The translations under genes and the position numbers were made by a program. Shown piece after piece: positions 1 to 64,000 of a stretch of DNA of 64,000 bases. The first letter of the stretch is position 1, and each line of letters starts with the position of its first letter. Under the pieces are notes generated by a model that saw only the letters and a program-made list of their open reading frames with translations, did not search any database and was not told where the DNA came from. The stretch comes from Methylomarinum vadi. Its GTDB lineage: Bacteria > Pseudomonadota > Gammaproteobacteria > Methylococcales > Methylomonadaceae. Location: positions 3,670,623 through 3,734,622 of the forward strand of contig NZ_JPON01000001.1 of NCBI RefSeq assembly GCF_000733935.1. Direction: 5' to 3'.

Positions 1-695
1 TCGCTGGCCGCGATCGCCCGGGCGACGATCTCCTCGTTAAAAGCCCACAGGTCCTCCAGCGATCCGCCGCCGCGGGCGAGGATCAGCACGTCTATCTCTT
101 GTCGTTGGTTCGCCGTTTCTAGCGCCCGGACGATTTCGTGCCTGGCGCTGTCGCCCTGGACCGCGACCGGGTAGAGAATGACCGGAACGGCCGGAAAGCG
201 CCGTTTCAACACCGTCAAAATGTCATGAATCGCGGCGCCGGTGGACGACGTGATGAGACCGATCCGGGAGGGCAGGCTCGGAATGGCTTGTTTACGCGAT
301 GCCTCGAACAGTCCTTCCGCCAGCAATTTGTTCTTTAAACGTTCGAAAGCTTGCTGCAGGGCGCCGGAGCCGGCTTCTTCCATCGCCTCGACGATCAATT
401 GATAATCGCCGCGCGGTTCGTACAGGCCGACCTGGGCCGTGACGACCACCTGTTTGCCGTTTTCGGGCCGAAAACGCACTCGGCGCAGGTTCATGCGGAA
501 CATCGCGCAACGCACCTGGGCATTGGCGTCCTTCAGCGTAAAGTAAATATGCCCGGACGATGGCGTGCTGAGGTTGGAAATTTCCCCTTCGACCCGTATC
601 GTCGCGAAATATTCGGCCAGTAAGCGCTTGGTGGCGCGGTTCAGTTCGGTGACGCTGTAGATTTGTTCCCTGTCGGGCAGCGATGGCTCAAGCAT
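1..695 (-). CDS. xseA: Exodeoxyribonuclease VII large subunit, N-terminal part (cut by window edge)
   Basis: The minus strand is open from an ATG at 695 to the left edge, giving the first 231 residues. Residues about 10-105 match the N-terminal OB-fold that binds single-stranded DNA ([20 protein letters not shown] start; [27 protein letters not shown]). The catalytic domain follows ([30 protein letters not shown]). With XseB the enzyme degrades single-stranded DNA in the cytoplasm during repair and recombination. The C-terminal half lies outside the window. No other family fits these motifs. Confidence 0.95.
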
Positions 696-731
696 AACTC
701 ATGAAAGATGGGGCGCTGCGCTTTAATCTGC

Positions 732-1145
732 CTATTTTTTAGCAAAAAAGCGTTCGGCGAAAAAACCGGCATAAATTCCCGCAACCATGACCAGGCCTTC
801 CATCGAACCGAAGCCAAGGCTGGTCACTGCCGGTCCCGGACAATAACCGCTCATGCCCCAGCCGATGCCGAAGATGGCGGCGCCGGACAACAATGGCTTG
901 TCGATCGCGGTTTTATGGGTGACGTGAAAGCCGTCTTCGAACACGGGCTGCCGCCGTTTTTGGATGAAGCGGAACGCTGGAAGCGCGACCGCCAGCGCCC
1001 CCATCATGACGAAGGCCAGACTCGGGTCCCAGTTGCCGCTGATGTCTAAAAAGGCGAGCACCTTGTTCGGATTCACCATTTGCGACAACGACAGGCCCAG
1101 GCCGAAAATAACCCCGCAAAGCAGGGCAATGATGATTTTACTCAT
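732..1145 (-). CDS. YeeE/YedE-family membrane protein, second half-protein (DUF6691 type)
   Basis: A 137-residue, very hydrophobic protein with about four membrane segments. It carries [10 protein letters not shown], the cysteine-bearing signature of the YeeE/YedE (sulfur/thiosulfate transport-like) superfamily. The ATG at 1145 is chosen because it overlaps the stop of the upstream partner by 4 bases (ATGA), a sign of translational coupling; a longer open frame to 1373 only shadows that partner. The pair corresponds to one full-length YeeE split into two genes. Substrate is not shown here; import of a reduced sulfur species is the family-based inference. Confidence 0.85.
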
Positions 1146-1570
1146 GTCAGTGAAAATACGTGTCTGATCAAGAAAACAGTGATGAAGCCGGTCGCCATGA
1201 AGGTAAGCGTGGCATAAATCGAGCGTAGCGACAGGTTGGCGATGCCGCAGATGCCATGGCCGCTGGTGCAACCGCTGCCGAGGCGGGTGCCGACGCCGAC
1301 CAGAAAACCGCCGATCGCCACCAACCCTAATGGATACTCTTGGCGGGGTGTGATGAAGCCGGGCGCGATCCACTGAAACAACAAGGCGCCGAGTACCAAA
1401 CCGGCCAGGAATGCCGAACGCCAGCTGACTTCATGCTTGGGCGATTTGAAAACGCCGTTCATGATGCTGCTGATGCCGGCGATGCGGCCGTTGAAAAGTA
1501 AAAGAATAGCGGCGCTGAGGCCGATTAGCGAACCGCCCAACAGGGCGGAATAGGGTGTGAAATTTTCCAA
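1142..1570 (-). CDS. YeeE/YedE-family membrane protein, first half-protein
   Basis: A 142-residue inner-membrane protein with about four hydrophobic segments and the motif [12 protein letters not shown], the paired-cysteine signature of YeeE/YedE sulfur-transport proteins. It is followed by its half-size partner with a 4-base overlap, so the two are almost certainly translated together and assemble as one unit. In the family the conserved cysteines are thought to relay thiosulfate or sulfide-like groups across the membrane. The specific substrate in this organism is an inference from family alone. Confidence 0.85.
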
Positions 1571-1689
1571 TGCTTAATCCCTCGGATAATGACTACTTAG
1601 TGCCATATTCTACTGAGGTTTTATTTTTAGTGCAGACTTTGTCGGAAGGAAAAAGTTGGATAGACAATGTGATTGACGGTTTCGCTAGT

Positions 1690-2058
1690 TCAGCCCTCAA
1701 GCCGGTTTTCGAATCTGTTTTTTTTCAAACCACGCCTGAACAAATAACCGATGACTGCGCCCCAAAACACAATAAACACATCATAAATCATCATTTGCAG
1801 ATTGAAGTTATTGACATCGCGGATGAAATCTACCAGGTAATCTAAGGCCATCAGGATAAGGATGGTATATAAGGCTGTCTTGAATTTAAGCTGGTGCTTG
1901 TACCAAACCCAGGTGCCTAGCAGGAAAAAACCGGCGAAAAAGTGGATGGCATTGTGAATCAACATTTCAGTATTAAAAAAATTGATATGGAACGCGACCC
2001 CCATAAAGTAGAGCACGATGATTCCGGCGATGGTAACAATCGATAACAGAGCTTTCAT
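1690..2058 (-). CDS. Small integral membrane protein, function unknown
   Basis: About 122 residues with four strongly hydrophobic stretches (near residues 3-20, 32-50, 60-80 and 88-108) and a basic C-terminal tail (FRRGLKKNRFENR). I do not recognise a family. The frame is open to 2097, giving 13 more residues that look non-coding; the internal ATG at 2058 begins a typical membrane N-terminus (MKALLSIVTIAGIIVL) and is preferred, though neither start has a strong Shine-Dalgarno. It follows 120 bases beyond the YeeE pair on the same strand and could be transcribed separately. Confidence 0.55.
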   Translation of the reverse strand: MKALLSIVTIAGIIVLYFMGVAFHINFFNTEMLIHNAIHFFAGFFLLGTWVWYKHQLKFKTALYTILILMALDYLVDFIRDVNNFNLQMMIYDVFIVFWGAVIGYLFRRGLKKNRFENRLEG

Positions 2059-2181
2059 GACTTCTGCTTCTAAATTAAAGTTGGAATAGAATAGCATAAT
2101 TATGGCCGTAGGCGAGTTCTGACAATGATTCTATTGCCGAATTTTCGGCTTGAGAATTCGCGTTTTAGTCAATGTTTTTAG

Positions 2182-2540
2182 CTAAGACGACCGCCGATAG
2201 CGCAGAATCCGGCCCCGAAACCGCCGAGTCAGATAGTCGGTGTTTTCCATCAGAAAAGCCTCTGCCTCCGCATGGTAATCTGTCGCGTTAATATTGGCCG
2301 AACGATGGTTTAGCAACGGGCTTGCCAAGGGCAGCCCACTTCTAATAGGCGCTTGCCCGCGATGTCGTACATTAGATGGGCGAGTACTTCAAAATAAATA
2401 AACTTCCTCTTAAATAATTGACACGCCGTGCAGATGGTTCGAGTCAATTCGCTACCCAGTGCGAGCGCTATACAGAGATTGCCCAGGCTTGGCCAATGCA
2501 GTGCGTAAATCATGTAAGCCCAGATTAAAGCCGGGACCAT
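2182..2540 (-). pseudogene. Broken hypothetical gene (two frames)
   Basis: The frame from 2540 encodes a hydrophobic segment ending at 2310. From about position 2345 a second frame, ending at a stop at 2182-2184, reads like real protein (LPLASPLLNHRSANINATDY, then a basic tail RFRGRILRYRR). The two halves together look like one small membrane or membrane-associated protein broken by a frameshift. I recognise no family. It could also be two unrelated non-coding frames; nothing else in 2100-2640 looks coding. Confidence 0.3.
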
Positions 2541-2643
2541 GAATTGACTGAGAAGGAAGTAAGCAATGAGGCATTAATATTGCTTCGTGTAATGGTGACT
2601 GAACTTACTTAGTCGTTAAATTAATCACCGAGGTCGCAACTTT

Positions 2644-5127
2644 ATGGCGCAGACAAACTTACAACTGACGACGGAAGAAGTGAAAAGGAGTTTTTTTCGC
2701 AACCTGGCCAATGTACAGGGGAAATTCCCGGCGCTGGCCAGTACATTCGACTATTACATGGCACTGTCCTATACCGTGCGCGATATGCTGATGGCGCGTT
2801 GGGTAGGAACGGCCTCCGAATATACCGAAAAACATTCCAGAACCGTTGCCTATCTGTCGGCCGAATTTTTGATGGGACCGCATCTGGCGCTGAATTTGTT
2901 GAACCTTGGCGTCACCGATGTAGTGCGCAAGGCGATGCTGGAACTGGGCCTGAACCTGGACGAGCTGTTGCTTGAGGAGCCGGAACCCGGTTTGGGGAAT
3001 GGCGGCTTGGGCCGGTTGGCGGCCTGTTTCCTCGATTCCATGGCGGCCATGGAGATACCGTCGATCGGCTATGGCATACGCTACGAATTCGGTATTTTCG
3101 AACAGGTCATTATCGACGGCTGGCAGGTGGAGAAAACCGATAAATGGTTGCTGAAAGGCAATCCCTGGGAGATCGTTCGCCCCGAATGGGCCGTGGATAT
3201 CAAGTTCGGCGGTTATACGGAAAGGCTGGAAAAGGAAAACGGAGAGTTCAGCGTGCGTTGGGTGCCCGGTTGGCAAGTCAAGGGCATTCCCTACGACACC
3301 CCGATCCTCGGCTATAAGAACAATACCGCCAATACTTTGCGCTTATGGCAGTCGGTGGCGCCGGAGTCGTTCAATTTCGGTCGTTTCAATGAGGGCGACT
3401 ACTACGGAGCGGTGGAGGAAAAAGTCGCTTCGGAGAACCTGACCAAGGTGCTCTATCCTAACGATGGACCCTTGCAAGGAAAGCAATTGCGCTTGCAGCA
3501 ACAGTATTTCTTCGTTTCCTGTTCCCTGCAGGACATGCTGCGGATCATGAAGGTGCAACGGGTAGGGCTGGAGCATTTTCATGAAAAATTCGCCGTGCAA
3601 CTGAACGACACCCACCCGGCCATCGCCATTGCCGAATTGATGCGCTTGTTGCTGGACGAGCATGAAGTGCCTTGGGATATCGCCTGGCATGTCACGCAAA
3701 ACACCTTCGGCTACACCAACCACACGCTGTTGCCGGAGGCCCTGGAATGCTGGCCTGTCGATTTATTTCAGAACTTGTTGCCGCGCTTGATGGAGATCAT
3801 TTATGAGATCAACGACCGCTTTCTCGAACGGGTTCGGCCCCAATGTTTATACGATACCGAACAAGTGGCGCGTTTGTCCCTGATCGGCGAGTGGGGCGGA
3901 CGCCAAGTGCGCATGGCCAATTTGGCTTGCGTCGGCAGCCATGCCATCAACGGCGTGGCGGCATTGCATACGGAGTTGCTGAAAAGCGATGTCTTGGCCG
4001 ATTTTTACCGCTTCTGGCCGGAAAAATTCAGCAACAAGACCAACGGCGTTACGCCCAGGCGATGGCTGGCCTTGTGTAATCCACGGCTTAGCCGGTTGAT
4101 CAGCGATGCGATAGGCGACGAGAGATGGATCGGCGATTTGAGCCAATTGAAACGGCTGGAGGACAAGGCGGACGACAGCAATTTCCTGGAAATCTGGCAT
4201 GATGCCAAACGCCTCAACAAGCATGATTTCGCACTAAAATTGTACGAACGCACCATGGTGGGGGTCGATCCGGACTCGATTTTCGATGTGCAGGTCAAAC
4301 GCATCCATGAATACAAGCGCCAGCATTTGAATATTTTGTACATTATCGCGCTGTATCAGCGCCTTAAATCGGACCCGCATTTCGACTATCACCCCCGCAC
4401 CTTTATTTTCGCCGGGAAGGCGGCGCCGGGTTACCACCTGGCCAAGCTGATCATTAAATTGATCAATTCGGTCGCGCATGTGGTCAATCGAGATCCGGCA
4501 ACCAAAGATTTTCTCAAGGTGGTGTTCTTGCCCAATTTCAACGTCAGTAACGGCCAATTGATCTACCCGGCCGCCGATCTTTCCGAGCAGATTTCGACGG
4601 CCGGCAAGGAAGCGTCCGGCACCGGCAATATGAAATTCGCGATGAACGGGGCGTTGACGATAGGCACGCTGGACGGCGCCAATATCGAAATTAGGGAAGA
4701 AGTGGGGGAGGAAAACTTCTTTTTATTCGGCAACACCGCCGAGCAGGTTCAGCGTTTAAAGGACTCTGGTTATACGCCGCGGGATTATTACCAAAACGAT
4801 ATCATTCTCAGGGAAGCGGTCGACCTGATTCGAAGCGGCTTCTTTTCCCACGGAGATGTGGGCTTGTTCCGCGATCTGACCGACAACTTGCTGTTCAGCG
4901 ATCCTTTTATGGTGTTTGCCGATTTCAATGCCTATTACGCATGCCAGGTGGAGGTCGATCTCGCCTATCGGGACAGAATGCGCTGGAACAGGATGTCGCT
5001 GCTTAACACCGCCCGTTCCGGCAAGTTTTCGGCCGACCGGACCATCGCCGAATATTGCCGCGATATTTGGAAGGTCGAGCCGGTATCCATACATATGCCC
5101 CCGCTCGATACGTTCAAATTGCGTTGA
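2644..5127 (+). CDS. glgP: Glycogen/alpha-glucan phosphorylase
   Basis: An 827-residue cytoplasmic enzyme of GT35, close to the usual 800-850 residues. It releases glucose-1-phosphate from alpha-1,4-glucans using PLP. The active-site stretch EASGTGNMKFAMNGALTIGT is intact; the PLP lysine is K664 by codon count. Other family signatures are GLGNGGLGRLAACFLDSMA near residue 120, and DTHPAIAIAELMRLL and VKRIHEYKRQHLN further on. The ATG at 2644 is preceded by a modest GAGG about 13 bases upstream. It stands alone on the plus strand with opposite-strand neighbours, so it is probably monocistronic. In methanotrophs glycogen is a common carbon reserve. Confidence 0.97.
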   Translation: MAQTNLQLTTEEVKRSFFRNLANVQGKFPALASTFDYYMALSYTVRDMLMARWVGTASEYTEKHSRTVAYLSAEFLMGPHLALNLLNLGVTDVVRKAMLELGLNLDELLLEEPEPGLGNGGLGRLAACFLDSMAAMEIPSIGYGIRYEFGIFEQVIIDGWQVEKTDKWLLKGNPWEIVRPEWAVDIKFGGYTERLEKENGEFSVRWVPGWQVKGIPYDTPILGYKNNTANTLRLWQSVAPESFNFGRFNEGDYYGAVEEKVASENLTKVLYPNDGPLQGKQLRLQQQYFFVSCSLQDMLRIMKVQRVGLEHFHEKFAVQLNDTHPAIAIAELMRLLLDEHEVPWDIAWHVTQNTFGYTNHTLLPEALECWPVDLFQNLLPRLMEIIYEINDRFLERVRPQCLYDTEQVARLSLIGEWGGRQVRMANLACVGSHAINGVAALHTELLKSDVLADFYRFWPEKFSNKTNGVTPRRWLALCNPRLSRLISDAIGDERWIGDLSQLKRLEDKADDSNFLEIWHDAKRLNKHDFALKLYERTMVGVDPDSIFDVQVKRIHEYKRQHLNILYIIALYQRLKSDPHFDYHPRTFIFAGKAAPGYHLAKLIIKLINSVAHVVNRDPATKDFLKVVFLPNFNVSNGQLIYPAADLSEQISTAGKEASGTGNMKFAMNGALTIGTLDGANIEIREEVGEENFFLFGNTAEQVQRLKDSGYTPRDYYQNDIILREAVDLIRSGFFSHGDVGLFRDLTDNLLFSDPFMVFADFNAYYACQVEVDLAYRDRMRWNRMSLLNTARSGKFSADRTIAEYCRDIWKVEPVSIHMPPLDTFKLR

Positions 5128-5189
5128 TAGGGTTAGTTTCGCAGCGGCGGAGCTCATAAGATAATCCTATTACGCTAGCGTATGTAGAG

Positions 5190-5270
5190 TCAGCCGTACA
5201 GCAGTTCTGGGTCGGCACTCAAAAACGCCACCGGATCGTTGAGAAATTGTCGATATTGATTCTGGTTCAT
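5190..5270 (-). CDS. Possible 26-residue small ORF
   Basis: The minus strand between glgP and the cytochrome b gene contains an ATG-to-TGA frame of 26 codons (starts MNQNQYRQFLND, ends DPELLYG). Composition is protein-like, but there is no clear Shine-Dalgarno and no recognised family. It may be a small peptide gene, the remnant of a larger gene, or chance. Confidence 0.2.
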   Translation of the reverse strand: MNQNQYRQFLNDPVAFLSADPELLYG

Positions 5271-5315
5271 GTGCTGATTTGTGTCGAGAGAAAGAACTGA
5301 CTCTTCAGTTATGTA

Positions 5316-6080
5316 TTAGGCTTCGTCGTCATCCCAATCGAGCGGCTTTTGGTGAAAAAACTTATTGCCGGTAAACATCGCCGAGACCAAGCCGCTCTTC
5401 TCCTTGATTTCCGTCACAACCACGCCAATGATATGGAGCAATATTGCCGCCGATAGCACATAAAAGGCGTAATTATGGATAGTGATAAACGGTTTTCTGA
5501 ACGCCCGCATTTCTTGATAGGCAACAGGATCGACACCTTCTTTCGAACCCGGTTTCAATTCGGCTGCTAAGCCGCGATCCTCGCCGGCAACCCATTCGGC
5601 CATTTCTTGGCCGAAGGGAGGAAAATAAAGGTCCGTGCCGGCCAGGATCAGGCCGGTCGACGCCTGCGCGATTAGCAATAAAAACAGCAGCGTCGCCATC
5701 ATTCTTGCCACGGGGTTGTGGCCCGCATAATGAACGGGGCGTCCGGTTTTAAGGGCCTTTAGATAGGAAATTAACGAATTGAGGTAACCCTTGCCGAATG
5801 GGAAAATGGCCGGCCAACGGCAAAAACGGCCGCCAATAAAGCCCCAGGCGATACGCCATGTCAGGTTGGCGGCAAACACATAGCCGAAATAAACATGGAT
5901 GGTTTTCAACAGTATTTTGCCGTCGGCGCTGACGCCAAAACTTTTGTTGTTCATTATAACCAAGCCGACACCGATCAAGCCGATGACGCAGATAACGTTC
6001 AGCCAGTGAAACAAGCGGACCGAACGGTCCCAGACCCGGTATGAATAGACAGGGCCGTGATTGTCGCTTGCGTGATTCAT
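5316..6080 (-). CDS. Cytochrome b561/hydrogenase-type diheme cytochrome b
   Basis: A 254-residue inner-membrane protein of the Ni/Fe-hydrogenase cytochrome b / b561 superfamily. Four main hydrophobic segments carry histidines suited to bind two hemes: RLFHW near residue 20, HVYFGY near 63, and IHNYAFYVL and LLHIIGV in the C-terminal third. Members pass electrons between a periplasmic or peripheral partner and quinone. The ATG at 6080 is chosen because AAGGAG lies 6 bases upstream; a longer frame to 6152 is not supported. No redox partner gene is adjacent, so the physiological partner is unknown. Confidence 0.85.
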   Translation of the reverse strand: MNHASDNHGPVYSYRVWDRSVRLFHWLNVICVIGLIGVGLVIMNNKSFGVSADGKILLKTIHVYFGYVFAANLTWRIAWGFIGGRFCRWPAIFPFGKGYLNSLISYLKALKTGRPVHYAGHNPVARMMATLLFLLLIAQASTGLILAGTDLYFPPFGQEMAEWVAGEDRGLAAELKPGSKEGVDPVAYQEMRAFRKPFITIHNYAFYVLSAAILLHIIGVVVTEIKEKSGLVSAMFTGNKFFHQKPLDWDDDEA

Positions 6081-6320
6081 ATTGAACTCCTTCTTAACGG
6101 TGTGCCGTGGCAAGTAAGCCTGTGTTCGATGTCTTCGGCCGGTTTCAAACATGGTATCTCTCTAATAATAGCGCACGAGTGGAAATCGAGAGGCTGTCGA
6201 TTAATAGGCCGGCATCATTTTGGCGCAAAGATTCGTGCGATGTTTCTATTCCCTTCGCACTTCAAATTTCGGCATTTATCCAAGGGAGTACAGGAATGAT
6301 GAGTACATTTACCCCGCTTC

Positions 6321-6815
6321 CTACAACTTCACGAAATGCCCGGTTTCTGCGTCCGCCAGAACTTTTCTTAAATCGGTGCCGGCCACGTCGAGCGCGTAAC
6401 CCAGCACGCCGCTGCCGATAACGACCTTGCCATGGTCAAAAACAGTTTCGTCCACCAGCACGCGAACGGCCTCGGGCAGGGCGATGGGAGGCACGGCGCC
6501 GATCGGATAGCCGGTCGCTTGCAACACTTCGTCGGCTTGCGCCATGGTCAAGCGGCGTTCGTCCAGCTGTTTGCGCAGCACGCCCCAATCGGCCCGGCCG
6601 CCGCCGGCCACGGCCAATAGCGCGAACTGACCGGAACCGCAACGGAATAACAGACTGCGGACGATTTGGCCGGGATCGCGGTCCAGGCCGGCCATTAGTT
6701 GTTCGAGCGAACGCACCGGCTTTCGCTCGGGGTCCAGAGGGATCTCGATCAGTCCGTACTCGATAGCATGCGCATCGAGAAGACGGGTGACGGGGGAATT
6801 CAATTGTTCTGTCAT
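6321..6815 (-). CDS. YbaK/EbsC-family aminoacyl-tRNA editing-like protein
   Basis: A 164-residue single-domain protein resembling the YbaK/ProX deacylase fold: TRLLDAHAIEYGLIEIP at the N-terminus, IVRSLLFRC near residue 51, a central region ending TGYPIGAVPPIALPEAV, and GHFVKL at the end. Family members hydrolyse mischarged aminoacyl-tRNAs, for example Cys-tRNA(Pro). The usual catalytic lysine of YbaK near the LLFR strand is not obvious: the LFR is followed by CGSG. Substrate and even activity are therefore uncertain. It stands alone on the minus strand. Confidence 0.75.
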   Translation of the reverse strand: MTEQLNSPVTRLLDAHAIEYGLIEIPLDPERKPVRSLEQLMAGLDRDPGQIVRSLLFRCGSGQFALLAVAGGGRADWGVLRKQLDERRLTMAQADEVLQATGYPIGAVPPIALPEAVRVLVDETVFDHGKVVIGSGVLGYALDVAGTDLRKVLADAETGHFVKL

Positions 6816-6887
6816 GACTGGCTCCTATGAATGAGTTACAAGGGTGCGTTACCTGCAGTATCTTCCAAACGTGTGTGGATATGCCTT

Positions 6888-7502
6888 TTATTTGGGCATG
6901 GCGGCAAAGGGTTTGAAGCGTTGCAGTTGTGAATCATGGATTCGTCCCAGCAACAGCAGGGCCGTTATGGCGCCTGTCAACGCGAAAGCCATGTCGGCCT
7001 GGGTGTCCCAAATATAACCCTGGGTTCCGAGAAATGCCTCCGCCGAGATGCCGATGGCGATGGCGGCGCCCCATTCGATCAATTCATACAGCGCGCTAAC
7101 GGCAAGGCAAATGCAAACGATGAAGAAGTTGCGCCAAGCCGGGGATCTGACCACGGCCTTACGGATTAGAATTTCCCGGGCAATGATGGCCGGAACGAAG
7201 CCTTGCAGGAAATGGCCGAGTTTGTCGTAATTATTTCTTTCGAACCCCAACAGCATTTTTAACTGATCGAAGACAGGCACTTCGGCGTAAGTGTAGTGGC
7301 CGCCCACCATCAATACGATGCAGTGCAATAGAATCAAGCCATAGAGCAGGCGCGTTAACGGAAATGAGCGATAGGTGGCGATCAAGATTAAAAAACCGAT
7401 CACGGCGGGGGCCACTTCCATGCTCCAGGTCAGATAGTCCTTGGGCTGCACGGCCGACCAGGCGAACACGAGCAAAAATGTGGTGATCCAGGTTTTTTTC
7501 AT
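6888..7502 (-). CDS. YjdF-like (DUF2238) inner-membrane protein
   Basis: A 204-residue protein with five to six membrane helices and the DUF2238 pattern: YAEVP near residue 72, RNNYDKLGHFLQGFVPAI near 90-107, YELIEWGAA and DTQADMAFALTGA. E. coli YjdF belongs to this family; its biochemical role is unknown. Acidic and histidine residues in the membrane region are conserved in the family and suggest a membrane-embedded enzyme, but that is inference. Start ATG 7502. Confidence 0.85.
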   Translation of the reverse strand: MKKTWITTFLLVFAWSAVQPKDYLTWSMEVAPAVIGFLILIATYRSFPLTRLLYGLILLHCIVLMVGGHYTYAEVPVFDQLKMLLGFERNNYDKLGHFLQGFVPAIIAREILIRKAVVRSPAWRNFFIVCICLAVSALYELIEWGAAIAIGISAEAFLGTQGYIWDTQADMAFALTGAITALLLLGRIHDSQLQRFKPFAAMPK

Positions 7503-7583
7503 GGCAGATTATCCCGCAGATCGAGAGAAGTCTTTACATTTCGCGAAAGCCGGTTGCGGCGGCATGGCATACAACGATTCATC

Positions 7584-8234
7584 TCACGAAGTTTGAAAAA
7601 TTACCACGTCGCGCTGCAAGAACTTGATCTTGCAGCCGTATTTTTCAGCCAGCCAGCGAAAGGTGGGGATGGAGAAGAAACTGATATGGGTCGGATCGTT
7701 TTTGTAATGCCAACGGGCGAAAGCTTCCGCGTCGATGACCAATTTGGTCATGACGCCGAGATAGCCTTGGGGGTGCAATAATGAAAAAAGACGCTCGAAT
7801 TCATCATGCGGATTGCGGAAGTGCTCGACGACCTCGGTCGCGGTGATAAAGTCGTAGCGTTGTTTCAATACTTTCTGATCATCGGCATACAGCGGATCGA
7901 ACATCTGCATGGCGAAACCCCGTTCTTTAAACAGGGCCGCCAGGGCAGGGCCCGGACCGCAACCGTAATCCAGGCCCGTCGCATTGGGCGGTAAGCGGTG
8001 GCTAAGGGGAATTGCCAGGCGTGACAAGAATTGCCGATAACCCGGATCGGCGGGATCGTTTTCATGCAAATCGTAAATCGCTTTCTCTTCGTCGACCGAT
8101 AAATGCTGCTCGGCCGCCACGAAGACCAATTGGCAATCGAGACAACGGCGATAGTTCCGCCGCTTATCGCGATGGAATGGAGGCGTTTGCGAACCGCGGC
8201 AAAGCGGACAGGTTATTGGTGACGCTTGATCCAT
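7584..8234 (-). CDS. Class I SAM-dependent methyltransferase with N-terminal zinc ribbon
   Basis: A 216-residue protein. Cysteines 9, 12, 31 and 34 (CPLC, CLDC) form a small zinc ribbon. The Rossmann SAM site GLDYGCGPGPALAAL lies near residues 83-97 and the post-I region ITATEVVEHFRNP near 130. The arrangement matches a common bacterial family of cytoplasmic methyltransferases whose substrates are mostly undefined. Its ATG overlaps the end of the upstream hydrolase gene by 22 bases, so the two are translationally linked on the minus strand. Confidence 0.85.
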   Translation of the reverse strand: MDQASPITCPLCRGSQTPPFHRDKRRNYRRCLDCQLVFVAAEQHLSVDEEKAIYDLHENDPADPGYRQFLSRLAIPLSHRLPPNATGLDYGCGPGPALAALFKERGFAMQMFDPLYADDQKVLKQRYDFITATEVVEHFRNPHDEFERLFSLLHPQGYLGVMTKLVIDAEAFARWHYKNDPTHISFFSIPTFRWLAEKYGCKIKFLQRDVVIFQTS

Positions 8235-8884
8235 TCGACCGATTTTTCGACCAATTCCTGGCGAATCGAGGCGTCGCTCCGGTTTAGGCGTTTCAGCATC
8301 TTGAAGGAATGGTCGCCCCCTTCGATGACATTCAATTCCGGTTGCGTGGGTAAGTTGTCGAGAATCGGTCTAAACACGTCCAGTTCGCACAGTGAATCGC
8401 GGCTGCCTTGAAAAAATACCATCGGCGAATGGACCGAATTCAGGTCTTCGCTGCGGGGCTTGTGCGTTTTGCCGGGGGCATGCAGCGGATAACTGTAAAG
8501 TATGATACCGGCGAAGCCGTCCATTTTGGCGGCCAGCAAGGTTGCGTAACGCCCTCCCATGCTCTTGCCCGATAAAAAGATCTTTTCCCTGGGGAAGCCG
8601 GTTTGAGCCATTACTGCATCGATCACCGCCAACCAAGTGTCTTCCAGCACCGAGGGCGTATTGGGAGCTGCCCTGCCTTGTTCCAGATAAGGAAAATTGA
8701 ATTTCACCGTCATGATGTTGTATTCGGCGATGCCTTCGTGCAGGTGGCTGATGAAATCGGAATGCATATCCTTGCCGGCCCCCGGCGCGATCAGCAAAAT
8801 AGAGTCGAACTGTTCCGGAATTAACCAGATCGAGGTGACGTAGGCTTTCGGGTTAACGGTAATTTTATGCGTTTCTGTTTTCAT
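8213..8884 (-). CDS. Alpha/beta hydrolase of the KANL3/Tex30-like family
   Basis: A 223-residue cytoplasmic hydrolase. The nucleophile elbow is LSGKSMGGRYA (G-K-S-M-G), the acid is probably in GSRDSLCE, and the histidine is in GGDHSF, giving a complete Ser-Asp-His triad. LLIAPGAGKDM near residue 25 is the typical oxyanion strand. The ATG at 8884 is preferred; the frame stays open through the tRNA-Asp gene to 9019, an artefact. It is translationally coupled to the downstream methyltransferase (22-base overlap). Substrate unknown, probably an ester or thioester. Confidence 0.85.
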   Translation of the reverse strand: MKTETHKITVNPKAYVTSIWLIPEQFDSILLIAPGAGKDMHSDFISHLHEGIAEYNIMTVKFNFPYLEQGRAAPNTPSVLEDTWLAVIDAVMAQTGFPREKIFLSGKSMGGRYATLLAAKMDGFAGIILYSYPLHAPGKTHKPRSEDLNSVHSPMVFFQGSRDSLCELDVFRPILDNLPTQPELNVIEGGDHSFKMLKRLNRSDASIRQELVEKSVEWIKRHQ

Positions 8885-8898
8885 GAATAAAAATATGC

Positions 8899-8926
8899 TT
8901 GACCAGGGATAAAAGTGCTTTATAAT
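8899..8926 (+). promoter_or_regulatory. Sigma-70 promoter of the tRNA-Asp gene
   Basis: TTGACC (8899-8904) and a perfect TATAAT (8921-8926) are separated by 16 bases and lie 15 bases before the tRNA. This is a near-consensus housekeeping promoter. It diverges from the hydrolase start at 8884. Confidence 0.85.
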
Positions 8927-8941
8927 ACTCGCTTCACTAAC

Positions 8942-9018
8942 GGAGCGGTAGTTCAGTTGGTTAGAATACCGGCCTGTCACGCCGGGGGTCGCGGGTTCGA
9001 GTCCCGTCCGCTCCGCCA
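8942..9018 (+). tRNA. tRNA-Asp (anticodon GTC)
   Basis: A 77-base tRNA with encoded CCA. The acceptor GGAGCGG pairs with CCGCTCC, the D arm contains GTTCAGTTGGTTAGAA, the anticodon loop is CCTGTCACG with anticodon GTC, and the T arm is GCGGGTTCGAGTCCCGT. Identity is clear from sequence alone. Confidence 0.98.
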
Positions 9019-9033
9019 TTGATTTCTAACCTT

Positions 9034-9798
9034 TCAGGCAGGATTGTCACTGCCGATATAAAAACAGTCAACATCCAGTTGCTGTTGCGTCCTTTCCAAT
9101 AATGCCTTAATGCCGAACTGTTCGGTCGCATGGTGACCTCCCGCCAGCATGTGCACGCCGTGTTCCTGGCTATCGTGCCAGTCGTGTTCGCTGATTTCTC
9201 CGGTAATGTAAGCATCCAGCCTTTGTTGATAAGCGCTTTTCCATTCGCCGTTGGCGCCGCCGGTAATAATACCCAAGCTCGTAATCGTCTGATACTTGTC
9301 GGGGGAAGCAAGTATGACCGGATGGTGCAGAACCTGTTCCAGCCTTTCCGCCAAAGTGGCCGCCGAGACCGGTGTTTTCAGCTGTCCCTTGATGCCGGTT
9401 GGGGAACCCTTGTAATCGCCGAATGGTTGCTGTTCGATGCAATCGAGTAATCGGCCGAGGGTCGCCGCATTGCCTACTTCGGGATGACCGTCCAAGGGCA
9501 AATGATAGGCGAACAAGTTGACGTCGTGTTTCACCAGCGGCCGCACGCGTCGGGCGAATGCGCCTGTCAGCGGCTTCGCGCCATGAAAGGACCAAAACAG
9601 GCCGTGGTGAACGACCAAGGCATCGGCTTGTTGCGCTATTGCCCGCTCAATCGAGTCGCGGGTGGCGGACACGGCGAAGGCGATTTTGCCGATCCGTTCC
9701 CGGCCTTCAATTTGCAGGCCATTGGGGCCGTAGTCGCTGTAGGAATGCGGTTGCAATAGGTCGTTGTAGAAATCCTGTAATCGATGTCTGGAAATCAT
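9034..9798 (-). CDS. NIF3/YbgI-family dinuclear metal-centre protein
   Basis: A 254-residue protein of the NIF3 family (E. coli YbgI). Metal-binding residues are in VVHHGLFW near residue 63, in the AYHLPLD stretch near 97, and in GGHHATE near residue 215. The family forms a hexameric toroid with a two-metal site and is annotated as GTP cyclohydrolase I type 2-like, although the physiological reaction is unsettled. It begins within the last codons of the upstream NUDIX gene (4-base overlap), so the two form an operon on the minus strand. Confidence 0.92.
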   Translation of the reverse strand: MISRHRLQDFYNDLLQPHSYSDYGPNGLQIEGRERIGKIAFAVSATRDSIERAIAQQADALVVHHGLFWSFHGAKPLTGAFARRVRPLVKHDVNLFAYHLPLDGHPEVGNAATLGRLLDCIEQQPFGDYKGSPTGIKGQLKTPVSAATLAERLEQVLHHPVILASPDKYQTITSLGIITGGANGEWKSAYQQRLDAYITGEISEHDWHDSQEHGVHMLAGGHHATEQFGIKALLERTQQQLDVDCFYIGSDNPA

Positions 9799-10295
9799 AG
9801 TCGTTGATAGTGTCGCCAGATGGTTTTAAAGGTATCGGTCAGTGTGCTGTCGTCTACATCGACTCGGTGGTTGATTTCATCCGGCGAGAACCAGCTACCT
9901 GCGTCGATTTCCTCCGGGGCCAATACGAACGGACCGTTATGGAGGCAGCGGTAAACCTGGACGAACTCCATGCCGAGTTGCGGCGTCGCCTCCAGTTTGA
10001 ACAGCGGCGTCAGCGTTTCCGCCACGTCGACGCCGAGTTCCTCTTGCGCTTCCCTCAGCGCGCACGGGCCATAGTCTTCTCCAAGATCGACATGGCCTGC
10101 AACCGAAGTATCCCACAAACCTTTGTTCAAATCTTTCAGCATGGAGCGTTTTTGCAGAAACAATAGGCCGTCGTCGTTAAATACAAGAACATGGACGGCG
10201 CGATGGCGTAACCCTTGAGCGTGTATTTCGGTACGAGGGCGGCGGTCGATGATGCGGTCGTTTTGATCGACAACCGAAAGTAATTCATTGTGCAT
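9795..10295 (-). CDS. NUDIX hydrolase (YfcD / isopentenyl-diphosphate isomerase-like)
   Basis: A 166-residue NUDIX protein. The Nudix box G-x5-E-x7-R-E-x2-E-E-x-G is intact, starting GHVDLGEDYG and ending REAQEELGV. The N-terminal RHRAVHVLVFNDDGLLFLQK resembles the YfcD / IPP isomerase-like branch, but the cysteine expected in true IPP isomerases is not obvious, so a nucleotide- or diphosphate-cleaving role is more likely. It overlaps the NIF3-like gene by 4 bases and is divergent from the TetR gene 67 bases away. Confidence 0.85.
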   Translation of the reverse strand: MHNELLSVVDQNDRIIDRRPRTEIHAQGLRHRAVHVLVFNDDGLLFLQKRSMLKDLNKGLWDTSVAGHVDLGEDYGPCALREAQEELGVDVAETLTPLFKLEATPQLGMEFVQVYRCLHNGPFVLAPEEIDAGSWFSPDEINHRVDVDDSTLTDTFKTIWRHYQRL

Positions 10296-10362
10296 TTGTT
10301 CTCGATTCCAAGCCTCAGGTCGTGTAAGGTAGCGTTTTTTAGGATTGTAGCAAAACAGGACA

Positions 10363-10971
10363 ATGGCAAGAAGAAGTCAACACAGCATGGAAGAAATCAA
10401 AGAAATGGTGTTAAAGGCGGCCGAAGACATTGTCGAGGAAGACGGTTTTCCGGCGCTTAAGGTCAGAAAAATCGCCATGGAGATTGGCTATACCGTTGGC
10501 AGCATTTACATGGTTTTCGACAACATGGCGGATTTGATCCGGCATGTTAAAGGACGCACGCTGGACGATCTGACCAGGGAACTGGATCAAGTGGCGGATG
10601 GCGACAACATCGAACAGTGCATTTTGGATCTGGCCAAGGCTTATTTATCGTACGCCAAGCGGAATTATAATCGCTGGACCATGATATTCGAGCAGTGCCA
10701 GCAGGAGAATGGCGACATTCCGGACTGGTACAAGGAAAAAGTGAATCGAATGTTCGAGCGCATCGAGAACCTTTTTTGCCAACTGGAGCCGCAACAACCC
10801 CGAGAACAGTCCAGCTTAGCGGCGCGCACCTTGTGGAGCGGCGTACATGGCGTTTGCATGCTGTCGCTGGCGGGAAAATTGGACATGGTCGGGGTCAGCG
10901 ACATCGAGCAGGTGGTCACGATGCTGGTGAAAAATTTTCTCGCCGGTTGGACCGGAAACGCGCGGCAATAA
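10363..10971 (+). CDS. TetR-family transcriptional regulator
   Basis: A 202-residue regulator. The N-terminal helix-turn-helix spans about residues 12-58 (FPALKVRKIAMEIGYTVGSI, then YMVFDNMADL), followed by an all-helical ligand-binding domain. It is separated by only 11 bases from the MFS gene downstream. By usual TetR logic it would repress this pair and respond to the transporter's substrate; the effector is not known. The divergent NUDIX promoter lies in the same 67-base gap and could also be a target. No operator palindrome is obvious. Confidence 0.9.
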   Translation: MARRSQHSMEEIKEMVLKAAEDIVEEDGFPALKVRKIAMEIGYTVGSIYMVFDNMADLIRHVKGRTLDDLTRELDQVADGDNIEQCILDLAKAYLSYAKRNYNRWTMIFEQCQQENGDIPDWYKEKVNRMFERIENLFCQLEPQQPREQSSLAARTLWSGVHGVCMLSLAGKLDMVGVSDIEQVVTMLVKNFLAGWTGNARQ

Positions 10972-10982
10972 CTCGTTCAGGC

Positions 10983-12305
10983 ATGTCGATGACCCGCGCA
11001 AAACAACACAATACCTGGCCGCCGGCCGGGCGCCGGGAACTGCTGGCCTGGGCCTTATACGATTTCGCCAACTCGGGCTATACCACCGTAATATTGACCA
11101 CTATATACAGCGCCTATTTTGTCGGCGTGATCGCCGCGCCGTTGGATCAGCAGAATGCGGGCATGGCGACTTTGCTATGGTCGCTGGCGGTGGGCCTGGC
11201 CAATTTTACCGTCATGCTCGCCGGCCCGGTGATCGGGGCGATGGCCGACCATCGGGCCAGTAAGAAAACATTTTTACTGATCTCCAGTATCGGTTGCGTT
11301 CTGGCGACCGGATTGCTGGCGCTGGTCGGTCCTGGGGATGTTTGGCTGGCAATGTTGTTGGTGACGCTGTCTGCCATTATGTTCGCCGGCGGCGAGAACC
11401 TGATTGCCGCCTTCCTGCCGGAATTGGTGCCCAAGGAAAACATGGGTCGAATGTCCGGATATGGTTGGAGCGTCGGTTATTTCGGCGGGTTGCTGACGCT
11501 TGGTTGCTGCCTCTGGTTTATCGGTTGGGGTAGGCAGCAGGGCTGGCCCGATAGCGAAATCATTCCCTTCACGCTATTGATTACCGCGGCGATCTTTGCT
11601 CTGACCGCGCTGCCGACCTTTATCTGGCTGCGCGAGAGGGCCGTGTCGCAACCCAAGACGGCGGGCATATCCTATGTTCGCATCGGTTTTCAGCGCTTGG
11701 CCCATACCTTTCGACATGCCTTGCATTTTCGCGATTTATTCCGCTTCCTGTTGACGCTGGCCGTCTACCAGTCCGGCGTCAGCACCGTCGTCGTGCTGGC
11801 GGCCATCTATGCGCAAGAAGTCATGGGCTTTGGTCGCGAGGAATTGATTATCCTCATCATGGTGGTCAATGTCACCGCAGCGGTGGGGGCCTTCATCTGC
11901 GGCCATCTGCAGGACCGGTTCGGTTCGGTGCCGACATTGGCTATTACCTTGGTACTTTGGATTATCGCCATCGTGACGGCCTTCTTCGCCAATGAATCCA
12001 GCCAGATGTGGCTGGCCGGCAATATCATCGGCGTGGCGATGGGCGCCAGCCAGGCGGTCGGCAGGGCGTTGGTCAGCCAGTTCACGCCGCCCGACCGTTC
12101 CGGCGAGTTTCTCGGCTTGTGGGGACTGGTCAACCGGTTATCGGCGATCGTCGGTCCGGTCAGTTACGGGCTGGTCAATTACCTGACTGCGGGAGACCAG
12201 CGCATGGCCTTGCTGTCGACCTTGATGTTTTTCGTTGTCGGCCTGTTGTTGCTGGCGCGGGTCGATGAGAAACGGGGCAAGGCGGCCGCTTTGCAGGCGG
12301 ATTGA
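10983..12305 (+). CDS. MFS transporter of the UMF22/Atg22-like type
   Basis: A 440-residue major facilitator with about twelve membrane segments. WALYDFANSGYTTVILTTIY near residue 22 is the hallmark of the Atg22-like branch; later helices include AGGENLIAAFLPELV and MGASQAVGRALVSQFTPP. Substrate is unknown; eukaryotic Atg22 exports amino acids from vacuoles. The ATG at 10983 (or 10989) is chosen because the frame upstream overlaps the TetR gene. It is co-transcribed with that regulator. Confidence 0.88.
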   Translation: MSMTRAKQHNTWPPAGRRELLAWALYDFANSGYTTVILTTIYSAYFVGVIAAPLDQQNAGMATLLWSLAVGLANFTVMLAGPVIGAMADHRASKKTFLLISSIGCVLATGLLALVGPGDVWLAMLLVTLSAIMFAGGENLIAAFLPELVPKENMGRMSGYGWSVGYFGGLLTLGCCLWFIGWGRQQGWPDSEIIPFTLLITAAIFALTALPTFIWLRERAVSQPKTAGISYVRIGFQRLAHTFRHALHFRDLFRFLLTLAVYQSGVSTVVVLAAIYAQEVMGFGREELIILIMVVNVTAAVGAFICGHLQDRFGSVPTLAITLVLWIIAIVTAFFANESSQMWLAGNIIGVAMGASQAVGRALVSQFTPPDRSGEFLGLWGLVNRLSAIVGPVSYGLVNYLTAGDQRMALLSTLMFFVVGLLLLARVDEKRGKAAALQAD

Positions 12306-12350
12306 CGTAAAACGACGGCGATTATGACGCGAAAAGTTGTAGATAACTTG

Positions 12351-12381
12351 TAGCCTGGATGCAGCGCAGCGGAATCCGGGA
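12351..12381. repeat. Palindromic intergenic repeat
   Basis: The stretch beginning TAGCCTGGATGCAGCGCAGC and ending GGAATCCGGGA can fold with CCTGGAT pairing ATCCGGG. This wording is common as a dispersed intergenic repeat in gammaproteobacteria. It sits between convergent genes (MFS plus, lplT minus); no classic U-tract follows. Confidence 0.55.
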
Positions 12382-12505
12382 TATTCGCGTCCCCGATGCC
12401 TCATATTTCGAAAAGCTTCATGCGGGCCACGATTGACCGGCAAGGTAGGGCAGAACGCAGTGAAATCCATCATTGGTCTCAGCAATATCCCCGCTTGTTG
12501 ATGGA

Positions 12506-13687
12506 TCAATTCTCCCTATGCAAGCGATAAGGTTCGCTATTATCCGGCAAATGCCACGAGACCAGAAAAGTGGCGATGATGACCAGGATGCCAAGGGTTA
12601 ATAGCGCCAATACAGGGTCGGCATGGCGAGACGAGGCGTAGGTATAGGAGCCGACCGCGATCAACATGGTCAGGTTCTGAAAGAAACCTTGCAAGGCGAC
12701 GGCGCCGCCGCTGCCGATACTGTGTTGACCCAGATCCTGCAAGGCGGCATTGATTGGGACGATGAACATGCCGCCGGCCATGCCGATCAGGAACAGGGCC
12801 AATCGTGCCGGCCATAGGGCATCGGTGAAGCTCAAGCCGATGATGAACAAGCCCATCAAATAGGCGGGTAGGCGGGCGCGGCGCAGGCGGTCCAACGGAA
12901 TCAAACGCGGCACCAACGCGGAGCCGACGATGATGCCGATGGCCAGAAACAAGGTCAGTTCGGCGATTTCGCTGGCGTTTTTGCTCATCAATACCAGCGG
13001 GGCCCAGGCGATGATGATGACGCGTATGGTTGCCGCCGCAGCCCAGAATAACGAAGCGCCGAGCATCGAAAATCGCGAGCGGGGCGTATCGAAGAACCGG
13101 CCGATCTGACGGAAAAAACGCAGTAGCGTCGAGCCGGGTGGCTTGCTCAGGCTGACGCGGACCGGCAACAATAATGTCACCAATGCCGAAATCAGAAACA
13201 AGGCGATCGTGCCGCACAGCGCCCAAGTGATCGAGTGATCGGCGACTTTGGCGCCCACTACCATGCCCAACAGAATGGCCAAGATCGTCGAGCCTTCGAT
13301 CCAGCTGTTAGCCTTGACCAGTAAGTCGTGTCCGGCCAGTTCCGGCAGGATGCCGTATTTGGCCGGGCTGTAAATGGCCGCGCCGGCGCCGACCAGGCAA
13401 TAGGCCAACAGCGGTTCGACATCGATCAGCAGTAAACCTGCGCCGGAAGCCTTGATAAGGTTGGCTACGATCAACACCCGCGATTTGGCATGATGGTCGG
13501 CGAATCCGCCCACCCACGGGGCTAGCAGCACGAACGCGACCAGAAACACGCTTTGCAATGCCGGCACGTACCAGGAGGGCAGCTGCGTGGACTGCATCAC
13601 CAGGGCGATCACGGTAAACAGGATGGCGTTATCGGCGAAGGCCGATAAAAACTGCGCGATCAGCAACGGGTAGATATGTTTGGTCAT
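12506..13687 (-). CDS. lplT: Lysophospholipid transporter LplT
   Basis: A 393-residue MFS protein with about twelve membrane helices. The LplT pattern is clear: YPLLIAQFLSAFADNAILFT at the start, APWVGGFADHHAKSRVL near residue 57, and SPAKYGILPEL near 107. In E. coli LplT flips lysophospholipids inward for re-acylation by Aas. Here it is the last gene of a minus-strand unit aas - NYN protein - lplT, with 42 bases separating it from the NYN gene. In E. coli lplT and aas are adjacent, so the extra gene between them is unusual. Confidence 0.93.
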   Translation of the reverse strand: MTKHIYPLLIAQFLSAFADNAILFTVIALVMQSTQLPSWYVPALQSVFLVAFVLLAPWVGGFADHHAKSRVLIVANLIKASGAGLLLIDVEPLLAYCLVGAGAAIYSPAKYGILPELAGHDLLVKANSWIEGSTILAILLGMVVGAKVADHSITWALCGTIALFLISALVTLLLPVRVSLSKPPGSTLLRFFRQIGRFFDTPRSRFSMLGASLFWAAAATIRVIIIAWAPLVLMSKNASEIAELTLFLAIGIIVGSALVPRLIPLDRLRRARLPAYLMGLFIIGLSFTDALWPARLALFLIGMAGGMFIVPINAALQDLGQHSIGSGGAVALQGFFQNLTMLIAVGSYTYASSRHADPVLALLTLGILVIIATFLVSWHLPDNSEPYRLHREN

Positions 13688-13729
13688 GTGGTTAGGCCTA
13701 AGAGACGGTTTGTCGGCGAGTATGGCGGA

Positions 13730-14521
13730 TTATTTGCCATGCTTCTTTTTGTCTCGATAATAGAGCTTGATGTGATTCGAGTCCGGCATTTTTTCTTTTT
13801 TCAGATCGAACAGCTTGGTCGTTTCGATCAGGGTGGAAAGTTTGGCGTAACCGTAGTTTCTCGAGTCGAAATCCGGAAATTGACGTTTGATCAAACTGCC
13901 GCAGACGCCAAGCTCCGCCCAGCCGTCGTCTTCCGAGCATTCTTCGGCGGCGTTGCGCAAGGCGTTGATCAACTTTGCGTCCTGACACAGTTGTTGCCGG
14001 CTGTAGGGTCTCGGCTGTTCGGAACTGTCCTGGTCGGGCTGTGGCGTCGTCGTGGACGGTTTATCTTCTTCGCCGCTGCTCAAACTCTTCAATACATCGA
14101 TATAAAGAAAATCGTCGCAGGCATTGCGGAAGGCGATGGGCGTTTTTCGTTCGCCGACGCCGTAGACATGGATTTGCGATTCCTTCAAGCGGGTGGCCAG
14201 TTTGGTGAAATCACTGTCGCTGGAAATCAGCGCGAAGGCGTTGAATTTGTTGGAATACAATAAATCCATCGCATCGATGATCATGGCCGCGTCCGAGGAA
14301 TTCTTGCCTTGGGTGTAGGAAAACTGTTGTATGGGCTGTATCGCCAGCTCGTTCAGCGTATTTTTCCAGTTTTTTAGGCCGGAGGAAGCCCAGTCGCCGT
14401 AGGCCCGCTTGACGATGACATAGCCGTATTTGGCCAATTCGGTCATGATGGCTTCCAGTGCCGATAACTGGGTGTTTTCGGCGTCGATCAGCACAGCCAG
14501 TTTTTTCTCGGTATGAAGCAT
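13730..14521 (-). CDS. NYN-domain RNase-like protein with C-terminal LOTUS (OST-HTH) domain
   Basis: A 263-residue protein. Residues 1-150 are a NYN/PIN-like nuclease domain of the LabA/DUF88 type, with acidic residues in LAVLIDAENTQ, NSSDAAMIIDAMDLLY and ALISSDSDFTKLATRL. Residues about 175-255 match an OST-HTH/LOTUS domain (LINALRNAAEE; WAELGVCGSLIKRQFPDFD; YGYAKLSTLIE). The family is expected to cut or bind RNA in the cytoplasm. It lies between aas and lplT with gaps of 18 and 42 bases, suggesting one transcript. A link to phospholipid repair is positional inference only. Confidence 0.9.
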   Translation of the reverse strand: MLHTEKKLAVLIDAENTQLSALEAIMTELAKYGYVIVKRAYGDWASSGLKNWKNTLNELAIQPIQQFSYTQGKNSSDAAMIIDAMDLLYSNKFNAFALISSDSDFTKLATRLKESQIHVYGVGERKTPIAFRNACDDFLYIDVLKSLSSGEEDKPSTTTPQPDQDSSEQPRPYSRQQLCQDAKLINALRNAAEECSEDDGWAELGVCGSLIKRQFPDFDSRNYGYAKLSTLIETTKLFDLKKEKMPDSNHIKLYYRDKKKHGK

Positions 14522-14539
14522 GGCGTTGACCTCCGTAGG

Positions 14540-16697
14540 TTATTTCAACTTTTCCGCCGCCAATTCCGTCGCCGCCTGGTAATCGGTTTTGCCGGTCGCT
14601 AGTACCGGCACCGAATCGACGACGAAAATTTTCCGCGGCAGGTTGATCGTCGCGACGCCTTCAGCGGCCGCGGCCAGTTGTTTGACGCTCGCGTCTTTTT
14701 GCGTGGTCAACAAAATCAGCTGTTCGCCTTTTTTCGGGTCGGGCAGAGCGACAACGGCGTGATGCGTCTCCGGCCATGCCTTGGCGGCCAGTTGCTCGAC
14801 CGCGGTCAAAGACACCATTTCGCCGCTGATTTTGGCAAAGCGTTTGCTGCGACCCTTGATCGTAATGAAACCGTCTTCGTCGACCTCGACGATGTCACCT
14901 GTGTCGTACCAGCCTTTGCCGTAGATCGATTCCGGCGGTACTAGCTTGCCGGGATTAGCCGGCAGCAGATAGCCTTTCATGATGTTGGGACCGGCGACAT
15001 GCAATTTGCCGCCATGCTCGATTCCGGGTACCGGTTCTAGCTTGTGCAGCATGTCCGGCATGAAACGACCGACCGTCCCGACCTTGTAGTCCATCGGCGT
15101 GTTGACCGACGTGACCGGCGCGGTTTCGGTGGCGCCGTAGCCTTCCAGGATGCGAATACCGAATTTGTCCATCCATAACTGGCGCGTAGTCTCCTGCAGT
15201 TTCTCCGCGCCGGCAACGACATAGCGCATGTTGTAGAAGTCATAAGCATGGGCTTTTTTCGCATAAGCGGCGAAAAAGGTGTTGGTGCCGAACATGATGG
15301 TGGCGCCGATTTCATAGGCGATTTCCGGTATGACGCTGTAATGCAGCGGCGACGGATAGAAGAATGTGGTCATGCCGTTCAACACCGGCAGCATCGTGCC
15401 GACAGTGAAGCCGAAGGAATGGAACATCGGCAGAAAGTTCAAGACCACGTCCTGGGAATTGAAATTGATGCGTGCCTTCAACTGTTTGTGATTGCTAAGG
15501 ATATTGGCATGCGATAGCACCACGCCTTTCGGTTCGCCTTCCGAGCCGGAGGTAAACAACACCACGGCGGCGCTGTCCGGACTGAAGCGGTGGTGTTTGT
15601 ACCAAAAATCGGCGGTTTTGCTCTGCAGGGCCGCTTTCAGTTTGTCGGTAACCGACAGCGATTGCGCCAGGTCTTCCAGATAGACCAGCTCTACCTGTTG
15701 CGCCAGGGCATCTGCGTCGTCGCTTAGTTTGGCCATTTCGACGAAGCGGCGCGAAGTCAGCACCGTCTTGATTTCGGCGGTGCGGCAGGCCGAGGCCATG
15801 CCGGCGACGCCGGTGGAAAAGTTCAACATGGCAGGGACACGGCCGTGCAATTGCAGACCCAGCACGACGTTCAGGGTTTTAGTCGAATTGGGCAGTAAGA
15901 CGCCGACATGCTCGTCCTGGACGGTGATTTTCTCCAGCAGGTTGCCGATCGCGATCGTGCGGGCGATCAGCGTGTCGTAAGATAACGGCTTGCGCTCCAG
16001 GTCCTCGGCGACCGTCTGTTTACCGCCATATATCGTACGCGCCTCCAGCAGGGCCGCGAAAATGGTTTGATGGTAATGGCTGGTCGCGAACATCATGTCG
16101 GTCATGATGTCGGCCAGGATATGGCCGCTGTGTTTGCGCCGCGATTTGCCGGTCAAGCCTTCGTCGGAATGGATCAGAGTGGGCGGCAGAATCTGTAGCG
16201 TGATTTTCGGGAACAGGCGCAAACGGACGATATTGCGCAGCTTGGAAAAATGCGTGTATTGGGCGCCGTCGATGCGTACCGGCAGAATGGTCGCGCCCGA
16301 TTTGTCGGCCACCATGCCGGTGCCGTCGTAGATTTTCATCAGTGATCCGGTTACGGTGATGCGTCCTTCCGGAAAGATGACGGTTTTGGTTTCATGCTGC
16401 AGATGATGAATCAGCGCTTTCAGCGACAGAGGATGGGTCGGGTCCATCGGGAACACATGGGACAGCCCCAGGAAAGGGCGTAGCCACCAGCGTTGGGAAA
16501 TTTGGGTGTTGATCGCGAAAGTGATCTTATCCGGCAAAAAAAACGCCTAACAGTAGCGGGTCCAAAAAGGACGTATGGTTGGAAATAATCAGCACCCGTT
16601 TGCCGGCCTTGGCGTAATTCTCCAGGCCGTTGACCTCGACCTTATAAATCAGCGTCAGCAGCCAATGTAAAAACTTCTTTATTAAATTAAAAAGCAT
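14540..16697 (-). pseudogene. aas: Acyl-ACP synthetase / lysophospholipid acyltransferase Aas, split by a one-base frameshift
   Basis: The ATG at 16697 opens the acyltransferase domain (LIISNHTSFLDPLLLG, containing HX4D). At a run of eight A on the plus strand (16536-16543, poly-T in the gene) the frame shifts; the rest reads LPDKITFAINTQISQRWW, FPEGRITVTGSLMKIYDG, then the AMP-binding domain with VLFTSGSEGEPKGVVLSH and GWYDTGDIVEVDEDGFITIK. Seven T instead of eight would give one continuous protein of about 719 residues, the length of E. coli Aas. Aas re-acylates lysophosphatidylethanolamine. The shift is a real mutation, a phase-variable tract or a sequencing error; both halves are otherwise intact. 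Confidence 0.9.
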
Positions 16698-16700
16698 AAT

Positions 16701-16721
16701 ATGTCATCCTCCGGATGACAT
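16701..16721 (-). promoter_or_regulatory. Perfect hairpin enclosing the aas Shine-Dalgarno
   Basis: A 9-bp perfect inverted repeat with a 3-base loop lies 3 bases upstream of the aas ATG. On the mRNA it reads ATGTCATCC-GGA-GGATGACAT, so the GGAGGA ribosome site sits in the loop and 3' arm. It also contains a five-codon mini-frame, ATG TCA TCC GGA GGA TGA. A translational control element, for example an RNA thermometer, is possible. Confidence 0.6.
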
Positions 16722-17475
16722 CATAGCAGATAGTGGATGATTGGTTGTGGGGCACTAAATAAAAATTAAATGACATTGGTCGATGAGATAAGAGAAAAGT
16801 GGAAGATAAATCAACATTTAGATATTTCAGAGGGATAGAAGAAGACGGGGTTGCTACTAGCGAATAGACAAATATCAAAAATGATAGAAATTGCATATGA
16901 TAATGGGTACACAGACCCGAACGGTCGTTTTGGCAGAGTGGACGGTCAATTTTGTTGTAAATACTTAAGTGCTGTCGGTTTTACTGGTTCAAGTGAGTGA
17001 TTAAGATTTCACTGTCGCAATAGCGAGAAATAGCGACAGTGATACGGCGAATTGTCGTGATCAATCCAAAGCAGAGCACACTCACTAAAATTCTTCCGTG
17101 TGAAGGCGCTTTATGGACTATATATTTAGAATTGGAAATGCATCCCAGAATCACCATGCTACTGAGCCGTGCTGAATTAGGTGAAGTCAAATAGAAGCGT
17201 ATAAGCGGGTACCATCAACGGAGTCTAGCGAAAACTGTCATGTTTCGTGTCCAAGGATTATTCAGTGATAAATTCAGGGCCGTAACCATGTAAGCAAAAA
17301 AACGAGACTTATTTGTGCGTAAAGACGACGAATAGAGTAACAGTTTTTGAAATACATGAAAATTACTTAATCTTATTAAAACGAAAGGTGAAAGATAAGG
17401 AAAGTTTATCTCCGACTATTTATATCCATCAAATTCATGCCATTGTCATGTAAAAGTTATAGTCTCAACGTAGTT
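16722..17475. other. Intergenic stretch without a recognisable gene
   Basis: About 750 AT-rich bases between aas and the first island gene. Short frames (16687-16896 and 16981-17190, minus) resemble no family. The only structure seen is an inverted repeat TCACTGTCGC (17009-17018) / GCGACAGTGA (17033-17042) with a 14-base loop. This appears to be the boundary where core sequence gives way to the island. Confidence 0.5.
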
Positions 17476-18390
17476 ATGAAAAAAATGAATGAATTATCAG
17501 AAAAAATAGTAAAAACATTAAAGTACTACCGAAAAATGTTGGCTATAGATTTCCGTTCAATTTTGTATTCAATTAATAAAAAAAGGTTAGAAAAACCAAT
17601 ATTTATAATTGGATGCAGTCGTGCTGGAACAACTTTAGTTTATAAAACCTTTTCTGAATCTAGTTGTTTAGGAACATTACAAAAGGAGACTCATGATTTT
17701 TGGGCTCAGTTACATCCATTGTCAGAAAGAAACTGGGACTCGCATTCTATCGATCGAACGTTAGCTAGTGAAAAGGACAGGGATATCGTAACGCACTATT
17801 TTTATACCCAAACGGGTAAAAAACGCATTGTCGATAAGAATAATCAAAATGGTCTGTCTGTTCCATATTTGTATAAATTATTTCCAGATGCCCATTTTGT
17901 CTTTATTAAACGAAATCCCGGAGATAACATCGATTCTCTAATCAAAGGATGGAATAAGGCAGGTGAATTTGGAACATGGGCAGATAATTTACCGGAAACA
18001 ATTGCGATCGATAACGGGAAATACAGACGTTGGTGTTTCTTTTTAGCAGAAGGTTGGCGCCAGTTGACTAAGGCGAATATTGAAGAGGTCTGTGCTTTTC
18101 AATACAAGGCAATCAACGAAGCGATACTATCGGCAAAGAAAACCATACCGACTGAACAATGGCACGAAGTCAGTTACGAAATGCTGATTGCTAACCCGAT
18201 TGACGAATTCAAAAAGCTGTTCGAAGGCTGTTGCGTACCTTTCGACAACGCAATAGAAGAACATTGCCGAACTATTTTGGATAAACCATACAATACTTTC
18301 TCTGAAATCGGCGTCGAAAAATGGAAGAAAAGCGTAAACCGGGAAAAAATAGAGCGGATATTGCCTTTGGTTGCCGGCATGAACCAATAG
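17476..18390 (+). CDS. Sulfotransferase-family protein
   Basis: About 304 residues. The PAPS 5'-phosphosulfate loop is FIIGCSRAGTTLVYKTF near residue 43 and the 3'-phosphate site is FVFIKRNPGDNIDSLIKGW near residue 155, both typical of the Sulfotransfer_3 family. Such enzymes move sulfate from PAPS to a hydroxyl, often on surface polysaccharides. The ATG at 17476 is a choice among several without a good Shine-Dalgarno; 17437 would add 13 residues. It is the first gene of the polysaccharide island and is followed by IS debris, so it is transcribed alone. Confidence 0.8.
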   Translation: MKKMNELSEKIVKTLKYYRKMLAIDFRSILYSINKKRLEKPIFIIGCSRAGTTLVYKTFSESSCLGTLQKETHDFWAQLHPLSERNWDSHSIDRTLASEKDRDIVTHYFYTQTGKKRIVDKNNQNGLSVPYLYKLFPDAHFVFIKRNPGDNIDSLIKGWNKAGEFGTWADNLPETIAIDNGKYRRWCFFLAEGWRQLTKANIEEVCAFQYKAINEAILSAKKTIPTEQWHEVSYEMLIANPIDEFKKLFEGCCVPFDNAIEEHCRTILDKPYNTFSEIGVEKWKKSVNREKIERILPLVAGMNQ

Positions 18391-18436
18391 ATTTTTGAGG
18401 CGAAATTGGTAATTAATTTTGTAGAGATCTTTAACT

Positions 18437-18571
18437 GAATACCTTTATACACAAAGCGTCATTCCGGCAGGGATTGCTGGAATCGAGGCTATAGGGACGT
18501 GTTGAGCGTGCCGTCCCAGGTGCGGTACTTGCCTCCCGGTAGATATGACGATATTTGTATATGAAGGAATG
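18437..18571. mobile_element. MITE-like deletion derivative of the IS4-family element
   Basis: About 135 bases are bounded by sequences resembling the two ends of the intact IS4-family elements in this window: CCTTTATACACAAA at left and, inverted, TTTGTATATGAAGGAATG at right. The interior holds a short palindrome (18461-18469 / 18475-18483, ATTCCGGCA / TGCTGGAAT). Flanking TCTTTAACT and GCTTTAAGT agree at 7 of 9 positions, consistent with a decayed 9-bp target duplication. Confidence 0.45.
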
Positions 18572-18579
18572 CTTTAAGT

Positions 18580-18905
18580 CATCCCGTTATACACAAGTCA
18601 CTAAAAACGGTATGATCTAAATTTTTTGCATGAGGAGCTGTAAATCACCATGGGATGAGCAAAGGAAGACTAATCACTTGGAGATCAACATTTGAATGCG
18701 CGTTCAATCAAGCTGCTGAAGCAGTCTGCCGCGAAGCCGACGGCCTTTATTACTATGCCTTGTGGCGGCTGGACGAAAACGATAGCGGCTTATCGCTTCT
18801 TTGCTCAAGAAGAGATCGATTGGCGCGATATTCTGCAGCCGCATATAGACTGACCGTTCACGAGGATGCGTGCGTAACCGGTAGAGTTGTGTTTTCTGCT
18901 GACTA
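18580..18905 (+). pseudogene. Remnant of the IS4-family (Tn5-like) element, 5' part
   Basis: Starting with the same terminal repeat CATCCCGTTATACACAA, this stretch follows the first ~325 bases of the intact elements at 25157 and 51313. It contains the equivalent of the transposase start and the AETIAAYRFFAQEE region, but with small deletions and stops that break the frame. Homology ends around 18905, where an ISAs1-type remnant begins. No intron is present because the remnant stops far upstream of the intron site. Confidence 0.85.
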
Positions 18906-18914
18906 ATTACATTA

Positions 18915-19386
18915 AATTGAAACTCGACGCTACTGGAGTACCGAAGAACTGTCTTCACTCTCCACGGTTTCTAAGTGGAACGGACTGCGGAGTATTGGCT
19001 TGGTTGAGAGAGCGTGTTTGCAAGATGACAAGAAGGCGGTGGAAATCCGATTTTTTATCGACTCAATTGCCTAGGACGCAAAATGCTTTGCTCAAGCGGT
19101 TCGAGGCCTCTGGGGCGTGGAAAATCCATTGCATTGGCGACTGGATGTCGTTTTTGGGGATGACTCTAGTCAAATTCGCAAAGACAATGGACCCGCCATC
19201 ATGATGTGTATCCACCAGTTATGCCTCAATCTGTTTGAAAACAAACCGTCTTCTTTTGAGTATGGATAAAAAGACGAAAGGCGGCCTGGAATGATGACTA
19301 CCGTGCCAAGGCTCTGTTTTCTTGGCAATTTATATGCGGTGGACCTGATGCGGCGATTCAGTCTAGGCCGAAAACAATTTTTTTGA
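18915..19386 (+). pseudogene. ISAs1-family transposase remnant (C-terminal part)
   Basis: In frame from about 18918 the sequence reads TEELSSLSTVSKWNGLRSIG, then KAVEIRFFIDSIA, a TAG stop, and continues GLWGVENPLHWRLDVVFGDD and IRKDNGPAIM. After a further frame change KRRKAAWNDDYRAKAL follows. These are the conserved C-terminal blocks of ISAs1-family transposases. Stops and a frameshift make it non-functional. Confidence 0.85.
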
Positions 19387-19504
19387 CGTATAATTAAGCT
19401 TCTATTGGCTCAAACATTCTTGAAGTGAAATCCTCACTGCGTTTTCATCGTGCTTATCAGAATCTTGAGCGGTATTCTCTATAACGAGTTCTAGAGGCGG
19501 ATAA

Positions 19505-20263
19505 ATGAAAAATATTTGGATGTATTGGGAAAGCATTGGAAACAACGCGATGCCTGACCATATTAAGTTATGCATCAGAACGATAGAAAACAATAAAGGT
19601 GTTTCAAATTTATATTTGCTTAATCCTAATAATATCGGCGAATTTCTTCCTGACTTACGCCCGGAATGGTTTCAATTAAAAAAGGCTGCCCACAAAGCAG
19701 ATTACATTAGAACCCGTCTTGTTCACAAATATGGTGGTATGTGGCTGGATTGTGACATGGCCGCATTGAATAGTTTGGATCCTCTTTTTGACTTACCGGA
19801 CGAGTACGATTACGCATGTCAAAACATTGGAACAAGCATTGGTTGCTTTGTGGCCCGGCCGGGTTGCAGGTTGTTGGATACGATTATTTCAGCCCAAGAT
19901 GACATCATTTCGGAAAATTTATCGGGATTCAGCTGGAACGGAATAGGAAATGAATTGTTAAAAAAATTTGGTCAGGAATACCCACATCTGCGATGGTCAA
20001 AATGTTATTTAGATGAAATCGATGGCGGTAAGGTATCAAAGCTAATGTCACGAAAAGAACAATTTAGTGACAACATCTCAGACGAAACGATTATTTTTCA
20101 TTTTTGCAACGAAGCTTCAGGTTATTTTTTAAGAAAATTAAATGAAAATGCATTGTTAAGCTCAGATCGTTTAGTGTCAAAAATATTTCGAAAGGCGTTA
20201 AAAATTGAGAAAGAGCCTAGTAAGTTGACTCAACTTCTAACCAAGTTGAATCTATTAAAATGA
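19505..20263 (+). CDS. Glycosyltransferase of the capsular polysaccharide synthesis (Caps_synth) type
   Basis: A 252-residue GT-A-like enzyme. It opens with KNIWMYWESIGNNAMPDHIK and contains AAHKADYIRTRLVHKYGGMW followed by LDCDM, the DxD-type metal site near residue 82. This is the pattern of the sugar-binding DxD / Caps_synth families that add hexoses during capsule or O-antigen assembly. The ATG at 19505 follows GAGGCGG. It is isolated between IS debris and a non-coding gap. Donor and acceptor sugars cannot be told. Confidence 0.82.
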   Translation: MKNIWMYWESIGNNAMPDHIKLCIRTIENNKGVSNLYLLNPNNIGEFLPDLRPEWFQLKKAAHKADYIRTRLVHKYGGMWLDCDMAALNSLDPLFDLPDEYDYACQNIGTSIGCFVARPGCRLLDTIISAQDDIISENLSGFSWNGIGNELLKKFGQEYPHLRWSKCYLDEIDGGKVSKLMSRKEQFSDNISDETIIFHFCNEASGYFLRKLNENALLSSDRLVSKIFRKALKIEKEPSKLTQLLTKLNLLK

Positions 20264-20609
20264 AACCTGATTTGACGTCTAAAGCGGTTGGGCAGATCAT
20301 AAGGCTCGCTTGAAACATTCAATCTCATTGCCGACATAGCTTATTCTAAAAAGTAGATATCTCGGAAATGGAGAGTTTTTTCGGACTATGAGCGTAATCA
20401 TATTGTAGCGGATCAAGTGAATACCCATAAGTCGAAAGCACCGATTTGAAGTGGTCTAGAAAAATTGTGATGAACGTTAGTACTACTCCTGGCAATCAAA
20501 CTAGACTATCATAAGTTTTGAAAATTGCGGCGTATTGCTTCCCTATGGCGGTGCTGACTATCAGGGCAGAGCAGTGGGCTGAATTAGTATTCATGCAGGG
20601 AGAATTATA
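20264..20609. other. Intergenic, no gene recognised
   Basis: Nothing in either strand of this 346-base gap looks coding, and no repeat or terminator stands out. Confidence 0.5.
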
Positions 20610-21365
20610 TTGAATAAATTCGTTCGAAATTTCGTGCCGTATCGATTCTGGCCTAGCACGCTGCTGCGGCGTTGGATCGAACGCAAAGATAACCGCAAGG
20701 TGCTCTCCGGTCCGTTCAAAGGTATGAAATACGTCAGTGCTGCGGTGGGGAGTTCTTACGAACCTAAGCTGTTAGGAACTTACGAACTGGAATTACACGA
20801 CCATATTTTCAAATTAATCTCTCTGAATCCAAGGATGATTGTCGATGTGGGCGCGGCGGAAGGTTATTATGCGATCGGAATGGCAATAAAATGCATGAAC
20901 AGTCAAGTTATAGCATTCGAAGCCAATCCTTCAGGACGGCAGCTGTTGACCGATATGGCTAAACTGAATGGAGTTCAGGAACAGGTCGAAATTAGAAGTT
21001 TATGCGATGTCACAGCATTGCAAGACGTGTTTTTGCAACATTCTGACGCTTCAGTTTTGATCATGGACGTCGAGGGGGCGGAAAAGCAGTTATTGGATCC
21101 AACTTTGGTTCCTCAATTGTTTCGTTCCCATATCCTCGTCGAAATTCACGATTACCTTGACGACGAACTCGGCGATGCTATCGCTGATCGCTTTGCAAGC
21201 TCTCACGAAATTGAGAAAATTTCTATCGAATCCAGATTTGTGGAAAGTTACCCATTTTTTATTCCTTTCCTCCTGAAAGTTCTCTTTAAAAACGTATTTT
21301 TGGACGCGATTTGCGAATATCGACATCCCAACAGCCGTTGGTTTTATCTCACACCTCGCCGATAG
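20610..21365 (+). CDS. FkbM-like SAM-dependent methyltransferase
   Basis: A 251-residue protein starting at TTG (20610) with GGGAG upstream. The SAM site is MIVDVGAAEGYYAIGMA near residue 76; VIAFEANPSGRQLLTDMAKL and VLIMDVEGAEKQLL follow, the hallmark order of FkbM-type methyltransferases. In surface-polysaccharide loci these O-methylate sugars. Its GC content is closer to core genes than its neighbours. It is flanked by non-coding gaps and probably transcribed singly. Confidence 0.8.
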   Translation: MNKFVRNFVPYRFWPSTLLRRWIERKDNRKVLSGPFKGMKYVSAAVGSSYEPKLLGTYELELHDHIFKLISLNPRMIVDVGAAEGYYAIGMAIKCMNSQVIAFEANPSGRQLLTDMAKLNGVQEQVEIRSLCDVTALQDVFLQHSDASVLIMDVEGAEKQLLDPTLVPQLFRSHILVEIHDYLDDELGDAIADRFASSHEIEKISIESRFVESYPFFIPFLLKVLFKNVFLDAICEYRHPNSRWFYLTPRR

Positions 21366-22142
21366 AGTTGCGATCAACGGAGCTGATCTACAATATCGCT
21401 GATCCGCTGCCTGGTATGTTTTCATAGATCTGGAGAGGCCAATCGGTGCATGCCGATTAAGTCGGAATTTCCTGAAATCTATGGTTGCGAGGACATTATC
21501 GATTTCTCATAACGGATAATGTTGCGCAACTGAAAAAATAAATATCCTGTGGATTTTTTCAGCGTCTTAAGGTTTCCCGGAACAGTAAAGAGTAAGCGTC
21601 CAACCCTCCCATCTTTTTTTTGCGAGTACAAAACCGTTCATGCTTGTTATTTTTTGGCGAGGATGAACAATGGCGTAATCGAAACGGTGGCTCGACCATA
21701 TTGAAGCTTGGCAACAGAGTAGCGGTGGACGCTTACGATCGATCACCTGGTAGATCTGTTTGATGGCCGATGCCACCAGCCAGACAGACTTTGCCCTTAG
21801 GCGACCTAAGCCGTCACCTTAAGAGATAAAGAATTAGCTGTTATGGTTGGTTTAGATAACGCATTTCTGTTAATTTTAGTCTATCCTGTGACACATATAG
21901 TCGGGCCGGATTGATTCTGAATTCATGGAATATGATTACTGAACTGAGTAACAACGCTTCTTGTAGTTTCTCTCGAATGGCAATTAGTTGTCGAATCGTC
22001 GGGTGTTCTGCATCTGTTCTTGTGGTTCGGATTCTAATCTTCCGTGACTGCCCTGATCTCACGTAGCAACCGCGAACCTGTGCTGCTCGCTCGAAAGCAT
22101 CGGTCAGTAATTGTTAGAAATTTTGTGTTGGAGGAATTGAAA
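21366..22142. other. Long non-coding stretch
   Basis: About 780 bases without a supported gene. Minus-strand frames at 21567-21776 and 21841-22062 have no recognised family and no ribosome site; the plus-strand frame entering the next glycosyltransferase from 22044 is an upstream extension. The stretch may contain decayed transposase sequence, but I could not assign it. Confidence 0.4.
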
Positions 22143-22856
22143 ATGGAGCACCAAGCGTTGCCGAATTCCGATGGAAGACTTGATGACAACTTATATGTCG
22201 TCGTGCGCGTATATAACGAAGCGCCCGTAGTAAGAGACGTCGTTGTTGAACTTCTGTCGACATTCATCAATGTCATCGTTGTTGATGACGGTTCGACCGA
22301 TGGAACGCTGAGGCAATTGCAGGGACTTCCTATACATTTATTGCAGCACTCGGTTAATTTAGGCGCTGGAGCGGCGATGCAAACCGGTATTGAATATGCC
22401 TTACGCCAAGAGGCGAAGGCAGTTATTATTTTTGATGCTGACGGACAGCATAGGGTAGAAGATGCATCAGGTATGTACGGAAAATTTAAGAAACAGGGCT
22501 GCGACGTCGTCATAGGCTCCCGGTTTTTAGGTACAACGACAAATATGCCTTGGACGCGTAAACTTATTTTGAAGTTAGCTATTATTTTTTCAAACCTTAC
22601 GACAAGGACAAAATTAACCGATACCCATAATGGGTTGCGTTTGTTTAGTCGCAAAGCTGCAAGTGTTTTGAATATCACACAAACCGGTATGGCGTATGCT
22701 TCGGAAATGCTGCATCAATTGGTTGACCAGGGCATGGAAATAAACGAATATCCGGTTACGATCAATTATACCGACTACTCGCTGAGTAAAGGTCAATCCT
22801 CATTAAATGCACTCAATATACTCATCGACCTTTTTATAGGGAGATTCATGAAATGA
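22143..22856 (+). CDS. GT2 glycosyltransferase, polyprenyl-phosphate sugar synthase-like
   Basis: A 237-residue GT-A enzyme: VVVRVYNEAPVVRDVV near residue 18, VIVVDDGSTDGTLRQL near 45, and the metal-binding IFDADGQHR near 100. The SRFLG and NGLRLFSRKA blocks resemble dolichol/undecaprenyl-phosphate mannose or glucose synthases. The ATG at 22143 has GGAGG 9 bases upstream; the frame is open to 22044 but that part is unsupported. It overlaps the next gene by 4 bases and starts a four-gene unit that would make, flip and use a lipid-linked sugar. Confidence 0.88.
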   Translation: MEHQALPNSDGRLDDNLYVVVRVYNEAPVVRDVVVELLSTFINVIVVDDGSTDGTLRQLQGLPIHLLQHSVNLGAGAAMQTGIEYALRQEAKAVIIFDADGQHRVEDASGMYGKFKKQGCDVVIGSRFLGTTTNMPWTRKLILKLAIIFSNLTTRTKLTDTHNGLRLFSRKAASVLNITQTGMAYASEMLHQLVDQGMEINEYPVTINYTDYSLSKGQSSLNALNILIDLFIGRFMK

Positions 22857-23191
22857 CATTTAAGTTAGTGTTGGTTTTTTTGCTCGGATTATTTTTTACC
22901 TACGTCCTATTGTTGCCAAAAAAAGTTCTTCTTAGGAAAAGCTTTATATTAGCTTTTATTTCATTAATGATTGTCTTTTCTTTTAATCCGGATTGGTCGA
23001 CGAAGATTGCCAATTATTTTGGTGTCGTCAGAGGGGCCGATTTTCTTTTTTATCTGTCTCATTTGGTTTTGTTTTTTATAGCATTTGTTTACTATCTCAA
23101 GTTCAAAGAAATGGAACAAAGATTTGCTCGCCTGGTCAGACACTTGGCGATATCCGAGGCTAAATGTCCGGAAGACCATGATATTTCTTAA
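22853..23191 (+). CDS. DUF2304 small membrane protein
   Basis: A 112-residue protein with three membrane segments (about residues 4-20, 30-46, 62-82) and a charged, possibly coiled C-terminus (KFKEMEQRFARLVRHL). This is the DUF2304 layout, a family usually found beside GT2 polyprenyl-phosphate sugar synthases and thought to anchor or assist them. It overlaps the GT2 gene by 4 bases and is followed 19 bases on by an SMR-like protein. Confidence 0.8.
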   Translation: MTFKLVLVFLLGLFFTYVLLLPKKVLLRKSFILAFISLMIVFSFNPDWSTKIANYFGVVRGADFLFYLSHLVLFFIAFVYYLKFKEMEQRFARLVRHLAISEAKCPEDHDIS

Positions 23192-23210
23192 TATTTAATA
23201 TTCGAATCAT

Positions 23211-23570
23211 ATGAAATTACTACTAATTATGGCTAGCTACCTCAGTATGCTGTTAGCCGGTCAGGTTTTATGGAAGAAGGGTCTCCAAGCTTTGCCGAGC
23301 GTCTTTAACGGCTCGTTGTTGCAGACCTGCTTTGATCTCGTTGGATCATTATATATCTGGTCGGGTATCGCAATATATGGGTTAGCAACATTCTTGTGGT
23401 TGTACTTACTCTCCAAATACGAGTTAAGTTACATTTATCCGTTTTCCAGTTTGTCGTTTATCCTCGCTATTGTTGTTTCCATTTTTGTGTTGGGTGAAAG
23501 CGTTCCCTGGAATCGATGGGTTGGAGTTTCCGTGATTATAGCCGGCGTCTACTTGGTTTCGATGAAGTGA
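23211..23570 (+). CDS. SMR/EamA-type small membrane protein, ArnE/F-like flippase candidate
   Basis: A 119-residue, four-helix protein: LIMASYLSMLLAGQVLWKKG at the start, YGLATFLWLYLLSKYELSYI in the third quarter, and a final helix VGVSVIIAGVYLVSMK. It belongs to the small multidrug resistance / EamA fold, of which ArnE and ArnF flip undecaprenyl-phosphate-aminoarabinose. Next to a polyprenyl-phosphate sugar synthase and a GT39 enzyme, flipping of the lipid-linked sugar is the natural inference. Confidence 0.78.
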   Translation: MKLLLIMASYLSMLLAGQVLWKKGLQALPSVFNGSLLQTCFDLVGSLYIWSGIAIYGLATFLWLYLLSKYELSYIYPFSSLSFILAIVVSIFVLGESVPWNRWVGVSVIIAGVYLVSMK

Positions 23571-23579
23571 GAACATAAC

Positions 23580-25142
23580 ATGGGAGCTACCAAGGCACTA
23601 TTAAACCCGACTAAAATCGTATTGTTGGCAATTTTGATCGTTAGCTCGGCGTTAATGGTAAGAAATATGTCCCAACCTTGGAACGGTCTTGATGGGGGAG
23701 ATGGAGCTTTATTCAGCAAAATTGCGAAAAACTATTTGGAACACGGTATTTGGGAGCTAAAGTTCGGTCAGGCGTATAATTATCTGCCCGGGCAAGACAA
23801 AGATAGTCTCAAATATTATCAGCATCACCCACCCTTGTTGCCTCTCCTTATTGCTGGAAGTTTTGCGGTTTTCGGAGAAAACGAAGCGGCAGCGAGGTTG
23901 GTGCCTATCCTGTTTTCCTTAGCGAGTATTGTTTTGCTTTATAAAATCAGCAAACAAAGTTACGGAGAAAATGTCGCGATTACGGCAACTTTTATTTTTG
24001 CTTCTTTTCCGGCTATTTTATTTTTTGCTCGAAAGCCAGGGTACGAACCCTTATCCCTTTTTTTTATACTATTGTCTTTATATTATTATAATTTGATTAG
24101 GGATATGTATGGGAAAAAAGGCTATATCGCTTTTTTTCTGGCCATGGGAGCGGGTTTACTTACCGACTGGCCGGTGTATTTTTTGCTTTCAATACTCTGC
24201 TTACATTTTTTCATATCTCAAAAAGGCACTAAAAGAATTGTTTTTCCAACTATATTGATGTGCTATGGGCTGATTATTTTTTTGGTTTTTGAATGTTTTT
24301 CATATTTGGTTGACCCGAAAAGTTTTACTGATTTAGTAAATCAAGGCTTGGTTTATATGGGCGTGATAGACCTTGATCACGAACTGGCGAATCGCTATGA
24401 AGAAGTTAAAGTCACATTTACTCCCTCTCTTTATACAAAAAGATTATTATCCCGTTTGGACTTATTATATACGTATCCGTTGGTGATTGTGTCGGTCGTT
24501 GGGTTTGTCTGGTTTTTAGGAAAAAAACGGTTATTAAAATCAAATGTTATAATTTTGCTAAGCGTTGCGGCAACTTATTGTATTGTATTTTATCGTAGCG
24601 TCTATATTCATTACTGGCATACCTATTTCTTTGCGGCCCCATTTGCCGTTTTATCGGCAATCTTTATCAGCAGTACTATATTGGGGAATGATATCGGCCA
24701 CAAAAATGAAAAGTTTACGCCGTTAGTAAAATGGATCCATCCGCTTGCCGTCTTTTTCTTTCTACTGGTGATCGGAGGATCGTTACCGCGGTTAATCGAT
24801 CTTCATACGCTACAGGAGAAAGTGTTACCCGACGAACAGCATGAACACGCAATGTTGATTAAGTCGCTTTCGCTTAAAATAAAGGAACTGTCTTCTCCAA
24901 ACGATATTATTATTACTAATTTGGCTGAAGGCCCTAAAACGCCGTTAACCTATTATGCCGAACGGAATATTATTTTCGAAAGTGATTTCGACAAAGGATA
25001 TAATAATTTTAAAAAATCAAAGAGTCATAAAATGGTATGGTGGATCGAAAAAGAGGGTTCGCTTTTCGAGTTTCCTCCGAATACAAGACATAGTAGATTT
25101 AACCTATATGGCCAAAACTTTGTTTTGCTATCGCATATGTAA
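23580..25142 (+). CDS. GT39/ArnT-like membrane glycosyltransferase
   Basis: A 520-residue protein with about eleven membrane helices. The first periplasmic loop has GLDGGDGALFSKIAKNYLEH and, further on, YYQHHPPLLPLLIAGSFAVF with FGENEAAARLVPILFSLASI, the typical PMT_2/ArnT start with acidic catalytic residues. It would transfer a sugar from an undecaprenyl-phosphate carrier in the periplasm. Ten bases after the SMR gene, it ends the unit GT2-DUF2304-SMR-GT39. The IS4-family element is inserted 14 bases after its stop, so the gene itself is intact. Confidence 0.88.
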   Translation: MGATKALLNPTKIVLLAILIVSSALMVRNMSQPWNGLDGGDGALFSKIAKNYLEHGIWELKFGQAYNYLPGQDKDSLKYYQHHPPLLPLLIAGSFAVFGENEAAARLVPILFSLASIVLLYKISKQSYGENVAITATFIFASFPAILFFARKPGYEPLSLFFILLSLYYYNLIRDMYGKKGYIAFFLAMGAGLLTDWPVYFLLSILCLHFFISQKGTKRIVFPTILMCYGLIIFLVFECFSYLVDPKSFTDLVNQGLVYMGVIDLDHELANRYEEVKVTFTPSLYTKRLLSRLDLLYTYPLVIVSVVGFVWFLGKKRLLKSNVIILLSVAATYCIVFYRSVYIHYWHTYFFAAPFAVLSAIFISSTILGNDIGHKNEKFTPLVKWIHPLAVFFFLLVIGGSLPRLIDLHTLQEKVLPDEQHEHAMLIKSLSLKIKELSSPNDIIITNLAEGPKTPLTYYAERNIIFESDFDKGYNNFKKSKSHKMVWWIEKEGSLFEFPPNTRHSRFNLYGQNFVLLSHM

Positions 25143-25147
25143 AGCAA

Positions 25148-25156
25148 CCGTTAACT
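25148..25156. repeat. Target-site duplication of IS copy A, left
   Basis: CCGTTAACT, repeated exactly at 28453-28461. A 9-bp duplication is characteristic of Tn5/IS50-like IS4-family elements. Confidence 0.92.
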
Positions 25157-25226
25157 CATCCCGTTATACACAAGTCACTAAAAACAGTATGATCTGAGTT
25201 TTTTGCATGAGGAGCTGAAAGTCACC

Positions 25227-26166
25227 ATGGGATGGGCAAAGGAAGAGTTATCACGGATCGACCTAGGAGATCAACGTTTGAATGCACGTTCTATCAAACT
25301 GCTGAAGCAGTTTGCCGCGAAACCGACGGCCAGTATTCCTGGGGCCTGTGGCGGTTGGGCGGAAACTATAGCCGCCTATCGTTTCTTTGCTCAAGAAGAG
25401 GTGGACTGGCGTGATATTCTGCAGCCGCATATAGACTGCTCGTTGACGCGGATGCGTTCGCAACCGGTGGTGTTATGTTTGCAAGATACCACGGAGTTAG
25501 ATTTTAACGGTCGTCAAGGGCAAGGATTGGGGCCGTTATCGTATGAAGCGCAACGTGGAATGTATCTCCATCCGACGTATGCGGTAACGCCAGAGCGTTT
25601 ACCTTTAGGTGTCCTGGATGCCTGGATGTGGGCGCGCGAAGCGAAAGATGAACAAGGTCACCGTCCCGGTATTTTGGAGAGTTTGCGCTGGATTGAAGGC
25701 TACGAACGGATAGCCGAACGGGCCATCGAGTGTCCTGATACCCGATTGGTTTATGTTGCGGATCGAGAGGCCGATCTCTTGGCCTTAATGCAGCGGGCGG
25801 ATGCGCTTGGCCATCCGGCGGATTGGCTGATTCGAGCCAAACATAACCGCAAATTAAGTGGGGAGACGGACAAGCTATGGGATAAAGTCGCCCAAACCGA
25901 TGCGCTCGGAGAGCTAGGTTTTTACCTACCGCCGCGCGCTGGGCGCAAGGGACGAGATATCGTCCAACAGGTGCGATCATTGCGGGTCAGTTTGCCAGCC
26001 GAAGGCGGTGGGACATTTGAAGCTACGGCCATTTTGGCCAAAGAAATCGATCCACCGGCGGGAGAAAAACCCTTGGAATGGCGACTGTTAACGAACCGCG
26101 TCGGGAATACGCTATCCGAAGCGGCGGAATATGTAGACTGGTATCGTTGCCGCTGGGAGATCGAAA
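25227..26166 (+). CDS. IS4-family transposase, 5' exon (copy A)
   Basis: The N-terminal 313 codons. MGWAKEELSRIDLGDQRLNA opens the protein; the first catalytic aspartate is in VLCLQDTTELDF near residue 85, the second in VYVADREAD near residue 175, and the exon ends in WYRCRWEIE, the Y-R-E portion of the YREK signature. The ATG at 25227 is favoured (GAGGAG upstream) over TTG 25203. The frame would run on 10 codons into the intron to a stop at 26198. The catalytic domain is severed right after the catalytic glutamate, so function needs RNA splicing. Confidence 0.9.
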
Positions 26167-28052
26167 GTGTGCCGCAGGCACACAAGTTAGTCGCATAGGA
26201 TATGCGGTGAATTGTGGCTAAGCTCATTGGAAGATGGTGGTAGGCCCACCGGAGTCTGCTGTCGGAAGCCGGCTTCAAACCGCCTCAAGCTGCGTGTATT
26301 AAGAGTGCAGGTAGTGAGCGTTGAGGAAAAGTTAATGGATAATTAGCAGGTAAGGTATAGAGAGACGAGTAACCCCGAACCTTTGTTGACGCGTCGTCAT
26401 CCAGAGAATTGACATCAAAACCAGAGGCGTTTCGATCTTCTGGGATCAGTTTGCAAGTGAATTCCGAATGCTGTGCAAGCGGTGTCCGGCGTAAAGAAGG
26501 CGTGACTCTATAGCGGGCTTTCGATGGGAACTGCGGGAACCAGTCATCATGATGTGAAGAGAGGCATGCAAATAACGAAATTTATGAGCATCAGAGTATC
26601 GATGCATGATACTGGGGCGGAGTTGTTCGTAGTAGTGAGGAAGCGTTGGTAATGAACGTGGAGCGAAGGGACAACGTCGGGCTGCTTTGTTCAGGCTTCA
26701 ACTGTCGACAGACAGGAGGAAGGTCATGAGCCAAGCAAAACCTTTTGTCATTTCCAAATGGCAAGTCATGCGCGCGTTTGAATTGGTGAAAGCCAATGCA
26801 GGTGCCGCTGGCATTGATCAGCAAACCCTTGCAGAGTATGAAGGAAACCTGCAAGACAATCTTTACAAACTCTGGAACCGGTTATCGTCAGGCAGTTACT
26901 TTCCGCCGGCCGTTAAAGCGGTTGCGATCCCGAAGAAATCGGGGGGAGAGCGTCTACTGGGGATACCGACAGTGAATGATCGTGTGGCGCAGATGGTGGT
27001 CAAACTGAAATTTGAACCGGCAGTTGAACCGCATTTTCTCGCGGATTCGTATGGCTATAGACCGAACAAGTCAGCACTGGATGCGATCGGCGTTACTCGG
27101 GAACGCTGTTGGCATGACGACTGGGTGCTGGAATTCGACATCAAAGGATTGTTCGACAACATCCCGCATGATCTGTTGCTGAAAGCCGTTGATAAACACA
27201 CGGACTGTCCGTGGATTCGGCTTTATATCCGGCGTTGGTTAACGGCACCGATGCAGATGCCTAATGGCGAACAGGTGTCGCGGGAAAAGGGTACGCCACA
27301 AGGTGGCGTGATCAGTCCTTTGCTCGCCAACCTGTTTCTGCATTATGTCTTCGACAAATGGCTACAAAAGTATTATCCGAATACACCCTGGTGTCGCTAT
27401 GCGGATGATGGTTTGGTGCACTGTCGTAGTGAAAGGGAAGCCAAACAGATGCTGACAATCCTGGAACAGCGCTTCAAAGCTTGTGGATTAGAGCTGCATC
27501 CGCTGAAAACCAAGATCGTTTACTGTAAAGATGGTAGTCGTAAAGGACGCTATGAAAATACGGCCTTTGATTTTCTAGGTTATACCTTTAAGCCACGGCT
27601 CTGTAAAAATCGCAAACGCAACAGTTTGTTTGTGAATTTTACGCCGGCGGTCAGCAAAGTCGCCCTGAAAGCGATGCGACTGAAAATCAGGAAACTGCGC
27701 ATACGCATGCGTACCGAGCTGAGTATTGAGCAACTGGCTCAATGGCTGAATCCCATTATCAATGGATGGATTGGCTATTATGGTCGGTACTATCGATCGG
27801 CCTTGTATGCGATGTGTCGTCACTTCAACAAAACGTTGGTGAGATGGGCAAGACGAAAGTTTAAAGCCCTTCGATGGCACAAAACTAGAGCGGCGCAGTT
27901 TCTTGAACACATAGCTGAACAATGCCCGAACTTGTTCGCCCATTGGCGAGTAGGAATGACAGGCGCGTTTGCCTGATGGGAGCGGTATGAATCGAGAGGT
28001 TCACGTACCGTTCTGCGAGAGGCTGCGGGGGAAGTTCCCGCGGTCTACTCAC
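26167..28052 (+). mobile_element. Group II intron, copy A
   Basis: A 1886-base intron starting GTGTG and ending CTACTCAC. EBS1, TTTCGATCT at 26430-26438, is perfectly complementary to the last nine bases of the 5' exon (AGATCGAAA). The base before EBS1 is G and can pair with C28053, the first base of the 3' exon (delta-delta'). Domain V is 27980-28014, with the AGC triad and GAGCGGTA/TACCGTTC stem; domain VI follows with A28047 as probable branch point. A maturase is encoded in domain IV. It differs from copy B at only about seven positions. Confidence 0.92.
26726..27976 (+). CDS. ltrA: Group II intron-encoded reverse transcriptase/maturase (copy A)
   Basis: A 416-residue multifunctional protein. 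Reverse-transcriptase blocks: AVAIPKKSGGERLLGIPTVN, SYGYRPNKSALDAI, LEFDIKGLFDNIPHDLL, GTPQGGVISPLLANLFLHY, and the catalytic CRYADDGLVHC. The maturase (GIIM) domain is the C-terminal WLNPIINGWIGYYGRYYRSA. No HNH endonuclease follows, so it is of the short class. ATG 26726 has AGGAGG upstream; the frame to 26687 is an extension. It binds the intron RNA for splicing and primes reverse transcription at the target. The protein is identical in copy B. Confidence 0.95.
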   Translation: MSQAKPFVISKWQVMRAFELVKANAGAAGIDQQTLAEYEGNLQDNLYKLWNRLSSGSYFPPAVKAVAIPKKSGGERLLGIPTVNDRVAQMVVKLKFEPAVEPHFLADSYGYRPNKSALDAIGVTRERCWHDDWVLEFDIKGLFDNIPHDLLLKAVDKHTDCPWIRLYIRRWLTAPMQMPNGEQVSREKGTPQGGVISPLLANLFLHYVFDKWLQKYYPNTPWCRYADDGLVHCRSEREAKQMLTILEQRFKACGLELHPLKTKIVYCKDGSRKGRYENTAFDFLGYTFKPRLCKNRKRNSLFVNFTPAVSKVALKAMRLKIRKLRIRMRTELSIEQLAQWLNPIINGWIGYYGRYYRSALYAMCRHFNKTLVRWARRKFKALRWHKTRAAQFLEHIAEQCPNLFAHWRVGMTGAFA

Positions 28053-28433
28053 CTGTTTTTCAACATCTTGAAAAACGGCTGCAAGGTGGAAGCCTTGCAA
28101 TTATCTGCCATTTCACGCATCGAACTGGCATTGGCTTTGTTTATGATTATTGCCTGGCGAATCGGTTACTTGATGCGCTTGGGACGGGAATGTCCGGAGA
28201 TGGACTGCGAAGTGGTGTTTGATCGAGAAGAATGGCAAGCCGCTTGGTTGGTTGCCCGTAAACCCTTGCCGCCTGAGCCACCCAAACTCAATGAAGCGAT
28301 TCGATTAATTGCGAGTTTTGGTGGATTCTTGGGGCGCAAAGGCGATGGTGAACCTGGCGCCAAATCACTCTGGCAAGGATTACAGCGCGTCATGGATTTC
28401 GCCATGGGAATACGCGCTGTGCGGGAGACCTAG
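28053..28433 (+). CDS. IS4-family transposase, 3' exon (copy A)
   Basis: Starting at LFFNILKNGCKVEALQLS this exon supplies the lysine of YREK (K after E-x6) and the C-terminal region, ending GLQRVMDFAMGIRAVRET before TAG at 28433. The Y-x2-R-x3-E-x6-K spacing is exact if GAA of the 5' exon is followed directly by CTG of this exon. Splicing at the canonical intron ends leaves one extra A between them and would shift this exon out of frame. Confidence 0.85.
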   Translation: MFFNILKNGCKVEALQLSAISRIELALALFMIIAWRIGYLMRLGRECPEMDCEVVFDREEWQAAWLVARKPLPPEPPKLNEAIRLIASFGGFLGRKGDGEPGAKSLWQGLQRVMDFAMGIRAVRET

Positions 28434-28452
28434 ATTTGTGTATAACGGGATG

Positions 28453-28461
28453 CCGTTAACT
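28453..28461. repeat. Target-site duplication of IS copy A, right
   Basis: CCGTTAACT, exact match of 25148-25156. Confidence 0.92.
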
Positions 28462-28531
28462 CTATCGAATAATGAATAATTTAATTGAAAAATATCCACA
28501 AGACAAAAATATTGTCATTCATTATGGGATA

Positions 28532-29797
28532 TTAATTGTCGTGTCGGAACGATAAAAGTTTGTCTTTGTTAGTTGATTTTTCGGTCAATGCCGTCATTTC
28601 CTCTAACGCAAACTTTTTTATAAGTACGGCAATAAATATTAAATGGTAAAGCAAGTCCCAGTAGGAAAGTCCAAGAAAAGCGGTTCCTACCATATAACAA
28701 ATCAACGACGCTCGAATTGAAAAACAATAATTGCCGACCCATTCCATTCCTTTGATGTTCTTGGTTTTTTGCGGCAGTGTCGTTAGGCTGACTAGAGTGC
28801 CAAGAATCATAGACAGCCATAAGCCGAAGGCGACAAAGCCGTGTTCGGAAAGCATTTCTATATAGGAACTATGCCAATCGCGGTTGGTTACATACATCCA
28901 ACCTTCGAAACCCGATCCCGTAAATGGATGGTGAAGGGTATGATTCCAGCCGTCAGTCCAGGCCTGTATTCGACCCATTGCGGAAGCATCTTCTTCATAT
29001 GTTTCAATTGTCCCCATACGCCCAAACCATTCTTCGGGGAGATAATCTATGGCAAAGTAAGCCCCTATGATAGCAGTGGGAATCGCTAAATACTTGCGAT
29101 TGCTGTTCCAGATTAATACTAGGGTAAGGACGGCTAACGTTAGCAACGCCCCGCGCGACCAGGAAGACAATGAGGCCGCGTAGATAATCGGAATCGAAAA
29201 GGGAATTCCGCGCTTTATCCAGGGGTTTTTCGTCTCTTTTTGCCACAGCAATAGTAAAGGGATTGCAATTAGCATCGCAACGGCAAACGCATTGTTTTCA
29301 TAAAATTGTGTTGCGGGCGGCCCGTATACTCGATAAGAGAATCCGCTTAAAATCGCAAAAATTCCTCCCTTAACCGCAACAATTCCGATTGAAATGCCGA
29401 TTGTAATAATTAGATAAAATAGTTTTTCTCTGGTGTTGATTAATACCAACGTAAAATAAAAAGGGATATAGATCTTAGTGATTACCCAAAATCGAGACCA
29501 TGCGACATCCGGTATGTACGCTTGGGTCGTGGTCAAAATAAAATATAGCCAAAGCAAAATAAAGAAAATAATGCGCCAATCTGAGGGTAAGGGTTGTTTG
29601 TCATCGGTCGTGAAAGTGCGAAATGCAACAACTAAAAATAAAATGTAATACACGGGGAGCGTGCGTACGAAGCCCCACGCATAAGCATGGGGATTGAGAT
29701 AACTGAATACTGCGAGGGACAACACACCCCACCAGGGTTTTTTAATGGCGGCGGCGATACAAAGTACGAGGAAGATTAAGACGACAAGATCACGCAT
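28532..29797 (-). CDS. O-glycosylation/O-antigen ligase, exosortase A-associated type
   Basis: A 421-residue membrane protein with about eleven helices and a large periplasmic loop (TIETYEEDASAMGRIQAWTD, HHPFTGSGFEG, DWHSSYIEMLSEHGF). The start KKPWWGVLSLAVFSYLNPHA is typical of ligases associated with exosortase A/PEP-CTERM systems, which join polymerised glycan to a carrier or protein. No exosortase or PEP-CTERM gene is in the window. It is the last gene of a minus-strand run with three glycosyltransferases and a deacetylase. Confidence 0.85.
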   Translation of the reverse strand: MRDLVVLIFLVLCIAAAIKKPWWGVLSLAVFSYLNPHAYAWGFVRTLPVYYILFLVVAFRTFTTDDKQPLPSDWRIIFFILLWLYFILTTTQAYIPDVAWSRFWVITKIYIPFYFTLVLINTREKLFYLIITIGISIGIVAVKGGIFAILSGFSYRVYGPPATQFYENNAFAVAMLIAIPLLLLWQKETKNPWIKRGIPFSIPIIYAASLSSWSRGALLTLAVLTLVLIWNSNRKYLAIPTAIIGAYFAIDYLPEEWFGRMGTIETYEEDASAMGRIQAWTDGWNHTLHHPFTGSGFEGWMYVTNRDWHSSYIEMLSEHGFVAFGLWLSMILGTLVSLTTLPQKTKNIKGMEWVGNYCFSIRASLICYMVGTAFLGLSYWDLLYHLIFIAVLIKKFALEEMTALTEKSTNKDKLLSFRHDN

Positions 29798-29820
29798 CGA
29801 TGGATTTTAGTACGAAGGTT

Positions 29821-30735
29821 TTAACGGGGGGAAATCAATCCACTGATTTCACCGAGCGTGGCGGCAACGCGCATCGCATAATACCGGAAGCGCGCAATGC
29901 CGCCTGGCAAAAACATCGCGAAAAAATAATTGGCTAATTTAGCCCAAAAATATTTGGGGATTGTTCGCTGTTGCGGATGTTTAGCTAACATAATAGTTTT
30001 ACTGCGTTGGAAGCTTTTCAATAATAAATATTTAAATTTGAGGCGATCGTTATCAACATAATGGTATTGGACAATCGTAGGAGAGTATTGAATGTCCACG
30101 CCGGCATCCAATGCCCGCAGTATGAAGTCACTGTCTTCGCTGCCTGCCAAATTATGTCGCTGGGGGCCTAGGGCAGTAGAAAAGTTACCAATTGAGTCGA
30201 ACACTTTACGTTCAATTATCAAATTTCCTCCACCAGGTAACTTGTTGTTTCTATTGACTCTGAAAGGCGCGTTTCCCAACTCGAAATGGGGGATCGGTAA
30301 CGGATAAATTTTGTACTTCCCTTTATCATGGATCCACGCCGGTTCGTCACCGGTCCAATCCGGAATGATTTGTCCACAGAAAATAGGAACGCCGGGGTAC
30401 TGCCGGATAGATTGTGCGACCGACTCAAAATAGCGGCTGTCAACGCGATGGTCGTCATCGATCAGACAGATATAGCCCGACGGAATGTTATCTATGGCAA
30501 GATTTAACGCATTGGATTTTCCCGCAATCGGTTCTTCCAAATAGCGGACCGGGATATCACTCGAGTTGTCAGCGAGTTTTTGAACGGTTTTCAGTGTATC
30601 GTCATTGCACGCATTCGCAACCACCAGGATGCTGATGTCGCAATTTTCCGGACGTCGGCACGCTAGTATCGAAGTGATGGTCTTTTCCAGCAGAGCGGCG
30701 CGGTTATGTGTACAGATCAGTACCGTGAGTTCCAT
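29821..30735 (-). CDS. GT2 glycosyltransferase
   Basis: A 304-residue GT-A enzyme: LTVLICTHNRAALLEKTITS at the start, ILVVANACNDDTLKTV near 36, the metal site CLIDDDHRVD near 95, and the acceptor block NLAGSEDSDFILRALDAG near 205 (ED catalytic base). The C-terminus is amphipathic with FAMFLPGGIARFRYYAMRV, possibly a membrane contact. It lies 23 bases upstream of the ligase gene and 8 bases downstream of the next glycosyltransferase, so it belongs to the same operon. Sugar specificity unknown. Confidence 0.87.
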   Translation of the reverse strand: MELTVLICTHNRAALLEKTITSILACRRPENCDISILVVANACNDDTLKTVQKLADNSSDIPVRYLEEPIAGKSNALNLAIDNIPSGYICLIDDDHRVDSRYFESVAQSIRQYPGVPIFCGQIIPDWTGDEPAWIHDKGKYKIYPLPIPHFELGNAPFRVNRNNKLPGGGNLIIERKVFDSIGNFSTALGPQRHNLAGSEDSDFILRALDAGVDIQYSPTIVQYHYVDNDRLKFKYLLLKSFQRSKTIMLAKHPQQRTIPKYFWAKLANYFFAMFLPGGIARFRYYAMRVAATLGEISGLISPR

Positions 30736-30743
30736 GCAAAGCC

Positions 30744-31820
30744 TTAGAGATACTGTGAGATCAACTTCAAATCTTGAACTTTATACATGCGATTTATGAA
30801 AAGCCTGCTCCATTCGTCGGTGAATCGTCGATTTATCCCGTTCTCCTCGTATAGTTGTTGAATCAAATCGATAAAATATCTTCGGTGTAGCTCCATTTTT
30901 TCCAGTGTACGCTTCCTGACAAATTCAGGGCTGAGGTTTCGGCTGATCATTGCTTTAACTCCTTCTTTGACCGCCAAAGATGAATTTTCGACCATGATAA
31001 CGTAATCGTTGTCGAACATTACATCTCTACCGCCAAGACTCTCGGTTGACACAACGGGGAGTCCGCAGAGGAGATATTCCGCCGAGGCGTACATTGCGCC
31101 TTCGATATTCGACAAACAAAGTCCCACCCGAGCCTTATTTAAATACGAAGAAATGTCGTTAATGTTGATTTTACCGTAATTGCCGATGACACAGTCCTTT
31201 AACGGCGGATGTCCGGGCCAGTTTAACGCCGTCGCTTTCGGAATCGTCTGTTGAGACTCGGTAAATTGGTCGTAGTCTTCCTGTACTGCAAAATAGGTAA
31301 TTAACGCGAGGTTGTCCAACTCGCCCGCCAATTGTATGTTCTTAAAGCGGCTTAATCGAGCGTTATAGATTGCATCGAACAATTTCTCGCTTTTCGGTTC
31401 CGGCTGAAACATCTTTTCATCGATAAAACAATTCTGGTTGACGAAGTAGCTTTCCAACCCGAACTGTTGTAGCTTTTTTTCTTCCTTTTCGGTATTTGCC
31501 AAATAGATGAAACGATGCCGAGGATTTTGTTCGGTGTAAGCTTTGTGCCAGGCGGCGATAGGCGGAACCTGGGGGTCCGGTTCGAGCGTATATCTCACTC
31601 GGCACAAAAATATCGCTTTTTTCGGGCGCAGCATTCGAAAAAAGATTTTCCACTTAGCATAGTTTTCGTGCACGTCTTCCGGAATAATAACGATCAGAGG
31701 AAAGTCGCTTAATACGTAATATTGGTCGCTAGCCGGTTCCGGAAAAAGTTTCTGCACGCGCCAGGGCAGTCGTTTTTTTAACTTTACGTATGTCGTATAC
31801 TGTTTAAAGAAAATGTTCAT
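30744..31820 (-). CDS. Glycosyltransferase, GT-B type
   Basis: A 358-residue protein. The N-terminal half has no strong signature (FPLIVIIPEDVHENYAKW; FIYLANTEKEEKKLQQFGLE). The C-terminal half has the nucleotide-sugar site layout of GT4-like enzymes: KARVGLCLSNIEGAMYASAE, LLCGLPVVSTESLGGRDVMF and DNDYVIMVENSSLAVKEGVK. It probably transfers a hexose to the growing glycan. It is 8 bases from the following GT2 gene on the minus strand. Confidence 0.75.
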   Translation of the reverse strand: MNIFFKQYTTYVKLKKRLPWRVQKLFPEPASDQYYVLSDFPLIVIIPEDVHENYAKWKIFFRMLRPKKAIFLCRVRYTLEPDPQVPPIAAWHKAYTEQNPRHRFIYLANTEKEEKKLQQFGLESYFVNQNCFIDEKMFQPEPKSEKLFDAIYNARLSRFKNIQLAGELDNLALITYFAVQEDYDQFTESQQTIPKATALNWPGHPPLKDCVIGNYGKININDISSYLNKARVGLCLSNIEGAMYASAEYLLCGLPVVSTESLGGRDVMFDNDYVIMVENSSLAVKEGVKAMISRNLSPEFVRKRTLEKMELHRRYFIDLIQQLYEENGINRRFTDEWSRLFINRMYKVQDLKLISQYL

Positions 31821-31859
31821 ATATTTGTTCAGCTATATATAACTATAGACGATTAACAG

Positions 31860-32792
31860 TCAGTTATTTTTGAAATAGTAGCCCTGTAGCATTCCCCAGA
31901 AATAATAGATGTTCATCCGTTGGCGGAATGCGTAATCAGGTCCTTTTTCCAAAAAAAGGACGATATAACTTTTTATCGAACGAATGAACTGCAGAAATAC
32001 GAATAAAGGAATTCCCGCCAGCCTCCGTTTATGTGGAGCGTGGTCGTTCTTGGCGTGCAAAATGCCGGCATTGGCGTGCAACGTAAGGAAAAAACGTTTT
32101 TTCAGTTGATGCGGCAGAATTTTATGCATGACCAGGGCGTTAGGTTGGTAATAAAACGAGCCTCCCGCCTTGGCCAGGCGTTGAAAAAAGTCGGTTTCTT
32201 CACCTTTGAATAGCTCATTCTTTTTACGGCCTTCGCCTTTTCGACCCCTATTGGTATCGAAATTTCCAACCTTGTCGAAAACACGGCGATGAATCGCCAT
32301 ATTGCCCCCGAAAGGAAACTCGTTGATACCGTCCATTGCGTGCGGCGTTTCGCCAAAATCCTGATGACCTAAAAAACCGTACATATCTGGACGAATCCAA
32401 GCGGGAAAGCTGGCCGGGCTTTCGACGTGAATGCGCCCGCCCACAACATCGCAATCGAATTCTTTAAACGTTTTATAAATGGAAGCCAACCAGCTGCGAG
32501 TCACCCGGATATCGTCGTCGATAAATAGCAAATAGGTGCCTTTCGCTTCCTTGATGCCTTTGTTTCGTGCCGCAGAAAGTCCTTGTTCGGGTTCGAAAAA
32601 GTAACGGATATTAATGCCTAACTCCGAGGCTAACTGACGGACGACAGAGCGCGTGTCGTCGGTTGAGTTGTTATCGACCAAAACCACTTCCCAGCTAAGG
32701 TCATCTACGTCGCTTTGCTGCGTCAAGTGGTCGAAGCACTCGGCTAAATTGTGGCAGCGGTTGTATGAGCAAATAATGATACTGATTTCCAT
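31860..32792 (-). CDS. GT2 glycosyltransferase
   Basis: A 310-residue GT-A enzyme: ISIIICSYNRCHNLAECFDH, VVLVDNNSTDDTRSVVRQLA, the metal site LLFIDDDIRVTRSWL near 92 and the acceptor block LFKGEETDFFQRLAKAGGSF near 210. It resembles the enzymes at 29821 and 38021 and probably shares descent with them. It follows the deacetylase gene by 9 bases. Donor sugar unknown. Confidence 0.87.
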   Translation of the reverse strand: MEISIIICSYNRCHNLAECFDHLTQQSDVDDLSWEVVLVDNNSTDDTRSVVRQLASELGINIRYFFEPEQGLSAARNKGIKEAKGTYLLFIDDDIRVTRSWLASIYKTFKEFDCDVVGGRIHVESPASFPAWIRPDMYGFLGHQDFGETPHAMDGINEFPFGGNMAIHRRVFDKVGNFDTNRGRKGEGRKKNELFKGEETDFFQRLAKAGGSFYYQPNALVMHKILPHQLKKRFFLTLHANAGILHAKNDHAPHKRRLAGIPLFVFLQFIRSIKSYIVLFLEKGPDYAFRQRMNIYYFWGMLQGYYFKNN

Positions 32793-32801
32793 GGATATGA
32801 G

Positions 32802-33581
32802 CTATTGGTGAGTAATAAAACGGTCCTTAATACGGCCGTAATAGTATTGCCAGGGAAAGGTAACGCTCGCGTTGTTTATGCCGAAAGTCATTTTCTGTTT
32901 CAATTTCCACCAGGGATCCGAGCCGTATACCTCGATACGATGGAGCAGGTAAGGGTTGCGCTCGCTGTTGTTGAACCCCGAACGGGTAGAACAGGCTAAA
33001 GAATAACCCGCGGACTTAACGAGTTCGGGGGTGGATTGGTTGAACAGGCCGTACGGATAAGCGAAATAACGGCAGGACGAGCCCGTTAACTCCTCTATCT
33101 CTTGCTTGCATTGGACGATTTCGTTAGCCGCTTCGGAATCGTTAAGTTGAGACAACTTAGGGTGATTGACCGTATGGGCTCCGAAAGTAATTAATTCGTT
33201 CTTTGTCATTTCGAGTATCTGCTCTCTCGTCAGCATCCGGCGAACCGGATACAGTTCGCTCATCCAACCGTTGTTCTTGCCAATCACGCCGGTTGCCAGA
33301 AAAATCGTTGCTGGGACGGAATATTTACACAATATCGGATAGGCGGCCAGATAATTGTCTTCGAAACCGTCATCGAGCGTAACGGCAAACGCTTTCTCGG
33401 GCAGGTCGGCGCCTTGTAACATATGTTCCCATATTGTATCTAATGAAACCGGTTGATAACCATGCTTGCGTAATTGCCGCATATGTTGTTCAAAGCGCGG
33501 AGGTGGGCAAGCATAACGCGCTTCGAGGTCGTTTCCGGGGTCGCGGACCATGTGGTACATTAGGATTACAAAACGGTTCAT
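32802..33581 (-). CDS. Polysaccharide deacetylase (NodB homology)
   Basis: A 259-residue CE4 enzyme. The metal and base motif is AVTLDDGFEDNYLAAYPIL near residue 65, and FGAHTVNHPKLSQL near residue 132 gives the H-x3-H metal ligands. RYFAYPYGLFN near 168 completes the fold. It removes N- or O-acetyl groups from polysaccharide, usually in the periplasm, but no signal peptide is evident. It is the first gene of the minus-strand unit and is divergent from the acyltransferase at 33687. Confidence 0.88.
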   Translation of the reverse strand: MNRFVILMYHMVRDPGNDLEARYACPPPRFEQHMRQLRKHGYQPVSLDTIWEHMLQGADLPEKAFAVTLDDGFEDNYLAAYPILCKYSVPATIFLATGVIGKNNGWMSELYPVRRMLTREQILEMTKNELITFGAHTVNHPKLSQLNDSEAANEIVQCKQEIEELTGSSCRYFAYPYGLFNQSTPELVKSAGYSLACSTRSGFNNSERNPYLLHRIEVYGSDPWWKLKQKMTFGINNASVTFPWQYYYGRIKDRFITHQ

Positions 33582-33686
33582 AACATCTATAGCCGTTCAA
33601 AGCTGTGGAAGTGCTATGATTATAGTCTCTTTTGGCGGCAATTGTTTTAGATGACCCTTATTGCCTTGTTATTGGATCGTTGATCG

Positions 33687-34811
33687 ATGGCTTCCACACA
33701 AAGAAAAGAAATCCGCTCGCATCACTCGATAAGAGGAATTGCGGCACTCTTTGTATTGATACTACACATGAAGGAAATACTGGCCTGGGGCGAAATTGAG
33801 GTTGGCTCAAAATTGCCGTTTATTGGCAAGGGTTACCTTTGGGTGGATTGTTTTTTTATCTTGAGCGGTTTCGTTCTTTCTTACGCTTACGCAAGGACTT
33901 TGCATCAGCCGAATTTGGCCGAATTTGTGCAAGCGAGCGTGCGTTTTTTTCGTGCGAGATTTTCAAGGATTTATCCCCTCCATATATTTGCTCTCGTTTT
34001 TTTATTGGCTATCAGGGGATCGTCTTATTTAATTTTTCCTCAAACGGGTGATTTTTTTAGAGGGGATAATAATTTTTATAGTCTGATCACAAATATCTTT
34101 TTGATACATAGTTGGGAACTAAATACGACTAATACATGGAATACGCCTTCATGGTCTATTAGCACCGAAACTTTTGCTTATTTGCTATTTCCGCTTTTAT
34201 GTTTGGTGCAATATTTAGTTAAGCCTTTATTTTATATAATATTATTGCTGGTTCCTATATTGTTCTACGCAACATTACTATATTTAGAAAGTGGATTGAA
34301 TCAAACATGCCATTTGGCATTGATGCGCTGTACCGCAGGTTTTTTGCTTGGAATGGTCATATATAATGTATGGACACTGGTTAATAACGATTTTATTGAT
34401 AAACTCGTCGCGTTCCAACTGCTTTTTGTAGTTGTTATTTTTGCGACCATGCAGTTTGCGTTCAACGATATTATTGCCGTTATCGCTTTTTTTCTGTTGA
34501 TTCTTACTACGGCGAGCGACAAAGGTATTTTAGCTAAAATGCTGTGCCACCCTTTATTCGTTCATTTAGGCATGGTTTCCTATTCCGTTTATATGATGCA
34601 CTATGTTGTTATGCGTTTTGCGTTCCAATATAAATGGTTTTTATTTGATTATTGGGTAATGAATGGAGTCGATAAACAGCTTCTCTCGATTACTATATTT
34701 TCAGTGATCATTCTAGTCGTTTTCGGCGTGTCGGAAATCACTTATCGATATGTTGAAGTTCCTGCCAGAAATCGCCTGCAAAAACGTAAGTTAATACGAG
34801 TCGACTATTAA
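33687..34811 (+). CDS. Acyltransferase 3-family membrane protein (OafA-like)
   Basis: A 374-residue protein with about ten membrane helices. HHSIRGIAALFVLILHMKE at the start and WVDCFFILSGFVLSYAYAR, with RFFRARFSRIYPLHIFALVF, are the hallmark acyltransferase-3 blocks; the R and H residues take part in acyl transfer. It would O-acetylate or otherwise acylate a surface glycan. It is the only plus-strand gene in the 28.5-50.6 kb part of the island and has its own promoter region in the 105-base gap to the deacetylase. Confidence 0.9.
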   Translation: MASTQRKEIRSHHSIRGIAALFVLILHMKEILAWGEIEVGSKLPFIGKGYLWVDCFFILSGFVLSYAYARTLHQPNLAEFVQASVRFFRARFSRIYPLHIFALVFLLAIRGSSYLIFPQTGDFFRGDNNFYSLITNIFLIHSWELNTTNTWNTPSWSISTETFAYLLFPLLCLVQYLVKPLFYIILLLVPILFYATLLYLESGLNQTCHLALMRCTAGFLLGMVIYNVWTLVNNDFIDKLVAFQLLFVVVIFATMQFAFNDIIAVIAFFLLILTTASDKGILAKMLCHPLFVHLGMVSYSVYMMHYVVMRFAFQYKWFLFDYWVMNGVDKQLLSITIFSVIILVVFGVSEITYRYVEVPARNRLQKRKLIRVDY

Positions 34812-34912
34812 AAGAGAGTACAGACCCAGTGTATTTCGAGGAAAATGCTTGTTTTGTGACGCGCAGGGCAGGATAGGGAGACCTAGCCGGATAAATCGAT
34901 TTGAAACAGAGG

Positions 34913-35815
34913 TCAAGCGCCGTATAATTGCAAGAGTGAGCTCGCTATAAAATATTTGTACTCGTTAAAAGAACCGTAACCGTCTTTTATTGCCCGCCAA
35001 AACATTCTTTTCGCAGGATTTAAATCGCGCCGCCAGTAACAATCGTAAGCGCGCCTTAGAAGTTCCGTATAGGCAATTTGCTTCAATTCCTTCGTCGTTG
35101 CAAATCGGAAAAAGTCCTCCAGTTCTTCGACGATTGCCAATTGGGTATCCAAATGCATGAAGGCCGCTTCCAGGACGTTAGCAGTGGCTTGAACCGAATC
35201 TCCGTTGTGATGGTAGTAGGCCAACACTTCAGGCACGCGAACAATCGAATATTTAGCGGCAATCTTCAACCATAACAAATAATCTTCGGATTGCTTAAAA
35301 CGGATGTCGAATCCCTCAGCTTCCACTATCGCAAAACGCCGAGTCAAGCAGGCATGTATGGGCCAGCGGCAATTTTCAAACAGCTGTTCGATTTTTTTGT
35401 CGTTTTCGTAATCCGGCGGAATAAAGGGTTTTCCGCGAGTGCCAGGTAATCCGACATTTTGCCAACCACAATAGGCAATTACCACATCGGGATGATCGGA
35501 CAAAGCCGCATGTAAGCGGGAAAGACAACCTATATCCCAGGTATCGTCCGCATCCAAAAATGCAATAAAGTCACCTTGGGCCATTGCTAAACCATTGTTC
35601 CTGGCCTGACAGACGCCCGTATTGTTCTGTTCAAGAAGGCGCAGGCGCGGGTCGGAAAAAGTGCGAACGACTTTAACGCTGTCATCGGTTGAGCCGTCGT
35701 CGATAACGATCAATTCCAACTTACGATAGTCTTGTTGCAAAGCGCTTTCGATACTGTGTGCAATGCTGGTTTCTTTGTTGAAGCATGGCATTATCACGCT
35801 AACTAAGTCGTTCAT
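34913..35815 (-). CDS. GT2 glycosyltransferase
   Basis: A 300-residue GT-A enzyme: LVSVIMPCFNKETSIAHSIE, LIVIDDGSTDDSVKVVRTFS, and the metal site FIAFLDADDTWDIGCLSRLH near 88; the FKQSEDYLLWLKIAAKYSIV block supplies the catalytic acid. The ATG at 35815 is used because the frame upstream overlaps the next gene in a different frame; there is no strong Shine-Dalgarno. It is 13 bases behind the upstream glycosyltransferase. Confidence 0.86.
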   Translation of the reverse strand: MNDLVSVIMPCFNKETSIAHSIESALQQDYRKLELIVIDDGSTDDSVKVVRTFSDPRLRLLEQNNTGVCQARNNGLAMAQGDFIAFLDADDTWDIGCLSRLHAALSDHPDVVIAYCGWQNVGLPGTRGKPFIPPDYENDKKIEQLFENCRWPIHACLTRRFAIVEAEGFDIRFKQSEDYLLWLKIAAKYSIVRVPEVLAYYHHNGDSVQATANVLEAAFMHLDTQLAIVEELEDFFRFATTKELKQIAYTELLRRAYDCYWRRDLNPAKRMFWRAIKDGYGSFNEYKYFIASSLLQLYGA

Positions 35816-35828
35816 AAATAACAATAAA

Positions 35829-36809
35829 TTAATCGTTGAGTAAGCGTATATCAGCAGGGCAGTCGCCAAAACGGCGTAGAAGAAAATGCAAAAAGCCTTG
35901 TCTTCGTGCCTTCTCAACATTACTTACTTTATTGCTGAATAAACGATGAAGCATTCTATTGATATTCCAAAAATGAAATTTAAATGAAAAACTGTTTTTA
36001 TTAGTTTCCCAGCCGGTGAGCTGGATAGTGCAACGTAATAAAACCTTTAGAAATTCCTTAAAAGATAAATGAGTTTGTGCCCAAAGTAGCATGTTTCTCA
36101 TAATAAAATATTCGCGTAAAGGGCTATCTTCACCCCCTAATGAGGCAGAAACTTTGTGCCATAATCTAGCAGATGGCACGAAATATGATGAAATACCAAA
36201 TTGTTTAGCGCGATAACACCAGTCAGTTTCCTCAAAAGTCAGAAAAAATTTTTGATCCATTATGCCGATTTGTTCAATAACCATTCGTGAAAGAAACAAA
36301 GCGCACCCACAAGCAAAGTCGCACTCTTTTAATTCAGAAAAACGCGAACTATCGGTTTCGTTAGTACCATCATGAATAAAACCTGGACGTTCGGGCAACC
36401 AGTAACCACCAGCATACCAAATCACATTAGGATGGTCATAATAAAAAATTTTGGCTGAAAAAATACCTTTATCGTTTGAATGCCGAGAAGCGGAAACTAA
36501 CTCGGTTAAAATATTACTGTCAACAATAGTATCGTTGTTTAAAATAAATATATAATCAGCGCCTTGCTCTAATGAATGCCGAATGCCAACATTATTACCT
36601 TCCGCATAACCGAGATTTTTTCCGGTTTGCAGTAATGTAATATCGGGAAAAAACTTATTGATCTGAGCAACAGAATCGTCACTTGAACCATTATCTACGA
36701 CGACTATTTCAAATGAAGGATAATCTATTTCTCGTAAAGAAAATAGGCATTCGAGCGTGTCAGTAATACCATTCCAATTGAGAACAATAATAAAAACTTT
36801 GTCACCCAT
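35829..36809 (-). CDS. GT2 glycosyltransferase, rhamnosyltransferase-like
   Basis: A 326-residue enzyme with VFIIVLNWNGITDTLECLFS, IVVVDNGSSDDSVAQINKFF, LGYAEGNNVGIRHSLEQGAD and FILNNDTIVDSNILTELV, the pattern shared with WcaA/rhamnosyltransferase-type GT2 proteins; LTFEETDWCYRAKQFGISSY carries the acceptor-site acid. Its start codon overlaps the stop of the upstream GT4 gene by one base, so the two are coupled. Sugar specificity is not determinable. Confidence 0.86.
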   Translation of the reverse strand: MGDKVFIIVLNWNGITDTLECLFSLREIDYPSFEIVVVDNGSSDDSVAQINKFFPDITLLQTGKNLGYAEGNNVGIRHSLEQGADYIFILNNDTIVDSNILTELVSASRHSNDKGIFSAKIFYYDHPNVIWYAGGYWLPERPGFIHDGTNETDSSRFSELKECDFACGCALFLSRMVIEQIGIMDQKFFLTFEETDWCYRAKQFGISSYFVPSARLWHKVSASLGGEDSPLREYFIMRNMLLWAQTHLSFKEFLKVLLRCTIQLTGWETNKNSFSFKFHFWNINRMLHRLFSNKVSNVEKARRQGFLHFLLRRFGDCPADIRLLND

Positions 36810-37999
36810 TATCGTTTAAATCTCCACAATAAATGCTGTCGCGCTAGTTCAGATAGCCAAATATACATTCTTTTATATATAGTAAGTTTTCTTATTTTAA
36901 TAGAGTCGATTTTTGAAAATATACTTTCAATCAAAAGATCAATCTTCTTATCTGAATAGTTATCGTTAATATAATTCCATGCATTGAGGGATATTTTATC
37001 GTACAACACCGGATTATTAGAAAGCTCCACAATCCCTTTTATAAATTCATCAGCAGAATTGGCCAAAAGATAGTGAAAACGGTCTGTTATTGAAAAACCT
37101 TCGGCACCAAAACTGGTCATGACTAATGGCCGACTGTAGCTCATCGCCTCTCCAACTTTACCTTTCAAGCCTCCACCAAAACGAAGTGGAGCAATAACAA
37201 TATCGGTATTAGAATAGTAAGGGCCCACTTCGGGTACAAAACCGGTAACTTTTATATTGTTATTAGCCAGTTTTCTTACTTCATCGGTTGGAGAGTTTCC
37301 AACGATAGTCAACTTAACCTCGATTTTCTGAGCCAGTAAAGGCATGATTTCCTGGCAGAAATAAATAATACCGTCGACATTTGGGGGATGTTTGAAATTT
37401 CCGACAAAAAGAAGTTTGACTGGCGAACTGATACGATTAGGATCGAAATCAGGGATATGATGGATATTTGGAATAACAAATATATTACTATTGGGGAGGC
37501 GTGAAAGTAATATATCTTTGTCTTCTTGGCTGACAGTGATAAGCGCATCTGCTTGACTGTAAGCACTTAATTCTTCAGATTCAGTGCATTTTGCTTGATT
37601 GTAGTCGCTATCATCTTCGCTTAATTTAGCCTTGGCATACAAACGGTTGAAATGAACATCGACTGAATCGATAAAAATACGAGATTCCGGTTGATAATAG
37701 CGTATTATTGAAAGATAAAAATTAGCGGTATAGTAAAACTCAAAAATTACGCATTCAAATTTGTATTTTTTGACCGCATTTTGAAAGGAGGTAGATATAT
37801 CAATGCCTAGCGACGATAACAAAGACTTGTAGTGAATATAATTTGTTTCACCTATCAAATTCCTTTGGTATTCTTCAGCTTTTATAAAAAAAACTAATGT
37901 ATGTCTATTAGCCAATGACTTTAACAAGGAATAAAAGCGCAAGTCGCCCGATGCGCGATCTGGCATGGGGAGTTGATCTGAAACGATAAGTATGTGCAT
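36809..37999 (-). CDS. GT4-family glycosyltransferase
   Basis: A 396-residue GT-B enzyme. The N-terminal MHILIVSDQLPMPDRASGDL is a typical acceptor-domain start; the donor-domain signatures are VKLLFVGNFKHPPNVDGIIY, VTGFVPEVGPYYSNTDIVIA and APLRFGGGLKGKVGEAMSYS. It retains a nucleotide-sugar binding site and probably extends the glycan in the cytoplasm. It is tightly linked to the following GT2 gene and lies in the AT-rich half of the island. Confidence 0.88.
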   Translation of the reverse strand: MHILIVSDQLPMPDRASGDLRFYSLLKSLANRHTLVFFIKAEEYQRNLIGETNYIHYKSLLSSLGIDISTSFQNAVKKYKFECVIFEFYYTANFYLSIIRYYQPESRIFIDSVDVHFNRLYAKAKLSEDDSDYNQAKCTESEELSAYSQADALITVSQEDKDILLSRLPNSNIFVIPNIHHIPDFDPNRISSPVKLLFVGNFKHPPNVDGIIYFCQEIMPLLAQKIEVKLTIVGNSPTDEVRKLANNNIKVTGFVPEVGPYYSNTDIVIAPLRFGGGLKGKVGEAMSYSRPLVMTSFGAEGFSITDRFHYLLANSADEFIKGIVELSNNPVLYDKISLNAWNYINDNYSDKKIDLLIESIFSKIDSIKIRKLTIYKRMYIWLSELARQHLLWRFKR

Positions 38000-38020
38000 T
38001 GTTTGATAGTTTTTCTATAT

Positions 38021-38968
38021 TTAAAAACTCAATAATTGAACTAATAATTGTCGCATTTTTCCAATGTGTTCGGCGACTAGGGCCTTTTGATAAAATGAAA
38101 GTGTATTTATATGCCAATACAATTTTTTGGGTGAGAAAGTCAAATCAGCAAAAATTATTTTTTTAATCATCATGAATTCACTATACAAGTGGCTTAAATA
38201 CTTAATGCGAGCTGGCTTAAGATTGGAGGTTTCTTCTATGATTTCTGATATACCGCCCCAAAAATAACGTTTTAAAACCCATTTTTTTGATACTCGTTCT
38301 TTTGGTATACGGTGTTCTAGTTTAGCATGGGGGGTATATTGGACTTTCATCTTGTGTTGGTCAATTCGATGAAATAAGTCGCTTTCCTCATTGGAAAGAA
38401 GTGAATTTTTTTTTCTACCTAACGCAGTATTAAATAAACCGATTTGTTTAAATACCGATTTTCTAATTGCCATATTTAGGCCAAATGGGTGCTCAGGGAA
38501 AAACATTTGTTTTTCCGTGTCGCCGGATAAAGTCGATCCATAGATTTTTAACATCTCGTTTGTAATCCAATCTGGATTCCCTCCTTCAAATACCGGAAAC
38601 GATTGGCCTCCAACCGCCATAACTGTGGGATCAGTGATGAATGGTTTTAAAATATTGTTGAACCAATAGGGTAGAAAGTTTACGTCGTCATCTACAAACG
38701 CAATAATGTTGCCTTGAGCCTCTTTTATACCTGTATTGCGAGCATGTGATAAACCGGGTGTTGGTTCGAAAATATATTTGACTTGGGGATAGGTATTAAT
38801 AAATTCTTCGCAGATGAGGCTGGTGTCGTCTCTTGAATTATTATCGACGACTAATAGTTCATGGGGAATGTTTTCTTTAAAGCTGGCATAACTCAGCAAA
38901 GTTTTTTTCAAATCACATGAACGGTTATAAGTACAAATTATTATGCTAAAGAAGTTATTTTGCAACAT
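38021..38968 (-). CDS. GT2 glycosyltransferase
   Basis: A 315-residue GT-A enzyme: FSIIICTYNRSCDLKKTLLS, ELLVVDNNSRDDTSLICEEF, GNIIAFVDDDVNFLPYWFNN (metal site near 94) and LLSNEESDLFHRIDQHKMKV. It is closely patterned on the enzyme at 31860, suggesting an old duplication. Twenty-one bases separate it from the GT4 gene. Sugar donor unknown. Confidence 0.86.
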   Translation of the reverse strand: MLQNNFFSIIICTYNRSCDLKKTLLSYASFKENIPHELLVVDNNSRDDTSLICEEFINTYPQVKYIFEPTPGLSHARNTGIKEAQGNIIAFVDDDVNFLPYWFNNILKPFITDPTVMAVGGQSFPVFEGGNPDWITNEMLKIYGSTLSGDTEKQMFFPEHPFGLNMAIRKSVFKQIGLFNTALGRKKNSLLSNEESDLFHRIDQHKMKVQYTPHAKLEHRIPKERVSKKWVLKRYFWGGISEIIEETSNLKPARIKYLSHLYSEFMMIKKIIFADLTFSPKKLYWHINTLSFYQKALVAEHIGKMRQLLVQLLSF

Positions 38969-39011
38969 AAGAGTCTAACCATATGAAAAACGGCTGTTTC
39001 GATGATTTTAG

Positions 39012-40019
39012 CTAAATTAATTTTCTTAATTGAAGGTAGGTGTGTTTTTTAATAAAACGAATTAATTTAAGTGCTGAGGCCTTTAGCATTACAGAGAAAT
39101 TACATTTTTCGATAAGATAATATGGATCATTTAAGTTTGATTTGTGTTCATTTATTAGTCTATCTTTATCTTTGCTATAATAATTTATTATGCTTTCATT
39201 TAAGTTGAAATAAGCAAATAATAACGCTTGCTGAACTTCACCACTAAAATGCTGGATTAAAAATTTATAAACTTCAGTCGATGATACCATCTGTTGTAAC
39301 GGTGTTTTGGAAGACCAAAGTCCTTGACTGTGGATCCTATAAACTGACATTTTTTCAGAAAAGAATTTTGTTTTTCCATATTGTGCATTTAGTAAATGTA
39401 AAAAATAATCGCCAACAGGACTTTTATTGTATGATTCTGGTAGCTTGTCAAATAGATGATTTCTAAAAACACAAGAAGCTGTTCTTATGAAGTTTTTTTT
39501 ACATAAGTCAATTATAGTTGTGATTTCAGGTTGGTCGATATTTAGAGGATCATCGCATATTTTATCATTTTCAAGAAGCTGTCCATTATGGAAACAAATG
39601 CTGAAATCCCTATTTTTTTCTAAGAAATCAATTTGTTTTTGTAATTTATCTGGTGCCGTCCAATAATCATCACCTTCACAAAGAGCAATGTATTTTCCTT
39701 TAGCTCTTGGATGTTGAAATTTTACAAATGGCTTAATACCTTGTGATCGTTGATTTTTATTTTGATAAATGGCTTTAATCAAGTCAGGATATTTTTTTTC
39801 GTAAGATTTAACTATTTCAGTTGTACCATCCGTAGAAGCGTCGTCATGTATCAATATCTCAACGGGAAAGGTTGTTTCCTGTATCAAAAAACCTTCAATT
39901 GCGTCGCTGATAAAGTTCTTATGATTATAGGTGTTACAGATGATGCTGACTAAAGGAATTGTCACAGTATTATAAACTTGCTGAGTGATCTTGATAGGTG
40001 TTTCTAATTTGTTTGTCAT
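39012..40019 (-). CDS. GT2 glycosyltransferase
   Basis: A 335-residue enzyme: PLVSIICNTYNHKNFISDAI near residue 23, ILIHDDASTDGTTEIVKSYE near 54, and KYIALCEGDDYWTAPDKLQK near 108 with the DD metal site. This CEGDDYW form is common in glycosyltransferases of LPS and teichoic acid loci. It is the first gene of the minus-strand glycosyltransferase run 34.9-40.0 kb. An IS5 remnant begins 57 bases upstream of its start, so its promoter region was the IS target or has been rebuilt. Confidence 0.86.
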   Translation of the reverse strand: MTNKLETPIKITQQVYNTVTIPLVSIICNTYNHKNFISDAIEGFLIQETTFPVEILIHDDASTDGTTEIVKSYEKKYPDLIKAIYQNKNQRSQGIKPFVKFQHPRAKGKYIALCEGDDYWTAPDKLQKQIDFLEKNRDFSICFHNGQLLENDKICDDPLNIDQPEITTIIDLCKKNFIRTASCVFRNHLFDKLPESYNKSPVGDYFLHLLNAQYGKTKFFSEKMSVYRIHSQGLWSSKTPLQQMVSSTEVYKFLIQHFSGEVQQALLFAYFNLNESIINYYSKDKDRLINEHKSNLNDPYYLIEKCNFSVMLKASALKLIRFIKKHTYLQLRKLI

Positions 40020-40075
40020 AAGCTTTATTCAATATTAGAAGGGCAACCTTTACAATTTGTCATGGTCATGGCTTA

Positions 40076-41018
40076 GTTGCATAAATAAGCCGGAGAGAGA
40101 CTTACGCTGTGTTCCAGTCTCATGTTTATGAGACTGTATAACTTTCAAGCATACAAAGGCCTGTAATTTTGTTTAGCGCTCCTGTGCGTAAATAATAAGA
40201 AAGCCACAAACTTCTGGGGGGGCAAAGGTTCGATTCTTCGGTTTATCGCTGAATAATCCTATGATCCAAAAACATGGTGGTTTCCGCCAGACTCTGGATA
40301 TGGTAACCATTTTGCCGTTTCTATTTAGCTACACCGACTTTTGCGCAACGGCCTATTATGGCGGTCCATGAACATCGCCCTCTTCGCCATCAGGCCATTC
40401 GACAGCACCTTCACGCGGTGGAATCAACGCGCGAACTCCTTTATTGCGAATCGCTTGGGTGACAATGGAGAGTATCATAGGTCCCATCACCAGACACAGC
40501 AGCGATTGTGTTCCGATCATCCAATTGATCCGACAGCACTTCGGGGTCATCAACAAAATTGGCCGCAATGATTTCTTGGACCCTGGCATCAACCATCACA
40601 TGGAGTTGTCGCCATGTTCGATACTTGCCTACTCAGTATTTGCGAACTTTTCATTCTCCCTTTGCCATACACCTTTAACCCCGTTGAATTCACGCCAGAT
40701 GAAGGGGTGCTTGGCTTGCCGATCGAGGCACTCAGACCGATAAGGCTTGTTGACACCAGCTTAAGGTATTGTAATGAGGCGCTTGGACGGCGACCTTTAA
40801 TAAAACTTAATCAACGATAGCAAAAATCCTTGCGTCGCTCTCAAGGTCAGTGTAAACATTTCTCTGAGAGTGAGCGCACATTGGATAGTCATCTCATAGT
40901 ATTTCATCGAACTGCCTCTCTATCCAGTTTTTTTTGCTGATGCCTGCGTTGAACCACCTGATCTTCAATCCATAGCCTCATTGACCCTCAATTATGGGGA
41001 GCTGGCTATTTATGCAAC
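40076..41018 (-). mobile_element. Decayed IS5-family element, copy 1
   Basis: About 940 bases framed by inverted repeats (GTTGCATAAATA at 40076, its complement near 41007-41018). The minus strand retains IQCALTLREMFTLTLRATQG, FIWREFNGVKGVWQREN and IPPREGAVEWPDGEEGDVHG, all recognisable IS5-family transposase pieces, with many stops and frame changes. Non-functional. Confidence 0.75.
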
Positions 41019-41029
41019 AATGCGGGTAA

Positions 41030-41345
41030 CAAACTTTTTTTTATTATTTTCTGCCAATTTATTATCCTGTGAATAAGCCAGTGGTCTTTTTTCTTCGTGC
41101 GTTATCCATTTTCAACACCGATTGAAAATTGACCCCTTTGTCCCCGTCAAGTCATTCGATGTTTGTTTTCTGTACTTTTGGAGTTCATCCTTAAGTTAGT
41201 AACTCTTACCATTGATTTGCATAAAGTGTTCATTATGCAGCAATCAATCGAGCATGGCAGCGGTCAATGCTTAGTCATCGATGAAAGTGTCGTCTATCGG
41301 GCCATTGAAAAAATTTAAGCTCGATTTTTTCTGAATATCAACTGA
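41030..41345 (-). pseudogene. IS21-family IstB-like ATPase remnant
   Basis: On the minus strand, across frames, ALTAAMLD, then a helical block LLHNEHFMQI and a YLKDE stretch resemble the C-terminal end of IstB-type IS21 helper proteins. Stops interrupt every frame. No istA remnant or terminal repeat was found. The remaining ~140 bases before the sulfotransferase stop contain nothing recognisable. Confidence 0.5.
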
Positions 41346-41488
41346 CTTTCTGCTAGGGCGCTTAACCAGTCCATTCAAAGTAAGCAGCACCAATTTTGAG
41401 ACTTGTTACCATACACTTTTGTATGTATTTCAGCTGATAAGCGCTTAAAACCTAGTAAATGTATCAACGCTGAAAATATTCACTTTGC

Positions 41489-42484
41489 TCATTTGAAATT
41501 ATTCAAGGCTTTTGTTATTGCCTTGGCTTCCTTAATATATTGTCTAGATATTGTGAACTTTTCTACTCCATTATAGGGGGAAATTGGTAATTCAAGTTTT
41601 TTCAAAAGTTGATTGAAAAAATAGTGGGGTCTTGCGCAAAAATCTTCGTACTGTACAAGTAGTTTTCTGGAATCATCGACCTCTGACATTCCTAGATCAA
41701 TGGCTTTGTTGATGTAATGTAATTGTCCAGATGATTGCATGATAGGGTTTAAATTCTTTAGCTGATCGTATTCAGGTATTTTGAATGAATACCATTGATG
41801 TTCTGTTCCCAGCTGTCGTGTTCGGGCTTCTAAAATTGATGCTACGTTACTTATAGGGTCACGCTTGATCTGTATAAAAAGAATCTTATCAAAAATGCTA
41901 TTCAGAAAAGGGATGTTGTAATTGAACAACATTCCTTTTGCGGAAAATGGTTTTTGAAAGACATCCATCACGCCGGTCAATTCCGTCTTCATAGTTTCTA
42001 CGTCCATATTTTTCAGTAACTCATCATCAGTCCATACATCGCGTTCCGCTTCTGAAAGAAATCGTCGCCAGAAATACCAGAATCCGTTAGGCGCTAATGC
42101 CCCTTTTGTTTTTCCGTTTTCTGATTTGAACTCAATGGATTGTGAAAACTGATTTAATTCATCACGGAAGTTGTATCTTGGATCTGTAAGCAGCAATTGT
42201 ATTTTGGCACCAAGAATCGGTGCATGATAAAAACGAGATAATAAATTGGTTGGATAAGCTACCAGACCTGTATTCGCCAACCATTGCATGAATAGTGTTG
42301 TACCGCTTCTAAGGGGCCCCATAATCAGAATAAGGGGTAGCGATTGGGGTTTATTAAATTGTTGCAGAAGTCTTTTTTCAGTGAGCCACAATTCAGCATT
42401 TAGTTCTTTTAATAAACTCTCAAGCAATTGGTTACGAGAGAAATTTACTGTTCTTCCTTTTTCAGAAGTATGTCTTAAATTCAT
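41489..42484 (-). CDS. Sulfotransferase-family protein
   Basis: A 331-residue protein. PLILIMGPLRSGTTLFMQWL near residue 50 is the PAPS 5'-phosphosulfate loop; ILFIQIKRDPISNVASILEA near residue 205 is the 3'-phosphate site. It matches the Sulfotransfer_3 family and is intact. It stands alone, bracketed by two decayed IS5-family copies (40076-41018 and 42571-43500), an arrangement like an old composite transposon. A role in sulfating the surface glycan is inferred. Confidence 0.82.
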   Translation of the reverse strand: MNLRHTSEKGRTVNFSRNQLLESLLKELNAELWLTEKRLLQQFNKPQSLPLILIMGPLRSGTTLFMQWLANTGLVAYPTNLLSRFYHAPILGAKIQLLLTDPRYNFRDELNQFSQSIEFKSENGKTKGALAPNGFWYFWRRFLSEAERDVWTDDELLKNMDVETMKTELTGVMDVFQKPFSAKGMLFNYNIPFLNSIFDKILFIQIKRDPISNVASILEARTRQLGTEHQWYSFKIPEYDQLKNLNPIMQSSGQLHYINKAIDLGMSEVDDSRKLLVQYEDFCARPHYFFNQLLKKLELPISPYNGVEKFTISRQYIKEAKAITKALNNFK

Positions 42485-42570
42485 TGATTCACCCTATAAA
42501 TTAGTGCTGCTAAATATTCCACCTCACAATTTTTACATATCTTTAGTCGATAAGAATTGGTTGTGGCTTT

Positions 42571-43500
42571 GTTGCATAAAAAAACCGAAGTTAGACTTAA
42601 CCTTAGTTTAATTTATCGCCCGGATTCGCAACTAAGTCTCGACCTGCTAGGCGGCGAAGTCACGATTCTTCAGTTTGTTACTTAATAATATTTTGACCCG
42701 GCTGAAACATTGCAGTTTCCGCTAGACTCCGATGGTGGTAACCACTTTTCCGTTTCAATTTGACTTTACCACATTCAGCGCAGCTCCGTTCATTAGCGCA
42801 GTTCTGGCATGAATAAGCGCCTCCTTCTTCATGCTATTCGCCACCACCTTCACACGGTTGATACCGCTCAGTGACAATTCGCCTTGTTATAAAGCCCTGT
42901 TACCGGCCTCGGTGGCAATATCATCTTGGTGATCTACTTGCTCTAATAAGTTTGGAAGCACTTCGGGACCTCCGACAAAATTGGCTCTCAATTCTGCATT
43001 GACGACTTCTTGGCTATTAAACCTTCACATATAGTTTTTGCTACGTTCGACGTTTGCCAATACCGTGTTTGCAAACTTTCCATTCCCCTTCGCCATAAAC
43101 CATTAATACCGATGTATCCACCACCAGATGATGCGAGATTTGGCTGGCCGATCAAGGCAGGCGTGCTTTTAGGCTTGTTGACACCGGCTTAAGTTACTGT
43201 AAATGGGCGCTTGAATCATAATCCTGTAACTGAATCAACGACAACAGACTTTGCTTCGCTCGCAAAGTAAGTTTGATCATATCTCTCAAGGTGAGTGCTC
43301 ATTGAATTGCCATCTCAAAATTGGTCATTGGGTTGCCTCTGTATGCGAACTTTTTAGGCTAATGCTAGTGTCAAATCATCGGTACGCCAAACCATATCCT
43401 AAGTGATCGTCGATTGACCAGTTTTAAGCTCGTGCCGCTGTTTTCCTTTCTTCTCATCTCCATGTCATCGAATAAAGGGGCTATGTCGATTTATTTAACA
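42571..43500 (-). mobile_element. Decayed IS5-family element, copy 2
   Basis: It starts with GTTGCATAAA like copy 1. The minus strand retains HLVVDTSVLMVYGEGEWKVC followed by KHGIGKRRT and IQ-ALTLREMIKLTLRAKQS, unmistakable IS5 transposase blocks (normally HLVVD-TGLKVYGEGEWK), with numerous stops. The right end near 43490-43500 is approximate. Confidence 0.8.
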
Positions 43501-43565
43501 AAGTGTATTTACTTTAATATTTTTGAACTAGTAAGCCATTTTAAAGTAAGAAATCTACTAATACT

Positions 43566-44528
43566 CTAATTTGTATTAGTATTTAATAAAATTAATTCTA
43601 TTATAAAGTCTAAATTTTGATAATTTATCCGTTGATCTACTGGTAAGCAAACTAAATGATCAACAAGTTGATGCTCATAATCTGTTTGTTCAGTCCATTG
43701 TTTTACATTTGGCCAATATGTTGCGACGTAGATCTTATTTTTTATTAATATCTTCTTTAGTTCTATGCCATTGCTTACAAACAATGGATAAATCAATGGA
43801 ACATCATTGTCATTTAGACTGGTGTTTAAGCAATTAATTCCGGAAAGAATGTTGTGTAAATAATTGTAATTATTTTGTCTTTTAAAAATTACGTAGTCGT
43901 AATCTATGCCTTGTAAAATGGATTTTGTGATGTTTGACATTAATTTGATAGGCTGGTTTTTTAAGAGTGAGTTAATTTGTTTGTGTTTCTCATAAAATTT
44001 TTCAGCACTATACTCAATTCTGCCAATTAAATCATCAAAGCGGTCGAGTGAATAATCTTGATCTAATTTCCAATCTATCTTTGAATCTGTATATAGATAA
44101 CTACCATCTGGAACACCAAAGAATTTCCTTGGAGAATAGAATGTGTCAATACCATCAATTGGTTTTGAAAAAAAGGCTTGTGAATTATCAATAATAAGAT
44201 TATTGATATATTTAGATAATTTTTTACAAATATCAGTACAGATACCAAAATAATTGGTATATAAAAAAATTTCTCCTTTTTTTATTTTTCTAATATTAAA
44301 GGCCGGATAAAAATAGGGATCTAGTTTGTAGAACTCAACGTCAATATTTAACTTTTTAATGGGCTCCAGCATAGCTTCACAGGTAAAATAAGGTAAATAA
44401 ACTTTGCTGTACTTTTTTGCTCTTAAAATATATTCAAAAGCATTTCTTCCTGTGTTTAATCTTAAAGCGCCTGAATGGAACTCATTTCCATTTCGTAATT
44501 CTAGTTGAAAATAGCCACCGATTTCCAT
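43566..44528 (-). CDS. DegT-like PLP-fold protein, atypical
   Basis: A 320-residue protein resembling a shortened DegT/DnrJ/EryC1 aminotransferase: LNTGRNAFEYILRAKKYSKV, YLPYFTCEAMLEPI, LYTNYFGICTDICKKLSKYI, LIIDNSQAFFSKPI (PLP-contacting D) and YSPRKFFGVPDGSYLYTDS, where the lysine is placed for the Schiff base. Its start sits 1 base after the ATP-grasp stop, so the genes are translationally coupled. The substrate could be a keto sugar or an amino-acid-like compound; the family is too divergent to say. Strongly AT-rich. Confidence 0.7.
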   Translation of the reverse strand: MEIGGYFQLELRNGNEFHSGALRLNTGRNAFEYILRAKKYSKVYLPYFTCEAMLEPIKKLNIDVEFYKLDPYFYPAFNIRKIKKGEIFLYTNYFGICTDICKKLSKYINNLIIDNSQAFFSKPIDGIDTFYSPRKFFGVPDGSYLYTDSKIDWKLDQDYSLDRFDDLIGRIEYSAEKFYEKHKQINSLLKNQPIKLMSNITKSILQGIDYDYVIFKRQNNYNYLHNILSGINCLNTSLNDNDVPLIYPLFVSNGIELKKILIKNKIYVATYWPNVKQWTEQTDYEHQLVDHLVCLPVDQRINYQNLDFIIELILLNTNTN

Positions 44529-44529
44529 T

Positions 44530-45726
44530 TTAAGTCTTGAGTATTTTTAGTGTTATAAATTTTTTCATATTTTTTATGTAATACTTCATCTCTTCGCGAT
44601 TATTAAATGTTAATAATAATATGCCAATTGCTGCATTAGCGCCGGTAAAAGGAATTACTTTTTCACCAAGATTTATGTATTGATGGAATTCTTTTATGAA
44701 AGGACTTATTTTGCTGTTAATAGATAAGCCGCTTAAAGTTCCCGTTGTATTTGAGTGGATGACATAATATGCGCCATGTTTTATTGGTATATCTGGGATT
44801 TCTATTATTTTATTTTCAAGAACATCTAATAAAGCTTTTACCATGTTAAAATTTGTTATATAATTTAATATTTGAGGTACAAAGTTTCCTCCACTTCGTG
44901 GACCAATTTCCATAATAAATATTTTACCATGAATATCTATTCTTGCTTCAATGTTTATAGGGCCATTTTTTAATCCTATATTTTGAATAACACGAGCTAC
45001 CTCCAATTCTACCTTTTTAATGATTTCATTTGAGGTTTCGCTTGGCCATGTTGTTGCGTATGGAACAAATGGATTGCACTCTGAATCATACCAATGATCT
45101 CCTAGGGACGAGAAAACAAGTTTTCCATTTAGAACAAAACCATCGCCATGTAATTGTTTTCCTCGACTGTCTATAAATTCTTCGATTATTATTCTATTGT
45201 TTCGAGAAAATTCAAATGCATAGCTAATAGCTTTTTCAATTTGATTGTAATGATCAACTCTGCTAACGCCTTTACTCCCAGATGAGTCCGTCGGTTTTAT
45301 TATTATAGGAAGCCCCCAGGAGTATATTTTTTTCTCTAAATAATTATTTCGACTAAGAGAAAAATGTTTTGGTGTATTAAAGCTGTTTTCTATCAAAAAA
45401 TTTCTAAATAAGTCTTTTTCACTTAAAATTTTTACGCTTTGATATGAATTGCTGGGTAATCCTAATTGTTCAGAAACATAGGCTGCAATAGGTGCAGCAG
45501 GATCTGATGCATAAGCCACTAAAAAGTCGGGGTTTACTTTTTTTGCTACTTTAAGTATGCCTTGATAATCTGTAGTGCTTACATTAAAATATTCATCAGA
45601 AAATCTATGTCCTGGGTTTTCTGGGAGATAATCGCATGTTATAATGTAATAATTCCTTTTTTTTGCTTCTTTGATAATTGGTATTTGAGCATAGGCACCA
45701 CCAAGGCATAATATTCGTTTTCTCAT
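44530..45726 (-). CDS. ATP-grasp ligase
   Basis: A 398-residue ATP-grasp enzyme (carbamoyl-phosphate synthase L / biotin-carboxylase-like). It has an N-terminal Rossmann-like domain (RILCLGGAYAQIPIIKEAKK), the ATP lid GLPIIIKPTDSSGSKGVSRV near residue 133, and the metal-binding INIEARIDIHGKIFIMEIGP then RSGGNF near residue 270. ATP-grasp enzymes join a carboxylate to an amine or thiol through an acyl-phosphate. Between an aminotransferase and an aminotransferase-fold protein it may attach an amino acid or other acid to an aminosugar; that is inference. Confidence 0.85.
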   Translation of the reverse strand: MRKRILCLGGAYAQIPIIKEAKKRNYYIITCDYLPENPGHRFSDEYFNVSTTDYQGILKVAKKVNPDFLVAYASDPAAPIAAYVSEQLGLPSNSYQSVKILSEKDLFRNFLIENSFNTPKHFSLSRNNYLEKKIYSWGLPIIIKPTDSSGSKGVSRVDHYNQIEKAISYAFEFSRNNRIIIEEFIDSRGKQLHGDGFVLNGKLVFSSLGDHWYDSECNPFVPYATTWPSETSNEIIKKVELEVARVIQNIGLKNGPINIEARIDIHGKIFIMEIGPRSGGNFVPQILNYITNFNMVKALLDVLENKIIEIPDIPIKHGAYYVIHSNTTGTLSGLSINSKISPFIKEFHQYINLGEKVIPFTGANAAIGILLLTFNNREEMKYYIKNMKKFITLKILKT

Positions 45727-45764
45727 TATTTTAAAAGTTTAAAAAATTTATTAATTGAATCAGA

Positions 45765-46850
45765 TTATTTTCTAGATTTAAAATATCTCTTAATATACCT
45801 GCAAATCATGTCAATCTCGGTGTTACTCAAATCATAGTAAAGAGGTAAGCACAAAATGCGCGAAGCAATATCTTCAGACATCTTACATTTGTTTTGAGGA
45901 ACATAATTTAATGTCGATAGTGAAGGGTAAAAATAGCGACGGGAAAAAATATTGCGTTTATTTAGTTCACTTAGAACGCCGACGCATTCCGATTCACTGG
46001 AAAAGATAACTGAATAATATGCGTAGTTGTAGTTGCACTTTGGATTTATTTCAGGTCGTTGAAAAATCATATCGGCAAGCCATTTGTCATAGCGTAAACT
46101 GTCTTTTTTTCTTTTATCGAGAATGGCTTCGATATAATTTAGATTACACAACCCCATTGCGGCATGAAATTCCGAATTTTTACCATTGATACCTACTCCG
46201 TTGAATTCATAAGGACCGTTATGGCCAAAATTTCTCAAATAAGCCATTTTTTCCAATAATTCTGGCTTTTGTGTGGCTACGGCGCCTCCTTCGATAGTGT
46301 GAAACAATTTTGTCGCATGAAAGCTAATGCAACTGATATCGCCATAGTTTAGGACGGATTCACCTTTATATGTTGTTCCGAAGCAGTGCGCGGCATCGTA
46401 AATAGTTTTCAGATTATGTTTTTTGGCGATTGCTTCAATGGCATCAATATCACAGGGATTGCCAAATACATGAGTGGCGAGTATTGCGCTGGTATTTGGA
46501 GTAATCGCTTGTTCGATCAATTGCGGATTGATGTTGAGCGTTTTACTGTCGATATCGACAAAAACTGGTTTACAATGTTGCCAGACTATCGATGAGGTTG
46601 TCGCAACATAAGAAAACGGTGTGGTGATGATTTCACCAGTTAAATTCAAAGCTTTGATGGCTAATTGTAAAGCCATTGTACCGTTGTTTAAAAATAACAG
46701 ATGCTTGAGGTTTAGGTATTTTTTAAGTTTCAGTTCCAGCTCATTAACTAATGGGCCGTTGTTAGTTAACCAAGCACGCTGCCAGATTTCATCGATATAC
46801 TGTTTATATTCTTCCTGGGGAGGAAGGAATGGTTTAGTAACGTTGATCAT
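45765..46850 (-). CDS. DegT/DnrJ/EryC1/StrS aminotransferase (sugar aminotransferase)
   Basis: A 361-residue PLP enzyme. LFLNNGTMALQLAIKALNL, IITTPFSYVATTSSIVWQHC, TIYDAAHCFGTTYKGESVLN (PLP-contacting D) and ISFHATKLFHTIEGGAVATQ (lysine in HATK) are the standard NDP-ketosugar aminotransferase motifs. It most resembles enzymes making 4-amino-4,6-dideoxyhexoses. It starts the minus-strand trio with the ATP-grasp gene 38 bases on. It would supply an aminosugar nucleotide for the surface glycan. Confidence 0.88.
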   Translation of the reverse strand: MINVTKPFLPPQEEYKQYIDEIWQRAWLTNNGPLVNELELKLKKYLNLKHLLFLNNGTMALQLAIKALNLTGEIITTPFSYVATTSSIVWQHCKPVFVDIDSKTLNINPQLIEQAITPNTSAILATHVFGNPCDIDAIEAIAKKHNLKTIYDAAHCFGTTYKGESVLNYGDISCISFHATKLFHTIEGGAVATQKPELLEKMAYLRNFGHNGPYEFNGVGINGKNSEFHAAMGLCNLNYIEAILDKRKKDSLRYDKWLADMIFQRPEINPKCNYNYAYYSVIFSSESECVGVLSELNKRNIFSRRYFYPSLSTLNYVPQNKCKMSEDIASRILCLPLYYDLSNTEIDMICRYIKRYFKSRK

Positions 46851-47058
46851 TATTAAGCTCTTATAAATAGCTTTATTTTTTTTAAAATGAATAAATTATT
46901 TTAAGGAATTATAAATGGCTTGGTGATTTTGCTTTGATGCCTTAAAGCAGTGTAAACCTTGCATGTGAAATATTTTCATTATTTTTTGTGGCTTCAATTT
47001 CTTTGGCTGTAATACATTTTTTCCAGCCATTTATTTTGTCTACATCTTTTTTGATAAC

Positions 47059-47775
47059 TCACTTTGTCCTTTTTTCTTTTATATACCATTTACAAAGAAA
47101 ATCGAGCAGTCTTAAAAAATTATTATTTTGAAATAAAAATAAGTTTTCGTAAAAACGATATGTATTTCGTTTTTTGAAAACTGGTTTAATGGGGAAAAGT
47201 AATATAAACACCAAAAGAATGATTTTCTCAAAAGCTGTGTCAGCTTTTAAATATTCTTCTTTAAATCGATTCTCGTAGTCAGTTAAAAAATCTTTTTGCG
47301 ATAATTAGCTAGTTCTAGAAGTAATTCCATCGCCAAAATCTGATGCTAACCAAGAATGCACCACCGCACATGGATTTCTTATTAATTAAACAATTTTTAT
47401 TTTAGGTAAATTATTATGTAGCCACTTTAGGTGCAAGTTAACTCTAATGTCTTTAAACAGCCTTTTATTTGTAAAATTTTGTTAATTTTCTCCATCAGTC
47501 TAAGGACATCGAAACTTCACCTTTAATATTTTTTCAGTAATTGTTTTACGTTTTATATCTTTTAAATTTTCTCTTAAATATAAAGGATACGAGAAATCTT
47601 CTGCTATTTTAACTTTCTTTTTGAAAAAAGGCTCAAAAATTATACGATAGCTACTATCATAATTAATTATATTCTAAAGAAACATGCTTCCACTTCTTCC
47701 CATGCTTGCTAATAATATTGTGTCTTCGATACGTTTACCAAAGTCAAATATTGCATTATTGCTTATGAAATGTGA
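47059..47775 (-). pseudogene. Decayed sulfotransferase gene
   Basis: Joining frames on the minus strand gives DTILLASMGRSGSMFL (PAPS loop), IIFEPFFKKKVKIAEDFSYP, HLKWLHNNLPKIKIV, IRNPCAVVHSWLASDFGDG (3'-phosphate site) and a C-terminal tail LLDFLCKWYIKEKRTK ending at 47059. Several stops and frameshifts make it non-functional. Extremely AT-rich. The 210 bases between it and the aminotransferase gene hold a further fragment (GWKKCITAKEIEATKNNENI) that may be the end of another lost gene. Confidence 0.75.
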
Positions 47776-47854
47776 AAAAAAATTTTTGCATTTCTATATA
47801 GCTTTTAGCTAAAAGTAGTTAAAAAATCGCTTAATAAAGAACCTCATTAAAATA

Positions 47855-48481
47855 TTAAGCTGACTTGTTCAAATGAGGCATTACTTGATTAGTAAATTCG
47901 ATATCTAAAAAATTGCATAGCCGTTCCATACAAGAATCATCTGAAAGATTTATGATTAATAAATCATGTGGCCTATATTTGAAATACTCTTTAACGCGAT
48001 TATTATGGTTTTCATAATGGGTTATATAAATCTTTTTGTTATATAAGGTTTTTTCATTTATTCCATAAATTCGCTAAGCATTTTCCCATATATATCCTTT
48101 ATATCGATAAGGAAAGTTTTTCAAATCATTGGGTGTTGGTAGTCTATTTTTTCCGACTATCTTCGTATGGAATCTAATTAGCGATTCGTACCATTCTTCC
48201 GAGTTGCTTCTTTCTGTAAGGATAAATTTTGAACCAGGGTATGCATTGTCTACAGCTTGAAATGTAAAATCGTAACTGAATGGTGCATCTTGGAAGGCGT
48301 CAGCAGTTTTACAAAATTTAATTATTTTGCGGAAATCACGCCTGGCCCAGTCTTCCATTAATAACTCTCCTTTTGCTTGGTCTCCAAGTTTGTAACCGAA
48401 TGATTTTAGGGCTAGTTCTAATGACGTTGTTCCCGTTTTATTTCTGCCTATACAAAAGACATTTCTTTTTTTTGAAAACAT
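47855..48481 (-). pseudogene. Sulfotransferase-family gene interrupted by an in-frame UAG
   Basis: The ATG at 48481 opens MFSKKRNVFCIGRNKTGTTS (PAPS loop) and SKFILTERSNSEEWYESLIR (3'-phosphate region). After WENA a TAG at 48074-48076 stops the frame; the same frame then continues RIYGINEKTLYNKKIYITHY, VKEYFKYRPHDLLIINLS and CNFLDIEFTNQVMPHLNKSA to a TAA at 47855. Apart from the single nonsense codon the 208-codon gene is intact and of normal length. It starts 4 bases after the ABC ATPase gene stop. Confidence 0.85.
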
Positions 48482-48485
48482 GTTG

Positions 48486-49694
48486 TTAGTTTAGTTGATT
48501 AATAGAACCTACTAATTGAAATGGTGACCAAACATGATGATCAGCGATAACTTGAAAATGAGCAAAAGATTGTTGTCGAAAAAGGATTTCGCCTCCACGC
48601 CGTTCAGATACTGATAAGGCAATTGAATAAATTCCTTTAGAAAATTGAATTCTTGGTAAGTTTATACAAACAAAAACTTTACCATTTTTATTGGCTAATT
48701 TTTTGATAGGTTCTTCCCTAATGAAGTTAGCTACTGTACGCATTTCCTTATCAAAAAATCCTAGACTAATTTCAGGGTGTTTGATTCTTTTATCGATATT
48801 TAAATCTAACTTGATCGTAAGATCAGATAAGCGCTTTACTTGAATTGAGGGATTTTCAGAAGTTATCTCAGTATTATTCAATAGTATTTTATTTAAGGAA
48901 ACCCCTTTACCACGAAAATGTGTGGAGTGTTGTGTTTTAAAAAGCGAATAGTATAGATCAATGCCTTCTGAGACATTCGATCCTTGATATATGGCTTGTC
49001 CTTTATCCATCAATATCGCTTCTGTACAAATTCTGGAGACTTGTGGCATGCTGTGTGAAACAAAGATAACAGCTGCGTTCTGCAGTATGGTGTCGATGCG
49101 ATTAAAACACTTTAAAACGAAACCAATATCGCCAACGGCCAATACTTCATCGATGATCAATACATCCGGTTCCATTTGCGCTGCGACGGCAAATCCCAGT
49201 CGCACCCGCATGCCGGAACTGTAGTTTTGCACAGGGGAATCGATAAAGTCGCCGATTTCAGAGAATTCGATGATGCTGTCTAATTTGGCATCGATTTCTT
49301 TCTTTGAAAGCCCCAACACTGCTCCGTTGTTATAGATGTTTTCACGCCCCGTGAGTATCGGATTGAAGCCGGCGCCCAGTTCGATTAATGCATTGACGCG
49401 GCCTCTCATTTCGATTCGGCCTCCGTCAGGCGGAATCAGACCGTTCAACATTTTTAGCAGAGTCGATTTGCCGGCACCGTTATGTCCGATTAGACCGATG
49501 CATTCTCCTCGTTTTAGGGTAAACGAAATGTCTTTAACCGCCCAAAACTCGGCTTTTCTGAGTTTTTGTTTCGGTTGGATGCCTAGCATAGCTTTGCTGA
49601 TATCTAATGTTCCATACCAAAGTGATCTCTTGAAATCACGACAAAACTTTTTGGAAATGTTGTCTACTTTGACCAGGGTTTCTTTGTCGCTCAT
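48486..49694 (-). CDS. wzt: Polysaccharide ABC exporter ATPase with C-terminal glycan-binding domain (Wzt-like)
   Basis: A 402-residue ATPase. Walker A is CIGLIGHNGAGKSTLLKMLN near residues 65-84, the ABC signature is NYSSGMRVRLGFAVAAQ and Walker B is VLIIDEVLAVGD. Residues about 260-400 form an extra beta-rich domain like the carbohydrate-recognition domain of Wzt from O9a-type systems. It energises export of undecaprenyl-linked polysaccharide. It follows its permease partner by 44 bases and leads into the sulfotransferase gene. Confidence 0.92.
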   Translation of the reverse strand: MSDKETLVKVDNISKKFCRDFKRSLWYGTLDISKAMLGIQPKQKLRKAEFWAVKDISFTLKRGECIGLIGHNGAGKSTLLKMLNGLIPPDGGRIEMRGRVNALIELGAGFNPILTGRENIYNNGAVLGLSKKEIDAKLDSIIEFSEIGDFIDSPVQNYSSGMRVRLGFAVAAQMEPDVLIIDEVLAVGDIGFVLKCFNRIDTILQNAAVIFVSHSMPQVSRICTEAILMDKGQAIYQGSNVSEGIDLYYSLFKTQHSTHFRGKGVSLNKILLNNTEITSENPSIQVKRLSDLTIKLDLNIDKRIKHPEISLGFFDKEMRTVANFIREEPIKKLANKNGKVFVCINLPRIQFSKGIYSIALSVSERRGGEILFRQQSFAHFQVIADHHVWSPFQLVGSINQLN

Positions 49695-49738
49695 TTTCTA
49701 ATTTGTGCAAGACTCGATTTATCGGATAGTTTAGTTGA

Positions 49739-50596
49739 TTAGCCGCCAAAGCGCTCTGTAATTATTGGCATTGATATGCGATAAGCCAGCATTCCGATAA
49801 AAAGTAATAGGATTGTCAAGCCTGAAAGAATCGAAAACTCTTGCGGTATATAAATGAGCTGGCCGCTTAACCAATCGCGTGTTGACGTAATTAAAGTAGC
49901 TAAGGGGTTGAATTTCGTTAATATTGCTACCTGCCCGGAAGTAGGTGTGGGATAAATTACTGGGGTTAGGTACATTAAGAATGGTAGTAAAATCGTTAAG
50001 CCTCGTGACACATCGTTGATCAATAGTCCGATCGGTGTGAGTAATAAACCGATCATGAAGCCGGTAAGGCTAATCATGAGTAAGCCGATTGGAAAGTACG
50101 CAAGGCTGATTGAAGGTTGTAGTTTAAAAAATGCGTAAGCGCTTGCTAAAACAAGCAATTTGGGAGCTAGGTTAAAGATAATAGTGTAAAAGCCGGACAG
50201 TAATAAAGCTTCCCTGGGAAAGTTGATTTTGGTAAGCATGCTTTGGTTAGAGCGCACGCTAGCCAAGGGCTGGTTAACGCCTTCTGCAAAAACTTGCCAG
50301 AGTATCGTTCCAATCATGACAAATAACGGATAGGGGATGTCTGTTTCACCAACATTCACGACTCTATTTTTGTTTAAGAATATCCATAGTCCTGCTGTCA
50401 GAAGAGGAGGGACGAGTACCCAAATAAAACCGAGAAAAGATTGCCGGTATTGTGACTTTAAATCTCTTTTAAATAAGCGGAAACCGAGTTCATGAGCCGG
50501 TTTGATATCCTTTAAGATCGCTATCAAAGAAGCTAGGAAAGTTGTTCGGCTGTAATTTGGCTCGTAAACTGTAACCTGGATGTTCTTAGTGCTCAT
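49739..50596 (-). CDS. wzm: Polysaccharide ABC exporter permease (Wzm/ABC-2 type)
   Basis: A 285-residue inner-membrane protein with six membrane helices. ELGFRLFKRDLKSQYRQSFL near residue 37 followed by GFIWVLVPPLLTAGLWIFLN is the standard start of ABC-2 O-antigen/teichoic-acid exporters. With the downstream ATPase it would transport the finished, lipid-linked glycan. This pair makes the locus an ABC-transporter-dependent rather than a Wzx/Wzy pathway. It is the first gene of this minus-strand run. Confidence 0.92.
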   Translation of the reverse strand: MSTKNIQVTVYEPNYSRTTFLASLIAILKDIKPAHELGFRLFKRDLKSQYRQSFLGFIWVLVPPLLTAGLWIFLNKNRVVNVGETDIPYPLFVMIGTILWQVFAEGVNQPLASVRSNQSMLTKINFPREALLLSGFYTIIFNLAPKLLVLASAYAFFKLQPSISLAYFPIGLLMISLTGFMIGLLLTPIGLLINDVSRGLTILLPFLMYLTPVIYPTPTSGQVAILTKFNPLATLITSTRDWLSGQLIYIPQEFSILSGLTILLLFIGMLAYRISMPIITERFGG

Positions 50597-50899
50597 AGTT
50601 TATTGAAAAATAAAATTTTGAAATAGTTGTTGTGTAATGGCTTCAGAATAGCGAAATTAAGTTTTGATTGCCAAGCGATTCTAATTATTTTTAAATTTGA
50701 TTAAATTGAGACTCTCTTGAAAAATTATAGGTCGAAAAGTGAGACAAACTTCAAACTTCGTCTCTCAACCACTCATGCTAAATTTTTGAAGTGACCGCCT
50801 TTATTTTTGTCGATTTACCGCTTTAGGTCATCGATTTTTCTAACATTTGAAAATGCCCCCTCCTGCTCGTAGTATGAATCAATTACACAAAAAACAGGG

Positions 50900-51150
50900 T
50901 TAAGCATTTTTACGTGACAAAAGTCTCAGTTGGTTCGTTGCCAGCGCGAGAATGCCAATCATCAAATAACACATGACCTTGTCATGGCCGTGGACGTGCA
51001 CCATGCGACCGTCATTTCATCTTTCAATCGCGCCGCGCTCAACAATACTGCGTTCGTGATAGAGGATCGCTTTGGACGATGCGTGTCCGACTAACCGGTT
51101 ACGTCTGTTCTTTACCCCTATGCAATTTGAACATATTGGCGCGGGCCAGA
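50900..51150 (-). pseudogene. Transposase C-terminal remnant
   Basis: Across frames the minus strand reads VGHASSKAILYHERSIVERG, then NDGRMVHVHGHDKVMCYLMI and GILALATNQLRLL before TAA at 50900. The GRMV-V-GH-KVM-LM-GILAL block is typical of the C-terminal end of a DDE transposase. Frame changes and stops make it dead. The exact IS family is uncertain. Confidence 0.6.
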
Positions 51151-51303
51151 ATGGGGGATCTTCACACAAACATGACCTTACTTTAGCGTTCTGAATAATC
51201 TGTCAAATATAGATTTATTTTCTAATACGTGCCACTACAGGAATTTTTGGAAAATTGGAGCTGGTCTATTGATTTATTATATACCGAAGGTGAAAAAAAT
51301 GCT

Positions 51304-51312
51304 GCTTTTAGG
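51304..51312. repeat. Target-site duplication of IS copy B, left
   Basis: GCTTTTAGG, repeated exactly at 54614-54622. Confidence 0.92.
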
Positions 51313-51382
51313 CATCCCGTTATACACAAGTCACTAAAAACGGTATGATCTGAATTTTTTGCATGAGGAGCTGAGAGTCACC

Positions 51383-52327
51383 ATGGGATGGGCAAAGGAA
51401 GAATTATCACGGATCGATCTTGGAGATCAACGGTTGAATGCGCGTTCAATCAAACTGCTTCAGCAGTTTGCCGCGAAGCCGACGGCTAGTATTCCTGGGG
51501 CCTGTGGCGGCTGGGCGGAAACGATAGCGGCCTATCGCTTCTTTGCTCAAGAAGAAGTCGATTGGCGTGATATTCTGCAGCCGCATATAGACTAGACTGC
51601 TCGTTCACGCGGATGCGTGGGCAACCGGTGGTGTTGTGTTTACAAGATACCACGGAGTTGGATTTCAATGGTCGGCAAACGCAAGGGTTGGGACCGTTAT
51701 CGTATGAAGCGCAACGCGGCATGCATCTCCATCCGACCTATGCGGTGACGCCAGAGCGTTTACCCTTAGGCGTCCTGGATGCTTGGATGTGGGCGCGCGA
51801 AGCGAAAGATGAACAAGGAGAACGCCCCGGTATTTTGGAGAGTTTACGTTGGATCGAGGGCTACGAACGGATAGCCGAACGAGCCAGCGATTTGCCGGAG
51901 ACCCGCTTGGTGTACGTGGCGGATCGAGAGGCCGATATCTTGGCCTTAATGCAACGGGCGGATGCGCTTGGCAAGCCAGCGGATTGGCTGATTCGAGCCA
52001 AGCATAATCGTAAGTTGACCGGAGAAACGGACAAGCTATGGGATAAAGTCGCCAAAACCGAACCACTCGGAGAGCTGAGTTTTTACTTACCCCCACGCGC
52101 CGGCCGCCAGGGGCGAAAAGTCGTCCAACAGATGCGAACACTGCGCGTCAGCTTTCCCGCTGAGAATGGAGGAACATTCGAGACAACCGCGATTTTAGCC
52201 AAAGAAATCGATCCGCCGGCAGGTGAAAAGCCCTTGGAATGGCGATTGTTGACGAACCGCGCCGCGAACACGCTATCTGAAGCAGCAGACTATGTGGACT
52301 GGTATCGCTGCCGTTGGGAGATCGAAA
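51383..52327 (+). pseudogene. IS4-family transposase, 5' exon (copy B), frameshifted
   Basis: The first 70 codons run MGWAKEELSRIDLGDQRLNA to DILQPHID and stop at a TAG near 51593. Compared with copy A the stretch ATAGAC-TAGAC-TGCTCG contains a 5-base tandem duplication (TAGAC). The rest continues in another frame from about 51600 (VVLCLQDTTELDF, VYVADREAD, WYRCRWEIE). Both catalytic aspartates and the glutamate are retained but the frame is broken, so this copy cannot make transposase even if the intron splices. Confidence 0.9.
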
Positions 52328-54213
52328 GTGTGCCGCTGGCACACAAGTTAGCCGCATAGGATATGCGGTGAATTGTGGCTAAGCTCATTGGAAGATGGTG
52401 GTAGGTCCACCGGAGTCTGCTGTTGGAAGCCGGCTTCAAACCGCCTCAAGCTGCGTGTATTAAGAGTGCAGGTAGTGAGCGTTGAGGAAAAGTTAATGGA
52501 TAATTAGCAGGTAAGGTATAGAGAGACGAGTAACCCCGAACCTTTGTTGACGCGTCGTCATCCAGAGAATTGACATCAAAACCAGAGGCGTTTCGATCTT
52601 CTGGGATCAGTTTGCAAGTGAATTCCGAATGCTGTGCAAGCGGTGTCCGGCGTAAAGAAGGCGTGACTCTATAGCGGGCTTTCGATGGGAACTGCGGGAA
52701 CCAGTCATCATGATGTGAAGAGAGGCATGCAAATAACGAAATTTATGAGCATCAGAGTATCGATGCATGATACTGGGGCGGAGTTGTTCGTAGTAGTGAG
52801 GAAGCGTTGGTAATGAACGTGGAGCGAAGGGACAACGTCGGGCTGCTTTGTTCAGGCTTCAACTGTCGACAGACAGGAGGAAGGTCATGAGCCAAGCAAA
52901 ACCTTTTGTCATTTCCAAATGGCAAGTCATGCGCGCGTTTGAATTGGTGAAAGCCAATGCAGGTGCCGCTGGCATTGATCAGCAAACCCTTGCAGAGTAT
53001 GAAGGAAACCTGCAAGACAATCTTTACAAACTCTGGAACCGGTTATCGTCAGGCAGTTACTTTCCGCCGGCCGTTAAAGCGGTTGCGATCCCGAAGAAAT
53101 CGGGGGGAGAGCGTCTACTGGGGATACCGACAGTGAATGATCGTGTGGCGCAGATGGTGGTCAAACTGAAATTTGAACCGGCAGTTGAACCGCATTTTCT
53201 CGCGGATTCGTATGGCTATAGACCGAACAAGTCAGCACTGGATGCGATCGGCGTTACTCGGGAACGCTGTTGGCATGACGACTGGGTGCTGGAATTCGAC
53301 ATCAAAGGATTGTTCGACAACATCCCGCATGATCTGTTGCTGAAAGCCGTTGATAAACACACGGACTGTCCGTGGATTCGGCTTTATATCCGGCGTTGGT
53401 TAACGGCACCGATGCAGATGCCTAATGGCGAACAGGTGTCGCGGGAAAAGGGTACGCCACAAGGTGGCGTGATCAGTCCTTTGCTCGCCAACCTGTTTCT
53501 GCATTATGTCTTCGACAAATGGCTACAAAAGTATTATCCGAATACACCCTGGTGTCGCTATGCGGATGATGGTTTGGTGCACTGTCGTAGTGAAAGGGAA
53601 GCCAAACAGATGCTGACAATCCTGGAACAGCGCTTCAAAGCTTGTGGATTAGAGCTGCATCCGCTGAAAACCAAGATCGTTTACTGTAAAGATGGTAGTC
53701 GTAAAGGACGCTATGAAAATACGGCCTTTGATTTTCTAGGTTATACCTTTAAGCCACGGCTCTGTAAAAATCGCAAACGCAACAGTTTGTTTGTGAATTT
53801 TACGCCAGCGGTGAGCAAAGTCGCCCTGAAAGCGATGCGACTGAAAATCAGGAAACTGCGCATACGCATGCGTACCGAGCTGAGTATTGAGCAACTAGCT
53901 CAATGGCTGAATCCCATTATCAATGGATGGATTGGCTATTATGGTCGGTACTATCGATCGGCCTTGTATGCGATGTGTCGTCACTTCAACAAAACGTTGG
54001 TGAGATGGGCAAGACGAAAGTTTAAAGCCCTTCGATGGCACAAAACTAGAGCGGCGCAGTTTCTTGAACACATAGCTGAACAATGCCCGAACTTGTTCGC
54101 CCATTGGCGAGTAGGAATGACAGGCGCGTTTGCCTGATGGGAGCGGTATGAATCGAGAGGTTCACGTACCGTTCTGCGAGAGGCTGCGGGGGAAGTTCCC
54201 GCGGTCTACTCAC
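52328..54213 (+). mobile_element. Group II intron, copy B
   Basis: Exactly 1886 bases, beginning GTGTG and ending CTACTCAC at the same transposase position as copy A. EBS1 (TTTCGATCT) is at 52591-52599 and pairs with the last nine bases of the 5' exon. By eye about seven substitutions separate it from copy A: four in the first ~120 bases and three in the maturase region, all silent in the protein. Confidence 0.92.
52887..54137 (+). CDS. ltrA: Group II intron-encoded reverse transcriptase/maturase (copy B)
   Basis: A 416-residue protein identical to the copy A maturase, with intact reverse-transcriptase (YADD in CRYADDGLVHC) and maturase domains. ATG 52887 follows AGGAGG. Retention of an intact, identical protein in a host transposase that is already dead shows that selection or recency, not the IS, maintains it. 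It can act in trans on either intron copy. Confidence 0.95.
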   Translation: MSQAKPFVISKWQVMRAFELVKANAGAAGIDQQTLAEYEGNLQDNLYKLWNRLSSGSYFPPAVKAVAIPKKSGGERLLGIPTVNDRVAQMVVKLKFEPAVEPHFLADSYGYRPNKSALDAIGVTRERCWHDDWVLEFDIKGLFDNIPHDLLLKAVDKHTDCPWIRLYIRRWLTAPMQMPNGEQVSREKGTPQGGVISPLLANLFLHYVFDKWLQKYYPNTPWCRYADDGLVHCRSEREAKQMLTILEQRFKACGLELHPLKTKIVYCKDGSRKGRYENTAFDFLGYTFKPRLCKNRKRNSLFVNFTPAVSKVALKAMRLKIRKLRIRMRTELSIEQLAQWLNPIINGWIGYYGRYYRSALYAMCRHFNKTLVRWARRKFKALRWHKTRAAQFLEHIAEQCPNLFAHWRVGMTGAFA

Positions 54214-54594
54214 CTGTTTTTCAACATCTTGAAAAACGGCTGCAAGGTGGAAGCCTTGCAATTATCTGCCATTTCACGCATCGAACTGGCATTGGCTTTG
54301 TTTATGATTATTGCCTGGCGAATCGGTTACTTGATGCTCTTGGGGCGGGAATGTCCGGAGCTGGACTGCGAAGTGGTGTTTGATCGTGAAGAATGGCAAG
54401 CCGCTTGGTTGGTTGCCCGAAAACCTTTGCCGCCTGAACCGCCCAAACTCAATGAAGCGATTCGATTGATTGCGAGTTTTGGCGGGTTCTTGGGACGTAA
54501 AGGCGATGGAGAACCGGGCGCCAAATCACTCTGGCAAGGATTGCAGCGCGTCATGGACTTCGCCATGGGAATACGCGCGGTGCGGGAGACCTAG
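54214..54594 (+). CDS. IS4-family transposase, 3' exon (copy B)
   Basis: LFFNILKNGCKVEALQLS to GIRAVRET before TAG, parallel to copy A. The first 124 bases are identical to copy A; the remaining ~257 bases contain 18 differences, nearly all at silent third positions. As the 5' exon is frameshifted, this exon is not translated as transposase. Confidence 0.85.
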   Translation: MFFNILKNGCKVEALQLSAISRIELALALFMIIAWRIGYLMLLGRECPELDCEVVFDREEWQAAWLVARKPLPPEPPKLNEAIRLIASFGGFLGRKGDGEPGAKSLWQGLQRVMDFAMGIRAVRET

Positions 54595-54613
54595 GTTTGT
54601 GTATAAAGGAATG

Positions 54614-54622
54614 GCTTTTAGG
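54614..54622. repeat. Target-site duplication of IS copy B, right
   Basis: GCTTTTAGG, exact match of 51304-51312. Confidence 0.92.
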
Positions 54623-55156
54623 GATTAAACTGTCGGACTCGGGTGCGCAGAACTACAAGGCCAAGTCACCCCGGCATAAGGTCGCTAATACACTAACCTG
54701 ACAGTTGTCCACCTTACCCTGACGTTCATTCCATTGCCGGGCGACATCGGCGAACGGATGACCTTTCTTAGCGAAGCCGCTTTCATCGAAAATCAGGACC
54801 GAATCAGTTTCAACCAATAGTTCATGCGCTTCCAGGGCAATCTGCTGTCCAAATTATTGCCAATTTATGCAGCCCTCTGTTAGCATATCTTTTATAGATT
54901 GGTGATTGACGGCATTGATTTCACTCGTCCGCAAAATGGTGGCTTTGGCAGATTGGAACAATCCGTGTGTATAGGCTTTTAAAGGTGGCAATGGAGTTGT
55001 GTGTCGAAGACACGAAAAATGATGAAAAAGCCGGCAAATGCGTGCTGAGGGCTTCCGGAAGCTTTTGTAGGGTATGAATGGACGTAGTTCTAGGATTTTC
55101 ACGTTATGCTGATAAATTATAAAATTAAAACAAAGGCTTATTATGCTTTCGTGCAA
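54623..55156 (-). pseudogene. IS701-like transposase remnant
   Basis: The minus strand from 55156 carries LPPLKAYTHGLFQSAKATIL and INAVNHQSIKDMLTEGCINW, then in another frame ALEAHELLVETDSVLIFDES, GFAKKGHPFADVARQWNE and GKVDNCQVSVLATL. The DESGFAKKG block matches the first catalytic region of IS701/DDE-type transposases. A frameshift near 54853 and truncation beside IS copy B make it dead. Copy B lies immediately next to it. Confidence 0.7.
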
Positions 55157-55319
55157 TTATTTTGAATAAGTTTTCTAATCTGACAAGGTAGAATTATATT
55201 AAGGCTTACCGGGAAATAGGTAGGAAAAGGCGGTTGAATTTTCTATCCATGATTTCAATGTTAGTAAATCTGTTTTTTCATTCGACTATCTGACGATATA
55301 CAGAGAACGAGGTAGTGCA

Positions 55320-56178
55320 GTGTTTGCCAAGAAACCTTACTATTTCCTCCACCGTTGCTACCTAGCGAGCAAGGCGAGAGCGCATGGCTTGAACTGCCGT
55401 GGACCCATTCTGATCTTCCAAATGGGAAAAGTAGGTTCATCATCGATCGCGAAATCGTTACGATCGCTAGACTTGGGCGTGCCAGTCTATCATGCGCACG
55501 TACTTGCAGATTTCGAGAGTGTGGAGGAGAGAGGGCGCGCCAGCGGACTAAATCCGGATGAGACTCTGAAGGAAATAAAGAATGGTAGAGCGCTTAGGGC
55601 GGCGATCGACGACGGCAAGTACAAGGAATGGGCATTAATTAGCTTAGTTCGTGACCCCGTTGCGAGGAATGTGTCCGCGTTCTTTCATCAGCTGGGCGTT
55701 ACCCCGCATTATCGCGAAAGGTACCTTAGAGGCGACCTGTCTCTGGAGTTGCTTCGCGAGTTGTTCCTGATGCATTGGAAGGGATCACGAAACGCCGTCA
55801 ACTTGGTTCGATAAACAGATCAAGGAGGTATTTGGAATCGATGTACTCAAGGACCCTTTTCCGATCGACGTAGGGTATGCTGTCTTCCGGAATGTCGGTG
55901 CCAAGTTGCTGTTAATGCGACTCGAGAATTTGGAGTGCTGCGTAAGGGAGGCTATGAGCGACTTTCTGGCAATAGAGGATTTTGAACTGCGATCGGAAAA
56001 CATCGGCGCACGCAAAGACTATAATGAGACCTACCGAGCTTTCATTTCGGAGGTCGCATTACCAGACAAGTATTTGGACGAAGTATATGGATCAGTTTAC
56101 AGCCGGCATTTCTACAGCGCGGAGGAAATTGAAAATTTCAGGAAGCGTTGGACAAGGGGATCAAAGGCCGGGATTTAG
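55320..56178 (+). pseudogene. Capsular polysaccharide synthesis (NKWYS/sulfotransferase-like) gene with a frameshift
   Basis: GTG 55320 (GAGG upstream) opens PILIFQMGKVGSSSIAKSLR near residue 30 (P-loop) and LISLVRDPVARNVSAFFHQL near 115, the NKWYS-type sulfotransferase-like pattern. At GGG 55781-55783 the frame shifts by one extra G; the other frame then reads DHETPSTWFDKQIKEVFGID, YAVFRNVGAKLLLMRLENLE and ends at 56178. With one G fewer the gene is continuous, about 286 residues. Mutation or sequencing error cannot be separated. GC is higher than its neighbours, suggesting separate acquisition. Confidence 0.78.
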
Positions 56179-56405
56179 AAAACCGACACTTGAGTGTTTC
56201 AGTCCGTAATTTCCCGAATAGAAGCGCTCCCTCCTTGGTCGTAACGCACATACAGATTACGAGAAACGTTGGAGTCACGAAACCCAAGACGGCCGTTTAT
56301 GACTATCTCGACATTGGCAAACCTTGTTTCACTCACTCAGTTGACAAAGCGTTTTGAACACCCTCTGCACTCGGTTGCATCGTATCCGCATAACGTAGAC
56401 GAAAT

Positions 56406-57083
56406 TCAAGCGTGCTTTTTTGCAACAATTGCAAATTGAAGGTATTGAATATCTTTAAAAAAGTTAAAAGTCAGTAGATTTAACAAAGTGAATTTCCAAC
56501 CGCTTACATAGCTGTTTATTCCAACTAGGCTTTCAATTTGATACCCGGATTCTGTGAACAATCGTTCAATTGATTTTCTTGTAAAGAAACGGAGATGCGT
56601 TATGTCGAGCACTCCTTCGCCTGTATAGCGCCACTCTCCATCAAATAACAATCCTTTTACTACTGCCCAGAAACGCACATTAGGAATAGATGCAACAACA
56701 ACGCCAGTCGGAGTTAATAAAGAACGAAGGGTCTTTAATACTTCCCAGGGTAAGATTAAATGCTCTAAGACATCATTGCATATGATACAATCAAATTGTT
56801 GTTGTTTAATCTCAGCACTATCGAGCGCACCTTTTTCAATGTCGGCACAAACTACAAGGTCTAATTTATATTTCGCAACGTTGGCGCTTTCTTTATCTAA
56901 TTCGATAGCTGTAATTTTAATTTTTCTTCCTTGTTCCAGTCGAATTCTTTTTACTTCTGCACTAAAACTCCCATTTCCGCAACCTATTTCTAATATATTG
57001 CTTGCGAAATCAGGAATAAACTGAACCATTTCCGGCCGCGGACACTTATGGTAGTGAGCAGGTTTAAAGTCTGTTTTTTTCAT
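56406..57083 (-). CDS. Class I SAM-dependent methyltransferase
   Basis: A 225-residue protein: FIPDFASNILEIGCGNGSFS near residue 24 is the SAM-binding motif I, ITAIELDKESANVAKYKLDL motif II, and DCIICNDVLEHLILPWEVLK motif IV. It resembles methyltransferases of O-antigen loci, which methylate sugars or terminate chains. It starts 13 bases after the stop of the following glycosyltransferase gene, same strand. Start ATG 57083. Confidence 0.83.
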   Translation of the reverse strand: MKKTDFKPAHYHKCPRPEMVQFIPDFASNILEIGCGNGSFSAEVKRIRLEQGRKIKITAIELDKESANVAKYKLDLVVCADIEKGALDSAEIKQQQFDCIICNDVLEHLILPWEVLKTLRSLLTPTGVVVASIPNVRFWAVVKGLLFDGEWRYTGEGVLDITHLRFFTRKSIERLFTESGYQIESLVGINSYVSGWKFTLLNLLTFNFFKDIQYLQFAIVAKKHA

Positions 57084-57096
57084 AGGGAATTCCCGA

Positions 57097-57930
57097 TTAG
57101 CTTGTCTCGATTGTACGTAAGAAATCTGTCAATGCTTTGCCGCGAAGACATTCACTCATATAAAAATCTAACATTATTGTTTTATTTTTCATGACAAAAT
57201 GAGCGCAACTAAATTTCCATTTTAGCCATAAGGTTAATTTCCCGGCATTACGTATCTCATCGGGAAACATCATGAACCAGGTCATACAAATCTTGAGTTT
57301 TAATCGCTTGGCAAAATGAAAGGCTGCAATATCTTCAACGGTTATGTCTATTTCACTAAGTACTTGGTCAATAGACTCCTTGCTCAGCATTTTGTTAATC
57401 TTGTTGATTGCACTTGCTTTAAAAAAATAACAGCCACCTTGGGTGTATTTGAATCCGACATAATGTCCATCTCCAATTAGATCGGCGTTACTTCTTTTAA
57501 CAAGCTGAAATATTCGATCGTTAAAAAAAAACACGTCTGCATCAACTCGAGCAATGATATCTTCGTCGTTTGCATATTCAGATGCTTTACCGTATGCGCG
57601 CCAAATATTACTTATTTGACTCGAGCCCCAACCCATGCTTTTCGGCCAGGAAATCACTTCAGTTCCCGGGATCAATTCTTGCAACACGTCTATCTGACGA
57701 TCCGATAAAGGTTGTTCGTCATCATTGAAAATCAAAACGCTAAAAGGGGTATCTGTTATATGGTTGGCTAAGCTGTGCAAAGAGCAATATATATATTTGA
57801 AATAGGATGCGCAGCAAAAATAACACAAATAAAATTTACGCTGGGATTGAAGGGGTTTTTTTAATATTTTATTTCTATTTACAACATCCAAGAAAAAATT
57901 TGGAAATTGCTTAACTCGTATAGGTATCAT
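57097..57930 (-). CDS. Putative GT-A glycosyltransferase
   Basis: About 277 residues. The core has DTPFSVLIFNDDEQPLSDRQ, EDIIARVDADVFFFNDRIFQ (DxD metal site) and YVGFKYTQGGCYFFKASAIN. The ATG at 57930 with AAGGGGAAA just before it is preferred over GTG 57963. It shares the general plan of the enzyme at 58001 without close identity. Not assignable to a specific GT family with certainty. Confidence 0.6.
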   Translation of the reverse strand: MIPIRVKQFPNFFLDVVNRNKILKKPLQSQRKFYLCYFCCASYFKYIYCSLHSLANHITDTPFSVLIFNDDEQPLSDRQIDVLQELIPGTEVISWPKSMGWGSSQISNIWRAYGKASEYANDEDIIARVDADVFFFNDRIFQLVKRSNADLIGDGHYVGFKYTQGGCYFFKASAINKINKMLSKESIDQVLSEIDITVEDIAAFHFAKRLKLKICMTWFMMFPDEIRNAGKLTLWLKWKFSCAHFVMKNKTIMLDFYMSECLRGKALTDFLRTIETS

Positions 57931-58000
57931 TTTCCCCTTTCCGCTCTGTTCGTTATTTACCACATAAACCAGCTAAGATTTTCCCTTATCATAATAAAAT

Positions 58001-58912
58001 CTAGGAATTGATTAATTTCCATATTTCCGCTTTCGCCAGGTTAGGGTAGGTATTTGCCTTGAATCTGCAATCCCCAATAAAATGCACGAAACAGGTGTAT
58101 GGCAACTTCATTTTATTGCAATCGCTGTATTTGGGATGGGGTAAAACCGCCGCTTTGTCAAGGTTTGCGACGGTAACGTTAGTCATGACTTGCTCGCTAC
58201 CCCATTCGTGCCATTTCGAGCCGATTAACTTTTCTATTTCAGTGGAAAACTCTACGATAAATTCTTTATTGATTCCGCCTTTCGGGAAGCCGGAAAACCC
58301 CGCACATCCCCTTACATAGTTTAAATTTACGCTGTTTTTCAATTCCGAGAAATACGCTTCGGCAACCATTTGTACATGGCCGTTTAAGGATTTGCCGACA
58401 TTTTTTTGTACCCGTTCCGAACAAACATCCATCGGTTCGATTTCTTGGTCATCCCAGGTGCCGATTATGAATCCGGTATTGGTTTCGATGTGCTTGTTCA
58501 CTTCATCCAGTGCGGAGAGTGTGAGCGTATCGCTATCCAATTGAATAACATAATAATCGTTCGTGAAATGCGCGATCGCTAGCAATCTTTCCCAACAGCC
58601 GCGGCTAGGGCATGCCGGTTCGGCATAGTTTACCGCATCGTAGATGTCGGCGACCGGAATGTGTTGTTTCAACCTCGAAATATCGTCTTGATCTAACGAA
58701 CCGTCGTTAATAATAATGACTTTGGATAGAGGAACCCTTTTGGCAAAAGATTTTGCTGCAATTAAAAACATTAAGACGTCTTTATGCTGCAATTGCGTCA
58801 GCACGGCGACCGGCTTGTCAGTGCTTTTGACGATGGGCGGTGTTTGATCTATTTGCCGGCAAGCAAGTGAAAACAGGTACCGGTTCAATTTATCTTTAAG
58901 GCTATAGAACAT
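58001..58912 (-). CDS. Putative GT-A glycosyltransferase
   Basis: A 303-residue protein. VIIINDGSLDQDDISRLKQH near residue 65 and YYVIQLDSDTLTLSALDEVN near 120 (DSD metal site) indicate a nucleotide-sugar-dependent GT-A fold; CAGFSGFPKGGINKEFIVEF and WGSEQVMTNVTVANLDKAAV follow. There is no signal peptide. Donor and acceptor are unknown. It has moderate GC and is separated from the formyltransferase gene by 96 bases. Confidence 0.68.
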   Translation of the reverse strand: MFYSLKDKLNRYLFSLACRQIDQTPPIVKSTDKPVAVLTQLQHKDVLMFLIAAKSFAKRVPLSKVIIINDGSLDQDDISRLKQHIPVADIYDAVNYAEPACPSRGCWERLLAIAHFTNDYYVIQLDSDTLTLSALDEVNKHIETNTGFIIGTWDDQEIEPMDVCSERVQKNVGKSLNGHVQMVAEAYFSELKNSVNLNYVRGCAGFSGFPKGGINKEFIVEFSTEIEKLIGSKWHEWGSEQVMTNVTVANLDKAAVLPHPKYSDCNKMKLPYTCFVHFIGDCRFKANTYPNLAKAEIWKLINS

Positions 58913-59008
58913 TTTTTTATTAGGTTTCTATCATCGGATAATTAGTGGATGTTCGGCTTCCATAGGCTTGACGAATGGGTAACTAGTGTCTAGTCCATAA
59001 TATACGAG

Positions 59009-59818
59009 TTACTTATGAAACCAGGTAACGCGTTCTTTCAAGTTGATATTTGACAGCAAGCCGTTGTTTAAAAGTTTTTCCAGTTCTCTCTCATGGTGCA
59101 ATTGCCTTTCCTTCACCTGGTACAATTTCCCTTTTTCTTTTTGGACTGCACCAAGTTTTTCGCCTTGCTCCAGTTTATTGAGGAGTTCTTCATACACCAA
59201 TGTACTGGATTTTACCGCTCTCCAGAACAAAACTAATTCCGTGTCGTTTTCTTTCACTTCCGGACAGACGTGGGCGATCAGATTGCCAGTATCGATTCCC
59301 GCGTTGATATAGTGGATCGTGCAGCCGACTTTTTCCGGTTCTTGGTTGTAAAGGGCCCAGAAGGTGCAGTCGGCACCGCGATATTCGGGCGACAGTCCTC
59401 CGTGTAGGTTGATGATTCCGAGTTTGCCTTTTTCAAGTAACGCGCCCTTTAGCAACGAGGTGCCGAAAACCAAGATGACGTCGGGTTGGTGCTGGTCGAT
59501 GAGAGACAATACTTGTTCATCATTGATATAGGGGACTTCGACTCTCAGCTCGCTTCGGTCCAGAGTGGGTTCCCGGTCGCCAAAAAAGTACTTGGCTTCC
59601 GGGTTGCCTCGATAGCGTTTTCGATCCCTTAGCCAGCGCGAAACTTTTTGCAATAGCTTCTTAGGATTTTTTAATAGGTTAAGCAGCTTTTTGACGAAAT
59701 CATGGCTGCCCGATTCCTGGACGATTGCAAGCGGCTTGCAAAACTTGCAAACGTGATTGGCGAAATACAGATGCCTCGGCGATTGCCCGCACAATATGAT
59801 TACTGAAAGATCGGACAT
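59009..59818 (-). CDS. Formyltransferase-family protein
   Basis: A 269-residue protein with a methionyl-tRNA/sugar formyltransferase-like domain: DVILVFGTSLLKGALLEKGK, then LGIINLHGGLSPEYRGADCT (the H-x-G-x-x-P-x-Y-R-G region that binds 10-formyltetrahydrofolate) and GCTIHYINAGIDTGNLIAHV. Such proteins N-formylate 4-aminosugars of surface glycans. ATG 59818 with CAGGAG upstream is used; the frame to 59935 overlaps the upstream gene. Five bases separate it from that gene, implying one transcript. Confidence 0.82.
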   Translation of the reverse strand: MSDLSVIILCGQSPRHLYFANHVCKFCKPLAIVQESGSHDFVKKLLNLLKNPKKLLQKVSRWLRDRKRYRGNPEAKYFFGDREPTLDRSELRVEVPYINDEQVLSLIDQHQPDVILVFGTSLLKGALLEKGKLGIINLHGGLSPEYRGADCTFWALYNQEPEKVGCTIHYINAGIDTGNLIAHVCPEVKENDTELVLFWRAVKSSTLVYEELLNKLEQGEKLGAVQKEKGKLYQVKERQLHHERELEKLLNNGLLSNINLKERVTWFHK

Positions 59819-59823
59819 CGGCG

Positions 59824-61026
59824 TTAGCTCCTGTTGGTTTTCGGAATTGGGTTTCCTGTCATTCGTATCATCAGGGCATCGGCAAAGAATTTTGCCGCCC
59901 AGTTGGGGTATTCGAACATCGAATATCGTCCCCATATCGGGGCTGAACCGGCTATCGCTCCGTTGCGGAAATCCTTGTTGTCGTCGATACGCTGGTTTGC
60001 TTTAAGATAATCGATGCCCCGGTCGGCATGCTGCCGTAAATCATTCTGGCCGAGTGACTGAGACAATCGCAGCCAAATAATACACATTTGCGCCAATCCC
60101 GTCAGGCAGCAATAAAGGGCTTGCGGCGTCCAGTTGTCGGCATATCGTCCGGCCAGCCAGCCATCTTCGCGTTGTTGCGCGGCCTGGGTTCTTGCGGCTT
60201 TTACGGCTGCATCAATCATAGCTTGGTTCTCGAGTAGCAGACCGCTTTCAAGGATGCCGCGAATCGCATAGGCGATATTATGGGTAAAGGGCAAACTGTC
60301 GGCGGTAAAGGCGTTGGTGCGGAACCAGCCCGATTCGGTTTGTTGGGTCAAGGCCCATTCTATATTTTTTTGGGCGCCATCGATCAACTTTTTTTCGTTA
60401 GCCAGCAACCCCGTTCTTAATAAAGCCCAGGCCGCACGCGTATTATAGGTGTGCGGCGTGTCGTTATGTACCGATTGCCGCCAACAGCCGTCCTCGTCTT
60501 GTTGCGTGAGCATCCATTCCCCGGCCTTGACGGCAGCCGTCAGACACTCTTCGCGCTGGAAGTTCAGATAGCCGGCGATCATGCCATGCATGATTTGCCC
60601 TGTGTTGAATATAACCGGTTTGCTGCCGTGTTCGCCGAAATGTCCGGGAAATGAGCCGTTAGGGTTTTGAAGAGAAAGTTCCCAGTCGATAATGTCCGAA
60701 GCGCGCTCTTTCAACCTGGGATTATTTAAAATGCCGGCGGCCGCCAAAAAGGTTTCGACGATATAGCCGCTGGTTTCGGGATAGCTGGGGAGCCAGCCGT
60801 CTTCGAAACTCCAGCCGGCCGAAACGCCGCCCCGGTCATTGAATGATTTACGTTGATCCTGGGCCTTGCAAAGCCATTCAATAGCCGCTTTAAGGTGGAT
60901 TTCATCGTTCTGAACGGGTTGTTTGCCTAAACCTACCAGGTCGTCAAAAATAATGGACAAATGCTCGGGACGCCAAGGTTTATATCTAAAAGGGACTGAA
61001 ATAAGTTTTTGTAGTGTCTTTGTCAT
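59824..61026 (-). CDS. Alpha/alpha-barrel protein of the squalene-cyclase/prenyltransferase-repeat type
   Basis: A 400-residue protein of repeated helical units with QW-like motifs: LSLQNPNGSFPGHFGEHGSK, LTQQDEDGCWRQSVHNDTPH, LTQQTESGWFRTNAFTADSL and AAQQREDGWLAGRYADNW. This is the (alpha/alpha)6 barrel seen in terpene cyclases, prenyltransferase beta subunits and some glycan-processing enzymes. The DxDD motif of cyclases is not seen. In a polysaccharide locus a lyase, epimerase or glycosidase-like role is possible; function unknown. It is coupled to the formyltransferase gene. Confidence 0.7.
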   Translation of the reverse strand: MTKTLQKLISVPFRYKPWRPEHLSIIFDDLVGLGKQPVQNDEIHLKAAIEWLCKAQDQRKSFNDRGGVSAGWSFEDGWLPSYPETSGYIVETFLAAAGILNNPRLKERASDIIDWELSLQNPNGSFPGHFGEHGSKPVIFNTGQIMHGMIAGYLNFQREECLTAAVKAGEWMLTQQDEDGCWRQSVHNDTPHTYNTRAAWALLRTGLLANEKKLIDGAQKNIEWALTQQTESGWFRTNAFTADSLPFTHNIAYAIRGILESGLLLENQAMIDAAVKAARTQAAQQREDGWLAGRYADNWTPQALYCCLTGLAQMCIIWLRLSQSLGQNDLRQHADRGIDYLKANQRIDDNKDFRNGAIAGSAPIWGRYSMFEYPNWAAKFFADALMIRMTGNPIPKTNRS

Positions 61027-61127
61027 GAATTCTGTTGACTTTATTTTTCTTGTTTGCTTGATCTTAGCTTCGGCTTAGTTGGGTGGACGTTGCAAGCCTA
61101 ATATCATTGTTAATTTTAGTAGCAACC

Positions 61128-62486
61128 TTATAAATTGGGTTGAATTTTTGCCACCACTTGTCTGATTTTTCCCGATGCTTCCGGTTCGATCCTATCTATC
61201 AAGCGTATATCAATATTAGCCGCATTGCCGAATCGTTCCTTAAATTTTTGTTCGATGTGTTGAAATGCAATATCGTGCCAAAGGGTATTTTTAACGATTA
61301 AAACCTCGAATTGATTGATATCGTGTTGAATGATTTTGAATTGTTCCACTCCTTCGGTTTCCCGCAGGACATAAATGGCTGCGAGAGCATGCACGATCGA
61401 ACCGTTTTGATGAATTAAGAAATCGGTGGTGCGGCCAACGACCTCTTCAATCACATGAAGGCCTCTACCGTCTTTATCCGGTTGCTCGGAGAGTTTGATC
61501 ATGTCGCCGGTGCGATAGCGAATAAACGGTTGCGCCTCCGAGCAGAGACCGGTCATGACGGCTTCTCCCATTTCACCCGCCTTGACCGGATTGCCGTGCC
61601 GGTCGAGTACTTCCAGAATGATGCTTTCGCTCATTTGCAGCATTTGCCCGTGTGGGGTTTCATGGGCCGTGAAACCAATGTCCCGGCTCCCGAATTCGTT
61701 GGCGACTGGCGCGTGAAACGTTTCCTGAATAAGTTTCCTTTGGTCGGGATAAAGAGGTTCTCCGGTTGTGCAGATGACTTTCAGTTCGGGAAAGTTTGTT
61801 TCGATCGAGTAGGTTTGGGCATGCTTCGCCAGTATCGCGATGCTGCTGGCGTAACCGTAAATGCATTTGGGGTTGAATTTTTTGATGCTTTCCAGATAGC
61901 GATCCATGTTTTCAGGCGACATGGCGAATGCATTGAGAACCAGCTGATTGAGAAGGCGGTCGCGAACGGTCTTGATTTTGTCGGTTTTGTTGAGTTCGAC
62001 CGGGGCGCCCCATAGATAGACTTCGGGATCGCCGACGTTCACTCCCCACCAGCGCCTGGCCCTGATTCTTCCCGCTGCATCCGAAGCCTGCCGCCAGCGC
62101 CCGAAATGAAAGATCAACGGTTGGCCGCTGGAGCCGCCGGTACTGTATTGTTTGCTGCCGCCGGGAACGTCTCGCCATCTCATTTCGGCCCCATGCAGTT
62201 GAGCGTCTTGTTTGCTCATGGTGGGCAGACGCCGGAAATCCTCCAGGGTGCATCGCTCGGGAATTATATCGGCCGCTTTGATTCTTTCGGCATGCCAGGG
62301 GCAGTGTCGTAACGCGGAGCTAAGCAGCGTACGTAGCTTTGTTACTTGTAGGGCTTCGGTGTCGTCTCTTGTTAGCCATTGGGTTTGTTCGAGCTGTTTT
62401 AGATAGCGGAAAGTCGGGCGACTCAACAGCGCTTCTTGCAAGGGATAAATGACATTCCGAGAGAGAAAAGGCGGGAAAGAAGACAT
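61128..62486 (-). CDS. CapK/phenylacetate-CoA ligase-like adenylate-forming enzyme
   Basis: A 452-residue protein. QYSTGGSSGQPLIFHFGRWR near residue 132 is the nucleotide-binding loop, VICTTGEPLYPDQRKLIQET near 242 and NEFGSRDIGFTAHETPHGQM near 268 are adenylation motifs, and FIRYRTGDMIKL near 332 carries the conserved aspartate. CapK-like members occur in capsule loci and are thought to activate carboxylic acids for attachment to the glycan. It is the first gene of the minus-strand block 59.0-62.5 kb. Confidence 0.85.
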   Translation of the reverse strand: MSSFPPFLSRNVIYPLQEALLSRPTFRYLKQLEQTQWLTRDDTEALQVTKLRTLLSSALRHCPWHAERIKAADIIPERCTLEDFRRLPTMSKQDAQLHGAEMRWRDVPGGSKQYSTGGSSGQPLIFHFGRWRQASDAAGRIRARRWWGVNVGDPEVYLWGAPVELNKTDKIKTVRDRLLNQLVLNAFAMSPENMDRYLESIKKFNPKCIYGYASSIAILAKHAQTYSIETNFPELKVICTTGEPLYPDQRKLIQETFHAPVANEFGSRDIGFTAHETPHGQMLQMSESIILEVLDRHGNPVKAGEMGEAVMTGLCSEAQPFIRYRTGDMIKLSEQPDKDGRGLHVIEEVVGRTTDFLIHQNGSIVHALAAIYVLRETEGVEQFKIIQHDINQFEVLIVKNTLWHDIAFQHIEQKFKERFGNAANIDIRLIDRIEPEASGKIRQVVAKIQPNL

Positions 62487-62646
62487 TGATAAAAGCCCAT
62501 GAAGTTATAGAAGTTTTTTTCTGAAATGGTTGAACGTATATTATAAAAAAACTGTATCTTAAAATGTGTATTCGTGAAGAACAATCTTGTAAGTGTAGTG
62601 GCTATGCTAATGTTTAACAAAAATGTTCAAAAATACGACCGTGCTA

Positions 62647-63219
62647 TCATTTTTCTGCTGCGTTAAATAATTGCTCTGCTTGTGTGAAGTTCAGGCTAAT
62701 GATGCCGCCCTTTCTCATCGATTGTTTCAATGAATAACTAAGAGCCGAAGCCAGTATTCGGGAATAGTAGGGCAAGGTTTCGATGTAAGCGGGCAGAACA
62801 TTGTCCACTTGCGTGGCTTGGCGTATTTTCTCGTCGAAGCGTTCGCGTTGGCGGGTGATTTCCGTGATCAATTTCTGATCGCTGCGGCTTTGCTCGGACA
62901 ATTCCAGCGTCCAGGTCAGGTCTTTCTGTAGTTGGCAAACGCCTATGTAGCGGCCGGATTGCGCCGGGGTCCATTGTTCCGGGGCTATCAATGACAGTTG
63001 GTAGGTTCCGTCTTTACGGTAAAGCCAGTAGTCTTGGCCGCAGATCGGTTTGAAGCGAATTTGGCTGTGCAAGACGAAAAGGGAAGTGAATAATTCGTCG
63101 GCGATGCGATGGATGTCCTTGGCAGGGACGGACAGGTTTTGGGTGGTCTGTCGAAGGTTTTCCAGAATTGGGGCAAGTCCTTTTCCTTGGGGGTTAGCGG
63201 ATTTTCTGAAATCAGTCAT
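62647..63219 (-). CDS. DUF2452-like cytoplasmic protein
   Basis: A 190-residue protein that opens with FRKSANPQGKGLAPILENLR and contains DYWLYRKDGTYQLSLIAPEQ and YIGVCQLQKDLTWTLEL, a pattern I associate with DUF2452; function unknown. No signal peptide or membrane segment is present. It has balanced GC like the core and lies downstream of the fae terminator on the same strand, so it is transcribed independently. Confidence 0.65.
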   Translation of the reverse strand: MTDFRKSANPQGKGLAPILENLRQTTQNLSVPAKDIHRIADELFTSLFVLHSQIRFKPICGQDYWLYRKDGTYQLSLIAPEQWTPAQSGRYIGVCQLQKDLTWTLELSEQSRSDQKLITEITRQRERFDEKIRQATQVDNVLPAYIETLPYYSRILASALSYSLKQSMRKGGIISLNFTQAEQLFNAAEK

Positions 63220-63286
63220 TGCTTCCGAAAAAGGTTTTTCGAACCTCTATTCTTTTCGGTTGGCTGTGTGATTTTTTTCGCCTTAA

Positions 63287-63310
63287 CAAAAGCCCCGCAA
63301 GGGCGGGGCT
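63287..63310 (-). terminator. Rho-independent terminator of the fae-like gene
   Basis: On the minus strand a 7-bp GC stem (GCCCCGC / GCGGGGC, arms 63303-63309 and 63292-63298) with a 4-base loop is followed by TTTT. It lies 22 bases past the stop of the fae-like gene. Confidence 0.88.
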
Positions 63311-63331
63311 TCTTCTTGACGATAAAGCGGT

Positions 63332-63880
63332 TTAGATTTTGCCGTCCAGACCCATTTGGAAATACTTATGGGTGATTTTGTCCTGGTTTTCCAGCAACCA
63401 ATCGATGTCAGGCGTGTTGGTCATCGCTTTGTGGATCGCCTGCGCCGTTGCCTTGCGGTGGATGTCGAACAGGATTTGGTGGTCCAGGTTATCATCTTTA
63501 GCGACGCTAGGGTTCAACCAAACCGAGCAAATGATGCCCAGATCGTTGGCTTTTTCCTTGGGAATGTCGCCGGCGCGAACGGCATCGAGTACGCCGTTGG
63601 CAATAGCCGCCTGCACGGTCCCCATCAGGATGTTGGTGTAGCGGTTATTGTTAACGGTGACTTTGCTCACCATCAATGTGACAGGACGCACTTGAATGTC
63701 TGTATTCAGAATGGCAAAAACCTTGGAGTGGCCTTTGGTTTGGTCGCCGGTCAGGGTCGCCAACGCGGTGCCTACAGGGCCGTCCAGTTCACCGATGACG
63801 ATTTCCGGTTCCGCAGCCGTTCCCGGCGGCCCGCCTGCAACGAGAGCTTCACCGGTACGCATGATAATTCTTTCGCTCAT
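63332..63880 (-). CDS. fae: Formaldehyde-activating enzyme homologue
   Basis: A 182-residue cytoplasmic protein. It matches Fae from the start (GEALVAGG) through TLTGDQTKGHSKVFAILN and PVTLMVSKVTVNN to the end. Canonical Fae condenses formaldehyde with tetrahydromethanopterin in methylotrophs. The residue aligning with the catalytic histidine of M. extorquens Fae (AHIDL region) appears to be glutamate (AEPEI), so this may be a Fae-like paralogue. ATG 63880 has GGAGAT upstream; the frame to 63934 is unsupported. It is followed by a good terminator and is strong evidence for a methylotroph. Confidence 0.87.
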   Translation of the reverse strand: MSERIIMRTGEALVAGGPPGTAAEPEIVIGELDGPVGTALATLTGDQTKGHSKVFAILNTDIQVRPVTLMVSKVTVNNNRYTNILMGTVQAAIANGVLDAVRAGDIPKEKANDLGIICSVWLNPSVAKDDNLDHQILFDIHRKATAQAIHKAMTNTPDIDWLLENQDKITHKYFQMGLDGKI

Positions 63881-63972
63881 GTTTATCTCCTGTAAAAACA
63901 TTAAAAAAGTATTCCTAACCCAGTAGAATAACATGTTTTGCAGCGAATCTTAACCGTACCGTGACACAGCGT

Positions 63973-64000
63973 TTAACGACCACCGATCATCGCCGCGATG
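63973..64000 (-). CDS. C-terminal tail of an upstream gene (cut by window edge)
   Basis: The minus strand entering at 64000 reads IAAMIGGR and then TAA at 63973-63975. It looks like the last codons of a gene upstream of fae, but only eight residues are visible. Confidence 0.25.

Follow-up and report, generated by a model that had tools for sequence, protein, structure and literature searches.

An RmInt1-like group II intron without an endonuclease has very probably colonised IS4/Tn5-type elements through EBS1-IBS1 recognition of the DNA that encodes the catalytic Trp-Glu-Ile-Glu of their transposases. Both splice sites, the complementarity of guide and target, and the fact that IS and intron moved together, generating new target duplications, are apparent from the DNA itself. 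The analysis was centred on a window of 64,000 nt from Methylomarinum vadi (NZ_JPON01000001.1, 3,670,623-3,734,622, forward strand), and positions are counted from the start of this window. The features of the first element (copy 1) and of a related fragment are as follows.

25148-25156 (left) and 28453-28461 (right), no strand: 9-bp target duplication of copy 1, CCGTTAACT, from sequence comparison
25157-28452, plus strand: copy 1, an intron-containing IS4-family (Tn5/IS50-type) element with inverted ends CATCCCGTTATACACAA and TTGTGTATAACGGGATG
25227-26166, plus strand: transposase 5' exon, ending in ...WYRCRWEIE and one further base (GAA A)
26159-26166, plus strand: IBS1, GATCGAAA, the eight bases preceding the intron
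26167-28053, plus strand: full-length group II intron of 1887 nt, GTGTG...CTCACC, from Rfam and empty sites
26236-26351, plus strand: match to the group II intron D1-D4-2 model RF01999 (Rfam, 99.7 bits, 2.8e-19, over gathering)
26430-26437, plus strand: predicted EBS1, TTTCGATC, complementary to IBS1 at 8 of 8 bases
26726-27976, plus strand: intron-encoded reverse transcriptase (RT)/maturase of 416 aa with a CRYADD motif (TIGR04416, 412.5 bits, 1.4e-123; Pfam RVT_1 and GIIM)
27978-28053, plus strand: intron domains V-VI, RF00029 (Rfam, 55.1 bits, 4.5e-8, over gathering)
28054-28433, plus strand: transposase 3' exon, with the remainder of the Met codon, FFNILK... and the Tn5 dimerisation domain
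18580-18894, plus strand: 5' remnant of a related IS4 element that keeps its terminal repeat and has no part of the intron

The two exons were found to match a single IS4-family model (NF033590) consecutively, at 1-284 for the 5' exon (234.9 bits) and 284-404 for the 3' exon (128.6 bits), as well as Pfam PF14706 and PF02281, with a Tn5-type DNA-binding domain at the front of the transposase and a Tn5 dimerisation domain at its rear. Membership in IS4 of the IS50/Tn5 type is given by this model together with the YREK motif (YRCRWEIE-MFFNILK). The ends are also of the IS4 type, as terminal inverted repeats are present and the three copies in the genome carry three different 9-bp duplications. 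The bounds of copy 1 were set by its identity with the third copy, which starts at 25157 and stops within 2 bases of 28452.

The splice junction was located by a search for empty sites, in which the joined transposase was compared to 151 genomes of the same family (the genome of M. vadi included) and gave matches in 12. The junction was examined in 24 of the 30 returned loci, with six loci of the M. vadi genome left out. By this approach, 20 of the 24 junctions (several of these loci overlap one another or belong to copies of a single IS) were found to be contiguous with no insert, some in copies with stops or frameshifts; of the other four, two are degenerate upstream (loci L131 and L137) and two are unaligned at the junction (L124 and L128). 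The intron-free relatives L115, from the same genus, and L116 read TGGGARATYGAAA/TGTTYTT, i.e., GAAA/TG, where the slash marks the split. Thus, the intron is 26167-28053 and the residue that follows Glu is Met (WEIE-M-FFNILK). An equivalent 3' end is given by a related intron of E. coli (L070), the joined flanks of which align without a gap over 120 bases to K-12 ydcC. An intron end at 28052 (CTCAC), considered by analogy with Ll.LtrB, was rejected since it leaves the exons out of frame and contradicts the empty sites, and the same evidence was held against an E/L junction in which GAA is joined to CTG. The assigned end also agrees with that of RmInt1, which, in the part of its description consulted, ends in CC and has GAUGAGA as IBS1 (PMC4238363).

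Taken together, the Rfam, RT and exon models and the empty sites bear out the first-pass annotation in its main proposal, that a group II intron interrupts an IS4-family transposase beside the Glu codon of YREK, and a continuous homologous transposase that aligns across the junction was looked for and found in L115 and L116. The Y-x2-R-x3-E-x6-K spacing that it had read from the joined exons is unaltered by Met. By contrast, its direct joining of WEIE to LFFNILK is corrected by L115 and L116, since the true junction lies one nucleotide later and the residue is Met rather than Leu. The interval 26153-28176, which it had given for the intron, has another origin: 26153 is the last 5'-exon difference between the two copies in the window and 28177 is the first 3'-exon difference.

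With respect to the intron itself, no endonuclease model was detected among the Pfam and NCBIfam matches of its RT at E 0.001, and in a tree that is free of reference RTs of other classes this RT falls, together with RmInt1-like RTs, into a 20-row clade (100/97). Judged by these matches, the intron is RmInt1-like and endonuclease-less. The branch point is predicted, from the sequence read by eye, to be the A at 28047, 6 nt short of the intron end.

The relationship between guides and targets was compared over 37 introns, a set from which the second window copy was omitted as a near-duplicate, in which near-identical pairs such as L016/L018, L091/L105 and L109/L112 were retained, and for which intron 5' ends were picked by eye among candidates. 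The mean pairing of EBS1 with its own target was 5.70 of 7 compared to 3.91 with guides and targets shuffled, and none of 5000 shuffles reached the own value; thus, guides track targets. The score was 6 or above in 22 of the 37 introns and below 5.5 (poor or moderate) in 12 of the 37, with low values at W-x-[IV]-E sites (5 for L069, 4.5 for L017 and 4 for L071) and elsewhere (3 each for L064, L072 and L154). For EBS2-IBS2 of the window intron nothing convincing was found, just weak 6-nt candidates.

Three full-length introns are present in the genome, which is a single contig of 4.34 Mb: two in the window and a third at 1179311-1181196 on the minus strand. The features of the second window copy are as follows.

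51313-54613, plus strand: second IS4 element with intron (copy 2), with the 9-bp duplication GCTTTTAGG at 51304-51312 and 54614-54622
51588-51592, plus strand: 5-bp duplication (TAGAC) that puts the second transposase out of frame
52328-54214, plus strand: second intron copy of 1887 nt

IS copies 1 and 3 are identical from end to end save for 3 sites, all of which are within the intron, and their 9-bp duplications differ (CCGTTAACT for copy 1 and CCCTTAATC for copy 3). This identity outside of the intron, combined with different duplications, indicates that the IS moved with its intron, in line with the earlier proposal that the intron rides the transposon. An intact, uninterrupted transposase of this type was not found in the M. 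vadi genome by DNA, protein and profile searches, and splicing is thus the likeliest apparent source of the transposase for the latest jump; a possible alternative source is an intron-free copy that has since been lost. The further claim of the first-pass annotation, that the transposon cannot act unless the intron splices, accordingly gains what may be taken as indirect support from this single-contig genome. One could instead suppose that the intron is inert and merely breaks the transposase, with both elements decaying, and the frameshift at 51588-51592 in the second transposase would fit this idea. We regard it as very unlikely, however, as the RT frame is open in all three genome copies, domains V-VI and the EBS1-IBS1 pairing are intact, and the two near-identical units of IS plus intron have separate duplications in a genome where no intact intron-free copy was detected.

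A comparison of the two window copies suggests how the intron came to be in both. Their 5' exons differ at 107 of 722 positions (25432-26153), their introns at 7 of 1887, and the first 123 nt of their 3' exons not at all, a difference-free run that has a chance of ~4e-5 at the rate of the 3' exon beyond this tract. The 5' exon of copy 2 is 5.8% distant from that of intron-free L115 compared to 12.7% from that of copy 1, and in the tree it groups with L115 and L128 and not with copy 1. Since copy 2 is thus near L115 in its 5' exon and like copy 1 in its intron and the adjoining 123 nt, the intron probably reached the copy 2 subtype together with donor 3' exon, that is, it probably passed between diverged IS4 elements. 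The intron is common to two IS4 subtypes, a pattern pointing to transfer. Copy 2 differs from the third copy at 4 intron positions, all in the first 97 nt, which looks like a mosaic of gene conversion and not like one clean retrohoming event; gene conversion among the copies was very likely involved.

These same differences can be read as an older 5' end that outlived a conversion tract from ~26264 to 28176, as expected if a single ancestral entry into IS4 was inherited by both subtypes and the near-identity of the introns arose by later gene conversion, with no homing between subtypes. It also fits a single entry that, beyond the 123-nt tract, the 3' exon of copy 2 is 7.9% distant from copy 1 and 10.5% from L115, a placement for which tree support is weak. 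We consider a single entry unlikely, since the grouping of the copy 2 5' exon with intron-free L115 and L128 means that inheritance needs intron loss there, and since the IS4 junctions examined in other genomes are empty apart from the four that are degenerate or unaligned.

Relatives of the intron were collected to compare their target sites. RTs at least 79% identical over the full length were found in Methylococcaceae and Paraglaciecola, and a DNA match was present in 30 of 101 genomes (100 relatives and M. vadi itself), mostly as short matches. At the set cut-offs, the RT search gave members in 8 of 369 genomes sampled from the class and 23 of 311 from the order (M. vadi counted where sampled), and few in wider samples (5 of 397 from the phylum and 4 of 289 from another class of the phylum); viral contigs gave 5 loci. 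Plasmid loci used were 13 of at least 60 matches listed and 1 of 30 in a second listing. Sites were analyzed for 38 introns, with the 3' end located in 36 (all except L102 and L105).

With the split codon shown completed, the window intron is at WEIE/M of IS4. Closest to it in site are WGIE/N (L069) and WRLD/V (L070) of ISAs1, RCRWKIE/N (L017) and RCRWKVE/H (L071). Other transposase sites are WSWD/I (L075), SDI/T (L090) and WDN/A (L089, L093 and L111) of IS3; HADE/T (L091) and DD/T (L109 and L112) of IS66; FIDE/T of IS630 (L078); NQW/Y of IS5 (L059); and GL/K of IS982 (L154). L064 is at NSSMP/P, with DUF6444 as the best Pfam match of its target, and L108 is at a possible start of an IS21 transposase where the contig ends. 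RT genes are entered at YADD/x (L076, L149, L152 and L155) and FLGY/T (L056), and host genes at an HD domain (L072), the start of an oxidoreductase (L092) and a YdeI-like protein (L153). L077 sits, as read by eye, inside the apparent domain V of another group II intron. Family models back the assignments of L069, L075 (a partial match below its cut-off), L090, L091, L093, L109, L059, L154 and L078 and of the RT targets L056, L076, L149 and L152; the L070 element is called ISAs1 in E. coli records, and the DDE matches of L017 and L071 are weak and sub-threshold. The target families of L089, L111, L112, L155, L064 and L102 are presumed from motif.

A 91%-identical intron (L025, the same site as L069) is at WGIE/N of ISAs1 in Methylobacter sp. 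YRD-M1, with an EBS1 that differs from that of the window intron at 2 of 8 bases, and this speaks for a hop from one IS family to another. A sister group in Methylotuvimicrobium and allies (L016, L018-L022, L083-L087 and L103) has as its site a short non-coding repeat, with TCCAAGA as EBS1 in L016 and L018; intron-free repeats are common (29 matches with at most 2 mismatches in genome G015). Thus, this lineage also enters abundant non-coding DNA. The view of the YREK stretch as an ideal homing target across diverged IS relatives appears partly right: it agrees with the passage traced from the window copies and L115 and with related introns at W-x-[IV]-E of other transposase families, but the close sister group is in a non-coding repeat and the intron was present at the YREK site in 0 of the 24 IS4 loci examined in other genomes.

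The proximity of these sites to active-site residues was measured, in 16 hand-compiled target classes, as the number of codons that separate the split codon from the closest presumed catalytic acid, with random ORF positions as the null and with distances, protein lengths and catalytic residues entered by hand, partly from general knowledge of the families. Nine of the 16 classes were within 3 codons (0.87 expected, P ~3e-8) and eight within 2 (0.6 expected), two classes being insecure (L102, seen on its 5' side alone, and L108, at a contig end); when the three W-x-[IV]-E classes were merged the count was 7 of 14 (P ~3.5e-6). The other seven of the 16 are more than 3 codons away, and insertions also occur in three host genes and at two kinds of non-coding site. 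Of 24 coding sites, 21 have the codon split after its first base (phase 1; P ~6e-8). Several of these 24 introns share one target class, and the count omits L080, whose frame is ambiguous, L108, which lies at a contig end, and L155, where another intron forms the 3' exon. As some catalytic assignments come from general knowledge of the families, and as independence is incomplete both among the classes and among the 24 sites, the P values are a guide and not proof.

Left out of the distance count were unresolved targets (L013, L057, L060, L061, L067, L094, L095, L097, L099 and L110), plasmid loci without a clear boundary (L073 and L074), host-gene sites (L072, L092 and L153), non-coding sites (L016, L018-L022, L083-L087, L103 and L077), loci with the 3' side only (L058, L147, L148, L150, L100 and L101), class repeats (L079-L082, L088, L098, L104, L105, L112, L113 and others) and short partial DNA matches.

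In an RT tree of 41 rows, sites at the first acid of IS66 occupy two separate, well-supported clades, and those at the first acid of IS3 also fall into two. W-x-[IV]-E sites occur in at least two clades, one being the window group with L017 and another that of L071. YADD sites turn up in three places, a count that rests on weakly supported deep forks. This scatter of the same sites over separate clades makes them look repeatedly won. We tentatively propose, with chances somewhat below even, that RmInt1-type introns obey an active-site rule, in which the guide reads the codons of catalytic acids, a few guide changes permit hops between unrelated mobile-element enzymes (DDE transposases of IS4, ISAs1, IS3, IS66 and IS630, and RTs at YADD), and the codon is split almost always after its first base. 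Since the null ignores sequence conservation, the most conserved stretch is still a live description of the target versus the catalytic codon, and conservation alone could account for the bias. The chance is a little short of even that introns have no preference for catalytic codons as such and enter whatever available DNA is most conserved or abundant, catalytic codons being simply among the most conserved. Non-catalytic sites that appear conserved by eye are used (QW/YFGMK of IS5, GL/KLH of IS982, FLGY/T of RT, NSSMP/PSSD and SGEP/Y of the HD domain), as is a non-coding multicopy repeat; against this stands the excess of classes whose split codon lies no more than 2 codons from a presumed catalytic acid, itself measured on the null without conservation.

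Under colonisation by EBS1-IBS1 recognition, the intron would splice out so that transposase can be made, and would spread by reverse splicing into conserved active-site DNA as well as by recombination. Relatives would jump between unrelated mobile-element enzymes because the codons of their catalytic acids lie in similar GAN-rich stretches, which one guide can read once a few of its bases have changed. If true, this would explain how a sequence-specific retroelement outlives the loss of its home site, as the catalytic codons of mobile-element enzymes are both conserved and abundant, and the elements themselves spread them. Each move of the IS would be conditional on splicing of the intron, a dependence of one selfish element on another that can be tested, and the natural guide changes could inform intron retargeting.

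The presence of group II introns in IS elements is well established, as the portions of PMC3522654, PMC5894124 and PMC4238363 consulted describe. RmInt1 (IIB3/class D) has as its host ISRm2011-2 of the IS630 family in Sinorhizobium meliloti, and its splicing in vivo is described as poor in the available part of PMC4238363. The RmInt1-like L080 of S. meliloti has an RT 60% identical to that of the window intron, neither RT having an endonuclease, and L078 and L080 are of similar length (1884 and 1885 nt compared to 1887 nt). RmInt1-like introns split the codon after FIDE in an IS630 transposase; the window intron is also in an IS transposase, but its host is of the IS4/Tn5 type and its site is the Glu of YREK. 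RmInt1 is described, in the sections consulted of PMC4238363 and PMC5894124, as blocking the spread of its IS, in contrast to the window IS, which moved with its intron. According to the consulted part of PMC3522654, copies of c-Ha.de.I1 of Enterobacteriales occur in ISPlu15-like and IS427-like elements and in one another, gene conversion occurs between intron copies of the E.c.I4/c-Ha.de.I1 systems, one intron occupies defined positions in several relatives of IS3 and one is in two kinds of IS; in that part, catalytic codons are not mentioned. No report of a cross-family catalytic-codon rule was found in the titles and abstract openings of the literature searched (including PMC8919778, PMC4424553, PMC4496777 and PMC3552965). 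Among the closest systems is the plasmid intron L069 of Methylobacter sp. YRD-M1, with RT 92% and intron 91% identical to those of the window; it shares the W-x-I-E site and reading phase and differs in its IS family (ISAs1) and its EBS1 (GTTCTATC compared to TTTCGATC). Inteins and group I introns in active-site motifs are likewise selfish elements that persist at the most conserved codons of enzymes. By contrast to these, the window element is an RNA-guided retroelement, and its hosts are themselves mobile elements.

When the two IS4 copies of the window (25157-28452 and 51313-54613), each of which carries the RmInt1-like intron, were compared, 123 nt of the 3' exon (28054-28176 and 54215-54337) were found to be without difference, and the divergence of the two copies elsewhere was 8-15%. 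Based on this sequence comparison, the identical tract is read as co-conversion. Two further features of the window were annotated as follows:

18580-18894, related IS4 element reduced to a truncated 5' end, terminal repeat included
8942-9015, tRNA gene, probably tRNA-Asp (GTC as read by eye)

No intron sequence was detected in the truncated IS4 element. A decayed relative of the window intron (L013) was observed elsewhere in the Methylomarinum vadi genome (C1:1773037-1774826), with 88% identity to the window intron over domain V and 63% over one matched part.

A short non-coding repeat of dispersed occurrence houses the sister introns of Methylotuvimicrobium and its allies (L016, L018-L022, L083-L087 and L103; loci L156-L163 are listed with them), and 29 pattern matches to this repeat free of intron (up to 2 mismatches) were detected in one genome, G015. 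A related intron was also observed within one ISAs1 copy of an E. coli record (L070), and 5292 of 5426 E. coli genomes were matched by the 5' exon of this ISAs1; in a second E. coli record (L145), ltrA is annotated beside a truncated ISAs1. At five other loci (L076, L149, L151, L152 and L155), another reverse transcriptase is the host, and the intron is located after a YADD motif. The interrupted host enzyme of L149 matched RVT_1, with no GIIM match over the piece searched.

Several group II-type reverse transcriptase or maturase genes lie adjacent to one another at L155, where the start of one intron appears to abut the end of another.
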